Source: Rhizodiscina lignyota (Eukaryota; Ascomycota; Dothideomycetes; Aulographales; Rhizodiscinaceae). Taken from it: a DNA stretch of 64,000 nt. Position numbers and translations under genes: made by a program. Of the stretch, positions 1 through 64,000 are shown piece after piece (position 1 is the first letter of the stretch; every line of letters begins with the position of its first letter). The notes below the pieces were generated by a model. The model was not told the origin of the DNA. It saw only the letters and a program-made list of their open reading frames with translations, and searched no databases. The stretch spans positions 248,001 to 312,000 of the forward strand of contig ML978137.1 in assembly GCA_010015805.1 (NCBI GenBank), in the 5' to 3' direction.

Positions 1-9
1 CAACCTTCG

Positions 10-2599
10 ATGGACAGCTCCCCACCTCGCTACAGCCTGACATTCGCCCAAAGCTCCCCGAACCTCTTCACAGGCTATCGAACCACCAATACACGCAACG
101 ACAGCAGCTCGTCGGACGTTGCAAACAGCAGCAGTCCATTTCAGCCACCGCTGAGGAGAGGGATTAGTGATAGTACATCTGCAGCCCGCCACTCCGGTGC
201 GAACCAGTCGCGTCCGCAGACCGAGGGCAGCAGTGGCGCAGATATCGAAGGTGCGGGAACACGCGAGACATGGATGGACTTTTTGAGAGGCACTGGCTCG
301 GGAGATCACTCTGGGAATAACAGCTCTCTGCCAGTGCCGTTTGATGGTTTTGGTAGCGGCGTGAACTCGGATCGGTTTGACGTGGACCTCGCCGACTGGA
401 CTGGCACCGGTACCGGAAACCTCTCGTCGAACGTTTATAACCCCATTCCTCCAACTTCTTTACACGGCTTCAACGACTTTTCACCTTCTGCCGCTCCCGC
501 GTTTCTCGGACCTTCGGGACTGAACTCGTCGCTGCGTAGCAGAGCGGGACCACCTTCTTCTCCGCGGACAGCACGATTTGCATCTATTCCTTCTGAAGGC
601 AGCGCGGGTCCTTCTATCGCTACGAGACATCTCCAAGCCGATCGAGACCGGGATCGGAAAAGGCGGTTAACCGATACAACGCCGAGCGGCCGAGAGGGAG
701 GCGGAAACTTCAATACCAGCTTCGCATCAGCGTCTGGAAGTGCATTTGGACAAGGAACCAACATGTCTGGTTCCACAATTATTGATTTAACATCTTCCCC
801 CGACACGCCAAGGAGGAGCAGTGTCGGTAGGAGAGGGAGTGGAAGTGGTAACGTAGGTCCAAGGAGAACATCAAGCTCCGGAATAAGCGGCTCAGGGCCC
901 GGTATGAGGGTGGAAGTGCCTCCGCGAAATGGAAGTGGAAGGTCGAATCAGAATGAAGATGATGAGAGGAGACCGAGCGATATCGTGCTTCCTCGATGGC
1001 AGCCTGATTCCGAAGTGACAAAATGCTTTGTCTGCGGGAATACGTTTGGCTTCTTTTACAGGAAGCATCATTGCCGGTAGGTCTTTTATCCTTTGGCTTC
1101 TGTCCTGGAAGTATAAGAACTGTTACTGATGAGTATCTGGCAGGAAATGCGGTCGTGTCGTCTGTGCAAATTGCTCACCTCACCGTATCACCATGCCTCG
1201 ACAGTTCATTGTCCAACCTCCGCCGGTCATCGACCTTACAGATGACCTGGATGGCAGCCCGAATCGCACCAGCGTATACGCAAATCCAGCTCTCGGCGGT
1301 GGTGCTGAAGTCCGGGTCTGCAATCCTTGCGTTCCGGATCCCAACTTCAGTCCTCCGCCGCAAGATCAGCCACCAGCATATCAACCGTCTCCACTGCAGA
1401 ATTTCCTGCAACACGATCCATTCTGGGACGCAACTCCAGAGAGCCAGAATGGACACGGAGGACAGCAGCAAAGCGATCCATTTCCACCTACTGGAGGTTT
1501 ACAGCAGCCATTGCTTCCTGTGCCTCGGCCACCACCACAGCCTGGAGACATCTTCCGCGATAGGAGAATTTCTTTCAACAATCCGACCACCACTGCTGAT
1601 TTGTGGCCGCCGCCTGGATTTAACGCGCCTCAAGGTGCCACGTTTGGCCCGAATGCAGGTATTCCTACATCACGTCCTCCACAAGGCTTCATGAGTCCTC
1701 CAGTGTTCAACGATCATCTTGTTGCTCCGCGGACATCTTCACGCTCTCATCGCTCGCATCACAGCACTGGTACTGTTGGTGCGAGTGCCTCCGCAACCAG
1801 TCCCACGCAGCCATTGCAATCGGGCTATCGTTACCGCTCACTCCTCGCCCCGCTTCCGCCGGACCCTCCACTTTCTGCCCCTCCTCTTCCAGTGCCTCCA
1901 AGAGGTATGCGCCCACCACCACCTCCTCCGCAGCGTCAGCCTCGCCGCCAGATTGCAGAAGAGGACGAATGTCCTGTCTGTAGCATGGAGTTGCCCCCGA
2001 AGGGACCGAACGGCGAGACTGCAGACAGAGAGAGACATGTTGAAGATTGCATTGCGTCGCATTTCGTTGGTAGCAGCAGTAGCTCGCAGCCTCAACCGGC
2101 TAGCACAGCAACAACTGATGCTCGGCCTGCTGGATCGCGTCCAGGACTGCTCGGGGCGCCTGCGAGCGCACTCTCAGGCGCATCGTCCTCTTCTGCGCCA
2201 TCTGCAGTGTCGCCATTTGCGAACCAGCATGCCACAGGACGAGTACGCGCTGGATCTTCGGCTGCGGCTGCAACGGGCGGGGGAGATCATCAACCAAGAC
2301 GTCGCAGGGCAACGGGGAATAGGATGCTTGTGTACACAGCTACCGAAAAGGACTGTGTTGGTGAGGACGGAGAGGCTGCAGAATGCATAATCTGCTTTGA
2401 GGAGTTCGAGCCGGGCGTGGAGCTTGGGAGGTTGGAGTGTCTTTGCAAGTTCCATCGGGTGAGTTGTTATGCCCTATTCCTTATCTCGTTGAGATGTCAG
2501 ACAGAACTGCTAACGATTGTTCGCCTACAGACTTGTATTAGACAGTGGTGGGACACCAAAGGCGTGGGAAGCTGTCCGACGCACCAGCTTCATGAGTGA
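10..2599 (+). CDS. FYVE / UBZ-like / RING-H2 E3 ubiquitin ligase (Pib1-like)
   Basis: Exons 10-1076, 1144-2458 and 2531-2599 give 816 aa. The first splice joins the two halves of a FYVE zinc finger: WQPD near residue 326, RKHHCR, then CGRVVCANC, with the last cysteine pair (VRVCNPC) after a loop. FYVE fingers bind phosphatidylinositol 3-phosphate on endosomes. Around residues 620-660 a C-x2-C...H-x3-C segment (CPVCSMEL, HVEDC) resembles a UBZ ubiquitin-binding finger. The C-terminus is RING-like (CIICFEEF, CLCKFHRTC, ending CPTH), with the second intron inside it. Domain order matches fungal Pib1-type ligases acting on endosomal or vacuolar membranes. Long low-complexity Ser/Gly/Pro stretches separate the domains. 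Two VIDLT/IIDLT motifs (about 256 and 383) look like SUMO-interacting motifs. The frame is open back to base 1, so the true start may lie left of the window. Confidence 0.88.
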
Positions 2600-5500
2600 A
2601 GGGGTGGGATGGGAGGAGACATCACACCGTATGGCGGGAATCTCGGTTTCGGCGTTTATGATTGATACCACTGCGTTTATCTCGGCGGAGCGTTCGTTAT
2701 GATGGTCGTCTTTTGCATATCGATGCCGGCGTTGCGAGAGGCGGTCGGCCGGCCACAGCGTTCTGGTTTAGCGACTTCTGGATATGAGGTATTTACGGCG
2801 GCGAGGTTGCAAGCACTTAATGCCATGAGTCGTGGGTTACTGTTTTCTCCATTCTCATTAGTAGAAAGAGCGGTGGAGAAAGAAATGTGATGGTTTTCAT
2901 ATGGTCTGAGACGGTGTTCCAAAGCCCAGTCGAGTATGGACGCCTCAAGGCTTCGTCCACACCAAGCTCGCTCTCCTTCTGTGTAGAATGGGAAAGGTGA
3001 ACAAGAGCCTGGGAGAGGAAAAGTAGGTCTGCTTCCATATCGCGTTGCTGTGTCAAGGGCTGCTCAAGCTCGCTCGCCCTCTCCTCCTTCGTTGAGTGGA
3101 ATAAAAAATAAAAAATATGAAAGAGCTTGGAAGAGAACAATATCCCTCCCTCCCTGTCTCGTTGCATTGTGAGGAACCAGTTAGTGTGTTGCGTATAATG
3201 CTTCAGTACTAGTTATCGCGTGGGGAAGGATGGGAGAGAAAAACAAAAGAGATTTCAAAGCATATACACCACAGGTGGTGTGGAATACTGGCGGCTAGCA
3301 GCGGCTGCTGTGCCGCTGTACCGCTGTGAGAATTATTGCCAATTTCCTTAGTAACTATATATTCAACTTTTAACTTTGCTAATGCAACAGTGGAGTTATC
3401 CCATCTTTGGTAAATACTAGTTAACTAACTTGATTCGGAAATATTTAGATGTGCTCTGGTTCGACTCTCGCAGCGACGGACTCGTTTCATGTCCTTTTCC
3501 TCTCATTTTCCACCGATTCACAAGCAGACGGTACTTGCGGGGAAAATGGGAGGGAATGCTTTAAACGCAAGGTTGCTTGAACTTGAACTATCACACCTAA
3601 TTAAAGTAAGAATCACCACTCATAAACCAACCCAATGACTGTCTCTTCCATATATGCCCCAAGTCGTAGCTGCTGTACTTCTAAATCGAAATATGGGTTC
3701 GCCCAGTCGCTAGTACATCCAGCATTAATCGAAATATTGGGATATATGGCTGATTCATAGGGCGAGTTTGATGAGGTTAAACCTCATTTTTTTTGTCTTT
3801 TTCTCCACCATGTCTTGTCTTTACCTTGAAGTGGCATGGAGTTGCGCAACCTTGCTGTCGCTCATACTATGTCTCACTCACCAAACACTTGATTATTTTT
3901 TTTGCGCCCGACAAGCCCCGCGTTCTTCAAAGGCAGCAGCCCACGCCCACACGCAATTTCTGTTCTGCGTCAAATCGCTAAACTTTTCATTTCAACAGCA
4001 CTTGGTGGTTGCTATCGCGCGCAGCGAATTCACTCCAACGACGCTTATTTGTCGCAAACAATTTCTTCATTTAATGCTGCCTCCTTAATCTATTCTGGCA
4101 GGAATTCTTTTGCACAGATTGTCTAAATTGTCCAATTTATGCGCCTTTGCATGGCTGTTTGCTGCCAGCTGCTCTTGAAGACGTTGACTTTGAGTGAAGC
4201 TAGCGTCCGCGCCGCGCGCCGCATGCCCCACAAGCCACAACTTCTGGAACATCTCAACAACGACAAATCTTGAGTGCTCTAGACTTTTCATAGATCTACT
4301 TACGGCTCTTATTAGCACTGCAGTACATTTTTCAATGCCCTTTACTCCCTTGTGGTTGTTTTTGAAGCGTCCGACCGAGCATTCTGGCCAAGACCTGCGG
4401 CGATGGGCTTCCGGAAACAGCTCAAAGCTTTCCTTATTCGGAACGCATCCTGACTCCCAAGGCTCCTGCATTTACGACCAAGTTTGGAGTAAAATCGAGA
4501 AATATATACGATGCTAACATTCATGAGGCAGTGCGCACTCGTCGATGATGTTAAGACGCGCTCCGTTCCTCAATCGAGAAGCGACAATGTGAGAACAGCT
4601 CCCAATACCTCGGAAGAGATGGACTGTGGGGCTACAGTTGCGCAACTGACAGATGAATTGATCGCGCGCGATCAAGTTTATGGACTTCGCAGTTCTATTA
4701 ATCGTATCTGGAGCTCTTTCCTCGACCTAAATGGGCCTTCTCTTCGGCCTTGGGTACGTTCGAGGTATACTTCACCACCAAAGTTACTTACGAGACGCAG
4801 TTACCAAGCCTCTTCCCTCGCTACAACCTTGCGCTATCAGCACCGTCTCCTTTGGTGCCTACGGCTACCTTATGCTACGTCCTCGGCGTTGTTCATGACA
4901 TTTACCGATTCCCGACCGATCATAAAGTTGAAAACTTCGCAGTTCACAGCGATTGATAATATCTTGCCTTCACCACCACTCTCCTTGAACTATATCAAAT
5001 CGGTATCTTCTCTGAAGATGCCACCGCATTCGCCGGATTGTTAACGACGCTCAAAATCCCGTTGGCATCACTGAGATCGAATGCGACATATTATACGTCC
5101 CCACAACGCACCTCAAGCCAGCGGCTGACATATCAGGGCCTTCCATCATTTGGGAGACGGACATGAGATGCTACATCGCGGATCAGGATGGCAATGTCAT
5201 AAAGCCTGCGATAGTCCAGAAACTCATCATGATGTCGAAACGGTTCATCAGCCCGAACAGTCCGACAATGTTGCAGCACAAACAACGCGACTCACCACCT
5301 TTCGCATTAGTCACCTGTTTCCTATCCAACAATGATCAAAGTGTGTCTGGTGAGTCACAATCCTTGGACACAAGGTCGGCGAGCTCGCTTCGACAGACGT
5401 GGTGCCACAACTTGCGGCAAGTGGTACGACTTATGACGATCTTGTCATCAACGTAAGGGCTACTATTCACGCTGCAGTCTATTTCTAGGCAATGTCATTC

Positions 5501-6131
5501 TTAGAATCTACCCATCTGATGTGAACAAAGAGTCAGTTGTAGCAACTGGAACCAACAGCTCCCCCAGTAGTATGCTAATTGAGCCGATTGCATTAGAGTT
5601 TAGCAGGTCATAGAAAGATTACAAGCCCCCGTATGTAAGAACGAACAATAGAAATACGAGAATATCGTCAGCAAGCAAGGAGTTAGCAGGATTCATGTTC
5701 ATGGAGGCGCTGAGGATGCGCAACCGCAACTTACAGTAAGGTAGTCTAGCAAGTCACGGGTGACATAGAGTAGAAGACGCACCCAGATAGACAGAATCTT
5801 ATATGATTAGATTAGAAGCCATCTAACTCAATGAATTTTATCACTAATAAATATTTAACTTACACATGGAACACTTCAGAGTTCTCCCGAAGGAGAATAT
5901 GCAATGTATTCGTTCAGTTGAGCGTTGCAAGTCATTGTACGAAATTATAAAATCCGTTACAGAGAGTCCAAGTCATCCTAACTGCAACTCTTCCTCCCGT
6001 CCTTTGTCTATTAAATTCATTTGGCTCTTTTAGATCGTCGGCATCCTGTGCTCCAAAGCGGCGCCAAGGCTGGCCGCACTTCAACTTCAAAGTGAACTCG
6101 AAATTTGATATTGCTGAACAACTCGCCCACC
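2600..6131. other. Gene-poor interval
   Basis: Begins with the likely 3' UTR of the ligase gene. An imperfect roughly 100-bp tandem duplication lies at 2964-3173. Between about 4690 and 5390 there are protein-like stretches in alternating frames that could be a decayed gene, but no continuous gene with sensible splice sites could be built and no family was recognised. The rest shows nothing. Confidence 0.5.
2964..3173. repeat. Imperfect tandem duplication, two units of about 100 bp
   Basis: Both units begin with AAGCTCGCT followed by a CTCC-rich stretch, continue through GAGTGGAAT/TAGAATGGGA and an AAGAGC(C/T)TGG block, and end near TCG(C/T)GTTGC..TGTG. The second unit (from about 3066) carries an A-rich insertion. 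Diverged by both substitutions and indels, it looks like an old local duplication in a 3'-flanking region. Confidence 0.45.
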
Positions 6132-6778
6132 ATGTCTTCCATACGCCCAATGACGGCAATGGACCTTTTTTACTTCAATCCAACGAACTTGGATCATCTC
6201 ACGGAGACTTACAATGTCGGGTTCTATCTGGAATACCTCTCCAAGTGGCCCGACCTCTGCCGCGTGATCGAAGGGCACGACGGGAAGATTGAAGCTTACA
6301 GTAACTCGCCCTCACCTCACTTTACTCAACCTCATCTCAACTTTCTGTACTAACTTACTTTAAAGTCCTTGGCAAGCTCGAATCCTCCCCATACCCATGC
6401 CCAAATCCGCCGTACTCTCCCTCTACAACCGGCAAAACCGATCCCAACTATCTCCCATGGCACGGCCACGTCACTGCTCTCACCGTCGCTCCGGCTGCGC
6501 GGCGTCTAGGTCACGCGACAATGCTTACCGAGGCGCTCGAGAAAGCGTGTGATGATGCGAACGCGTGGTTCGTGGATCTCTTCGTGCGTGCGGAGAACAA
6601 GGTTGCGCAGGACCTCTACAAGAAGATGGGCTACTCGGTTTACAGACGCGTGGTGGGCTACTACAATGACGAGGCAGACGCATTTGATATGCGGAAGCCG
6701 CTGAATCGGGATAAAGAGAAGGGCACGGTGAGGGAGGATGGCGAGAATGTTGCGGTTGATCCGAATGAGGTTTGGTGA
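6132..6778 (+). CDS. NAA20: N-alpha-acetyltransferase NatB catalytic subunit
   Basis: Exons 6132-6300 and 6366-6778 (65-nt intron with a TACTAAC branch point) give 193 aa, close to the family length. NatB acetylates nascent proteins starting Met-Asp/Glu/Asn/Gln at the ribosome. The N-terminal LDHLTETYNVGFYLEYLSKW segment, the WHGHVTALTVAP strand, the RRLGHA acetyl-CoA-binding motif, VDLFVRAENKVAQDLYKKMG and YSVYRRVVGYY are characteristic of Naa20. An insertion of proline and threonine residues precedes WHGHVTAL. The start is the ATG of MSSIRP, which matches where family members begin; an in-frame ATG nine codons upstream is less likely. It is a single-copy housekeeping gene. Confidence 0.95.
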
Positions 6779-7275
6779 GGATGGGAGAGAAGGTCGGTCA
6801 TTATCGGTTCGTTGAAAAAAATTAATGCATCCTCACACTTGGCAGGAAACTTTTTTGAAGATATTGGAGGCTTCATATCTCAACACTTGCTGCATCACCT
6901 TCACATCATCGTCGATCTTGACGAGACTCACCTATTGACCCAACTCCACGCAACCATGGCAGAATCGACCGCATCATATCTACGGATGAGTTGAAGAGAC
7001 AGATTAAGATGGCAAAGAGCATTAAAGTTGCCGTTGCACCTCTCGAGCAGCTCCAGGCAAGAAGCAGAAGGCCAGCAAAACTAATTTAGACCCCGGCTTC
7101 GGTTCACGAACAATCGCATTCGAGGCATGATAAAGCTGCATTCCACCAATAACCCGAATGCGTGGCCTCATGAGTTCAGGTCATCACTGGAATGTCTAAA
7201 TTCGTTAAGAAGGACGAGGCACTCGCACCAAGAGAAAAGACCATCGCATTAGAGGCAGGACTTCTTCAAGAAGAT

Positions 7276-7330
7276 CATTTCCTTTTGCCTTTTGGCTTAG
7301 ATCAAGTGTAGTACTTGTCCTTTTCAGTGG
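7276..7330 (+). pseudogene. U2 snRNA 5'-end fragment
   Basis: Bases 7287-7313 are identical over 27 nt to 8101-8127, the U2 core containing the branch-point recognition hexamer GTAGTA (7308-7313). Beyond it the sequence reads CTTGTCCTTTTCAG instead of the usual TCTGTTCTTTTCAG, so pairing partners for U6 are altered. No second arm of stem IIa, Sm site or 3' stem-loops follow. It is most likely a truncated or decayed copy of the 5' part of U2. Confidence 0.6.
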
Positions 7331-8070
7331 CATTCCTGCTCTCGTCGAACACCCTCATGGCCACCGCCGCACTCCACGTACGTCAACCTTCATTTCTGGT
7401 TACCGACTCGAGTATACAGAACTCACGGCCTCTGATGCACTAACTGGATGGTGCATGTCCGTTCTTAGTTGGTGGAGTGATTTGCCTGCTTATTTGCGAA
7501 AACGAACGAGACATTAATCTGCCACTTAACTCGGTGAGCCTTGGATCGTCGCAGACTTTACAGAGGGAATCCCAAGTCAAGCGATGGAAGTTGTGAGGCA
7601 ATGTACACAACCTGGAAGTGAAAAGACTTGGCAAGCGTTTGCGGTTACGCGACATCGACCGGAATTCAATTAGCCACCATACAACAGTTCTAGTCGTCTA
7701 TATTTCGGGCCTCCGGACGCTGGGATAGCACTTCATCTTCCGTTTACTGGCTTCTCTAGATCAAGCAGCATCGCGACCCGTCTGCCGATGATGCCGCCTT
7801 CTACGAGACATGGAATCTTTCAGCCAGTGCGCTTCATTGTAGCAGTGTGCTGGCTTGTGTCATCTCTTTCGGCTATCGCTACTCCTGCACATGAACGATG
7901 AAACCTCGCTTCTCGCTTATTGATGACCATGTTTCCATATCCCCGCTGGCGCTAGATCGGATACCGTTAAAACTGGCTCTGCCGAGATCCGCCTCATCAT
8001 TCTCTTCCGTCTGCGAGAGCATTCAGCCTGGGCTGCTCATGAGCGCTGTCTTTCCGCCGTCATATTCGGC

Positions 8071-8276
8071 AGAAAGCAACACTCGTTGCGAGCTCTCGTT
8101 GCCTTTTGGCTTAGATCAAGTGTAGTATCTGTTCTTTTCAGGTCAATCTCTGAAACCAGACTACGGACTCTAATTCAAGATTAATCGTATTCTTGTACCC
8201 GGACAGGTCTCCTCTGTGCACGCGTACGTCTTCTCCCAGTGTCGCCGGTATTCGCAAGAAAGAAACACTCGTTGCG
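8071..8276. repeat. About 20-bp direct repeats bracketing the U2-like sequence
   Basis: The 20 bases at 8071-8090 and at 8257-8276 match at 19 positions (AGAAAG, then C or A, then AACACTCGTTGCG). They abut the U2 5' end on the left and the point where U2 similarity stops on the right. This arrangement is what a target-site duplication from reverse-transcription-mediated insertion leaves behind. Confidence 0.6.
8091..8256 (+). pseudogene. U2 spliceosomal snRNA-like sequence, probable retropseudogene
   Basis: The 5' part reads GCCTTTTGGCTTAGATCAAG followed by TGTAGTATCTGTTCTTTTCAG, the near-invariant U2 5' domain that pairs with U6 and with the intron branch point (GTAGTA at 8122-8127). Stem IIa is intact: TTTCAG 8136-8141 pairs with CTGAAA 8150-8155. 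With base 8090/8091 as position 1, an Sm-like ATTCTTG (8189-8195, one change from ATTTTTG) and a GGTATTCGC resembling stem-loop IV (from 8247) fall within a base or two of their spacing in human U2. The sequence stops about 20-25 nt short of a full U2 and is flanked by 20-bp direct repeats, which favours a retroposed copy over the active gene; the substituted Sm site agrees. A genuine divergent U2 gene cannot be excluded. Confidence 0.65.
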
Positions 8277-9777
8277 ACAACAGCACAGCTAAGGCCTGGC
8301 ATGTCGCTGACTTACGTTTCCAGGACTCTGATCTCCGGCTTTTGGGCGAACAACCCGAGGAGGTCGGATCGACGTCGAACGCAGAGACAGGCACGCAGAA
8401 GTCATGGATTCAGTCTGTCCGACAGTCAATTCGCCTCCAATTGCTACTGGCCAACCACGCGTTGTTGAGTCAGTCCAACCAGTTTCTGGTGAAGCAACTC
8501 AGGGTTCTACGCCGCAGCCGCGCACTGCAGAGACTGTAGAGACAGTCCCAGCGGCGTAGGACGTATGCGAATACGTATGGGCATTGCCTCTTTTCTTGAT
8601 AGCGACAGCTTGTACAGCATCGGGAGGACATTGTTATTGAGCCTGGGATTGGGTCTGGTACCTCCGATCCAAAGTCTCAAATCTCCTTGTGCACGGTAAG
8701 CTCCACAGCGCCGGTACCTTTCGCTTCGGTGGACTTACTAACTGCTCAGTAGGGCGTTACGCTTAGCAGTGAAGATTCGTCTGAGCTCGCGTTTTGCTAG
8801 TTGAAAACTATTCATAGTTTGACTGCGAAACGTTGAGGAGCGATCTCGAGGCCGCTCATCCCACGCCCGAACAGGCTTGCGATATTGTACTGAAGTCGAC
8901 TCAATGATCCTCTACGACCTTATTAGTCCGCCTGAATGCGCGCACCGGCATGCTCTTCTTTCTGGGAATCACGCCATGATCCTCTCAGCGACTTCAGAAG
9001 AGCATTCGTATCAGACGCTACCTGCTGGTTCCGGCGAATACATACTTCACATGATCTCCTCTATGTTCTAGGGCCGGCGTATAGAAGCGATTGTCTAGTA
9101 CGGTGCGGACAGCCGTGAATGCGTGGATCGAACCATACCTCTCAAGTAGCTACGCCATACAATGATGGTGCTTAAGGAAGATGTTGAGATACTGTGGCGT
9201 TTCTTAAGCAACGAGGATCAGCGCCAGCGTAAGCTTTTTGCCGGCTTTCATCCAAATGCCAGGTGGAGTGAAGTTGGAACTCGAAGCTGGTGCCACAGTG
9301 CCACAGATCGATGTGAGTTGCTTATATCAAACAATGGATAGCTTGCTGATGGGCACACAGAGTCTAAATTAAAATTACATTCCAAGACCAACTGCCCAAC
9401 AGCTGCAGGATCTGTTTGCCTTGCACATATCGGAGATGGGGCAGCAGAAGCCGTGGCTGATATATGTTGACCTGAAAATGCAGCCCGACACCTGAATAAG
9501 CATGTCTCGCACAGCGGAGCCATGTAATTCTGATCCTTCTGTCTACGCCCAAACCAGATTTTGTCCTGCAGTCTCAGTCGCCCGAGACACAAGGTGCTAC
9601 GGTAGATGATAAAATACAGAATCTTCCTGACACTAGCGTTACATTGTTGCGGGTGCCTTGGGCTCGACAAGGCCTGAACCTCTTCCTCAATTTTCAGCGC
9701 CGCTACGATTTAAATACATTCCCAACTCATTTAAAGTGAGTGAAACCACATCGCAAGAAACCCGTTCAACGCACGAT

Positions 9778-10572
9778 ATGGAAAGCGACAGAGATTACCG
9801 GTTAATACCCCCTTTGAACAGATACCATAGATTCCCTGCTTGGTATCAGTCCTGGCTCGTCCAAGGGTTGAATCGATCGCCCGAAGTAAAGAGCGAAACT
9901 GTACTCTTTGTAGTATTGGGAGCATTTCACGGTTTCCACACTTCTTCTCCGCGAGACACTCCATCCTACCCGCAATCACTGGAACAGTTTCAGAGCCTGA
10001 ATGTCCACTGGTATGATAACTCTGTCAGTGGTGCTCTTCCGCCGAACTCTCCGCATCCTGTCGGAGAATTTTTAGACATTCGCCACGATGAGATCTTGAA
10101 GGACGTCCTCGTTGCGATCAACGCAGCCGGCCTCGTCACCATAAGCCACATAATTGGTCGGCCTCCAGCTGCACCAGGACGCCTCCGACGTCGAGCGAGC
10201 GTGGGAGGGTGGTGTACTCCCAAGGTACGAGATGCGCTGGTGAAGTATGGGCATTGGAGCAACGGAGCTGGCGCGATCGAGGCGACCGAGTTCTCCCCCG
10301 ACGAGTTCGGCTTTGAGCATGAAGACACTGGAAGCGTTCCTAGGGAGAAGTATCTCATCCCATATCAAGGACCTCTGCAATTGGAGCTCTCGGACCCGGA
10401 AAAGGCATGCTTCGTAGGTGTATTCGGGCCTCCGAATTGCAGCAATACATGGTTCTGGGTTGATGTCTGTAAGGCGCTTGGTGTTGACGCTGAGCTGGCA
10501 GTAATTGCGGAATCAAAGATGGAGAAGCAAGAGTACAATAGGGACAAAGATGACAAGAGGAACAGTCCTTAG
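9778..10572 (+). CDS. Hypothetical protein, 264 aa
   Basis: A single uninterrupted frame from the ATG of MESDRDYRLI to a stop at 10570; it stays open upstream but has no earlier ATG. The composition looks like a real soluble protein (many aromatic and acidic residues, no signal peptide or membrane segment). Features include FVVLGAFHGFHTSS near residue 45, a segment rich in Arg and Pro around 130-140, and a C-terminal part with VFGPPNCSNTWFWVDVCKAL. I do not recognise the family. It lies tail-to-tail with the FAD monooxygenase, only about 150 bp away. A lineage-specific gene is the best guess; an N-terminal exon upstream is possible. Confidence 0.6.
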   Translation: MESDRDYRLIPPLNRYHRFPAWYQSWLVQGLNRSPEVKSETVLFVVLGAFHGFHTSSPRDTPSYPQSLEQFQSLNVHWYDNSVSGALPPNSPHPVGEFLDIRHDEILKDVLVAINAAGLVTISHIIGRPPAAPGRLRRRASVGGWCTPKVRDALVKYGHWSNGAGAIEATEFSPDEFGFEHEDTGSVPREKYLIPYQGPLQLELSDPEKACFVGVFGPPNCSNTWFWVDVCKALGVDAELAVIAESKMEKQEYNRDKDDKRNSP

Positions 10573-10726
10573 CATGTCTGCACTTGTGCGGACCCAGATC
10601 AAGTGGAGAATTTTTTTTTATTTCAGTGCTTTTTGATCTGCTTAGGTTGAGTGGAGATATCTAGTCGAACGCCTGGAGTCAATAACCTTCCTTTTGTCGC
10701 GAAACTAGGCGAGGAGGGCGTGGATT

Positions 10727-12000
10727 TTACTTCGCCATCTTCTTCTCCGACAATTTCCTCCACACCTCAATCGGTTGATGCATGTCATTCAGCCTCTTCT
10801 CCGAGTCTTCAACCCCCTTCTGCCACCTCTCATAAGCATCATCGTAGAAGCTTTGAACAGCATCGTCAATATTGTTTTGCTCGACGCCGACTTTCAGGCT
10901 TTCCGCCAACTGCACGCCATCCAGGAGTCCATGGTTTCCTCCTTCGCCAGCAAATATGGGCATGGCGTGTACTGCATCGCCAATGAAAACGACGTTCGAG
11001 TCGATACGTTTCTGAACTAGTTCGCGAGGTACGCGCAAGCTCCTCATGGGCCAGTGATATAGAGCATCGTTTCGGATTCGATCCTCGGAGAGAAGCCCTT
11101 TGAACGGCTCCGCCAGCGCAAGACGCACATCCGTCACAGCAGACACCATCTCCTCACTCGATGCTACGGATGTGCGCGTCGATTCCTTTTCAGAACTTCC
11201 GTGGAAGCCAGGACGGGAGTACATCCAACTGTAGTCCACGGTTTCTGGGGTGTGCTTGACAACCTGCAGACCAATGATGCATTGGTTTCCGACTGCCACG
11301 AGTGCGTTCGATCCCTCAACATAGCCACCCAGCTCATGATTGTACTCCGAAGTCGGGACTCTTCTTTGGCCCATGTATACGGTGGCAGGCAACAAGACTG
11401 GTTCAGCCTCTGGCTCAAGTTTTGATCGGACTACAGATAAGTAGAGTCAGCTTTACAAGTTTTTGTGCTCATCTCATAGAGTGTACCTGTGCTGCGAACT
11501 CCATCAGCGGCCACCAAAAGGCGTCCTTTCATCATTTGCCCGTTACTGAAGACGGCCGTCACCGAATCACCATCGAGTATGACGTCGGTGAGCTCACACT
11601 CGAAATGGACCCGATCGGGACTGAGACGTCGCACGAAGAACTCCCGCAATTCGGTTCGGTTTGCCCTGAAGAGTTTGCCCTCATTCGTCTGCAATGCCGG
11701 CAGTTTCTCTCCAGTATGTGCATCCCGTAGCATGATCTGCAGATAGCCATCACCTCCAACAGCTACGTCCGTCGCCACAGCAGCTCTAAAGTCTTGCTCA
11801 TCTACGCCGAGAGCGTTCAGGAGGGGTTCGAACGCCCACCACCGTAAAGTGATGCTGTAGCCCTGAGAGTGGGAGCGCGGCAGGGTGTCGAAGATGTGGA
11901 ATGGAATTCCACGATGCTCTAAGAGAGACGCAAGAGAAAGGCCAGATATTCCCGCCCCGATGATGAGGACGGGCAAAGGTTCATTGGTGACTGCAGACAT
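10727..12000 (-). CDS. FAD-dependent monooxygenase (salicylate hydroxylase-like, class A)
   Basis: Exons 12000-11487 and 11430-10727 (56-nt intron) give 405 aa. The N-terminal VLIIGAGISGLSLASLLEHR is the ADP-binding Rossmann fingerprint (GxGxxG). LLVAADGVRST is the DG motif, and GDAVHAMPIFAGEGGNHGLL is the GD motif contacting the FAD ribityl chain; the splice joins the DG motif cleanly to VRSKLEPEAE. Such enzymes use NAD(P)H and oxygen to hydroxylate aromatic or polyketide substrates, usually in the cytosol. The next gene leftward in transcription order is an MFS transporter on the same strand with a 633-bp spacer, suggesting a shared accessory pathway. The exact substrate cannot be read from sequence. 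Confidence 0.88.
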
Positions 12001-12633
12001 CGGAAATATTTGGAAAGACTTTGGAATAAGGAGAAATGGAATCTGAATGTGAGTAAAGGATAGCGGACCGAGTCTACTTCACCTTTATAGCGGCCACCCA
12101 TTCCGCTCCGGAGGGCCCGCTGTCTGTGCATTGTGCACAATCTTCATGGACGCGCGTATTGCAGTGACTCAAGCTCAGAAATGAAACCATTTCTCGCTGT
12201 TTATGGTGACCATGACGAGCAACATCGAGATATTCAGGAGCAAAAGGTTCTGCGGATACAAGATAGATCCGTACCGATAGAGCGCCGGGGATTGCCCGGA
12301 TATCTTCCGAGCAGCCTCGTGAATAGGTACACGCCGTGACGCCGAAGGAGCGGTGAAGTTTGGTCCGATTCTTAGCTCCGTTGATATATGATTCGTGTCC
12401 TGATAAGGTTAAACGATGACAAATTTGTTGATGTGTTTGGGAATGCATCAGAGTTATTCTGCTCAAGCTTACCGGCCTGATTGACTAAGGCACGTCCCTA
12501 CTGAAGCTAACGGGAGAAAACAAAAGGTTCGACAGTAACATACAATATCATATTCATTTTATCTACGAGCATGTTGTGTTTACCAACTCATTCTATCAAC
12601 AGCGACTTTTCCTCGTAGGGGTTTCGCGCATAT
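12001..12633. other. Intergenic, between two minus-strand genes
   Basis: Holds the 5' flank of the monooxygenase gene and the 3' flank of the transporter gene. No open frame with coding character and no recognisable element. Confidence 0.5.
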
Positions 12634-14524
12634 CTAGTACGCGTACCGGAAAAGTGGGCTGCGGTCACCCAGTGCCAAGAGCTCGGATTCAGTGTATTTG
12701 GCACGGATCTCCTCTTCAGTCATCCTGTCGCGCTTGTCGTTGATCCTCTTGTATGCCCAACGAAGGACCAAGGCACATGTCGCACCCACGATCATGATTG
12801 AGAAACAGAAACCATAGCCGACGTAGTAGTGAGGCTTCATCCTGTCAAGATAGATATTTGACCCAATAAGGCCGCCGCCAAGATTGCCCATGGAAACCAA
12901 GAGTCCCATACCGACAGCGCGTTTGGAAGAAGGCGCAAGATTGTTTGCTGTTTGGAGTGCCAAGTCAGTGGGCCTGTAACACGAGATACTCTAAGAGGTC
13001 AAGGACTGGAATTGCGAGAGTAGACTTACCAATGAAGCCAAGGGTAGGAATGAGACCCGAATAGATGCCGGTAGCCGCAGGGAAGAGTAGACCGTAAGTA
13101 AGGCCAGGTAGACCTGGATGTGGGACAAAAATGAGTGCAAGGAAGCCTGCGGCTCCGAAGTAATAGGCGGCAGCGATAACGTATGCGCGAGTCTGATATT
13201 TATCGGAGATCCAAGCGCAGAACAGAACTCCAAGGAGTGCGCAAAGGTAGATCGGTATCGTCATCAGTTGCTAATGTCGATGTCAGCACAAGATTCTTGT
13301 TTCGATTCTAAGGCTCCTTACGGCGTTCGCGGCAGAATAGCCGAGTTCAACAATCACAGATGGAACTGTATATGTAAAGCTTTGTTTTGTCAGATAGAGA
13401 ACTCATTGACAAGGCTGCACACTTACCCGTAGACTGTGACACTGTTGGCCCACCAAGTGAGCACAGCAACCCAAATCTTCCACTCTTTCATTGCAGACCA
13501 AAAGTGGGCCATGGTGATTGGATCCTCGTTTGTCACACGGCCACGCCCCGATCCGGTCTCAACCTGAAGTCGGCTGATAATAAACTGCCGTTCGACCTTG
13601 TTGAGGAACTTGGCATTCAGTGGGCCGCCAGGGAGAGTAAAGAGAGCGATGCAGCCGATGACGACTGTCGCAATCCCCTCGAGAATAAAGATCCTTCATC
13701 GAAAGTCAGTGGGTGCTGCGAAGATGTTTTGAAAGAAAACGTACCATCTCCATCCACCAAGGCCTGAGACCCCATCCATTTTAGTAATCGCAAAAGCAAG
13801 TAGTCCAGAAAATGCGCCAGACAGAGAGGCGCCAAAGTAAAATATGGCCATCCGGAACTGTACTTCGTATCGCTTATACCACAGGGTAAGCAAATACGTT
13901 GCGCCGGGGAACAGACCAGCCTTGTAACGTTAGTCTTTTCCTGCGCAATGAACTGAGAAGGGCGCATACCTCTGCAACACCAAGGAAGAATCTGGCGGCG
14001 TATAGTCCTTCCTTACTTTGAGTGATACCCATGAGAGTCATAATGACACCCCATGCGACCATTATGCCAGCGATCCAGAGACCAGCCGGCACTAGCTTCA
14101 AGAGCATGTTGCTGGGGACTTCAAAGAGAGAATAGGAAACGAAGAATGTTGTCAAGGCAATGTTATAATCCAGGCCAACGAGTTTCAGATCTTCAGTCAT
14201 TCCCGCAATCTTTGCATTTCCGACTGGAAAGCGTTAGCAACTGAACCCGCACGCAAGACTGGCGGAAGGGAAAAGCTTACTGTTACTCCGATCAAGGAAC
14301 GCCATCAAGTACAATATAGTCAACTGTGGGACTAACAACCAGTCTACCTTCCTTAAAATTCTTTTTTCTTCCGCAGGACTCAGCTCAACGAGAGCCAACT
14401 CGGTCTCTTCGAGGTCGGTGATGTGTCCATGTTTCATAACAAGGTCATCGATCGTGTGTCCTCCATGTTCTCCGGGCACCTCCTCGAGGTGGTGCTTCTC
14501 GGTTTTTTCTTCCATCATAGCCAT
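12634..14524 (-). CDS. MFS transporter, anion:cation symporter (Dal5/allantoate permease type)
   Basis: Seven exons: 14524-14281, 14223-13970, 13920-13745, 13693-13427, 13379-13322, 13270-13030 and 12947-12634, giving 517 aa with introns of 47-82 nt. Features of the Dal5 family: a charged cytosolic N-terminus, VPQLTILYLMAFLDRSNIGNAK in the first membrane segment, SYSLFEVPSNMLLK in the second, AARFFLGVAEAGLFPGATYL in the fourth, YFGASLSGAFSGLLA in the fifth, and NNLAPSSKRAVGMGL in the second half. Roughly 12 hydrophobic segments are visible. The family imports organic anions such as allantoate, nicotinate, vitamins or aromatic acids at the plasma membrane. For the last intron I chose the acceptor (12948/12949) that restores the NNLAP frame; a nearer CAG gives a frameshift. 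Proximity to the FAD monooxygenase suggests a linked substrate. Confidence 0.9.
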
Positions 14525-16641
14525 GATGAAAAGCGAACAAATTGTCCAAACTGAATATTACAAAGGACAGGAGAGAGAGAGAGGGAAGAGAGTCACCAGC
14601 CGGTCGTCAGGAACTTGGTCAGACGGAAATCATCGCCTTTATGGCACCGAAGCCCTGAGCCCGACGACTCGTGTACACCATACCACGATAGTAAACACTG
14701 CGGAGAACCATGGCAACTCCACCTCGGCGGTTTTCTAAGCAGGTGAGATCCTGGTCGACGGTGGTCGACGGTATCTAAAGCCAGCTAAGGATTGCCAGTT
14801 TGCTTGGGCCTAGACCCTTGGAGGCTTGGCAAGGATTAATCCGGGGAAGCTGGGGAAGCTGGGGAACTCTAAAGGAGACGTGGGGATCGAGCCGAACTTT
14901 CACACCAACTTTTGAATGTTCGCCGAACAGATGTGGGTCAGACTCCTGGCTACGTTTCCTGACTCGTTGACCCACCCAGTAATGATTGGGCATGTGCCCT
15001 CGTCATGTTCTGGGCGCGTGGTAGATACTTAGCCTATTGGCAGCGGCGTCATCTGGCCATCCTCTTGAGCGAGGAACAAATGAACGTTAGACCGCAAATT
15101 GAACTCGATTATGGAAAAGTGACGATGCGTAGATTACGAACGGCCAGAAGCCCGAAAAAGACTACGAAGTAGGGCCGGTGCTACAGGCGGATGGCTGACG
15201 ACTTGCTTGGTCTCTTCTTAGGTGGTGCCTGCCAAGGGGCGGCTGAGCAGTTCGACGGCGAAATTCGGCGGAGAAATCGTGAACAAGGCGGAAATAAGTA
15301 GTATTCTGCTCTAACGGATGTTGTAAAGCCGCGGACTGGCGCGGAACGCAGCCTTTTCGGCGATTCTTGATGGAATGAAGCTGTCTTGGTCAACCACATC
15401 GTGAGATCGATGCGGACGAAGCTTCCCCAATACGACCGGGCCGCCAAGCCAGGCATAAGCCGACGCACTCCGCAAGCTGCACCCCAGAGCTACCCCAGAG
15501 CTAGCGCTGCATCGATGCATCCGCGATGAAGTGATGGACGTCCAACATTCCAGCCAACATGCGTGGACGCTAGCGCCAGTCACTCACCAAAGCCACGGCT
15601 CGGTTGCGGTGATTGACCCGATTGTCTGGTTCCATTCGCGATTCTACATCAACAGGATCGAACTGGGCACAAGCATGAGCAGATAGGTGTGTGGAAGCTG
15701 AGAGTGTGCGGAGTGTGCGCCGTGCCTAGAATCTCAATCAGTAGAGAAGGCTGCCGAAGTGGCTGCGCGAGGTTGAGCCGCAGTGGAGCCGAGCCAGCAC
15801 GGCCATGCCCACGTGGCTCCGCACTTTGCTACCTTATCACAACCACGCAGCACTAAACACGACTCGTCAGACCGTCGAGACCGTCTGGTACGATATCACG
15901 CGTACCAGCTTATCAGGGCTGCACTAGGCCCGGCGTTTATGGTCATTTCGCCGCTGGCGCCAAAATGGTTTGGAGCTGAGACACAGGGGCGCGGCCAGAG
16001 CGTCTGCATTTGCGCTCAGGGGACCAGTACCAGTCCACCTCGTGGACGATGACTCTGCTCCTCCAAAGTGTACAGAGGGCTTCTGCTTCAAGGCGCCGAC
16101 TTTGCCATCGCTTCCTACATATGTATATCCATCTCTTTCATGACTTTCATTCTGCCGCTATTTCTAGCAGTTTAGCATCGCGTGAGAATTGTTCCACTTT
16201 ACTGGTTTTAGACGCCGTCTGAGGGAGACCTGAAACCCGCAACGCAACACGCCTCTGCCATTGGGCCAACAAGCTTGCACACTGATGGAAACATCACAAA
16301 ACTGATCGTCCTTTCTCTCTCCCGTACGCGCAATGGTAGCAAGTCCCAAGACCCTTTAAACCTTACCCTGCCCGTCTGGTGAAGTAAGTGAGATTGCCCT
16401 TTCTTTCCTCTCTGCGTCAGTTGCATCACATCATTCTCGACGACGTTCTTTACACGCTTTAATATCTCGCACTCTGCATTTACTTTCAACCGAGACCTCA
16501 ACAGCGCACGCAGGCTACGAACGCGCTCTCTCACCTTAACTGTCTGGCACACTCCGAAATCGTCGACCGATCTCCCGCTCTCGTCCGGATAGCTGCCCGG
16601 CATTACCAGTTCGACAGCGACGCACCTCATCACCAATCAAA
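14525..16641. other. Intergenic, 2.1 kb
   Basis: Upstream flank shared by the transporter gene (minus) and the small membrane protein gene (plus). Contains small direct repeats such as two adjacent GGTCGACGGT-type units at about 14753 and GGGGAAGCT units at about 14845. The last 250 bp are pyrimidine-rich and resemble a 5' UTR. No gene was supported. Confidence 0.5.
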
Positions 16642-16872
16642 ATGTTCGAAGTTCTCAAGCCAATTCTCACGCCGGAGGCCCTGCGACTCATCCAGCAGAA
16701 ACCCAGTCTTTTCTTCGGAGCAATCGCCTGGTTGCTGACCATCATTTTCCTCTGCGTCGTGTGTTGGTACATCAGTTACGCTACGGGCAAGGCGTACAGG
16801 AAACCCAAGGACAAGAATGCCCCATCAGGCATGACAAAGCTGCTCGGCAAAATCCCATCCTTTAAGAAATGA
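16642..16872 (+). CDS. Small single-pass membrane protein, 76 aa
   Basis: A single exon beginning MFEVLKPILTPEAL, after a long CT-rich leader. One strong hydrophobic helix (about residues 27-49, AIAWLLTIIFLCVVCWYIS) is followed by a lysine-rich tail (YRKPKDKNAPS) ending in PSFKK. The positive charges after the helix suggest a tail or signal-anchored protein of the ER, mitochondrial or plasma membrane. No catalytic motif is present and I do not recognise the family. Small size, clean ATG context (ATCAAAATG) and coding-like composition support reality. It lies between a transporter and a thiolase-like gene, but a functional link is only conjecture. Confidence 0.6.
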   Translation: MFEVLKPILTPEALRLIQQKPSLFFGAIAWLLTIIFLCVVCWYISYATGKAYRKPKDKNAPSGMTKLLGKIPSFKK

Positions 16873-17168
16873 ACATGGAACGACGGACATGGAGGGGCTT
16901 AAACGGAGGAGAAGATGACGAAGACGGCAAACTTGCTACACAATACCAATACTCTTAGGCGCACGGGAAGGCGCGCGGGAGTGTATCATATGGAACCTTA
17001 CACGACGATCTACCACGTTCTCTTATAGAATAGAATGGCATTTTTCTCATCGCTACTGGTTGGCCTTCTCAAATAGCTAATTCAGATTCATCCTCTTTTC
17101 CACTCCACTCTTGTATCTATTGTTGCTCCAGCAAGATCATGTGGTAACATCCGAAGCAGAAGGTGCGT

Positions 17169-18353
17169 TCAGAACCTCGCCAATGCAGCCAGGTCTCCGC
17201 CTCTGACAGGAAGCCCAAGCTGTTCTCCAACGCGCTCAGGCACATACTCGTCTCGCGCTTTCACAGCCATCCAGTCCTCAAAAGAAACATCCCTCGTCTG
17301 GATTGCCGGGTTATGACCAAGCCGCTCTCTTCCATCTCTCAAATGCTCAATCATCTTCCACTCCGGAGCGGTCTTGCCGTCGGCACGGCACAGAACGATC
17401 ACGTACGCGGTTCCGTCTACTCTGATTGTGGAATGCAGGAAATCCTTTCCTGGCGGTGCTGGCATATTATGCGCCCATCCACGGAGTCGCCAAACTATCC
17501 CGGGCATGAGCTTGAACAGAAATGTTCGACTGACGGCGTGACTCACCCAGCTCACATAATTGTGCTAACCCAGAACTTTCTACAGACCGAGTCGATATCA
17601 ACGATGCCCCTGAGGGATCCCCAATAGCTTGCTTGACATTCGAATACGATGCAGACCTTGTGTTGGCAATCTGTACATCACTATGAGCCAAATTGGCATG
17701 CTGGAGAGCCGTCGCAATTGCGGTCTTGACTGCAAATATTTCGCTGCCAGGATTTCGAGAGTATATGGGACCGACCAGCTGTGACGAGGTGATCAAGATG
17801 GACGAGTCTTTGGCGTACGCATGAGACATGAGAAAATTGTGTGAAACGAGGATAATGGCGACAGCGGCAATCTGTAACTTGTCAGATGTCTGTAATGACG
17901 ACAAGTAACTTATCTTACGGCGCCTGTACCTGGGTATCATTTGTTTCCGCATGGCATCCTTGTGGCGGCTTCTGCATACTCTTGTCAAACTCTACACAAT
18001 AGCAGGTGTCTTTGGCAATGCTCTTGAGAAAATACCTTGTCGAATCCTACCATCATCGTACAATTTACTTGACCGGATCTGATAGGTTGACTTGCTAAAA
18101 ACAAACCCGAATGACAATCCACCTCACTAATGGGAGCGCCCGTTCTGCCAAAGCTTTCAATGCTGGATCTGAGAACCTTAACATTATCGTCAATGAAACC
18201 GGCAAAACAGTGATTGACATCACCATAAGTTATGCCCGCATCCAAAAGTGCTTTCGTTTCCGCCGAGACGACGTGCTTTTGAACGGTGGCAGCTGAGCCG
18301 CGCCCTTCGAAGTACGACAGGCCAACGCCAGCTATGTATACTGGCGAAGCCAT
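17169..18353 (-). CDS. Shortened thiolase-like protein (lipid-transfer/SCPx thiolase family)
   Basis: Exons 18353-18036, 17980-17930, 17871-17547 and 17494-17169 give 339 aa. The N-terminus (SPVYIAGVGLSYFEG, ETKALLDAGITYGDV) and the C-terminal SSGLAQLCELVWRLRGWAHN (splice-restored) are typical of SCPx-type thiolases, which cleave or form 3-ketoacyl-CoA in peroxisomes. VDCHSGLFLA probably carries the nucleophilic cysteine. Compared with roughly 390-400 residues for the family, about 100 residues between GFDK and the AAVAIIL strand are missing, and the usual catalytic histidine segment is not seen. The 17-residue second exon is the least certain: an acceptor 11 nt upstream opens another continuous frame. 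It may be degenerate or neofunctionalised. It is divergently paired with an acyl-CoA ligase. Confidence 0.7.
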
Positions 18354-18757
18354 TTTTCTGTCAAACTATCGTTCTACACTCATCCCTCTGCTTCATCAGC
18401 TTTTTCAATCGACATGAGCACTCCACATAAGCTCACACAAGACCTCGCCGCTCGCCCTCGGAATGATTATCCCCGCAAAACCTCCCTATCTACCCGGCAT
18501 ACCCCACCTAATGCTTCAAAGTACCGCCTTTTGCGGAGCCGCATCTTATAGTATCAATTCTAAATGGAAGGTTTCTACAAGGTTTGCATTAATATTGTCA
18601 TTAGATGTCCCACGGTCTGGACGATAATCTACTGTTCCCTCGGCTGTATGTCTCTCACCGCAGTCGGCCGAACGGCATCGTAATATCTTACTTTCGACGA
18701 CGTCTGAATAAATAAGCCAATTAAAGATTTGGCTTGAATTCGAATTGCACTCTAAAC
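18354..18757. promoter_or_regulatory. Divergent promoter region between thiolase-like and ligase genes
   Basis: 404 bp separate the two start codons, so both promoters must lie here. No convincing TATA box or operator repeat was identified; an AT-rich patch occurs just before the ligase start. Shared control of the pair is an inference from the head-to-head layout. Confidence 0.45.
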
Positions 18758-20799
18758 ATGGTCTCCAAATCAAATGAAAATGCGGCCGCTCAGGCAGCAA
18801 GACCTCTGTCGATTGTATATGGGCCATCAGCGCCTGTGCCACTTTACATGACATTTGGCCAGCTTCTTGACTACCATAGTAGAGTCAGAGGTGACCGACC
18901 GGCAGTGATATCGCATCCACAGAACATCACCCTATCATTTCGACGACTACAGGAGCGCAGTCTTCAATTGGCAAGAGCAATGGCACATGATGGCGTTAGG
19001 AAGGGTGACTTGATAGCCATCGCTATGGGCAGTCGGGTTGAGTACTTTGAGGTATCTCGATTTGACTTCTACGACAGAATATGGAGTCTGACAAAGAGTC
19101 GAAATGTATAGGTCTTCTTCGCTTGTGCATATTTGGGAGCCGCCGCTGTCTTGCTAAATTATGCTTATGCGGAAGCCGAGATGGTGACCCTCCTGAAAAT
19201 CATTGGTATGACGATGACAACCACCATATCACTCATCGATGAAATTATGATAAACAATTTTGACCTTCTGCAGGCCCCAAGATGTTCTTTGCTCCCGCTG
19301 GCTTCGCATACTACGACTATACCAAGCTAATCCCAAAGCTCGACAGAGAAATACCGGAGTTGAACAAGTTCATCATTCTGAAAGACATTGCTGGAAAATA
19401 TGAGTTTTCAGAACAGCTGCCGAAATACGTATATTATGAAAATTACATGCGGCAGTTCGAAGGCTCGGCTGAAGCGCTTCTCAAAGTCGACATCTCACCG
19501 CACGACATGGTCAACGTGCAGTTCACTTCCGGAAGTACGGGATTGCCGAAGAACGTTGCGCTTTCACACTACAACATTATGAACTGCGGGAGATATATTT
19601 GGCAGCAGGTGAGAATGACCGATCAAGATCGGGTCTGTTTGCCTGTTCCACTGTTCCACAGTTTTGGGATGATAGTTGGTGAGTGAGATGCCATGATACT
19701 GAAATGCAGATATCTCATGCGGCAACAAACAGGCGTTAGCTCCAGCACAGTCGCTGGCTCCGCTCTCGTACTGCCAAGCGAAATCTTTAATACAGAAAAG
19801 ACATTGGAGTGTATAGAAAAGTACCGCTGTACCGCCGTATACGGAGTACCTACCATGTTCGTTACGGAAATGGGCCATAAGGATTTCGAGAAAAGAGACA
19901 GATCGTCTATCAAGTATGAGGACACCGATATTCGAAGCAGTCGCACCCTTGGGCTAACTTGAATGTGTTGCCGCAGGTTCGGAATAATAGCCGGTGCAGC
20001 GATGCCTCCAGAGCTGCTTAAGCGTATCGTTGGCAAATTCCCGATTCCACGCCTTTACACATGTTGGGGCATGACTGAACTTTCGTCCTTTGTGACCATG
20101 ATGCACGAGACGGACCCCTTTGAAAAGCGGATACAAACCGCCGGCCGCCTCTTCCCGAACTACATAGGGAAGATCGTGAAACCCAACACCGGCGAGGTTC
20201 TGCCATGGGGCGACAGGGGTGAGATAGTCATCAGCGGGCCGGGCCAGATGTTAGAGTACATGCGCGACAAGAAGAAGACGGACGAGACGTTGCGGTATCA
20301 CCAGGAGGATCTGCTACCAGAGGGTGTCGGAGGCCTCGGGGACGGCACGGTACTGCGCAGGTGGATGCACACCGGCGATGAAGGCTTCCTGGATCCGGAC
20401 GGGTATTTTGTGATCTCGGGGCGAATTAAAGACATTGTGATTCGTGGCGGAGAGAACATCTCGCCGATGGAGATTGAAGAGCGATTGATCGAGCACGACG
20501 CCATTGCGCAGGCTTCAGTCATTGGTGTGCCGGATGAGAAATACGGCGAAGAGCTCGGTGCGTTCGTCGAGTTGCAGCCCAACTGCTCCAAGCCGAGCGA
20601 TGACGAGATGAGGTCGTTCGTGCGCGAGAAGCTCGCGAGGTTCAAGGCGCCGCGATACTTTTGGTGGATAGGAGGAGAAGACAAGGCGATCCCGGAGGAC
20701 TGGCCGAAGACGGCGAGCGGGAAGATCTCGAAACCGCATTTGAGGGAGCTTGTTAAGGGTATGTCTAACCCACCTCCTGAAGAGCCGGCAATCTCATAA
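18758..20799 (+). CDS. AMP-dependent acyl-CoA synthetase/ligase
   Basis: Exons 18758-19051, 19112-19205, 19274-19678, 19733-19913 and 19977-20799 give 598 aa. Motifs of the ANL superfamily in order: the phosphate-binding loop FTSGSTGLPKNVALSH, the substrate-pocket segment FGIIAGAAMPPELL, GMTE, the TGD motif (HTGDEGFLDPDGYF), hinge GRIKDIVIRGGENISP, and the C-terminal lysine in KTASGKISK. These enzymes activate a carboxylic acid with ATP to an adenylate and then to a CoA thioester. The layout resembles medium-chain fatty acid or aryl-CoA ligases. It is transcribed away from the thiolase-like gene, so the pair could activate and process one acyl chain. No obvious PTS1 is present (ends EPAIS). 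Confidence 0.9.
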
Positions 20800-22239
20800 T
20801 TAGACCTAGATTTGAAGTTGTAAAATTGAGACTGTAACAGTCAAGGTCCATGAGCTCTTGCACTGCAACGCATGTGAGACTATCTCCGGGATCTCAATTC
20901 TTCGCTCTCGGAAATGTATATGCGCCACAGCTGAACAGCTGCGCAATTATCATCGTTTACCTGTTCATTTCTTGAGTGCATGTGAGGTTGTCAGGTGAAT
21001 CCTTACATCACATTTCAGAGGGGCCGGGGGACAGCCTGGGGCACCAGAATTCAGGCAAACAAACACATGTACCACATACCATTGCAACATATTCCCCAAA
21101 ACTTTCCGCCACCGCTCCCCTCTTCTTCTGTTCAAATGCCAATGCACTGTATCTCTCCGACAGTCTGTTCCCGGTATCGTGGATAAACCATCACCATGCC
21201 TTCTTCAAGAGGTACCTGGAATAACGATGAGCCAAGCCAAATTAAATGCAAGAGGTCGAACAGTTGGGACTCCGAAGTCGTCGTCTTCATTGATTCAATA
21301 GATCGATTGTATCTCGAGGCCAAATCAAAGGTGGAGACGGTCAAAGCTATTTGGGCCCAAAATATCTCAAGATAGTATCGAGAATGACCGATGGAACAGC
21401 ACAAGCAAGGAGTGAGATTCCCATCCATCAGACAGGGAACAAGCAGCATATATACGTAACCTCGGAACCCACGAAGTCTAGCGGGAACGACAAATATTTA
21501 GAATACCTCGCGACGGTGGATCTCAACAAGCTCGGCGCGGCGTGCACAGTGAAGCGCTTGGCTCGAAAGGTCACAAAACTTCATGTGTTCGGTCGCTTCC
21601 TTGAGCTGCGGGATGTTGGAGGCGACCGGCTCGCTGTTGAGCAGTGTGAGTGTCGGGAATTAATACTCTTGCAGCTAGGTTATGGCGTCCCTGGCGGTCT
21701 CGTTCCGTTGAAAGTAGCATTCGTAGTGCATGTTCCAGTCATAATATTCGCCTTGTTTTGCGTTGCACAGCATGTAGAAGAAAGGATACCACGTCGAAAA
21801 CGATCGAAAGTAGAAGTACCAACCGTTTCGAGAACCTACACTTTTAGAGAGGCAGTAACTACCTCCAGAATTTTAGTATCGAATCCCTAGCTACACTGCT
21901 TCATATCGGTGGGATCTGTGCTATCAGTCGCTATGAAGCAACTAAAATCCCACTCACCGAGAGAAAAAGAAAAGAAAAAGACGGCCGCAAATCCAGACCA
22001 CGCCTCTTTCCGATGCCCTGGGAAAGGCCATTGACGCAAGTGTGGCGACTGAATTGACGACGAGTCAGAACTGCAGAACCCATGCGTAACCAGAGACTCA
22101 GCTGACCCAAAGTCCATTTTGCCAACCCCTTCATCCGCTGTTCATTTGCTCTATGCTGATGTCGAACGCTTCATGTGCGCACTGGATGCATATAATAATG
22201 CTACTAGTGAACAGTGTGATAAGTTCCAGATGTTCCATC
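20800..22239. other. Intergenic, 1.4 kb, with possible decayed coding
   Basis: On the minus strand from about 21850 to 21490 there are protein-like stretches in two frames, one rich in Tyr/Trp/Phe (YYDWNMHYECYF) and one reading ASNIPQLKEATEHMKFCD. A stop between them could not be removed with plausible splice sites and no family was recognised. The remainder shows nothing. Confidence 0.4.
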
Positions 22240-23622
22240 TCAGGAAGACTTATCGACTACATCGTCTTGACCAACTGCGATGCCGGTGACGGAACCACTA
22301 ACATCACCCAACACTGTCTCCCCTTTGTGACCTCCAGTGAACCCATACTTGGATAGTGTTGCCATCTTCTCTTCCGGGCTCACTTCGTTGTCCGAGTACA
22401 CAAGGCGGGTATTCTTGTCCTTCTTTGACTTCTTGTCGGTCTGCGCGTCCGTTGCAGCGTGCGTGCCATTGCTCGTACCCGCCTGTGTCTGATTTGCAAC
22501 ACTCGAGATAAGATCGTCGACAGAGGTTGCATTGCCATCTGGAGGTGGCTGTTGGCCGTAATGTGGTGGGTAGCCGTTTCCAGGTTGTCCTCCAAAGTTG
22601 GGCCTCTGCGGAAGACCTGCGACGTTCGGGATGCTTGGTTGGCGCTGTTGATGGTTGTGGAATGGGAGAGGTGGCGATCCAGCAACATACTGTGGAGGTG
22701 GAGCGCCTGGGAAGCCGGGTTGGAATGGGGGTGCACCTGGCTGCGGACCGGGGAAGCCACCTGGGTATTGGCCGTTGGGAGGGCTGAAGCTTTGTCCGTG
22801 AGGGGGGAAGGGAGGCTGCTGTCCGTAGGGTGGCTGGAAGGGAGGTTGAAATGGCGGTTGCTGGAACGCTGGTGGCGCAAAAGCACCAGGTGGAGGGCTC
22901 GCCTGCGTAGGCTGCGGTGCCGCCGAGTAGATTAGCTGGTGGCGAACTATCTGAACCTTGGTGCAATAAGAGTAGTAACTGATCTGTCAAACTTATATAG
23001 ATAGAACTTACATAGGGTCCTGGGGATTGGCTTTGACCTGGGCTCTGCGCTGCGCCCATCGGTGTTCCATCTCCAGTACTTCCAGGAGCATCGGTACCTG
23101 CCGCCTTGCGCGCTTTGAACTCTGCGAGCCGCTGCTTCAGGGAAGAAGGATCTTCCAACTTAGGGCGCTTGGGTGCATTATCACCATTCTCTCCTGGAGG
23201 GGGGTTTCCTGTCGCCTTGTGCCTCTCCGCTTGCTGTTCGTAGAATCGTTTAAGAACGGACTGCTCATGCTGCAGTTTGATGGGGTCGGGAACACCCTCC
23301 ATTCCAAAGATCTCGTGCTCAAGTGAGCTGCGCCCGTCCACAGCATTCTCAACGTGCTCGAGAGTTTCCTTGTGGACTTGGTTCATGTGAACTGCGAGAC
23401 CTTTGAGAGTGTTAGCATTAACAGTAGCTCCAATGCAATTGCACGGGCGCAAGCACCTCCTGCGGTATTCAATCGCCTTCCGCATCGATCGCACTTGAAG
23501 TGCTTCGCCTTCTGATGAGAGATCAAGATCTTCAAGTCGTCAAAGTCGCGCTCGCAGTAGTAGCACCAAGGCCTCGCGAGGACATCCTCCACGTCTGGGT
23601 GGCGGCGCTTCTTCTTCGTCAT
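22240..23622 (-). CDS. BuGZ/ZNF207-like C2H2 zinc-finger protein
   Basis: Exons 23622-23457, 23400-23012 and 22950-22240 give 421 aa. The N-terminal RPWCYYCERDFDDLKILISH, HQKAKHFKCDRC and LAVHMNQVHKETLEHVENA, followed by EHEIFGMEGVPD, are the signature of the BuGZ/ZNF207 family: two tightly spaced C2H2 fingers, then a conserved acidic segment. The animal protein binds microtubules and kinetochore Bub3 and associates with the spliceosome. The rest is low-complexity: a charged KRPKLEDPSSLKQRLAEFKA helix, then a long Pro/Gln/Gly/Phe-rich tract like the phase-separating region of BuGZ, then a conserved-looking tail (NTRLVYSDNEVSPEEKMATL). The acceptor before the third exon has in-frame alternatives differing by a few residues. 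Confidence 0.85.
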
Positions 23623-24992
23623 TCTCGTCTCAGCTAGGTAGGATCAGGTAGGTGTTAGTGTGTGTGCACGAGAAGTGAGTTGTCGAGTTTGGTGTTTTGG
23701 TGTCGGTGATGTTTTGGAGAGAAGGAAAGTAAAGTCGCGCTCTACGAGCTTAAGAGGCCAAGAAGCGTTAGCTCCGCCGAAACGCTAGCGTTGCTGACTA
23801 AGGGAACTATTCAAATATTCATTCACATCACCTCTACCTGCATGGAACTTGTCAATGAGGTTGGCGCGTCACGGCCACTGCACCTGTCGAACTTCATCGA
23901 ACTTGCACTGTGTATATGCTCTGCCACCCTCCTCGATGATATTCGTTTCACACCGTGGTGGAATGGCATTAAACACTGTAATGGCCACCGCTTGAGCGCG
24001 TACAGCATCGCCGGACTTTCTTCCTACCGGCTTCAATTCCTCCCCTCAATCGGGTTCTATTTTGCAAATATTCACGTTAGGGGATATCTTTCAACTGAAT
24101 TACATGGGCCTCTTGCTGTCTGCTCTGCCGTCGAGCTAATTGTCTCATTTTTGGCGCAAATTGCCTTCAGCTCTATCACGGATGAAAGGATAGAGACACA
24201 AAGCGCTAGCAATTACTGAGCAACACAGTACTCGACTACTCCATCCACAGGAACCCTACGAGTTCTTCTCTGAAGAGCGGCGTTTCCTTTCTGCATTTTG
24301 CAGGCGGTTGCGTCGTGGGTCGAAATACTACCATCCACCCTTGGTCGATGGCAACGTTGCTAGACTGATGGCCCTTCATAGTTCACTGCTTGCTCTCTTC
24401 TAAAGGGACAATGGAAGATGGTGACTCCTGTGCGCCTACATCACTACTTCTCAATCATCGACATATGTCTGTTGGTCTACGACTACCTAAGTTTAAATTC
24501 AAGGGTCAACTTGAGTCAATGAGCTTTGTGCCCCTTTGAACCACTGTACTTTAATTATATTAGCTAGAGAAGCACAACATTCATATCAAACCTAAAGATG
24601 ACCACACCAATTGCTCGTTCGCGTGGCGGAGTTGCTCTGGAATCTTTGGGTGGAGACTCGTCTCCGGGAGGATGAGCCTGGAGTGCGTTGCAGCTTGTTA
24701 TGTAATGATTAAATGCAATTACTAGTACCCATATCTAAGTATGCGGCTATTAACTATTACGCATCCATTGTTTCTATCTAATATATTGTCCGCGAATGTT
24801 GGGAATCAACCAGTTAACGCCCGAGGAAGTCACTCGACGCCACTCGAAGTGTGGCTGACAAATGCCAAGCATCGCAGCCTTCGCGCATTTCAAGAGCCTC
24901 AATCAACAGTCCACACCTTTAATCTTTCACTCACCTTTTGTTGATCCACAAACAGTTCACATTCCTCTAGAAGGAAAACACAACTACACAAC
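23623..24992. other. Intergenic between divergent genes
   Basis: Separates the zinc-finger gene (minus) and the U2AF35 gene (plus), so it holds both promoters. Open frames here lack domains or splice support. The last 100 bp are rich in CAACA and look like the U2AF35 leader. Confidence 0.5.
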
Positions 24993-25622
24993 ATGGCGAA
25001 CTACCTCGCCTCCATCTTCGGCACCGAGCAAGACAAGGTCAACTGCTCCTTCTACTACAAAATCGGCGCGTGCCGCCACGGCGACCGCTGCTCGCGCAAA
25101 CACGTCAAACCTTCTTACTCGCAGACTATTCTCCTCCCAAATCTCTACCAGAACCCGGCCTACGATCCGAAGAACAAGATGAACCCGGCGCAGCTGCAGA
25201 ACCACTTCGACGCGTTCTACGAAGATATCTGGTGCGAGATGTGCAAGTACGGCGAGATTGAGGAAGTCGTGGTGTGCGACAACAACAACGACCACCTGAT
25301 TGGCAATGTGTATGCGCGGTTCAAGTACGAGGACAGCGCGCAGGCGGCGTGTGATGCGCTCAGTTCGCGTTGGTATGCTGGACGACCCATCTACTGCGAG
25401 TTGTCTCCTGTAACGGATTTCAGAGAAGCGTGTTGTCGCTTGAACAGCGGAGAGGGATGTGTAAGAGGTGGCTTCTGCAACTTCATCCACAGGAAGGAGC
25501 CCAGTCCGGAGCTTGATAGGGAGCTGGAACTCAGCACGAAGAAGTGGCTGAGGGCGAGGGGAAGGGACGAGAGGAGCGAGAGCAGGAGCCCAAGTCCAGA
25601 ACCGACCAGGAAGAGATATTGA
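24993..25622 (+). CDS. U2 snRNP auxiliary factor small subunit (U2AF35)
   Basis: One uninterrupted exon of 209 aa, starting MANYLASIFGTEQDKVNCSFYYKIG without the last residues of any upstream exon. Domain order is exactly that of U2AF35: first CCCH finger (C-x7-C-x5-C-x3-H, residues 18-36), an atypical RRM (UHM) with FYEDIWCEMCKYGEIEEVVV and VYARFKYEDSAQAA, the conserved SRWYAGRPIYCELSPVTDF, and the second CCCH finger (CCRLNSGEGCVRGGFCNFIH). A short RS-like tail ends in EPTRKRY. In the nucleus it recognises the AG at the 3' splice site together with the large U2AF subunit. The length is near that of the S. pombe and other fungal orthologues. Confidence 0.97.
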   Translation: MANYLASIFGTEQDKVNCSFYYKIGACRHGDRCSRKHVKPSYSQTILLPNLYQNPAYDPKNKMNPAQLQNHFDAFYEDIWCEMCKYGEIEEVVVCDNNNDHLIGNVYARFKYEDSAQAACDALSSRWYAGRPIYCELSPVTDFREACCRLNSGEGCVRGGFCNFIHRKEPSPELDRELELSTKKWLRARGRDERSESRSPSPEPTRKRY

Positions 25623-26110
25623 AGAGTCCATGGAACACTTCACGACAGCGGTGAGACCCACAGGACTTATTACTCACTGAAACTCGCAGACTACTCTAAT
25701 GGATACTTAATCACAGAGCTAGACTAGCATTGCGTCCTCGCGACTGCCAACACTCTTCAGAGAAATTCGTGTTCGCCCGGAGAAACTGGGTACATTAGCA
25801 TTGAACGGCGAAGGGCGCCCGGTATCAGAACTTCAGGATTGTGTATACCAAAATTGGTGATGGTTGCTTAGCATAAATTACATTTGACTATTCAGGTTGT
25901 CGTTTTACTCGTATATCTTCGTGAGTGTTTGACTATGTGAGCGTCGTCAGATGTGGCTACCTGCGACAGTCCGACCAAGACCTATCCACCCGTTCACCAT
26001 ACGTCAGCGAACCGAACCATCTTCCAGAGCAGCGTCCGCCTGTGACTGCTCGCTCAGTGCCCGTCCAACCCTTTCATAAACCATCCAATTCATCATCTCA
26101 TCCGCCATCG
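25623..26110. other. Intergenic between convergent genes
   Basis: 3' flanks of U2AF35 and of the small membrane protein gene on the other strand. Nothing else seen. Confidence 0.5.
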
Positions 26111-26555
26111 TCACCGCCCAGTTCCTCCCATGCCATTTCCCTGTCCCGTCCCTGGTATCGGTGTCACCGTATTCGCCGCCTGCGCCGCACTCCCACGACC
26201 ATCGTGTTTCCCATCCAGCAGCCCACTCGTCTTCAGCCATAGCACGACGATAACCACACCCGCGACGAAACCAAAGAAACACATCCAGAACAGCCAACAG
26301 ATGCAGGTCCGACGCTTGCTTTTCTTTTGTTGTCGTTCGAGCCATGATTCACTATACAGAGCAGTTAGCCTTGCGTTGCATGCTCCACACAAGAGGCATG
26401 GTTGGGACGTACGCGTGCTTCAATTGTGGCCGTGAACGAGAGCTCGATGTGCTTTCAGAGGACGAGGTTGCGGGCGCACCGTCTGCATGTTCTTCGTCGA
26501 GATGAACGGCCATTGAGAAGCGCCTCCAGAAGGATGGATCGCGGACCACGGCCAT
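26111..26555 (-). CDS. Small single-pass membrane protein, 127 aa
   Basis: Exons 26555-26413 and 26351-26111 (61-nt intron, GTACGT donor). The N-terminal half is soluble and acidic (MAVVRDPSFWRRFSMAVHLDEE, then a serine-rich stretch). A basic, cysteine-containing cluster QQKKSKRRTCICW leads into a hydrophobic helix of about 22 residues (FWMCFFGFVAGVVIVVLWL), then a Gly/Ala/Thr-rich tail. Basic residues just before the helix predict the N-terminus in the cytosol; the paired cysteines beside the membrane could be palmitoylated. The splice is needed to join the halves in frame. It resembles small conserved fungal proteins of unknown function that I cannot name. Confidence 0.72.
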
Positions 26556-29359
26556 GGCGGCTAACGAGGCGCGCCGCTAATATGCTTGTTTCCTCTTTGG
26601 GCTCAGGTTTTAAACTCCACACTTCCTCCAATATCAACGAATGGGGAGAGCTGTCCACAGGTGTCGCGAGTTGAGTTGGATCTGCTGAGTTCAATGTTTG
26701 ATCGTGTAAATGGACCGATGGAGGAGAATAATTCTCGGGTGACAACAGTAGCTATATCGTGAAGCACGCGGAATGAGGCTATTCGGAGCAAATGAGCCGG
26801 GGTCGTGGAATGCTTGACGCCAGAGGAGGCGGGTCTGGTGGCCTTCTCAGGAATGCGAAGATTCTGAACTGGATCGGAGATCTTGCTATGAAACGAGTGA
26901 CAATAAGAAAGGAACGCTCTATTCAAAGGAGTGTGATGCTCTATTAAAGACGCGAGATTTTGTCAACAGCCGTGAGAAATCAAATGAAAGGAACAGTGCT
27001 TGAAGAGAGACGAAAGACAAATACTTGAATCACCCCCTACGCTGCCCATGGCATGGCATGAACGTCGCACAGTCCCACGTTTTCCCAGCGCAATCACTGA
27101 TGATTTCCACATGGCCTATCTGCGAAAAACGTGAGTGGCCCAGGGATTGTTTCGAAACAGCATGCGGGACGTTGTTCGATTTCGATGAGTTTAATTTACG
27201 CCTATCAGCTCATCCAATCAGCGCTCTCGGGTGGGAGGGTACATTCCTTGCCCTCATAAACGGGAGTGGCTTGAGCGACACAAGCCTCCCCTGAACATCC
27301 CACTGAAAGCAGGTTCTTACGTTGCGGCAATGCTTCTGGAAGCAGAGTGGTGCGTAGCGCTGAAATGAGGCTGGTCAAGAGGTGGGTAGGGCTTGCTGAG
27401 AAGATCTTCAGAGGCGCTCAGGAGCTACGATTCCAGCTGGCGGCGAACGCCTCTGAATCTAAAGACTTTCGATCTCCACCATCCGCCACAGCGACATTGT
27501 ATTAGAGTTCTGCTTCATGATACAGTCGCACTAGATGGCCTCCAGTTTCATTCAAGTCAAGTATACTATATCTTCATTGACAAGAGATTACCAGAGCTCC
27601 ATTTCGTTTTTTTCTCATTACTAGTCTAACTTGGCCTTCCATATCATCAAATGCATGATTGGGGAACCGAAATGCTAGTCCCTATCGTCTTCGGTCTATC
27701 TACGACCAATACACTGAATGATCCTGGTAAATATCGAACGCCAGAAGATCGTCCAAGGATGCGCAAACTCGTTTTCCACTGCACCAAAGTGATCAAGAGA
27801 GCATGCAATCTGCAACGAGAAAAGGTAGAGTAGCGGCTTTGCCAGATTTGCAGTTCCAGGAAGTGTCTGGATTATGGAAGGCATCCGTTTGCGCTTATCA
27901 AACGATTCGCAAGGGATCCTACTTCAACCTCTCGAGTTCTTTGACCTGAAGGGACTAAAACCCTCCCAAGACGCATGGCACCTGTCATGGACAAATGGCC
28001 TTCTCTGTAACCTTCATATGTTGAAGTCGCCAGAGCTCGGTTGTACCACGAGTTCACCAAAGTGATTCATCCCCGCATAACATGACGAGCTCTCTAAGGT
28101 CATTAGCGGCACCGTAAGTTAAGCTTCTGGAGGAGACAGCGCCATCTTCCACCTGTATTGCTAAAGGCTCCTGTATAGAAGGCTTCATGCAGTATAACCC
28201 TAAAATCCATTTAGTATGCGCAAGACCTTTGTCTTTGGAGCTGTAATCGAGCCGAACACCCGACCTTCAGGTCGCCAGTTTCAATCCCTGGGTATCATTG
28301 TTGAAAGCCTGCCATCGAAATAAGCTCTTAACAACCCCCCGAAAGGTTGGCTTCGGAAAGGTGGAAATACTAGGATAATGGAAAGATGCAATTGCTACCT
28401 TGATAGGCTGGAGAATTTAATCTGAATATGTCTAGTAATATTGACAATCGGAATAGAGCAATACGATAAGGTACGAAAGAATGACTGTGACGACTGATTA
28501 GAAATGGATACGAAGACAATGTTAAGTGTGCGAGATTTATCGCTTCCGGCTTCAAATCGTGCCAACTGTCCGGTGACAGTTTCTGCATGAATGAGCCATA
28601 CATGAGGCCATCCAAGACGTGATGAAGATGCGAAAAATGCGGAGATGACGGGACTTTTCAAGGTGGGAATCCCGGCGTTAGCGTGTGGCGGCCACGTCTC
28701 GGAGGCGCAGTGCGGCTTGTGGCCTCTGATTCGACGCACCCGCACGAGCTCAACGTCAAAGAAAATTCAGGGAGCGATTTTGTCGCAGGCAGCACCTTTG
28801 TATAAAGAACTCCTCGACAATCTCGAGGCCTCGAGAACAATAGGAGGCCATCCCGTGCGACAGGAACGACTCTGCCCCACAACCAGCTCCGCGCGCTGCA
28901 CATCCCCTGCAGGTGCATCTGCATATCTTGGAAGCTTGCAGTGTCCCTGACAAGCAGGCCGATCTCGAAAAATTGGCGGTGAAACACCATCATAATTCGC
29001 CCATCGCCGCACCTCCTACATCACTCCCCGCTCTTCCTCCAACAGCACGGGGACGAACACTGCATGCCTGCGTAGTTTCAACACTCAATGGCTGTGCTAT
29101 CACAACTTTCGACCGATCAATTCCCCTGCCCTCCTCCTTTTGCCGTTACAACCCGGATTTCAAAGCTAGCGGCCAACTTCTAGGATAACGACGTTTCAGC
29201 GCGCTCCTCGACGGATCTGGGTCAGCAGTATTACTGCGACACTAGACTGACGCTCTAAATCGCGAGTTTATATTCGGCGGCGAATAAACCCTCAACTCGA
29301 TTGCAGCAGAACTCGCCTTTCACCAAGTATCACAAAATATCACATAGATTCTCAACACT
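26556..29359. other. Gene-poor interval, 2.8 kb
   Basis: No open frame here shows a domain, a signal peptide or a workable intron. The final few hundred bases before 29360 are the promoter and leader of the HMG-CoA reductase gene. No sterol-regulatory element was identified with confidence. Confidence 0.45.
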
Positions 29360-32300
29360 ATGCTGGGATCCTCACTTTTGCCGCGTCGATGGCGGACAGA
29401 GGGAGGCGAGCGAGCTGCTGGGCTTCCTCGCTGGTATAACCGACATATCACACCTGTCCTCCAATTCGTCTCGAGTCGGGCGTGCACACATCCCATTCAC
29501 ACAATCGTCTTCGTGGCGCTTCTTGCTAGTACGACATACGTCGGACTCCTCGAAACAAGCCTGTTCGACAGACCGATACATGCTGGCAGCGCATTGGGTA
29601 AAGCAGATTTCCATACCTTGATGGTGGGCAGCAAGCAGCTTCGAGCTGGCCCACAGACAGGCTGGAAGTGGCAGACGGAAGAGAATAGTAGCATTGCTGC
29701 GGTAGATGCTGGCGTTGAGGTAATTAATTCTATCAAGATATTTGCATCCATGCTGATACTGTAGTCCTCGCAGAACCTCGCTCTCCTAACCTTCGTCTTT
29801 CCCGATTCTTCACCGAGCTCTCCCCAGAGTGCCCCTCCTGCACACCATGTGCCGGTTCCAGAGAACTCGTCTGCAAAGCTCCTCCCTCCGTCGTCGAACC
29901 CGTTATCAGGCATCTCTCACGATACCACATTAGCATATTCTCTTCCCCTTTCTGAAGCGCCAAGCTTTCTAGAAGCGGTACAAGAAATTACTGCTGCAGA
30001 AGAGGATTTGAATGGACGCCATATACCGGGAGACGAGACTCTGGAAGAGCGAAAATGGATTATGAAAGCAGTCAAAAACAATACGAACAAGGCTGGAAGC
30101 TTGACAAGCTGGTCTCGTGATGCATGGATTGCTTTCCTTGACCTGATCAAGAATGCCGAGACATTGGATATCATCATTATGGTCCTCGGATACCTCTCGA
30201 TGCATCTGACATTCGTATCATTGTTCCTGTCCATGCGAAGACTTGGATCCAATTTCTGGCTTGCGGCTACAGTCCTCTTTTCATCCGTTTTCGCATTTTT
30301 GTTCGGCCTCACAGTGACAATGAAGCTTGGAGTTCCCATCAACATTGTTCTGCTTTCCGAGGGACTTCCATTCTTGGTTGTTACGATCGGCTTCGAGAAA
30401 CCGATCATATTGACCAAGGCAGTTCTTTCGGCGTCTCTTGACTATCGTCGAAAAGCCCACGCTCAAGGTGCATCCGACAAAACCGACGCGCAACCTTTCA
30501 ATATTCACGACGCAGTGCGAATTGCCGTCAAGGAGCGCGGATACGAAATTGTTCGCGACTATTGCGTCGAGATACTCATATTGACAGCTGGTGCAATGTC
30601 TGGAGTACAAGGCGGACTTCGACAGTTCTGCTTCCTCGCAGCGTGGATATTGTTCTTCGATTGCATCTTGCTCTTCACATTCTACACCGCAATCCTCACT
30701 GTAAAACTGGAAATCAACCGCATCAAGCGGCATGTGGCAATGCGTAAAGCACTAGAAGACGACGGCGTCAGCAAACGAGTGGCAGAAAATGTCGCTTCCA
30801 GTAACGACTGGCCAAACCTGACTCCAATGGAGGTCGAAGATGCAAAATCACAGGAGCGCACGATCTTCGGCAGAAAGATCAGGGCCAGCAGCATTCCGAA
30901 GTTCAAAGTCCTAATGGTTTCGGCGTTCGTTCTGATCAACTTGCTGAACGTATTCACTATTCCATTTAGGCATTCATGGAATCCTACGCGCGCAGTGCCA
31001 GGTTTGTCGAGCGTTGTCGCCCAGCCTCCAATGGACCCATTCAAAGTTGCAGGAAACGGACTAGAGAACATCATCTCAACATCTAAGAAGTCGAGCACTT
31101 CGGTCCTGGTCACTGTGTTCTGTCCCATCAAGTACGAACTCCAGTATCCCTCCATCCATTACGCTTCTCCTATCGGCTCTGCTGGCAACGGCCTGGACGT
31201 GGAAGCAGGCGATCTCTTCGATGGTATGGGCGGTAGAGTTGTGGAAGGTGTATTGAAGAGCTTGGAGGATCCAGTCCTGAGCAAGTGGATTATCGTTGCG
31301 TTGGCCATGAGTTTAGTCTTGAACGGTTATTTGTTCAATGCAGCTCGCTGGACGATCAAGGATCCATCACAGCCGCTACCACCCCCAAAGGCGAATGAAG
31401 TACAAGTCCCACCTTCGAACCCACCCACTCCCCCCAATGAGCCTGCATCAAATGGCCGTCCCAGACCTACTGCCACCCGACAGCAACCCCCGGAACGCCC
31501 ACTCAATGTCGAGAAGCTCGACGCACAATTAGAGCAAGCAGCTTCTGACAGATCTTTTGAAGACTGTGAAAGGATATTGAAGGAAAAGAAAGCTCCGAGC
31601 CTCACAGACGAAGAACTTGTCAAGCTGGCGCTTAAGGGCAAGATTCCAGGTTACGCGCTTGAGAAGACGCTTGAAAACAAGACTCGCGCAGTGAAAATCC
31701 GACGGGCACTCGTATCGCGTACACATGCCACGAGGCAAACTTCAAGTCTCCTTGAAACGTCAAAGGTACCATACGAAAACTACGACTACGATCGTGTATT
31801 CGGAGCGTGTTGCGAGAACGTCATTGGATACCTGCCTCTTCCGTTAGGTGTTGCTGGACCGTTGATGATCGATGGCCAAAATTACTTTCTCCCCATGGCG
31901 ACAACCGAAGGTGTTCTTGTAGCAAGCACTAGTCGAGGCTGCAAGGCAATCAACGCCGGAGGTGGAGCAGTCACAGTCGTCACTGGAGACGGCATGACTC
32001 GTGGACCTTGCGTCTCCTTCGACACACTCACTAGGGCTGGAGCTGCGAAGCTGTGGCTGGATTCAGCCGAGGGTCAGAAGGTGATGCGAGACGCGTTCAA
32101 CTCCACTAGCCGATTTGCGAGGTTACAGACAATGAAGACGGCTCTGGCTGGCACATATCTGTTTATCAGATTCAAGACCACGACTGGCGATGCGATGGGC
32201 ATGAACATGATCTCAAAGGGTGCTGAACACGCCTTGAATATCATGGCCACCGAAGCTGGCTTCGATGACATGATTATTATTTCCCTTTCTGGCAATTATT

Positions 32301-33042
32301 GTACCGATAAAAAGCCTGCGGCCATCAACTGGATCGACGGACGTGGCAAGAGCGTTGTTGCTGAGGCCATCATTCCTGCCGATGTGGTTAAGGGCACTCT
32401 CAAGACCGACGTCGCCTCGATGATAGAGCTCAACGTGAGCAAGAACTTTATTGGCAGCGCGATGGCAGGTAGTATCGGCGGGTTCAACGCGCACGCAGCA
32501 AACGTCTTGACGGCGATGTTTCTCGCAACCGGCCAGGACCCTGCGCAGAACGTCGAGAGCAGCCAGTGCATTACCATAATGAAGAAGTAAGCCTCATATC
32601 TGTGACCCACGCGCTCTTATATCATCATAACACTAACACGTTTTTCAGTCTCAACGGCAATCTACACATCTCCGTCTCGATGCCGTGCATTGAAGTCGGA
32701 ACTCTCGGCGGCGGCACCATCCTCGAACCTCAGGCCGCCTGCCTCGACCTCCTCGGCGTCAAGGGCTCCCACCCAACTAACCCTGGGGACAACGCCCGCC
32801 AACTCGCTCGCATCATCGCAGCTGGCGTGCTGGCAGGTGAGCTCAGCTTGTGCTCTGCCCTTGCGGCGGGACATCTTGTCAAGGCACACATGAGCCACAA
32901 TCGCAGCGCGGCGCCGAGTCGAGCTACGACACCTGGTCCTGAGTCCCAGAAGGAGAATATGCCGCAGTTTCAGAGGGGCGTGCAGACGCCGACGACTCTG
33001 GCGATGACAAGCATGAAGGATGCGGGGAAGAGTGAGCGGTGA
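29360..33042 (+). CDS. 3-hydroxy-3-methylglutaryl-CoA reductase
   Basis: Exons 29360-29719, 29774-32586 and 32649-33042 give 1188 aa. This ER enzyme reduces HMG-CoA to mevalonate with two NADPH, the controlling step of ergosterol and isoprenoid synthesis. The N-terminal half has several membrane segments including a sterol-sensing domain (about 250-430: [20 protein letters not shown] and [17 protein letters not shown]). The catalytic domain runs from about 730 to 1150: [17 protein letters not shown], the catalytic Glu in [10 protein letters not shown] (about 830), [11 protein letters not shown], the Lys in GRGKSVVAE, the Asp in GQDPAQN, the GTLGGGT nucleotide-binding motif, and the catalytic His in KAHMSHNRS. 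The final splice rebuilds IMKNLNGN. Two CAG/TAG acceptors 9 nt apart end intron 1, both in frame. All catalytic residues are present. Confidence 0.97.
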
Positions 33043-34084
33043 TAGACATAGAATGTAAAGAAGAGAAGAGGCAAAGTGGGAGATGCTTTGTCTCCGGCGT
33101 AGGAAGAAAAAGTATGGCTCACGCCTGCAGACAGTACATACAAAGAGCTCTGTTTCTGTAAATATGTATAATCACAGCACATCACTATATTATGCTGCTG
33201 GTGCCTAGAAGTTTTTGCTGATAAAGTTTAGTTTAATCAAGGCGGAGCCAAATCAATTCATAGTTTACTCCATCTTCTGGACTTACTCTGCCACAAAGTC
33301 TTTATGGTGTGTTCATGCCAATGATTGCTGTGTAACTGAGCCGTGAATAAGCAAAATAGGTATGCATCCATATATCACGTGAGCGAGTCGTTAAGATTGC
33401 CCTTCCATTGCAACTTCTTTTCTTCCCCAACGCCCATATTATACAACATTCGCTCCCTCACTTCTTTGTCAACCGTCACGCCATGGCATGCATTTACACA
33501 TTCGAGGATGTCATCGGAGATGCGATTCAGGCAGCTCCTGAGTCAAGAATACGATTCAGCTCATCATGGCGTTCCTGCAGCTCGCCAGAGACGGATCAGG
33601 CAGGACCCAAGCATTTGCCAATAAATGCAGCCCGCGCGAAGAAGCAAGACCTATCCATTAATTGCGCTGTATTGATCCGCATGCCTGGTCCGTCTACTTC
33701 GCATCAGCTTTGCATCTCAAGCTTCCTCCTACCTGACTACAGCACGAAATACAAATCTAGCCATGGTCCGCCGTGCCGCCACCGTACGCAGTTCGGGCGG
33801 CTGATGACCATTCTCTTTCAGCAGGCTCAACGTGCTCTCCGGCCATCTCTGTGACTGGCTCAATTCCGCCTTAGCACTTCTTCCATGAAATCAGGCCTCT
33901 GTGCTGAACAGTGTCTAGTGTAAACGAGCGGATCAAGGGAGTGGGGTGCGCCTCGGGATGGTCTTGTTCCTGGATCAAAAGTTCGCACATGGCGATCGTA
34001 TTTAGTTGATTCCATGCCCAAAAGCCTAGAGATTCCGAGCTAGGGGAATATATTTCATCAGTATTTTTTATTTTCATTGCAATA
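33043..34084. other. Intergenic, 1.0 kb
   Basis: 3' flank of the reductase gene and promoter of the nuclease gene, with an AT-rich stretch at about 34050-34080. A short open frame at 33483 has no recognisable content. Confidence 0.5.
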
Positions 34085-36023
34085 ATGAAGTCCTTTACAC
34101 TCATTATAGGCGCCGTCGCTGCTTCGATTTGGACAGTTTCTAGCACCACAATCGCCGAGATCAATGGCAATCGATTCATCTCTCCATTGAACGGCCAAAA
34201 TGTTACCAATGTGACCGGACTGGTTACAGCAAAAGGCCCAGCGGGTATCTTCCTGCGATCAACGAAGCCAGACAAAGACTCCACCACCTCTGAGTCCATC
34301 TATGTGTTCAATGGCACAAATCGCGTTAGCCCAACCATCACCGTTGGCGACATTGTCATGGTTGATGGAACTGTGTCCGAATTCCGTTCTCAGTCTACTT
34401 ACGTCTTCTCGACAGAGATTGACAAATCTCACAACATTCGGGTTGTCTCGTCTGGAAATAAGGTCAAGCCATTGGTCATTGGACAAGACACCACCAAACC
34501 GCCGACTAAGCAATTCTCATTTTACGATGACGGCGATGTTTTCGGCTTGCCTAATGATGTAGCGAATCTCTCCGCCGCAAATCCCAAACTGCAACCCACG
34601 AAATTTGGCATGGATTTCTGGGAGAGCTTGACCGGAGAACTCGTAACAGTGAAGAGCCCTGCTGCGATCACGAAACCGAATAGTTTTGGTGATACATGGG
34701 TCACTGGCACTTGGCCTGTCACAGGGAGAAATGCGCGTGGTGGCTTAACCATGACCGACGGCGGTAAGACATGTGATCTGTGAGCAAGATATCCCCGAGC
34801 TGACGAAATAAATAGACGCAAATCCTGAAGCCATTATTATCGGAACTCCGCTTGATGGCACTGACAACCCCGACAGCACGGTCGTTGGCGATAAGCTCGA
34901 AGACATCACTGGAGTTGTACAAGCTGTTTTCGGATATTACTACATCTTGCCTCTGACGGCGCTCAAAGTCAGCAAGCACAAGAATCCCGCTGAGCCAGAT
35001 CCAGCAAGTTTCAAAGCAGGAAAGACATGTTCCGGCTTGACATTTGGCCAATACAACGTGGAAAACCTGACTCCAACCGTTGCGCATCTGAATCCAGTCG
35101 CGTCGCACATTGTGAACTTCCTGAATAGCCCGACTTTGATGTTCCTGCAAGAGATCCAGGATGACAATGGAGCTACAGATAATGGAGGTACGTGTTCAAT
35201 TGCCATGTTCATTCCTGTCATGAGTGCTGACAATTCTTTAGTTGTGGATGCTAATACCACCTTGGCAACTCTTGTCAACGCCATCAAGGCTGCAGGAGGG
35301 CCGGCGTACTCCTTCGTCGACATCGATCCCATCAATGATCAAGACGGCGGTCAACCTGGTGGAAACATCCGTATCGCCTACCTTTATCAGTCGAATGTTA
35401 TTCAACTTCACAATCTGAACCCTGGAAATGCCACTCAGGCCAATGAGGTTCTTCCTGGTCCCGAGCTCAAATACAACCCCGGCCTCATTGACCCCCTGAA
35501 CACCGCTGCCTGGCAAAGTAGCCGCAAGCCTCTCGCTGCAGCGTGGGAAACTGTGGATGGCAAGAACGTGTTCTTCACGATCGACGTACATCTCACGTCA
35601 AAAGACGGCAGTTCTTCCATCGAGGGCGACCCGCGTCCTCCCATCAACCAAGGAGTCCAGCAACGTCAGAACCAAGCCGAAGTGACGGCAGCATTTGTTG
35701 CGGACATTCTTACGGAGGATTCCAAGGCCTCCGTGATCACCGCGGGTGATTTCAATGAGTTTGCGTTCGTGCAGCCTCTTGAGACGTTCGTATCAAAGAG
35801 CGGGCTCTTCGACTTGGACGAGGTGGTTGGGCGTGACCCGAAGGAGAGGTATACGTACATCTTTGATATGAACTGTCAGCAGCTAGATCATATGTTTGTG
35901 AGCAAGAGTCTTAGGAGCGGAAGCAAGTATGAGCATATCCATGTCAATACTTGGACTACAGCGGCCGGGCAAGCATCGGATCATGATCCGTCTGTTGCGA
36001 AGCTCAATGTTTGTAAGAAGTAG
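34085..36023 (+). CDS. Secreted endonuclease/exonuclease/phosphatase-family nuclease (ExeM-like)
   Basis: Exons 34085-34763, 34816-35187 and 35242-36023 give 610 aa. A clear signal peptide (MKSFTLIIGAVAASIWTVSS) sends the protein out of the cell. Residues about 25-290 form an N-terminal region containing an OB-like segment (VGDIVMVDGTVSEFR), as in bacterial extracellular nucleases of the ExeM/NucH type. The metal-dependent EEP domain follows: FGQYNVENLTP (about 302), FLQEIQDDNG with the catalytic Glu (about 338), a putative HLTSKDG strand, GDFNEF (about 518) and the terminal SDHDPS (about 596). N-glycosylation sequons are frequent. Likely roles are phosphate scavenging or digestion of extracellular DNA. 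Both introns sit where the frame would otherwise break. Confidence 0.88.
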
Positions 36024-36323
36024 GCAACGCGTGTAATTCTAGATATCTATTCTAATTAGATGTATATCTGACCCTGGTTCCAACTGTCTTCTGCCCACAA
36101 GCTGCCAGACTTCCACGTGTCATTGTCGCGTTGAACTCCCCATATTTTTTCCATTTTGGGAATGGCCTCAAAATGACTCCCTTAGACATGAGTTGAGCTG
36201 CATCATACAACCAGTGAACTTCTCTCGGACACCGTTTCGTTTCCCTCTCAATTTAATCCGGTTCCCGCGCTCTCGATATCTCAATCAGACTATTCTTGCG
36301 TCCGAATACTCTTCTGTGGCGCA
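36024..36323. other. Short intergenic region
   Basis: Terminator region of the nuclease gene and promoter of the DUF3605 gene; pyrimidine-rich towards its end. Nothing else seen. Confidence 0.5.
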
Positions 36324-37200
36324 ATGCCTGCGCCAATTCTGCCTTTCTGGCAAGTCAATGTACCCCCTTCACTCCGCGAACAAGAATGTCCGGAATACCT
36401 CCTCGACATCAGCGAGAAAGACAAGCGGATCATAGGCACTCCCGATGAAGACTTCCGACCAATGCCATGGCCCGTGGTGAAGGACCTGATCCGTACGTGT
36501 TTTCCGCTGTGTCGACCAAAAGATGCGAGGCTGAGCTACCGCTGAAGGTACGAACCGCATCGATCTCTTTGAACGCCGACCTACCGACTTGCGTAAATAT
36601 CGGCAATACACGCACAAATTGGCTCAAGACTATGGTTCGGTGATGAACTTTGTCCTGAAGGAACGGCTGCAGTGGACAGATCTGACTCCTCGAGGAGCGC
36701 CCTTCACCATTCCAGGTCTGTTTCCCAGACTACCTCGCTTCACGCCACAATCTCCCAATTGCGCAAGTGCTGATTGAGAAATTCGACCGTTATAGACGAT
36801 ATCAAGATCCTTTACAACGATTGGCCTTACGGCATCGACTCGTCAATCATTCATCTAGTAATATGGACAAAGTTCGATCTTGAAGAGGATCCGGAAATTG
36901 ACGATCTCACGCCCGCAGCGCGTGAGGAGATCAATACATTTGTTGATCAGACATTCTGCACGAAAGTTCCACCCGAGGATGTATGTTGTGCATTTCCTCG
37001 TCAATCCGAAGGGGACCTTTCCGCTAATCGGCCAAAAGGTTGTTTGGTTCAAGAATTGGCGCTCGTTGAAGAGCGTCCACGCCGTAGAACATTTCCATGT
37101 CATGCTACATGATCCGGACATGGAGTTCATCAAGAACATCACGAATAGCGACGTTCCTTTGGCCGCAAAGGTTGGTATCCAGAACGGAAGCCATCAATGA
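36324..37200 (+). CDS. DUF3605 protein (N-acetylglucosamine-induced protein 1-like)
   Basis: Exons 36324-36492, 36548-36715, 36796-36980 and 37039-37200 give 227 aa. Family hallmarks are FWQVNVPPSLREQECPEYLL at the start, then FRPMPWPVVKDLIRTNRID (across splice 1), YGSVMNFVLKERLQW, PRGAPF, DDIKILYNDWPYGID (across splice 2), IHLVIWTKFDLEEDP, and VVWFKNWRSLKSVHAVEHFH (across splice 3) followed by VMLHDPD. Members are conserved soluble proteins in ascomycetes; in some yeasts expression responds to N-acetylglucosamine. The conserved Trp/His-rich core suggests a small-molecule or nucleotide-binding fold, but no reaction is established. The length and exon count are normal for the family. Confidence 0.88.
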
Positions 37201-37941
37201 GGTGAATGTCCGATTCGAGAGGAATGGCTACTAATAATGCGATGTACGACGTGAAAGATTTTGAGTAGAGATAGAACAACCATAGAGAGGACGAGACTTC
37301 AGTGGGCTTCCTACAATGGTGCCATATACCATCGAGGCTAGTAGATGGACCTGTCGACGTTCAATTGGCTCGTCAATTATGGATGCAGCCCTATTTACAG
37401 CTTTTCAATTTTTTAATTGGTGGTTTAAGTAGTTATTGCTCATGCTCTGATTCCCTTGGTGGTCGATCCTCTCTTGTACGCGGCACACCCTGAACCAAAC
37501 TGCAACAAGATCAGACACTGGCCACTTTTCTTCCAGCTAATCTAGCTAATTATGAGAAGAGAGTATTCCAAGTGTCTTCGTCAACTTATATCAACCCTTG
37601 CTAATGCACACACTAGCGTCGATAAGCGAGTCATCCCGGCTGGCTCACCTGCTGACTCGCCGGCTCCTCTTCTCCTTCGATAAATAGCCGCATCGATCCT
37701 TTCGCTTCGTTTCATTCGGCATTGGCCCACTCGAGTAGTTAGGCGCTTTAAGGCATATGCAACGATACTGCAAATGCGATGGCCGCAGTTCTCCAGCGTT
37801 GTGGCGCATTTGGATAATGGTACACGGGTCATCCTTCAAAGCGCCAAAGACGAGCTGCCAGCTCTTATTTAAAGAGAACCGCGAAGTCTAATGTGAGTAT
37901 TAAGGTAATTTTTGGCTTTCACAGGTCCTCCAACAGTAGAG
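37201..37941. other. Intergenic, 0.7 kb
   Basis: 3' flank of the DUF3605 gene and 5' region of the P450 gene. A TTTCACAG just before the P450 start could be an acceptor of an intron in the leader. Otherwise nothing seen. Confidence 0.45.
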
Positions 37942-39598
37942 ATGGAGGTCTCGAAGACGGCGTCCGGCGTGAGCGATTTTCTTCCTGCCCTCTCCTCCTC
38001 TAGAATCCTGTTGTTTCTTACGGCTTATCTGTGCTACTGTGCTTCAATTGCATTCTATCGGTTATATTTGCATCCCCTTGCAAAATTTCCAGGACCTCGC
38101 CTCGCCGCAGTTACTCTTTGGTATGAATTCTATTACGACGTTGTATTGCGTGGCAGATATACGTGGAAGATTGATGAATTGCATAACGAATATGGTATGC
38201 GGAAGTCCTCATAAATAAGAGTTATCCTTGATAACATCTCTTATAGGTCCCATCATTCGTATAAACCCTTATGAGCTGCATATTCGCGATCCGAGTGCGT
38301 ACGACAAGATCTATGCAGGCTACTCCGCGGGCAAGCGCGACAAGTGGCACTGGTCTGCAAAGATGTTCACAATCCCAACTTCCATGATTGCAACCGTGCC
38401 GCATGACCATCACCGCCTACGACGAGGGCTCCTATCCTCCTACTTTTCCACTCGCTCTGTGACTGCGCTAGAGCCAATGATTCGTTCTGCGGTTAACCGA
38501 ATGTGTACGAATATTCAAAAATATCATGAGACAGGCCAGCCTATGCGAATCTCGGACGCCTTTGCCAGCTTGACAATGGATGTGATCACAGAGTATACAT
38601 TTTCATCGAGCTACCATTGCGTGGACAGTAAAGACTTCGAAGGCGGCTTAAGATTTGCGGCCTCGTTCAAAGCCGCTACCCAGAGTAGTCACTTGGTCAA
38701 GCAGTTTGGCTGGTTGATACCAATGCTCAAAAGTATGCCATTGTGGCTCGCAAAGCTAGTTTTTCCTCCAATTGTGCCCCTGATTGAATTTGAACTTGTA
38801 AGTTCTCCCATTCCGCACATGTGAAGAACCCTTCTAATCATTCTGATCAAGGAAATAACCGATCAAGTTCTCCGCACACAAAGAGACGAGATCAAAGGCT
38901 CAGATATGCATCTAACGGTCTTTCAAGAGCTGTGGCAGAGCGATTGTGACCCCTCCGAGAAAACTACTCAGCGCCTTGTTAACGAAGGGCAGAGTATCGT
39001 TGCTGCTGGGATGCTCACAACGCACCACTTCCTGGAAACAACCACGTTCCTCATACTCTCGCACCCTGAAGTTCTGGAAAAACTTCGAAAAGAGCTAATT
39101 GAAGCTATGCCAACTCCTGAGACAGAGTTGAGCGTTGCGCAAATCGAAAAGCTACCTTATCTCGCTGCAGTCATAAAGGAAGGCCACCGCAAATCCTACG
39201 GGGTCATGCATCGTCTTCAGCGCGTCGACCCAGAGAAGACGATTGAATACAACGGCTTTGCCATTCCCCCAGGGACACCGGTGGGAATGTCTTCGAAACT
39301 CATGCACGACGACCCTTCAATCTTTCCAGAGCCCGAAAAGTTCGAACCGGAGCGGTTCTTGAGATCCGACGTCGAGCGTCTCGATAGATATCTTGTCCAC
39401 TTCAGCAAGGGAACGAGGATGTGCATAGGCTTGAACCTTGCCAATGCAGAGATTTGCCTCGCTTTGAGTTCAATCTTTCGGCGACTTGATTTGGAGTTAT
39501 ACGAGACAACATGGAAAGAAGACGTGGAGACTGCGCATGACTTCTTTGCTGCGACACCTCGCCAGACCTCGAAGGGTGTCAGAGTCCTTGTCAAATGA
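37942..39598 (+). CDS. Cytochrome P450 (trichodiene oxygenase-like)
   Basis: Exons 37942-38194, 38247-38797 and 38852-39598 give 516 aa, a normal microsomal length. An N-terminal membrane anchor ([18 protein letters not shown]) is followed by the proline-rich hinge [13 protein letters not shown]. The I-helix is AAGMLTT, the K-helix ExxR is KEGHRKS, the PERF-type motif is [10 protein letters not shown], and the heme loop is [14 protein letters not shown] with the axial Cys. It is an ER enzyme using oxygen and electrons from P450 reductase. The N-terminal half ([21 protein letters not shown]) resembles fungal P450s annotated as trichodiene oxygenases, but that name does not prove trichothecene chemistry; no terpene synthase is in the window. 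All key residues are intact. Confidence 0.93.
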
Positions 39599-40161
39599 AG
39601 ATTCTGCTGCGGCCACAATGAGCATATGTGCGCGTTCGACGAGGAATTGGGATGATTGAAGCAGACTGGTCATCTACCGTTCGGCTGCTTTCCAGTCGGC
39701 CGACAGTCCAACAACAGATGAGAACAGAAAGAGATGGCATTTCTACTTGCACTAAAGTCGATGGATGCCTCAAATGTCACTCCTAAATTCGGATTAGATC
39801 TTTCGCTTCAGCTCCCGCCCATCCTTGGAAATCAATGGTGTTGGGGCCAAAACAAGGAAGACCTGGCACAATACATGTGAACGCCGGCAAACCACGGCCA
39901 TTCTTAATTTCAGTCGAACCGTACTGCTGTGGCACGGGAAATATTCTTTCGCGGCCAATCTAACGGTCTCATCTGCTTCCCGGCGTCAACGGCATACTCA
40001 GGAATACCGTACCTCACCTTCTATACACGGGCACAGTCAGCATAGCTACAGCCAGGTATAAAGCAGAGTGTCATGCAATGATCATTTTCTCATTACGACA
40101 AGTCTATACTCCAGGACAGTCGTATTTTGCTCTCCTGCTTCAAGAACACTTCTTGTCAGCC
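39599..40161. other. Intergenic; promoter of the small secreted protein gene
   Basis: Contains a well-formed TATA box (GGTATAAAG, core 40057-40062) about 105 bp before the start codon of the cysteine-rich gene. The rest is 3' flank of the P450 gene. Confidence 0.5.
40057..40062 (+). promoter_or_regulatory. TATA box of the small cysteine-rich gene
   Basis: TATAAA within GCCAGGTATAAAGCAGAG, 100 bp upstream of the ATG at 40162. Most neighbouring housekeeping genes show no such box; TATA promoters in fungi often go with strongly regulated genes, which would suit an inducible secreted protein. Confidence 0.5.
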
Positions 40162-40480
40162 ATGAATTTGGGGTATTTCCTCCCTCTTTGGCTCCTCGTC
40201 GCCACCTCTGCTCTCGCTTCCCCATTTCTCGACGAAAGATCTGTCCTTCCACCTGTATGTTACAATCAAAGCTTCTGTCTCTCTCTTTATCCGAGACTGA
40301 TTACCCTGATTCGTCTAGCCACCTGTCGTCGAAGGAGAATGCAACTTCCCCAGTCCCGGCTCGTCCACTGGACAATGTGTGCTTGATAATGGGTCGACTT
40401 GTGTTTGCAGCCCAACTTATCCGTGCACTAATCGACAGAATGAATGCTCGCTAGCTGAGGGGCTTTGCCGATGCTCTTGA
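40162..40480 (+). CDS. Small secreted cysteine-rich protein, 84 aa, candidate effector
   Basis: Exons 40162-40254 and 40319-40480, joined by a 64-nt intron (GTATGT donor, TCTAG acceptor, phase 0). Residues 1-20 (MNLGYFLPLWLLVATSALAS) are a textbook signal peptide. The mature part starts PFLDERSVLPP and continues with eight cysteines in about 46 residues: ECNF, GQCV, STCVCS, YPCT, NECS, LCRCS. An even number of cysteines with none before the signal cleavage site suggests four disulfide bonds in a compact fold. The protein lacks any domain I recognise. Size, secretion signal and cysteine density fit fungal effectors, defensin-like proteins or protease inhibitors; sequence alone does not choose among these. 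The frame only appears after splicing. Confidence 0.72.
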
Positions 40481-41463
40481 AGTCCCAACCGCGGGGACAG
40501 CTAAACGGGCAGTTTTGGAGGCCTGCGAAAGGACTATGAGATCAAACACGAGATAGTTACGACTACGAACAGATCGAACAGCATTGATTTCTCTGTACAA
40601 TAGACATAAATACTCACAGGGCTGCATAAATGGCACTAAACGACGCTAATCTCTTTGGGAGTATGATTATTTAGTGCCTCGTGCGGAATAATTTCTTCCC
40701 AGAGGCATCAAGTTAAGTCCAAATCCCTTGCAATGATGTCTACTTGATGCATAGCTTGAGTAAAATCGATACGTTGAAGGTGCACTATAATAGTATTGCT
40801 GTATTTATTCCGCTTGGTTTGACAAAGGTCTTTGTCCTCTCAAACCGAGTCCGAAGGCCAGGTTCAGGAACAGCAGAAGCCAATGCAACACCATTGTCAC
40901 CAGATCTCTGACACGACCTACAACCATTCCAATATTAATTCTACTCGGAGCCGCGATTCCGCTTCCGTACCATAAAAGCAACTCCGAGGTCTTGGAAATG
41001 GCGAGGTCCCACTCACGTGCATCGAGTTCGCCCGATTCGGAACATCGTCTCTATCAGCAGCCTCTTTCGTCCGCCAATTGCCACCGGCTATTTCACGACC
41101 TCAATCTCGCGAAGAACAATCGTGCCATTGTTCCCTTCTCAGCAGCTTGCGCGCTGCGCAGTCAAAATGACTAAGCCCCGTTCCATCTCCACGCCGTCCA
41201 AAAACTTCAGCTTGCCAAGCGCGGCCCGCATCTATCGTGCGAATGCGGCACCTTCGAGATGCCACAGAGAGCCCATGAAAATGCGGAGACGATGGAGGTG
41301 CGGCTTGAGTAATCTACGGGGGTTACAGGACACGTCTAATATATTTGTCTCTCAACTCTCTTTTGCGGAGTTGGCTTTGTGGCCCGTCTCTCGTACATTG
41401 CTTTGATACCTAGACGTTCCATCTGCACTTCCAGTCATCTCAATTCTTCTTCCTGTCAACAAA
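40481..41463. other. Intergenic, 1.0 kb
   Basis: 3' flank of the small secreted protein gene, then the promoter and leader of the disulfide oxidoreductase gene. Open frames at 40992-41406 lack coding signals. Confidence 0.45.
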
Positions 41464-42915
41464 ATGTCTTCAGACCAATCTGTGGAACACTACGATCTCA
41501 TATCCCTCGGCTCCGGAGAGGCCGGCAAATTTATCGCCTGGACGTACCGAACAGAGCATCCGGACTCCAAATGCGCCGTCATCGAGCGTAAGTGGCTCGG
41601 TGGTTCTTGCCCCAATATCGCATGTTTGCCCAGCAAGAATGTCATCTACTCTGCCAAAGTAGCCCATGAAGCTGCGGAGGGAACGGCGTTTGGCCTGCCG
41701 TACATGGCTGCGGAGAGCAAGGTCAATATGAAATCGGTCATTGCCAGGAAGAAAGCGATGATTGATGGGCCTGGTGGGTTGATGGACGTTCACAAAGGGA
41801 ATTTCAAGCGCACGGGGGCCGAGCTGGTGTGGGGAGAGGGAAGGTTCATTGGACCGAAGACGATTGAAGTTGTAGGCTCGGATGGGAGCAAGAGAGTGAT
41901 GAAGGGCGACAAGGTGGTCATCTGCACGGGATCCCGTGCGAGGATCGATGACTCTGTGAAAGGATTGAAAGAGTCAAAGCCCCTTACACATATTGAGATG
42001 CTTGACTTGGAAGAGATCCCACGCCATCTCGTGGTGCTTGGAGGCGGATATGTGGGGGTGGAATTAGCGCAAGCCTGGAAGCGGTTCGGCAGCGAAGTGA
42101 CTGTTATCGAGAAACACGAGAGGATTCTGAAGAATGAAGATGAAGACATGGTCGAGTTGCTTACTGACATACTGCAGAGGGAGGGCGTTAAATTCTCAAC
42201 TGACACCACCATCACCGAGGTGACTGGAACGTCAGGAGATGCCGTCATACTCAAAGGCAGAACGACATGCGGCGCCTCTGTCGAGATAAACGCATCTCAT
42301 ATCCTTGTCGCAGCTGGCCGGACGCCCAATAACGATACAATGGGCGCAGAGCAGGGTGGTATTAAGCTTACGTCTCGAGGCTTCGTGGACGTCGACGAGT
42401 TCAACCGCGCCTCGGCAGATGGTGTCTTTGCGGTCGGCGACTGCGCGGGCTCGCCGAACTTCACGCACGTTGCATACGACGATTTCCGTATTGTGCGAGA
42501 CTTCCTTTCTGGCAAGATAACACCCGAGACGGACCCCCAGCGGAAGTCTGGAAGGCAGGTGCCTTGGACACTGTTCACCGCGCCGGAGATGGCTCACGTT
42601 GGGCTGAGAGAGCACGAGCTCAAAGCGCAGGGCATCAAATATCGAGTCGGGAAGCTCCCGATAGCAGCGTTCCTGCGCACGCGGACACTGGGCCCCGGCG
42701 AGACAGAAGGAGTTGCAAAGGTAACGGTGGGCGAGGATGACAAAATCTTGGGATTTACGGTCCTTGGAAGTGGAGTGGGTGACTTATTGCCGGTGGTGCA
42801 GCTGGCTATGAAGTTGGGCGTGAAGTATACGGAGATTAGCAATCTGATCCTCACGCATCCGACGTTGAGTGAGGGTCTGGTGTTCCTGTTTTCCGCTGTG
42901 CCTGAGAGGAGTTGA
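41464..42915 (+). CDS. FAD-dependent pyridine nucleotide-disulfide oxidoreductase (mercuric reductase-like)
   Basis: An intronless frame of 483 aa. FAD-binding LGSGEAGKFIAW opens the protein. The redox-active disulfide is GGSCPNIACLPSKN (C-x4-C), and the second Rossmann motif LVVLGGGYVGVELAQ binds NAD(P)H. FAVGDCAGSPNFTHVAYDD is the second FAD contact. The dimerisation domain ends with HPTLSEGL, carrying the His-Glu pair of class I enzymes. It therefore belongs with dihydrolipoamide dehydrogenase, glutathione reductase and mercuric reductase. CPNIAC matches the mercuric reductase-like fungal group rather than lipoamide dehydrogenase (CLNVGC). It lacks the C-terminal vicinal cysteines (ends PERS) and the N-terminal metal-binding domain of true MerA, so mercury as substrate is doubtful. 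Confidence 0.9.
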   Translation: MSSDQSVEHYDLISLGSGEAGKFIAWTYRTEHPDSKCAVIERKWLGGSCPNIACLPSKNVIYSAKVAHEAAEGTAFGLPYMAAESKVNMKSVIARKKAMIDGPGGLMDVHKGNFKRTGAELVWGEGRFIGPKTIEVVGSDGSKRVMKGDKVVICTGSRARIDDSVKGLKESKPLTHIEMLDLEEIPRHLVVLGGGYVGVELAQAWKRFGSEVTVIEKHERILKNEDEDMVELLTDILQREGVKFSTDTTITEVTGTSGDAVILKGRTTCGASVEINASHILVAAGRTPNNDTMGAEQGGIKLTSRGFVDVDEFNRASADGVFAVGDCAGSPNFTHVAYDDFRIVRDFLSGKITPETDPQRKSGRQVPWTLFTAPEMAHVGLREHELKAQGIKYRVGKLPIAAFLRTRTLGPGETEGVAKVTVGEDDKILGFTVLGSGVGDLLPVVQLAMKLGVKYTEISNLILTHPTLSEGLVFLFSAVPERS

Positions 42916-43775
42916 ACTTGAGGCGCGGCGTGAGAAATGTACGGACATGACAGAACAAAGACGAACGAAATTTCACTGTTGTGCTCAGTACAGGCCGCCA
43001 TGCATCTATCAGCGGAGTTTCTATCGCTTGAAGCCCTTATAGATCAGTTAGCAACAAAGTCGCGGTAAAAGCATATCCGTCGTTCGATATGATGCGAGGA
43101 GGAGGAGTGACAATGCTCGCTTACCTGCTGCAGTCAAGCTTTTGCTAAGCTTTGAGGCGGACGCGCGTCCCATGTCCCCGACGCCTCGGCGCTGCACCCC
43201 TATTCAATTTCCACCACCTCCTTCGTCACCCTCTTTCGATCGCCTTGCTTGCGTGTCTCTCGCTCAAGAGGTAAAGTGGGTCGACGCAATCGGTCTGTAT
43301 GTCTAGACACGCTTATATCAAGATCAATGCAGCTAGAGCACGACGCAAACCTCACTAAGACGGCCAGCTGAAAGGGTGGCGCCACAGGACGCGTCTTCTA
43401 GCGACGATAGTGTGGGTCGAATGAAACGGAGCGTCGAGCGCACGCCGCTCCGGGATCGTTCCAACATGCTCTTCCCCACAACAACGTCTGGCGCGAGGGG
43501 ATGATATCAGCGCTTCCCCTGCTTCAAGTACCTTCCTTTGCGCATCTCGAGCGCTTCAATCATCTCTCGCTTTATCTGCTCTGCGACCTTGTCCTGCTGC
43601 GCAAGCCTTTATCCCCCGTATCGGAGCTCGCGTGCTCACTTTCCTGATCGCATCATCCCTGAAAATCTTGGGATGGTCCGCCCTCAGACGTTGTTGAAAC
43701 GTCCGACGCGCTGACGTGCTGGTTTCCACTTTCACCACCGCTGTCCTGACCAACACCAAGACGAACGCACATTCA
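42916..43775. other. Intergenic, 0.9 kb
   Basis: 3' flank of the oxidoreductase gene and the 5' region of the LicD gene. Nothing else recognised. Confidence 0.45.
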
Positions 43776-45001
43776 ATGTGCACGCTGACATGGCGCTTCA
43801 CATGTCTACTGTTGTTGCTCCTTATCGCTCTAGATGGCGCTCGCGCGCTGCCCACGACGTCGAGACTTATGGTGCCCGTGGCGATAGATGAGCGCGCCGG
43901 TGCCGCTCGGGCAAAGAGTTGGAAGAGGAGTGCACCTTTTGAGATGGTCCGGACGAGGTTGTCGGAAGACTTTAGTGGTGTGGAGGGAGATGATATGGAG
44001 AAATACTTTCACGAATCCACTGTATGTCTACCGCATAGCTTCCTCGAATCGTCTCATATTGGAGTTACTGCCCACAAAGCCACGGCAGTAGTGTATCAGA
44101 CGCAGCATGCTAATTACACTCTTGAACAGTTCCATCCGCATTACGACGGCCGCTTCGCTGACGACACTCTGCCGGAGCACTTACGACATGTCGCCCTCAC
44201 ACATTTGGTACAGACGTATCTATCTACGATGGCCTCTCTTGGCGCGGAGACATGGCTCATGCACGGCAGTCTGCTTGGGTGGTGGTGGAACCGAGAGATC
44301 ATGCCGTGGGATAGCGACATCGACGTCCAGATCAATATGGACAGCACGAGATATCTCGCCGCCTTTCACAATATGACCGTCCATCACTTCCGGCTTCCGC
44401 CCACAGATGAACCGAGGGAAGGTGCTGAAGAGGGACAAGAGCTAGAATGGGGCTCGAGAGACTATCTTCTAGAAATCAACCCGCATTATCGGAACGATAG
44501 TACGGCAGACAAATTGAACGTCATCGATGCACGATGGATCGATACGGACACCGGGCTGTTCATCGACATCACAACGTTAAGGCCTAATTGGACTGCAAGA
44601 GCAGAAGGCATCGACGGCGCGATGATGTGCAAGGACCGACACCACTATCTTGAGCAGGACATTTTCCCGTTGAGAACTTCGACGTTCGAAGGGGCTCCGG
44701 TGAAGATTCCATTTGCTTATAGCGAGCTGCTGCAGGAGGAGTACGGGCCGACAGCACTTACCCAGACGGTTTTCCAGGGGCATGTATTCGAGGAAGGGAG
44801 AGGTGAATGGAGAGGCATGTAGTAAGTTTTCGCGCATCTCAGATTGCAAAAGGATGTGGAACTGACAGACCTCACAGTATGAGCGAGAGACTAGCCGAGA
44901 AGGAGTTTCTTAAAAATGCCAAAAAGCATTCCGCCGCCTCCAAGACGCGTTATCGGACGGAGAAAGAGAAGCATGAGGCCATCTATGGCGTACCTGGGTA
45001 G
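43776..45001 (+). CDS. LicD/MNN4-like phosphotransferase family protein
   Basis: Exons 43776-44021, 44130-44821 and 44878-45001 give 353 aa. A hydrophobic N-terminus (LTWRFTCLLLLLLIALDGAR) is a signal peptide or type II anchor for the secretory pathway. The LicD core is clear: ETWLMHGSLLGWWWNREIMP, then WDSDIDVQI, followed by NVIDARWIDTDTGLFIDITTL; the DxD-type acidic cluster would bind metal and nucleotide. In yeast MNN4-type proteins promote mannosylphosphate addition to N- and O-glycans in the Golgi. Intron 1 is 108 nt and open in frame, so retention would add 36 residues; the FHPHYDGRF continuation and a CTAAT branch point favour removal. The last exon is basic and lysine-rich (NAKKHSAASKTRYRTEKEK), in line with MNN4 tails. 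Confidence 0.88.
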
Positions 45002-47087
45002 ATACATTCGATGTTTGTAGACATTAGCGCTGGCGTTGGCGGCTTCTGGTACATATTGCATTTACAACACTGTCGTATGGGATGGATATGAAATTCAAAA
45101 GGTACACTAGGAATGATCTTGTTGTATATTATGGGAATGTACAGTACATAACTGATGGGAGCATATCCTAGAAGAGGGATGTTCCAGAGACGGACCTTGA
45201 TATTAATACCACAAACGTATCAGTCATAACTTTACCACCGGCGTAGAAACCGCTGTCTTTTGGTGGTTGGAGTATGGTTGCAACAGGAAGTAAGGAGAGA
45301 TTTGGGGGCATCTGGATTCGAGGCTGATGGAAAGACCACGAGTGGCTCAAATCCGGGGTGAGTCCGAGATGGTGATGGAGGCTTGAAGCCACAAAGCTTG
45401 ATATGTATGGGAGGTTATTGAGCCATCTTTGAAAGGGGGCCGCTTACCTGCAGTCTATGAGACATGTATATTGTGCCAGAATACCTGTGCGTTCGATCGT
45501 CGTATCTGCGCGCCATCACTTTGACAATGCCAGAAGAAATCTCCATAGGCGATTCACGTACCCTGCAGACTCCAAAGATAACGGGAGATTCTTATCGCAA
45601 CTATCTACGTTTCCCAGGGCTGAAGACCCTAGATCGTAGGTTTGAGACGGACGATCTCTTGTAAACTGCTTCATCAAACGGCCGCCCTGCATACATCCAC
45701 ACCTATGTACTCTGAAAATACTTCCGAGAAGCGCTCCCCAATCGCTAGGTTGGGTCTCGAGACAGCATCTCGAAGCGCTGACTCATTCCGAAATGGCAGC
45801 CTACTCTAAATTCCATCCAAGAAGATTTCGAAGGTGCTATTTCGAGCGAGAGAAGGTCGTGTGGTTCTCGAAGTCCCGGTATCTGGAGAGCGGGGGCTTT
45901 TTGGCGGTTCGCGCCGTCCAATCCGCTTCGTTGCGCACCAAACAAAGAACGTCGTGGAGGCCCACATGAAACACGGCACCCCTTCACCACCACTACCTTC
46001 AATCATCCTCCACCCGCGTCCATCTTCCGCGACATCGACGCACGGAGAGGTCGCTTGTCACAGAAGTGGTCGTGTGCGACGGAGAGAAAGCTTCTCGGCG
46101 AAAAGCAGAAGGTCTCAGATCGATTCTACCGCGAACCTCAGCGCCACACAAACATCGGCCACCGCTTTGGCCTCGATCCACTGACCCTGCAAAAGCCTGT
46201 GCGACTCGATGCCACTCCGACAACTCCAGTGTATGAGCAGCTCTGTTACGCGTGAGCAGGCGCGACGCTGCCGAGTCACTGCTTTTGATCCAGCGTGACA
46301 GTATTCAGGGAGGCTGTATCACCACCCTGAGTGGAGCAGAATTACCCAGGCCGGCTAAGATCGGTGCTCTTCATTCACCCAAGATTAGTGTTGAGAGCTC
46401 TAACACACGTTTGGCCGCCGCGATAAACGCCCAGAAGGCAAGATATTTCCAAACACCACCTGCGGCGCATGTCCGTGTCACCAGCGCGCGCGGAAAGAAA
46501 CGCCGCTTTGACGTTTCTGCCAAAATCGACTCGGAATGGCCCATTGGTCGTGGCTGCTTCCAGACTCCCCTACATGCTTCTCTACTCTGTCAGAGCGTTG
46601 CTGTGCTTGGCGATCCACTGGAATCTGTGCCTCGATTTTGGTGAACGTATTGCTCATAAGACCCCGCGCATACCCTTTGCTGCCGCGATAACGCGCAATC
46701 GCTCTGGTACGGTGGATCATGTGGCATTTTCATCGCTGCAGGACTTTCTTTTATCTGTAAATTTGGACAATGCTATTGTTCTTCACTTTCTCTCCTTCAG
46801 TTCACTTCTTTGGGCAGGCTCCCTTGCCATTATTCTTTCTTTGTTCTATTGTCACCATTCACATTGATTTGACAATAAGACCAGCCACTGCCGACTCACC
46901 ATACTATTGAGTGCATTCTTGCTATATTCTAGCATCTAACGATTTCTACGAAATTCCCCTTCCTTTATAACCTGCGACGTCTGCGACGAACAGCTTCCTC
47001 CCTTTTCCAGAGATATCGACATCTTGCGGGCTCAAGACAATTCGACATTACGACACCATTGCTTTAAAGATACCCGATAGAACGTTT
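45002..47087. other. Gene-poor interval, 2.1 kb
   Basis: Several short open frames (for example 46055-46255 ending TTPVYEQLCYA) lack domains or introns that would extend them. The last 200 bp, with CCTTTATAACC near 46960-46970, look like promoter and leader of the following gene. Confidence 0.45.
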
Positions 47088-48440
47088 ATGACCTTCTCTC
47101 GACAGCTCTCCTTCAAGATGCTCGTCACGACTTTGGCACTCCTCTCCTGCCTCTCCGGCATCAACGCTCATTCATGGGTCGAGCAGATGTACGTCATCAA
47201 GGATGGCAAGTACACTGGTAATCCGGGATACATGCGTGGCTACAACCCTCGCGGTCCCAGCTTCACCGACTCTCTCAATCAGAACCTCGTCCCCGCGCTA
47301 TCGAGCGGGCGCCTTCGCATCAGCGACGCCGACCCGATGTGCAAGTCCACTCAGCAGACATCGAACCAGACATCTGGCTACCCCAAGCTGAATGCCTCCC
47401 CAGGCGACATGGTCGCCCTCCGCTATCTCGAGAACGGTCACGTCACCCTCCCACAGAACCAGATCGGCAAGCCAGGCTCTGGCGGCACTGTCATGATCTA
47501 CGCGACATCACAGCCGAAACAAAATGAGAAGTTGACAGACGTTCTGCAATGGACTACAAATGGCACTGGCGGTGACAAGCGTGGGCAGCTTCTCACGGTA
47601 CAGAATTTTGATGATGGCCGCTGTTACCAGATCAACAGCTCCCCGATGTCTACCCAGCGCCAACAGGAGTTCCCCAACAAGCCTGCGGGTCAACCAAGCG
47701 CACCAAATGAGGAGATGTGGTGCGAAACAGATGTCCAGCTGCCTTCCAATATCAGCACGAACTCCGATCTGACACTGTATTGGGCTTGGCAGTGGAACAC
47801 GGCATCTGGCGCTGATCCGGGCATACCTAATGGCAAGGACGAGTGGTACACGAGCTGCATGGACGTCAACATCGCCGCACAGGGTCAAATCTCAAAGTCA
47901 AGTGTCAACCCTCCAAAAAAGCTGCTGGTCCAAGATCCGCAGCAAAGCGCCAACCCGCACGCTCAGCAGCGCTCCCAGAACATGACACTACCTGATGGAG
48001 GACCTGACGGCGGTGACGGCAACTTGGCCAACGCTGCTCCTATTTCCGGTAGCTCCTCTGGAGCAGCTGCTCCTGCGACTTCTGGAGGTGCTTCCTCCGC
48101 TCCTGCGGCCTCATCCGCCACCTCCCCTCCGTCTGCACCCTCTCCATCAGCCACGAGCATCTCCAACTCTCCAATGTTCCCTGGCCTCACTAGCGTCGCA
48201 CCAATTCCCTTCCCAACGAACGGCATCCCGCAGGTTCCTGCATCTCAGGCCCCTGCATCTCAACCCCCTGCATCCCAAGGCCCTCCATCTGCTGGCTCCA
48301 TTGGCGGCACCGGAGGCGCTCACACAATGACGCTCACGCAAATCCTTACCGTCACGTTCAAGGGCAAGCGCAGCATCGAAACGCGCACCGCGACCGTCTC
48401 GGATGTCGCAGCTGGAAAGCGCCGCAACATTTTCTCATGA
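47088..48440 (+). CDS. Secreted LPMO-like copper protein (His-brace, DUF7492-type)
   Basis: A single exon of 450 aa. A signal peptide ends GINA, leaving HSWVEQMYVI as the mature N-terminus. An N-terminal histidine of this kind, plus the internal His in LENGHVTLP, could form the copper histidine brace of lytic polysaccharide monooxygenases. The N-terminal domain (about 28-285) has paired cysteines (DPMCKS, GRCYQI, EMWCETD, TSCMDV) and ends in DEWYTSCMDV. A Ser/Pro/Ala-rich, probably O-glycosylated linker with ASQ-repeats (VPASQAPASQPPASQGPPS) leads to a basic tail (VTFKGKRSIETRTATV). LPMOs cut crystalline polysaccharides oxidatively outside the cell. The internal ATG at 47118 gives a more compact signal peptide. 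Activity is not provable from sequence. Confidence 0.82.
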   Translation: MTFSRQLSFKMLVTTLALLSCLSGINAHSWVEQMYVIKDGKYTGNPGYMRGYNPRGPSFTDSLNQNLVPALSSGRLRISDADPMCKSTQQTSNQTSGYPKLNASPGDMVALRYLENGHVTLPQNQIGKPGSGGTVMIYATSQPKQNEKLTDVLQWTTNGTGGDKRGQLLTVQNFDDGRCYQINSSPMSTQRQQEFPNKPAGQPSAPNEEMWCETDVQLPSNISTNSDLTLYWAWQWNTASGADPGIPNGKDEWYTSCMDVNIAAQGQISKSSVNPPKKLLVQDPQQSANPHAQQRSQNMTLPDGGPDGGDGNLANAAPISGSSSGAAAPATSGGASSAPAASSATSPPSAPSPSATSISNSPMFPGLTSVAPIPFPTNGIPQVPASQAPASQPPASQGPPSAGSIGGTGGAHTMTLTQILTVTFKGKRSIETRTATVSDVAAGKRRNIFS

Positions 48441-49104
48441 GCCACGGCATTCTAGCGTCGGCAGGCTTTCTTCATGGATGGTGATGTCAGAGTTTTGACT
48501 GTTTCCTGTTTCTTCGGCGCATCTGGCGGAGTTCAAAACGGAAAGCTTGGGACATGTTCTGTTCTGGGACATGGGAAACGGGAAACGGAACGGCGATCCT
48601 GGGCTTACAACATGTTTCTGCATAGCGGTGGCGCGTTTGGACTTTTCCTCCTTTGAGCATTTTGAAATTGTGGGCCCTTTTTTTCTCGGGTTGCGCTGGT
48701 TCCGGGCAAACATTTGAACCAGGTCTGGGGAAACGAAACATGGGTTCAATGAGTACATATGATAGGATGATAAATTGAGAATATCATACAAATTCTGGAT
48801 GAAAAAATTATGTCCTTTGATGAGAGTGATTTGTACCCTGATGGTGATACGGAGGAGAGCTAGTCTCCCGCGAGCGAACAGTCTTTTGAGCGCCACTGTT
48901 ACAAGCCCATGCGCGACCAGATACAAGGAGTTCATCTTCAGGGGAACAAGAAATACAGGGCGATGCTTATAAGCCATATCTCTCCGTCTCTTATGTCTTT
49001 GGTGTTGTCTTACAGACATGGAGCTAGTACACTGGCAAATCTCCCTCCACTTGCCGCTTCCTGAAGAGTGTTCCGTGCCCTGCCAGCACAGCACACTTGG
49101 CAAT
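48441..49104. other. Intergenic between convergent genes
   Basis: 3' flanks of the LPMO-like gene (plus) and of the orphan gene (minus). Nothing else seen. Confidence 0.5.
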
Positions 49105-49820
49105 TCAGGACGACTCAATGGAGTCGGCCGAGGCAGTGTTTTTCTTCTTCTTTGCAGCTTTCACTGCAGCTTCTTTCGCCTGACGAAGGCTCTCCCGCTC
49201 TTTGACATCAGCATGTTGTTTCTTTTGTAGCACAATTTCTTTTAACTTCTCCTCTATAAAAGACTTATTAGCTATGCGGCCAGATACAAAGATTTGTAAA
49301 GACAGAAGTGGCAGTCAGTACCTGCGGTTTCCTTATTGCTACCGAGTAAGCCTCCAACCAAAGTATGGGCCATGATTTCGCGCAAAATTGCCATCTGATA
49401 TGCTAGATAGATAAAGGCTAGCATGTATTCAGAGGTCTCCGGGAGACGATATCGAAACAGCTTCAAGTACGCATGGATGCCATGCCTCCACATACGAGCC
49501 GGCATTGGGTACTTCAGCGCCAGCCTATCCAATTCGGAAGGAGAAGGGTGCTGCAACAATGTTTGCAGAGATTCCACCGTCTGGCCATGTTCGTTGGCGG
49601 TTTCGGATTCAGATTCGCCACAACAAATCGCTTTCATAGCTTCGTCGATAGGAACACATTCTGTTCCGACCATAGCAAAGTCATTATAGATGACCTTATG
49701 CCGGCTCTCCACATGCATGTACAACATTGGCCACTGCGGAGTGTAACGAAGCTTCAGTGGACCAGGAGGTAGAAACCGTCGGCGCAGCTCTTGAATATAC
49801 ATACTCTCGAAATCGATCAT
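49105..49820 (-). CDS. Hypothetical helical protein with basic coiled-coil tail, 215 aa
   Basis: Exons 49820-49322 and 49253-49105 (68-nt intron, phase 1). The N-terminal part (FESMYIQELRRRFLPPGPLK, then PQWPMLYMHVESRHKVIYND) is mixed alpha/beta. A central helical region contains PMPARMWRHGIHAYLKLFRY and YMLAFIYLAYQMAILREIMA, hydrophobic but amphipathic. After the splice the tail is lysine- and glutamate-rich (EEKLKEIVLQKKQHADVKER, then AAVKAAKKKK), a likely coiled coil or nuclear localisation signal. I do not recognise the family. It lies next to, and on the same strand as, the tandem paralogue array but lacks its N-terminal domain; its basic tail recalls that of the paralogue at 52780-53812. 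Confidence 0.65.
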
Positions 49821-51299
49821 TTTATAAGTAGAACTTCCCAGCGTTTGGTGATTCTAGAGATCTGAGACTCAAAAAGGTGGGAGCAGTCAACGACGCGATT
49901 ACAACGAGCTTTGGCACAAGGCTCCGTGCCTGAACACTTGAGAAATCGACAACATGTACCATGTAACTGAGTTCAAAGGGATCGAGCGTCGGCCCAAGTG
50001 GTGCGTCCCGTATTGATAGTGATTAAACGGGTGTGCGGGAGCAGAAGTGACGGTAAAAATCTAAAAATCCTTGAGAGTGTAGGCTGAAATTCCGGAACCC
50101 TCTCACAGCCACCATCGCGTGCATGATCCGGTGTAGCTGTGATCCAGTAAAACAGGTCCGAAGGCGCCTAAGACAGCCTGATGCAGCGAGCCGCATGGGA
50201 AGGAAATGGCACGCCTCTCTTGTACCGTGAACGAATACCAGATCGCGACAAAAAATGAAAGGGTACGGGCAGATTGGATCTTTGATGGGCAATTTTCCAG
50301 AACCAGCCATGAGACGGAGCATGAGATGTTGATTTTCTATCGATCTTTTTCGTTAGGATACCCGCTGACCGACGTTAGCGTCATTACTCCCCTCCAGAGG
50401 AAGAAAGACTCGTATTGTCTGTCTCTCAAAGACAAAGCTACATTGAAACATACCAGATGAAGGTTTGCACTGACTTGCGTTTGACTGCGGCTCCAAACAT
50501 TCACTTTCGGAGTGTGTTGAAGCGCGGCTCCAGCCAGTATATGTCATCACCCTCGTAGTTACAGTCACATCAACGGTAAGTAAAGCGTAACTGGCGTAGC
50601 AAACAATGATAGGTCTCATTCTATATATACAGAAGACGTGAAGCATGGATAAAGTTTAGGGTTCAAGATCTTCATTCCGAGATTATGTACGCTTGTCAAT
50701 CGTTGTAGACTTTGTTATAGTGAAAAGTACTGGCGGGTTCACGTAGGGTTTCTCACCACGTAGGGACGGACGTTAGTAAGTTTATATTTGAGGCTGTTAG
50801 GGAGTAGCTTACTGGGCCTGCCTTGGAAGATTTGCTTCTCGTTGTGGTGAAAAAGGGGTGCCGTTGCATGCCTCATACACTTACGTGAAACTGGCTCCTT
50901 CATCGTATGGCGGGATCTGTGGTCCTCATACGTACAGCCTGCAAGCCTCACGACGAGCCAGTCTTGCATTTCCGATTGACAGAAATACCCGTTAAAGGCA
51001 TTACTGTTATGGTATTCAGGGATTCTATCCGAAATCCAAGGTTGAAGCTATAAGTCTCACGATAATATGTCAGTCACGCACTGCCAACCAGCAGTCCGGA
51101 AAGGTCTCCATCTGGAGGTATACGAGCGATATTTTTAATCGGATCTCTCACAATGCACAGCATCAATGAATAAGATATGTTTCGGTCGAGTAGAGTGCAA
51201 TTCCTAGTATTGCCACAAGTGGCGGGAAAAGAATTGTACATATGCTTCCTCGTGGGGAAGACGCGCTTCTGTGCGCAATTGAAGTTCTCAAAGTTCTTG
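49821..51299. other. Intergenic, possible relic of the tandem family
   Basis: On the minus strand at 50240-50451, fragments reading TIRVFLPLEG and LMLRLMAGSGKLPIKDP are reminiscent of two conserved stretches of the tandem paralogues (strand IxxxxPF and LxLRLxxxxGP), separated by a stop. This is weak. The rest shows nothing. Confidence 0.3.
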
Positions 51300-52195
51300 C
51301 TACTCAAAGAGATCGTAGCATGCTCCATGGAGGTCGTGCTCCCTGATGAAGTTCTCCTTCAAGTACGTGAACAACTCTTGACCTCTCATAGCTGGTACCG
51401 CCAGCACGCCACTCTCAATGCGCTGGAACAGCCATGAGAGCTCCAGTAGTTCTTCGTACTTTGGGGAATCGTCCCCCTCGAAGATCTCACGGAGGTAGTC
51501 GCAGAAGAAGTACGCCAGTGTCAGATTCTGTGTCTTCATCTGATCGATGCCCTTTTGCACCTCTCTGCAGAGAATATCGAGCTCATATCGGTCGTCTTCC
51601 GCCTGTTCGTGGCGTTCCAGCCACATCTCATAGTCGTCTTCTCGGTCATACTCCTCATCCTCGGGGTGCCTAAGTGAAGCGTAATATCTTTTTGTGAAGC
51701 AGAGTGAATAGATGTAGAGGGGAAGCATACGTGACATGTTCTCTGTATGGCGGCGGGGGATGCGGCGAATACAACGGGGGTCCTTCTTGAGATGCCGTTT
51801 CCTGCGCCGATTAGTCTTAGCCTTGACTTTTGATATCCTATTCAACTTACATTGCCTACGTTTCCACCATCCACTTGGACATGGTCTCCGTTTTCGCCAT
51901 CCGCTTCGGCATCGTCTGTGTTTGCCATGGCGACCGCGAAGACTTGCTCACCCTGGGAGACGACGTCGTCGAGCTTGTCATGTCGATGGAGGTGTGGGCC
52001 ATTCCAAGCATACAGACGGGCCTCGAGCATTTCCTCATTAAGCAGGCTTTGCTCTTGAGCTCGCACCCGCAGAGACGTCATCAGGTCATCTACGCTCCTT
52101 GCCGTGTCCATAGGTATGATGAATGAATCCTGGCTATATTCATCGTCCTCATATTCCACAGCGAGATGGACCATGTAGCGTTTGATGGTAGCCAT
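51300..52195 (-). CDS. Tandem-family member A: UBL-like N-terminus, acidic helical C-terminus
   Basis: Exons 52195-51851, 51801-51731 and 51669-51300 give 261 aa. Residues 1-92 match the domain shared by the four neighbouring genes: KRYMVHLAVEYED, a strand ending in the FIIPM position, VDDLMTSLRVRAQEQ, LEARLYAWNGPHL, HDKLDDVVSQGEQVFAVA. The predicted pattern (strand, strand, helix, two strands, short helix, strand) resembles a ubiquitin-like beta-grasp. A short acidic/proline linker spans the exon 2 region. The C-terminal half is rich in Asp/Glu/Tyr and helical (MWLERHEQAEDDRYELDILC, YFFCDYLREIFEGDDSPKYE). No catalytic signature is seen. The start ATG follows a CAACA-rich leader like those of its paralogues. 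Function unknown. Confidence 0.72.
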
Positions 52196-52779
52196 TGTTG
52201 TAGGACCACCGTTTAGCAGGGAAATGTTGTTGTTGAGAAAGTTGAAAGAATTTTGAAAGATGTTGTGGGTAATAACGCGCTATGCTGGCACATGACGCGA
52301 CACGTTGCCCGAGCGACCACCCCACACTTAGATAACTTCCATACGCGCTGTTCTGGGAAGCCGGAGTCTTAACCATCTCTCATTTTCTTATAAGTGATTA
52401 TGTGTGTGATGAGGGATTTATTCCCCAACGATGACAACGTGGCGGAGTTGGAACGATGTTGGAAACCGATATCACAAGTCAGTCTCATACTTCAACGTGA
52501 ACGAGACCATCTCCAAGAGTAGATTGCGGGGCCATGAATTTAGAGGGGGAAATTCTATGTGCAAGTCTTCATAGTGAAGCTATGTGCTACTGCTAGGTAC
52601 TTGTGCTCTTTCCTTTTGTCACTTGAAAAGTTCAGGATCCTGTGTGGATCCAACCGAAATCGATCATGTCGTCGTATGCGCCACAGAAATGTGAATTGCA
52701 GCTGCGCATCAGAATACCTCCTACTCTGTCTCAGATGGCTCAGCACAAGAATGAAGTTGAGGAGAGCAAATCAGTCCTC
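52196..52779. other. Intergenic spacer in the tandem array
   Basis: 584 bp between member A and member B; the part near 52200-52260 is the leader of member A. Nothing else recognised. Confidence 0.5.
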
Positions 52780-53812
52780 CTACAACTTAACATGGTGAGC
52801 CGTCTGCGCCTTCTTGCCCTTTCTACCCTTCTTTTCTCTTTCCTTCTTATCTCTCTTCTTGTTCGCCTTCAGGTTGTTCTCTAGTTCTTTGGCATCATCA
52901 GTGTCTTGGATATTTCCGGCATCCTCAGTGCTCTCAACCTCCGCCTTCTCAACTCTCTTGAAGATGTTGAGGAGACCTCCGTGAAATCCATGCTCCGCCA
53001 TGAACTCCACAATCTCATCATCGGTCATGTCGGGTAGATCTGGCTTCCTGGCCTCGAGATCATCCTTCAACGCGAAGACGCGGGGAAGGAAATCAAGTAT
53101 CCAGTAACGTTTGAGATGGAGCAGATGATAGCCGATCCAATTGCGGATTATGACACCAGTCTTGCCCTTCAATCCCAGATGTTCTAGAAAAGGGTCCAGA
53201 GTAATCTCGCGTTCGATATACGTCAATACTCCGTCGAGGATGTCAGGGGGAGTTTCCTCGATGTACAGGTCGATGAGGGCCTCGTCGTACCTAGTATTCT
53301 CGGTCAGTTTCATACAACTTGATTATGAAATTATGAGGTTAGGTTTAAACGTACGCGACGTACAGTGAACCCGTGATGAACGATCGATTCTTGCCGTCCG
53401 CACGGACTTCACCGCCATGATGATGAGGGCTCTGTATTACGTTAGCCCGTGTGCGCGATCGGAATATTTGCTGACTTACGCAAGGCCGGGTAGCGTAGGG
53501 GCTCATAGCGAGACGCGCAAGCGGACAATTTCTCGCAATGTACGCCCAGATCTCCTCCTTCGCGGGATCGAGGACAACGGTAGACAAAGTGTCACGGTTG
53601 TACATGGACGGGCCGTCGAACGTATTCAAGTAGAGAGTCAAGCAATGCCGCATCTTCATGGTGCCTTGCTCGACAGCCCGGAACTTGATTTCCCTGACCA
53701 AATCATGGACCGGAGCACTCGGGTTGAAGGGAACGATGATCCTGATTTTTTGATCGTCTGGTTCGGGCTTCTTCTCGAAGAAGTTGATGATGTATCGGTG
53801 AGTGTCCGCCAT
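52780..53812 (-). CDS. Tandem-family member B: UBL-like N-terminus, long helical and lysine-rich C-terminus
   Basis: Exons 53812-53480, 53431-53355 and 53290-52780 give 306 aa. The shared domain covers about residues 1-95: HRYIINFFEKK, IRIIVPFNPSAPVHDLVREI, KFRAVEQ, LTLYLNTFDGPSM, RDTLSTVVLDPAKEEIWAYI. The second splice (GTACGT donor, 53354) rebuilds SLYVAYDEALIDLYIEE. The C-terminal region is helical (PPDILDGVLTYIEREITLDP, IIRNWIGYHLLHLKRYWILD) and ends in a dense basic tail (NKKRDKKEREKKGRKGKK), a probable nuclear/nucleolar signal or nucleic-acid contact. An in-frame ATG 28 codons upstream exists, but MADTHRY aligns with the starts of the paralogues. Function unknown. Confidence 0.72.
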
Positions 53813-54178
53813 GATGTTCGTGCTGTTGCGGTGTGGAGGTGTTGTGGTTAAGAGAGTTGAGAAGATACTCAAAAGTTTTGTGCGTGATGGCGTCACGCGT
53901 GTATTACAGCCGGCGGGAGTGAAGCGAAACCCAACAGGATGAGTGTTTGGAGAGAAACGGAAGCTTAAAGTTTAGTCTGCTCTTCACACAATCCGCACTG
54001 ACCAGGATGTCCCGCTAGCTATGCGAATTAGAAGGGGACAGAAGAGTGAATTAAAAGACACAATGTCGACTGCTCCAAATATGCGAGAAGACACTAGCTC
54101 CACTGCTTGCCTTTTAATCGTTCTCATCTTTTTCACTGCCTCCAATGTCAACCGTAACAATGATGTTCATTCAGCTAC
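53813..54178. other. Intergenic spacer in the tandem array
   Basis: 366 bp; leader and promoter of member B plus 3' flank of member C. Nothing else seen. Confidence 0.5.
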
Positions 54179-55031
54179 CTATTGTCCATGGATACCTGTG
54201 AGTTCTTCGAACGGAGCATAAGTTATACCATGATATGCTGTCTCAATAACAGTCACCCGATTCGCGTCTAATACTTCGGGCGGCATCTGCCCTAGGCGTC
54301 CCAGAATCACTTCCATCTGGTCCAGGTCGCCGTAAGTTAGCTCGGGGAATCCAGGGTGGTCATTCAAGATGTCGCGGTAAACGGCGCGAAAGTCATGTTG
54401 AGTTTTGAAGACGTTGTCGATGAGATCTCGTATCTCGTCCTTCCGTTGAGGCAGCTCCGAGATTGGGCGGCGTCGTGGAGTTGCAGTGCGGGAACTTTGA
54501 GATGAAACCTTTTGCTTTTTATGATATGATACTGCGGTCTCTGCCTCGATAGCATCGTCGAGATGCTTTGAAGGTGTGCGCGTTTGCTGGGGGTGACCTC
54601 GCCGAAGCCGCTTCCTTGGCCTTGACGGTTCAGAGTCTGGTTCGCTCGTAAGATCGATTACTTCCTGTGATTGTTTAGCAATTGCAAGGCTGTTATCTGA
54701 CAATATAGCTCACCGTATCCCGTTCAGAACTAACGCCTTCTTCACTTTGGCCATGCAGAGTATCCTGGAACACGGCAAAGATGACTTCCGTAGCAGGTGT
54801 CACCACTACTGATGACAGCTTGTCTCGTGGTGAGATGAACGGGCCGCCAGCGCTGCCAAGGCGAAGCTTGAGGTTGCCTTTGTTGATCAGATGTTCTTCG
54901 ACGGCTCGAGTGCGGATCTCTTCGAGGAAGGTGGATACAAGTGCATCGGACTGAAACGGAACCAGGAGAGAGATATCGTTTGGTTCGCCTGATTGCTGTG
55001 CATTCACGATCGTAATCGTGTACCGCTCCAT
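54179..55031 (-). CDS. Tandem-family member C: UBL-like N-terminus with SUMO-interacting motif
   Basis: Exons 55031-54714 and 54664-54179 give 267 aa. The shared domain occupies about residues 1-90: ERYTITIVNAQQ, ISLLVPFQSDALVSTFLEEI, RTRAVEE, LKLRLGSAGGPFI, RDKLSSVVVTPATEVIFAVF. Immediately after the splice comes EVIDLTSEPDSEP, a close match to a SUMO-interacting motif (hydrophobic core VIDL, then acidic/serine), followed by the basic patch RPRKRLRRG, a good nuclear localisation signal. The C-terminus is helical (RKDEIRDLIDNVFKTQHDFR, DLDQMEVILGRLGQMPPEVL). The combination of ubiquitin-like-looking domain, SIM and NLS suggests a nuclear adaptor in ubiquitin/SUMO signalling, but that is inference. 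Confidence 0.72.
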
Positions 55032-55404
55032 GTTGAGCAGGGAGCAAAGGAATGGTGTTAGTGTGGTGGGCAAGTTGTGGCAAGATAAGCGCAGGATGAA
55101 GGGCAGAAAGTATTATAGAGCTAAGAGGTGAAACAGGGGGAAATAAACGTTAGAATGATGAAGTAAATCCCAGACGTCTATTCATCTAGCAGCATACCCT
55201 TCACTGCCGGAAACCATGTGAAGCTTCTGATTCAAAAGCGATAGCTTCACTCCTCAATCCCCCCAGTTCGCCATTTGTATCACCTAAGTGCCTTGTCATT
55301 CCATCTGACGACTATCCCGCCAAGTCCACTAACACGGCTCAGGCTCTCCACTTCCTACTGTGCGGGAGATGATTCGGTTTCGCGCGTGCATGGTAGGCTA
55401 CAGC
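55032..55404. other. Intergenic spacer in the tandem array
   Basis: 373 bp; leader of member C and 3' flank of member D. Nothing else seen. Confidence 0.5.
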
Positions 55405-55870
55405 TCAACAACTGTTTTTGGCAGTATTATCGGGTGGTTCCGCCTCATCACTAGGACGAGGAGAGAGACCAATCTTGCCAACTCGCGAAGCCTGTGCCAG
55501 ATTAGGACACTTATTCTACCATGGTGAATATTTTGAATGAGCATTTCCTGCCGCGCAATTCGGCGAAGAGGAAAATTGAGTAAGACAGGTGCAGGCATAC
55601 CGTAGTAGCAAAGATCTCATATCTTACAGGCACACCGACGATATCTGCGAGGAAATCATTCTCCCAGACAAGGGGTCCATCTTCGCAGCCAAGACGGAGA
55701 ACGAAACGGTCGTGCTTTGTGAGGATGCCTATTTTGACTGCGCGAGACTGAACTTCATCGTGTAGCTCCTTGAAGGTTCGGTTAGGATAGAAGGAAATCA
55801 TCATAGAATCCTTCACCACGAATGCGTTGTCTTTGTGGACGATGAAGTTAACTTTGTATGGCTCCCGCAT
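55405..55870 (-). CDS. Tandem-family member D: nearly stand-alone UBL-like domain, 118 aa
   Basis: Exons 55870-55601 and 55491-55405. The first exon carries the whole shared domain: EPYKVNFIVHKDN, DSMMISFYPNRTFKELHDEV, QSRAVKIG, FVLRLGCEDGPLV, NDFLADIVGVPVRYEIFATT. The proposed 109-nt intron uses a GTATGC donor and a CCTAAT branch point 5 nt before GGCACAG, giving a short hydrophilic tail (KIGLSPRPSDEAEPPDNTAK). A nearer acceptor (GCGGCAG) also keeps an open frame but gives a less protein-like tail. It is the shortest copy and lacks the helical C-terminal region of its siblings; truncation or the ancestral form are both possible. Function unknown. Confidence 0.62.
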
Positions 55871-58047
55871 CGTGCTAGATAGAGAGTTGAGGAGCAGAGA
55901 GAGGGATGGATTCATGCACCGTTTAACATAGCAGCGGTCTGCAACAAAGAAGCTCGGTAGGCCGCGTTAGTCCGCCAGAGATGGATAGACTAGGTCCCGC
56001 GGATCCGCTATTATATCGGATCATTAATGTCGTTGAGTGCAGGAACGGAAAGCGTGTATTGACCGACAGATGGCCGCGCTGAGAGATCAAGGCCGCTCTC
56101 GTTTGGATGTGGCCGTTCTCGTTTGGATGTGGACTTCTGTCCCATCCCACAGGACACTTGAATTAACATGCCATTACTACCAATGCTCTTAATTCCAGAA
56201 GAAGCTTGGTCTTCTCACTCGTCCCGTTAGCACTAGGTGTGCCCATCGTTCACATATTTGTGACCGTGCCGTATTCACGACATAGGACGTGCAGATGCAG
56301 TTCTGCGGCACTCAACTTGATATCAAACGGCAATAAGCTGTATGATATCATGTTGTCTCGCGAAACTGCATCATGAGCCCCACGGTGGGCTGTCCCATAG
56401 GATGAATCCTGTCTGGCCGGAGCTGCTTGATTCAGGGTTATCCAGCTACAGCACACCATGGGTTACCCATTGGTGTCCTTTTGCTGCGATGTTCCTGGCT
56501 GCAGGGTCCTGCCGACTGTATCAGAGCCTCCGTCGGTGAAAGTATGTGCTTGGAGCGATAGTGAAGGTTTCAGGGATGAGGGGGCCGACGACCTCGTCAA
56601 CTAAGTTCTCCTATGCGAATAGGTCAGCGAAGTTGTCTAAGCATGCACGTATCGGACGAAGTCCTTACAGAACTGAGCATATGCGGCGACTGACAGAGAT
56701 GCCTTGATACAAGTCACGTCTCCAAGTCCCGTCTCGGAGAGTACATGGATTTGGGAGTAGACAGGTTTCTCCCATGCCGAAGTTTCCCCCACTCATCACC
56801 ACTTCTGCAACTTTTGTCCAGCTACAGAAAAGTCTCGATGAATTCAGTATGGATCCCAGACAGTGTGTACGATTTCCAACATGATCTTCAATACTCTCCC
56901 GGCAGAGCTACGCTACATAGGTGTCTATGAGTTCGCCTTTCCCAACGACGCCGAATGAGTGCATCCCCGTCCCGGGCGGCATACAATAATGCGGCTCGTT
57001 ATTTCATTAGGTCTCAATTGTCTCGAGTAGGTCGATGATTACACCTGAAGTGCCTAGCTATGCTCTATGCCACGTTAGAGACAGCTTTCTTCTGCCATTA
57101 CTCAGTCAGGATCTATCACGACGCCCTTCAAGTCTGTTATGAGACAAGCTAGATGCGTACGTAAAAGACCGTATTCGCATAGCTGGTGAAAGAAGTATCT
57201 CGCGTGATGCCAGAACTGCTAGTTTGAGCTGTAGTGGAAAGGAATGCTGTGGACCTTCGATGGGCGTGGTAATTGACACAACTCGGCATGGAAGTATCAC
57301 TGCTGTATATCTCAACACGCCAAGTTCCTCAATGAGCTCCGAGGTGTCTGCAAAGACGCATAGATGATAAGGTCGACCTCGCCCTCGTGCCGCCCAAATG
57401 CACAACCTCCGTACAAGTCAGCCCAGTGACTAGAACGTACTGTGATGACTGAAGTCTGATATTTCCTGCGGCATCTTGAAGCAACGATAAATCCAAGGCG
57501 ACTCAGAAACAAGGCAATTATGTACATGCACGTCAGCCCCGCCAATTCAATTCTGTAAAAACCACCAATCGGAAGTAACTTTAGCTGCAAGGAGGACGAA
57601 TAGAAAATACAGACCCACTGAATATTTCCACATGACCTTAAGAGCACTCATTGGTGGTAACTGGGCGAAAGTCACATTCGCGGGGCGTATCAGAACGTGA
57701 TGCATTTGCGAACGAAGGGGGACAGTCGGGCGTATATTTCAGTGGAGCTCAATGTACTCTGCCTGGCAAAATAATCTCATCCGATATCGCATTTTATCAT
57801 CCTGACTGACTTGTGAGCAAGGCAAAAGGCAACTGGGTTCCAGTGAACATGTTCCGGACTTCGCGACTCACGGTCAGAAGGTATCGAGAGGGGAATCCTG
57901 TGAATGGGGCGTAGAAGGCAGAATGAATAAATTCCTCGACAAAGATCATCGCTTCCATCCATGATCTCTTAGCTGATTCGTGCTTGCTTCGGTATTGGCA
58001 AGGCTCTTCGCGGTTGTCACTGTATTTTGGTCCTTCCTGTGAGAGTC
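55871..58047. other. Gene-poor interval with gene relics
   Basis: At 56250-56349 (minus) a fragment reads MISYSLLPFDIKLSAAELHL, recalling the strand-helix part of the tandem family. At 56881 (plus) FNTLPAELRYIGVYEFAFPN resembles the start of fungal F-box-like proteins, with a stop soon after. A 16-bp unit (TCTCGTTTGGATGTGG) occurs twice in tandem at about 56097-56135. No intact gene could be built. Confidence 0.4.
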
Positions 58048-59085
58048 ATGTCCAGTAAGACAATATCTGAAATGTGCGCGCACAACCGATGCTAACGCTC
58101 TACTAGGCTCTTGCAGGTCCTTAAATTGTACACGAAAAGCAATTCCATACTTTTACTTTTGCGACTATCGTAAGTTTCGTGAAGTTGTTTTAGTTACCCA
58201 CAATAGTGGAGTATATGCTAAGCGTCCATTTCGACAGACATTTGCAGTGAGTGCAATTGCTCACGCGAGCGATGGAACGGGAAGAAATTCTGCAACTATC
58301 GTAAGTATATGATCGATCTGATCTACATTGTATCGAAGCCCATAGCCCTTACTCGAGCTAATCCATAGCTTTGTCAGACTGTTCCGACTCAAACATCTGT
58401 CGGTGGGATGGCATTGAAAGATGCGACATGAGACGTAACAGTCCAAGCCACTTTTGTGGATCTCGTATGTGTATTGCACATTGGAAACAAACTTGGGGGC
58501 CGAGAACTATGTGAACTAATCCGGACCGTACAGATATCTGTCTAACCAAAAGATGTACGTCGAAGCGGAAGCCTACCGGCGACTATTGCGGGAATCGTAA
58601 GTAGTATCTTGGAAGGGATTCTGCCGACACAGGGATAACTTCGTTCTCCAGACACCTGCAATCGCCCTGACTGCAAAGCGGAGAAACACGAGAGTTATGA
58701 TTATTGTTCAGATCGTAGGTAGTGAGCAATACTGGTGTGAAATCATATGCTAAGCCCGCCAGACTGGTATCAGCCATGGAAAGATGAAGGAAAGAAATTG
58801 ATGAAGAAGGGAATAAAGAAGGGCCTACAGAAGTGCCTTGAACACTTCACCGATCGAAGCCAATCACACGACTACGACAGTAATAGCGGGGAGATAGATG
58901 AAGTCTCCGAGGATGATAACCAACAGAACTTATATCGATATGACCGAAACAGTACTTCTGGATACGATGACCAGCATGAAGGTCACGAGTACAATAGCTG
59001 GCATAGAGAAGATAGATATAATAATCGGCAGATACAGTATGAGTATAGAGGGGATCAGAGATACTACGAGTATTACAGGGAGTGA
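58048..59085 (+). CDS. Cysteine-rich exon-per-repeat protein, 225 aa
   Basis: Seven exons: 58048-58054, 58107-58169, 58238-58300, 58369-58464, 58534-58596, 58652-58714 and 58763-59085. All six introns (48-69 nt) are phase 1. Exons 2, 3, 5 and 6 are each exactly 63 nt and exon 4 is 96 nt; each encodes one cysteine module closing with [FY]-C-x2 just before the splice: SCRSLNCTRKAIPYFYFCDY, HICSECNCSRERWNGKKFCN, HICLTKRCTSKRKPTGDYCG, HTCNRPDCKAEKHESYDYCS. The pattern is H-x-C-x4-C-x9-[FY]-C-x2-H, likely a zinc-binding or disulfide motif. Exon 1 supplies only Met-Ser plus one base. The last exon gives a lysine-rich helix (KDEGKKLMKKGIKKGLQK) and a low-complexity Tyr/Asp/Arg/Asn tail (YEYRGDQRYYEYYRE). 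There is no signal peptide. The start exon is the least certain part. Function unknown. Confidence 0.75.
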
Positions 59086-60025
59086 ACAACGGCGCCCATC
59101 TTCTGAGTAGCTTGAGGCTTTGATGAACGTCGTTAACGTTGCCAAGAACAGGAGAACCTCTCGGCAACATGACTCGTGCGTAACGGATTTCGTGTCAGTG
59201 CCAGGGTGCTCGAGCGTTCCGCGCCACTCTAACCAACGTTTATGCTTGAACAATCCAAGATAGTCGAGTCCAGACCCACAGAATGTTGGTACCTACGGTG
59301 CGTTTGTTGCAGCTATGTATCACGGACCATCTTCCCCGGATTAGCACTGCACTAAAAGCGGCAGCTGAGTGGATACCTCTCCACAAGGGCAGTACACGTT
59401 CAGCAGCCTCCAGCAACTTCTAAACTGCAACTACAGGCACTTGGGCAGTGGACTAAGTCGAACAGGTGCTCAAGCCTCCGCCGAGACTGGTCTAGCTGTC
59501 TTCTAAGCGTAGACTACGGTTAGAAAGATTACCGGCTGTACGCTGGTTCCCATTATTGCTCCAGAATCTAGAGCACCGTTATTCTAACCTCAAGAGCGTC
59601 GTAGTGACGTTGTCCTACATTCTAGAGTACCGTTGTTCTACAAAGCGTGTCTCCTTCAGCCTCGACTTGCCACCTGTATCCGCTGCAACGCCCTTTTCAC
59701 CCAACTGCCTCTCGAATTGGAGAAAGTTGCCTAGTTGCTTTATGGCGAGCCAGGTTGCTAGATACGTCAAATCTCAATGGGGCGGTCCTTGCAAAGTGAG
59801 AGCATTGTGTTTACATAAATTTCCTTGTCCTAGCGGAGCCGTGCACTAATCGTAAAAGGCCATAGATTGATAGCGCAGTGCCAGTAATGCAACTGGTAAG
59901 GTATCATACATGTAAATAAATTCGTCCCTTCGTCAAAATGCCATGTTCGTAACGCATCCAATTGGGATACACAATTTGCCTGCTCATTACCGTGAGAAGC
60001 CGAAGCAGCACTGAAGCCAGTCGGA
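59086..60025. other. Intergenic, 0.9 kb
   Basis: Contains one arm of the 20-bp inverted repeat (59367-59386) and a short direct repeat (TCTAGAG-ACCGTT-TTCTA type) at about 59567 and 59620. No gene supported. Confidence 0.45.
59367..59386. repeat. Left arm of a 20-bp inverted repeat pair
   Basis: GAGTGGATACCTCTCCACAA here is the exact reverse complement of 61915-61934. Each arm also has internal dyad symmetry (GTGGA...TCCAC). The two arms lie 2.5 kb apart around the epimerase/reductase gene. They could be ends or scattered pieces of a small non-autonomous DNA element; no transposase or target duplication was seen. Confidence 0.45.
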
Positions 60026-61117
60026 CTAGCTAGTCGATCCGACATCCAACACACTGTCCACGCGTGACTCGTGTTTGCACAGTCTCCCTTCAGATTGATG
60101 TCTCTTTCTCAACTCCAAGAAATGTCCAACAACACTTCGGACCTGCTCGTCAAACCCAGTAAACTTGAATTTAAATGCCCACTCGGTTTCGCTTGTGTCC
60201 ACTTCCATCTTAACGGTGTTTACTTCCCCGGATTTCGGTAAGGGCGCGTCCGGGAAATCTCTCTCAACAACGGTTTGGACGTCGTTCCAATGTGATGGTT
60301 GGCTGAGTACGTAGCTTCTGTTGCTCGGAACGTCCCAGTCCAATGCGCGTACGTGGGCCATTGCAACGTCCTCGTTGTGTACAGTGGCGCCGATGAAGGT
60401 CTCGAATGTTTGGCCGAGTGCGATCCCGAGCACAATACCATTTGTGCCGTTCAGAGCTTCCCTGGGACATGTTGCAAGGTCGTTCCGCCCTTCAATGAAG
60501 GAGGGATGAAGATATGTGACGTCGAATGAAGGTGCGTTCATGTCCATCCATAACTCGGCGGCTTGGAGTGCCGCGACTTTCGATGCTGCATACGCTGCGA
60601 ATTCAGAGGGATAAGGCCCAGTGTCCAAAGGGATACGATCTGTCGGTAGAACTGGCGCAATGACTTCGTCCTGGCCTTCCAGAACCTCAAAGGGAATGAG
60701 TGCCGAGATCGAGCTTGTGATCACGACACGTCGGACACGGCCGCTGCGTTTCGCGGCCTCCAGGATGCCTAGGGTGCCAGCAACGGCTGGACGAATGAAG
60801 TAGTCACCATAGACTACAGCGTTCACCTTATTTGATGTTGCCAGAGGAGATGCGATGTGAATGATGAAGTCGCAACCGCCCACGACCTTGTCAAACGCGC
60901 CGGATTCGGTGATGTCTGGGACGATTACAATATCAAGGCGATAGCCTGGAGAGAGCGCTATGACAGAAGGGTGAGCTCGTATAGATGCTGCTTTTTGTTC
61001 TGATCGAACGGCTGCGCGGACGCTGTAGCCTTCCCGGAGCGCATGGAGAAGCGTTTGAAACCCAACGTGACCGGTCGAGCCAGTCAAGAGAATTGTGGGC
61101 ATAGCGTCGATGGCCAT
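60026..61117 (-). CDS. NAD(P)-dependent epimerase/reductase (cinnamoyl-CoA reductase/Gre2-like extended SDR)
   Basis: An intronless frame of 363 aa from the ATG of MAIDAMPT. The Rossmann motif ILLTGSTGHVGFQTLLHALR opens the fold (GxxGxxG). RAAVRSEQKA determines cofactor preference, and the Arg suggests NADPH. CDFIIHIASPLA, VVITSSISAL and YAASKVAALQAAELW supply the active-site Ser and the Tyr-x3-Lys. Such enzymes reduce aldehydes, ketones or hydroxycinnamoyl-CoA esters in the cytosol. The C-terminal tail beyond FLELRKRHQSEG is unusual and probably dispensable. Codons upstream of the chosen ATG are open but have no earlier ATG. It stands isolated between two gene-poor stretches and inside an inverted repeat pair, so recent local rearrangement is possible. 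Confidence 0.88.
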   Translation of the reverse strand: MAIDAMPTILLTGSTGHVGFQTLLHALREGYSVRAAVRSEQKAASIRAHPSVIALSPGYRLDIVIVPDITESGAFDKVVGGCDFIIHIASPLATSNKVNAVVYGDYFIRPAVAGTLGILEAAKRSGRVRRVVITSSISALIPFEVLEGQDEVIAPVLPTDRIPLDTGPYPSEFAAYAASKVAALQAAELWMDMNAPSFDVTYLHPSFIEGRNDLATCPREALNGTNGIVLGIALGQTFETFIGATVHNEDVAMAHVRALDWDVPSNRSYVLSQPSHWNDVQTVVERDFPDAPLPKSGEVNTVKMEVDTSETEWAFKFKFTGFDEQVRSVVGHFLELRKRHQSEGRLCKHESRVDSVLDVGSTS

Positions 61118-63943
61118 TTGTGGGGTATAAGGTTGGGTATCACTTTTAAAGAGCGATAAAATAAAGCGCAAATAAGAGAATCAAAGACAATTGATGTTGA
61201 GTCAGTGAGACTTCCATAAGGACAATGGTGATATAAAAGGTATTGATGAAATGTTGTGTTTCATTATGCTGCCACTACGAGTCTAGAATTTCATGCATCT
61301 CCGACGAAGGAAAAGGCCGTGCAGTTGAATTATGGATACATTGCGACGTGAGTACGCGGCATTGAGACTGCTTACCGACACGGCCGGTGAGTTCTATGGT
61401 TGCGGCTATCCACTAATGTCCCATGAATTTGCAATTGAAGCACTAACTCTCCAAGTTGTTAGAGTCGAGGATAGTGAAAGGCTGAGAGGTGTTCGTACCC
61501 AGATGTCTCGTTAGCCACAAGCCATGTCTCATTTAGGCCTAGATCGGTAATGGCACGGTGCAGTCCCACGCACTTGACGATAGAGTATTCTAGCGCTTGA
61601 TGTTAGCTGACGATGTTAGCTGGACCATGGCGCATCGCAGTACAAAAAGAGGTCCTTGCTCCCCTATCGTGAGGAGTCACTACTATCCGTATACGGTGTA
61701 TGCGCCGTGTCTGCATCTATAGTGTGTGGTTCAGGCCCAATAATCTGGATAAATGAATCTGTACGATCGCTTGTAGTGCCATAGCTGTAGCCTACAGACA
61801 ACCACACTAAGAACGCTGTGGCTTTGTGGGGTGAGTGCACGGCTTTGCTGTAACCAATACATTAATAGTCGCACAACGCTCGCCTTTCAGAACAGCGCCT
61901 CGGTCGGGTTGGCTTTGTGGAGAGGTATCCACTCTGCCTTGTAGGTTTAGAGTCCTCGTTTAGCGTATTGTCCGCCAGGCTAAGGCGAAGGTAGCTGAGT
62001 GGCATCCAGACCCTTTGAAAAACGTATTTGGAATTTTATAGTTACTGCTGTGAGGCCAGCTCGGCGGCATGCCCACTTGATGGTGAAGTATCGAACACTA
62101 GCATAAGAAGCTCAACGTTAGCACGCTACACGTCGAAACATACATCTCTGAGGAGAGAGAACAGTAGTTGTGAAAGTACGAAGGGTTTGTATTCAGGTGA
62201 GCGAGAGATCGCGGTAAAACTCCGGTGTAGCGCACGCTCGCTGAAGTGGACATTCGTCTCTTATTTTTCCATCGTACCTCTCAAGCTGGGCAACAGAATT
62301 GATCTTCGGAACCAATGATCAGTAAAGACATTTGAAGATGTGGGGGGCAACGGAAAGTCGAGAAACTGTGAATATACCCGCCTTACTTCAAATTTCCTTG
62401 TCTGAAGTGTAATAAGTATCATTCAGTTCGAGCGTTGTCGAATTCAAAGAGCGAAAGAGCACGTGAGGTTTCTTTTGATGCCAAGGTTTCGCCTTCTCCA
62501 AGACGATCAAACGTTGGCGGGATCTACACGGCAAAGGAAAGGGGTGATCCATGTTCAGCCGATGAGTTGGCAGAAGCCTTGAACGGGGGTTGCAGCGTGA
62601 CAAGCCAATCACACTGCATACAGACGATGTAGGGTTCGGATCGAGGCAAACCGCCCGACAGCCTCAGTCCAATGTAAAGACAGAAATAGCCTCCGAGCAA
62701 AACCTCACCTGCACCTGCCTGACTCTGAATCTGACAACGAAGAAGGGTCCAAGTGTGGAAGAACTTGTGTGGAAGCACGATAAAGGAGGAGGTGGGGTCT
62801 GTCGGTGTGATAGGCATGTATTGTATAGGGGACGCTGCAGTAGGACGACTGTGAGACTTCCAATGATCTTTTGATTTTCGAGAACGGCAGAAGAAGACAA
62901 TGGTATGGCAAAAGCGTTACGCAACGTGCGCTTGCCAGCATTGCAAACGGCCAATGTGCATGGGTTGGGGCAGTTGGTGCATCGTGGGCGTGATATTGTC
63001 GAGTCTGGCCACGAGGGGTGGCTCGGTGGAGACGAGAGAGCGATTGCCACAGCGTAGTCGAAGTGAAGAAGAAACTGTTCTGAAACAGACTGTGTACATG
63101 TATGTAAAAGCGGTGAAGAGAGACGAACTGGCGCACGGCGGGATCGTGACATGGGCGGCGGGTAGCCCAGTGCAACCGGCCGCGGCGCGAATCAAAGGTG
63201 AAATTGGCTCCATTGCCTCCATTGCACAGCTTCGCGCTCGCGGGACTGAGGCTCAGAAGCGACGGGTGTGTTCGACGAGCGGCCAGTCAGACGGGCGCAA
63301 AGAGGGCAGAGCGAAATCCAGGTTGCCGCTCCTGTGAGAAAGGTGGTTTGCGCAGGCTGGGGTGCCAAGCCAAGACGTGTGCCAGCATTCACAAAGTTCA
63401 ACATCAGCTCCACCAAGTATCGAGCTCGCCACTCCAAACTTCCCATCTCGCAACAACGTCGCCGTGGGCTCATTGCGCGCCCGTCATTTTCACTGCAACC
63501 ACTTGTCCTCTGGCAATTGGCAAATGACGACAGCGCACGGCGGCCGCTTTGCGTGAGGTGGCTGGTCCGATCACCCAACCTCTCTTCCACAACTCAGCCC
63601 GCAAGCAACGAGCCCGGGCCACAGATCTCTTCCAACATCTCTTCTCTCATCCCGGAGAGGATCACACCTTCTACCTCCTCATCGGATAGCGTGGGTGAGC
63701 AGCGTCGGTACCCGCCAACTCTCCACTTTCGTCGACGAACTGCTAACGCTGCCTGATTCTTGCAGCACGCTTGCAGCTCGACTGCTGTGTAACTCGAGCC
63801 TGCCCTCACGCCTGTTTACTTCTGAAAAGTCGCATCACCCTGGTTCGACCGTCAAAGCGTCGAGCTCTTCTCGCAAACAACAGACGCTCGTCTAAGCTGC
63901 CTCTCATGTCTCGAGTGGCACAGCGAGCGTAGAGAGCTTCACG
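61118..63943. other. Gene-poor interval, 2.8 kb
   Basis: Holds the promoter of the epimerase/reductase gene, the right arm of the inverted repeat (61915-61934), and from about 63550 a CT-rich stretch resembling a long 5' UTR of a gene entering from the right edge. Open frames between 62400 and 63700 overlap on both strands and have no recognisable content. Confidence 0.45.
61915..61934. repeat. Right arm of a 20-bp inverted repeat pair
   Basis: TTGTGGAGAGGTATCCACTC, exact reverse complement of 59367-59386. The preceding GGTTGGCTTTGTGG echoes GCTGTGGCTTTGTGG about 100 bp upstream (near 61817), so the GGCTTTGTGG core is locally repeated. Confidence 0.45.
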
Positions 63944-64000
63944 ATGGGGGTGGGTGACCGACGACCTCCTCCTCTACCAGCCCCAACGGAAACATCATCC
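63944..64000 (+). CDS. Possible start of a gene cut by the window edge
   Basis: An ATG at 63944 after a long CT-rich leader opens a proline-rich frame (GDRRPPPLPAPTETSS) still open at the window end. Only 19 codons are visible, so this rests on leader composition and the open frame alone. It may equally be untranslated sequence. Confidence 0.25.
   Translation, partial: MGVGDRRPPPLPAPTETSS

Follow-up and report, generated by a model that had tools for sequence, protein, structure and literature searches.

In Rhizodiscina lignyota, a single gene on contig ML978137.1 appears to have been built exon by exon. We read it as an ascomycete protein-coding gene whose product would be small and probably intracellular, with C3H-type zinc-binding modules, five in tandem, that would have arisen by old exon duplication, and on the sequence evidence we give this reading a probability of about 0.65. 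The best-known cases in which each domain has its own exon, flanked by symmetric phase-1 introns, are extracellular proteins of animals. The present gene seems a genuine, if modest, instance of such gene building, and would be a clear one for an ascomycete whose introns are short and whose genome is 33 Mb, with a presumed metal ligand rebuilt across each junction. It would be a tidy system in which to ask whether introns ease the gain and loss of modules in fungi, and whether exons of this kind are ever skipped under intron-defined splicing.

The stretch analysed (hereafter the window) is 64,000 nt long, and we reconstructed the gene model from its sequence, one base at a time. The gene lies at 58048-59085 on the plus strand and has seven exons of 7, 63, 63, 87, 63, 63 and 323 nt, which splice to a CDS of 669 nt, a single open frame that ends in TGA and encodes 222 amino acids. 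The six introns (52, 68, 77, 69, 55 and 48 nt) all have GT-AG borders. An initial annotation had proposed one cysteine module per exon over five consecutive exons, four of them exactly 63 nt, with every intron in phase 1; rebuilding the spliced gene reproduced both the module exons (exons 2-6) and the phases (6/6). The parts of the gene are as follows.

58048-58054, plus strand: exon 1, ATGTCCA, with the start codon, a single Ser codon and base 1 of the codon split by intron 1
58055-58106, plus strand: intron 1, phase 1, 52 nt, GTAAGA...TAG, with a branch-like GCTAAC
58107-58169, plus strand: exon 2, 63 nt, module 1 (C-x4-C-x9-F-C-x2)
58170-58237, plus strand: intron 2, phase 1, 68 nt, containing ATATGCTAAGC, common to introns 2 and 6
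58238-58300, plus strand: exon 3, 63 nt, module 2, preceded by the last part of the module 1 His codon
58301-58377, plus strand: intron 3, phase 1, 77 nt
58378-58464, plus strand: exon 4, 87 nt, the irregular module 3 (C-x5-C-x7-C-x9-F-C-x2, four Cys), preceded by the last part of the module 2 His codon
58465-58533, plus strand: intron 4, phase 1, 69 nt
58534-58596, plus strand: exon 5, 63 nt, module 4, preceded by the last part of the module 3 His codon
58597-58651, plus strand: intron 5, phase 1, 55 nt
58652-58714, plus strand: exon 6, 63 nt, module 5, preceded by the last part of the module 4 His codon
58715-58762, plus strand: intron 6, phase 1, 48 nt, containing ATATGCTAAGC, common to introns 6 and 2
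58763-59085, plus strand: exon 7, end of the module 5 His codon, a predicted basic helix, an acidic Tyr/Asp/Glu-rich tail and the stop codon

Exons 2, 3, 5 and 6 each encode three cysteines in the arrangement C-x4-C-x9-[FY]-C-x2, followed by a histidine. Module 3, in exon 4, is 8 residues longer than the others and has four cysteines, so that the five modules hold 16 in all. When the five are aligned, the C, C, C and H columns are invariant, the aligner pairing the first Cys of module 3. As had been proposed, [FY]-C-x2 stands one base before the donor in every module (5/5), and a histidine is present at all five module ends. The suggested spacing of 8-9 residues between Cys and the aromatic residue proved to be 9 throughout (5/5). 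The proposal that the following exon supplies H-x-C is correct for exons 3, 5 and 6 and wrong for exon 2 (S-S-C), exon 4 (H-C) and the last exon, which brings H without Cys.

Introns 2-6 split the His codon as C|AY, with the donor after the C and the acceptor before the AY. The two bases 5′ of these donors are TC in five of five, the acceptors are followed by AC or AT, and from exon 3 onward each exon bears the last part of the preceding module's His codon. Each exon would thus complete the His ligand of the module before it while bringing its own cysteines, and a complete module end would be remade wherever a module exon is spliced to a later one. By script, we placed every subset of exons 2-6 between exon 1 and exon 7. 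All 32 were open to the same stop, and every kept module ended in [FY]-C-x2-H (32/32), because the His codon is split in this way. The earlier claim that exons can be skipped without damage to the frame (exons 2-6 are all phase 1-1 and multiples of 3 in length) is thereby confirmed and exceeded, since the His ligand is regenerated as well. Retention of any single intron introduced a premature stop (6/6).

These 32 open arrangements with complete module ends would also suit programmed exon skipping that yields isoforms with differing finger numbers. We regard this as distinctly unlikely, however, as frame symmetry comes from exon duplication alone and exon skipping is a priori rare in fungi. 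Skipped exons are reported to make up 3% of fungal alternative splicing events, against 61% for intron retention, and their low frequency is put down to intron definition (PMC3925392); in F. graminearum, exon skipping is given for 4 genes and intron retention for 211 (PMC3577648). It is similarly doubtful that the split His codon is a maintained device, in which selection would keep C|AY and phase 1 so that skipping or unequal recombination gives arrays of complete fingers of varying length. Were that so, the gene would be a combinatorial zinc-finger gene in a fungus.

Splice sites and Cys codons can be fitted by eye, and the array might then be a chance assembly or a decaying pseudogene. No homologue was found (see below), module 3 is irregular, and the branch motifs of three of the six introns are non-canonical, all of which would suit that explanation. 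The strict CTRAY motif is present in introns 1, 3 and 4 (3/6), and introns 2, 5 and 6 have GCTAAG, GATAAC and GCTAAG instead, which is weaker than in Fusarium core genes, where CTRAY is given for 91% (PMC5677156). Nevertheless, a strict 63-nt module pattern with its splice sites occurred four times in the window (exons 2, 3, 5 and 6) and in none of 200 dinucleotide shuffles, and the spliced frame is open over 669 nt; we therefore consider chance or decay very unlikely. A relaxed pattern likewise gave four matches in the window, against a mean of 0.03 and a maximum of 1 over 200 dinucleotide shuffles. A search beyond the gene was made over 264 kb (the window plus 20 stretches of 10 kb from the same contig). 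The relaxed pattern recovered the four window exons and one other match (locus L018), which looks like chance, and the search found no contiguous modules. There was no relaxed match in the 8-kb stretch just past the window, and a scan of both strands of the fetched genome loci found no two adjacent modules in one frame.

Several features support the proposed exon-level modular origin: five junctions share the same codon position and phase, TC precedes donors 2-6, and an 11-mer is common to introns 2 and 6. The 11-mer, ATATGCTAAGC, is identical at 58213-58223 (intron 2) and 58745-58755 (intron 6), and lies around the presumed branch site, where the motif would be CTAAG and not CTRAY. Sharing of an 11-mer by these two introns was seen in 0 of 1000 dinucleotide shuffles and, when a branch-like motif was kept, in 10 of 1000. 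By BLOSUM score the four regular modules are alike beyond Cys and His (20,000 permutations, module 3 left out), with p 0.00085, rising to 0.023 when the aromatic column is dropped. Identities between them are weak, with 12 observed against 6.9 expected (p 0.045, or 0.12 without the aromatic column). In core genes of F. verticillioides, 172 of 534 introns are given as phase 1 (PMC5677156), from which we calculate a probability near 0.001 for six of six if phases are independent. The simplest account of the modules would be an old tandem duplication of one exon together with its phase-1 intron.

Alternatively, the gene might first have been repetitive and free of introns, with introns then inserted separately at one and the same codon. 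The next-longest stretch common to any two introns is just 7 nt and exon DNA identity between modules is only 47-57%, as targeted gain of this kind would allow. It would, however, take about five independent events at one position of a 63-nt unit, and gained fungal introns are reported to have no preference for insertion site or phase (PMC532390), which makes five independent gains at one codon position unlikely. The 11-mer common to introns 2 and 6 also speaks against it, and we think targeted gain improbable. Under the preferred duplication of exon plus intron, the low exon identity implies that the event was not recent, and the divergence of the introns would reflect great age.

The initial annotation had recognised no known domain. 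At the Pfam cut-offs that holds, but the module can safely be said to have the geometry class of atypical C3H zinc fingers, as in zf-C3Hc3H, TRM13, WRC and WRKY19. The general C3H arrangement, three Cys and one His at regular spacing, is exact in four of the five modules, module 3 differing in its four Cys and its spacing. The whole protein had no significant Pfam match (MCP-like_PDC_1 0.03, zf-C3Hc3H 0.057, zf-TRM13_CCCH 0.085, WRC 0.8). The module region alone gave E-values of 5.4e-5 for zf-C3Hc3H, 0.0043 for zf-TRM13_CCCH, 0.06 for WRC, 0.096 for MCP-like_PDC_1 and 3.6 for Diedel, all under the families' cut-offs. MCP-like_PDC_1, an unrelated bacterial sensor family, outranks zf-C3Hc3H once the tail is included (0.03 against 0.057). 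As a control, the modules were shuffled 19 times with Cys and His fixed, and in 10 of these with the aromatic residue fixed too. None of the 19 matched zf-C3Hc3H or zf-TRM13_CCCH. Four matched other families: FAM195 (0.054; Cys and His fixed), CTD1 (1.1), and WRC (0.087) and Zf_WRKY19 (7.1e-4), both from shuffles with Cys, His and aromatic fixed. The best shuffle E-value (7.1e-4) lies roughly one order of magnitude above the best real one. Much of the family match is thus down to Cys/His spacing, and the WRC match of the real sequence (0.06) does not rise above noise, given that a shuffle reaches 0.087.

Of the individual families, zf-C3Hc3H (PF13891, described as a potential DNA-binding domain) comes closest. 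Residues 5-28, which are module 1 and the start of module 2, align to its profile, scoring 23.8 bits with the module region and 14.2 with the whole protein against a gathering score of 27. This best stretch covers positions 1-25 of 62, so that only the first part of the profile is matched, and the gene differs in having five tandem modules, one per exon. The family occurs in KANSL2/NSL2 and INO80D. zf-TRM13_CCCH (PF11722) resembles the modules in the second half of its finger (best stretch residues 79-95, E 0.0043; 17.1 bits against a gathering score of 20.9), but this protein has no methyltransferase match. Zf_WRKY19 (PF24906; gathering score 27 bits), a family with tandem fingers in plants and oomycetes, was matched by the spacing-preserving shuffle at 7.1e-4 and not by the real sequence, for which no match was listed. 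The WRC domain, present in plant GRFs and in HRT, a repressor of barley, has the spacing C-x9-C-x10-C-x2-H and is likewise an atypical C3H finger, with the same second spacing of 10 (counting the aromatic residue) and the same C-x2-H end; plant WRC fingers are reported to bind DNA, and some GRFs to have more than one (PMC7380329). On the same count, four of our modules are C-x4-C-x10-C-x2-H and module 3 is C-x7-C-x10-C-x2-H with one extra Cys before it, so that the first spacing is 4 (7 in module 3) and not 9. The module region scores 13.5 of 28.6 bits against WRC, which is a plant family. The likely role of the array of putative zinc-binding modules would be to bind nucleic acid or a protein partner.

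Outside the modules, a single-sequence structure model of the last exon has a helix at model residues 4-31 (net charge +5), followed by a tail of 75 residues, acidic and rich in Tyr, Asp and Glu (net charge -11), that is of low confidence and predicted to be disordered. The pLDDT is 81, 90 and 82 in the first three blocks and 42-51 in the rest, with a mean of 57.1. The protein begins MSSSC, without a hydrophobic leader. A script searched for other first exons (any ATG at or after 57300, joined to exon 2 by one intron of 40-500 nt with a phase-1 GTRNR donor) and returned a single alternative, the ATG at 57904, which encodes 'MG'; within these criteria, no candidate first exon carried a hydrophobic leader. 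On this ground we favour a putative intracellular metal-binding protein over a secreted, disulphide-bonded one.

High Cys content, orphan status and small size are usual for secreted Cys-rich fungal proteins, whether effector-like or of the cell wall. The present protein has all three, and its 16 module cysteines, an even number, could pair by count. Besides the lack of a leader in either first exon, the histidine kept at five of five module ends and the best family matches, which are C3H zinc fingers though under cut-off, point away from a disulphide-bonded protein that does not bind metal, and we judge secretion unlikely.

No homologue was found among 5.8 billion proteins, a collection in which a control query showed fungal proteins to be present. 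There was no match in the PDB by sequence or by module profile, none in NCBIfam, no relative in viral contigs, and none by tblastn among the 12 stretches of prokaryote genomes that matched a pattern. In this genome (33.4 Mb, 29 contigs), a protein query that detects the gene itself found no second copy at E <= 10. Such absence is weak evidence, because word-based searches miss a module of only 22 residues in which few positions are fixed. Tandem [FY]-C-x2-H-x-C modules occur in proteins of Pezizomycotina, and the module as such is therefore perhaps not new. Among the literature matches listed, titles and abstract openings held no recognisable description of an exon-per-finger architecture in a fungus.

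Family-profile searches of the same genome returned 14 matches (PF13891 1, WRC 2, TRM13 3, Zf_WRKY19 8), all under cut-off and rejected as relatives. The silence of these searches means little, as all four missed the window's own gene. We inspected the translated contexts of matches L011-L015 and L037-L044 and, on the correct strand for minus-strand matches, those of L005, L014, L037, L039, L040 and L042. L012 has a single SYCKSH, half-module-like and within a short frame, which we take as chance, and L037 and L041 resemble C2H2 fingers in our own reading. These two C2H2-finger-like genes, on contigs C6 and C20, have near-identical fingers, CDF[PA]DCQRSFVRQDLC[AV]RH, and L041 also has a homeodomain-like stretch, WFRNTR, recognised by eye.

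Among the genes seen nearby there was no hint of a function shared with the five-module gene. It is followed on the opposite strand by a reductase-like gene of the Epimerase family (60029-61180), and the window also contains an HMG-CoA reductase with an HPIH domain. For a DUF7492 protein at 46971-48437 (plus strand), the protein collection gave 469 relatives (E <= 0.001), the best of them 66% identical. The names shown among the best 120 of the 469 are fungal, the nearest named being from Rhizodiscina lignyota at 54% identity; we take those named among the best 120 to be ascomycetes, many of them Dothideomycetes. Two minus-strand frames, 54696-55112 and 55514-55966, have no Pfam match at E 0.01 and encode proteins that are partly alike by eye (LRLG...GP), and may be tandem duplicates. 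The window also holds a U2 spliceosomal RNA gene at 8089-8286 (plus strand), with a score of 82.9 bits (gathering score 46).
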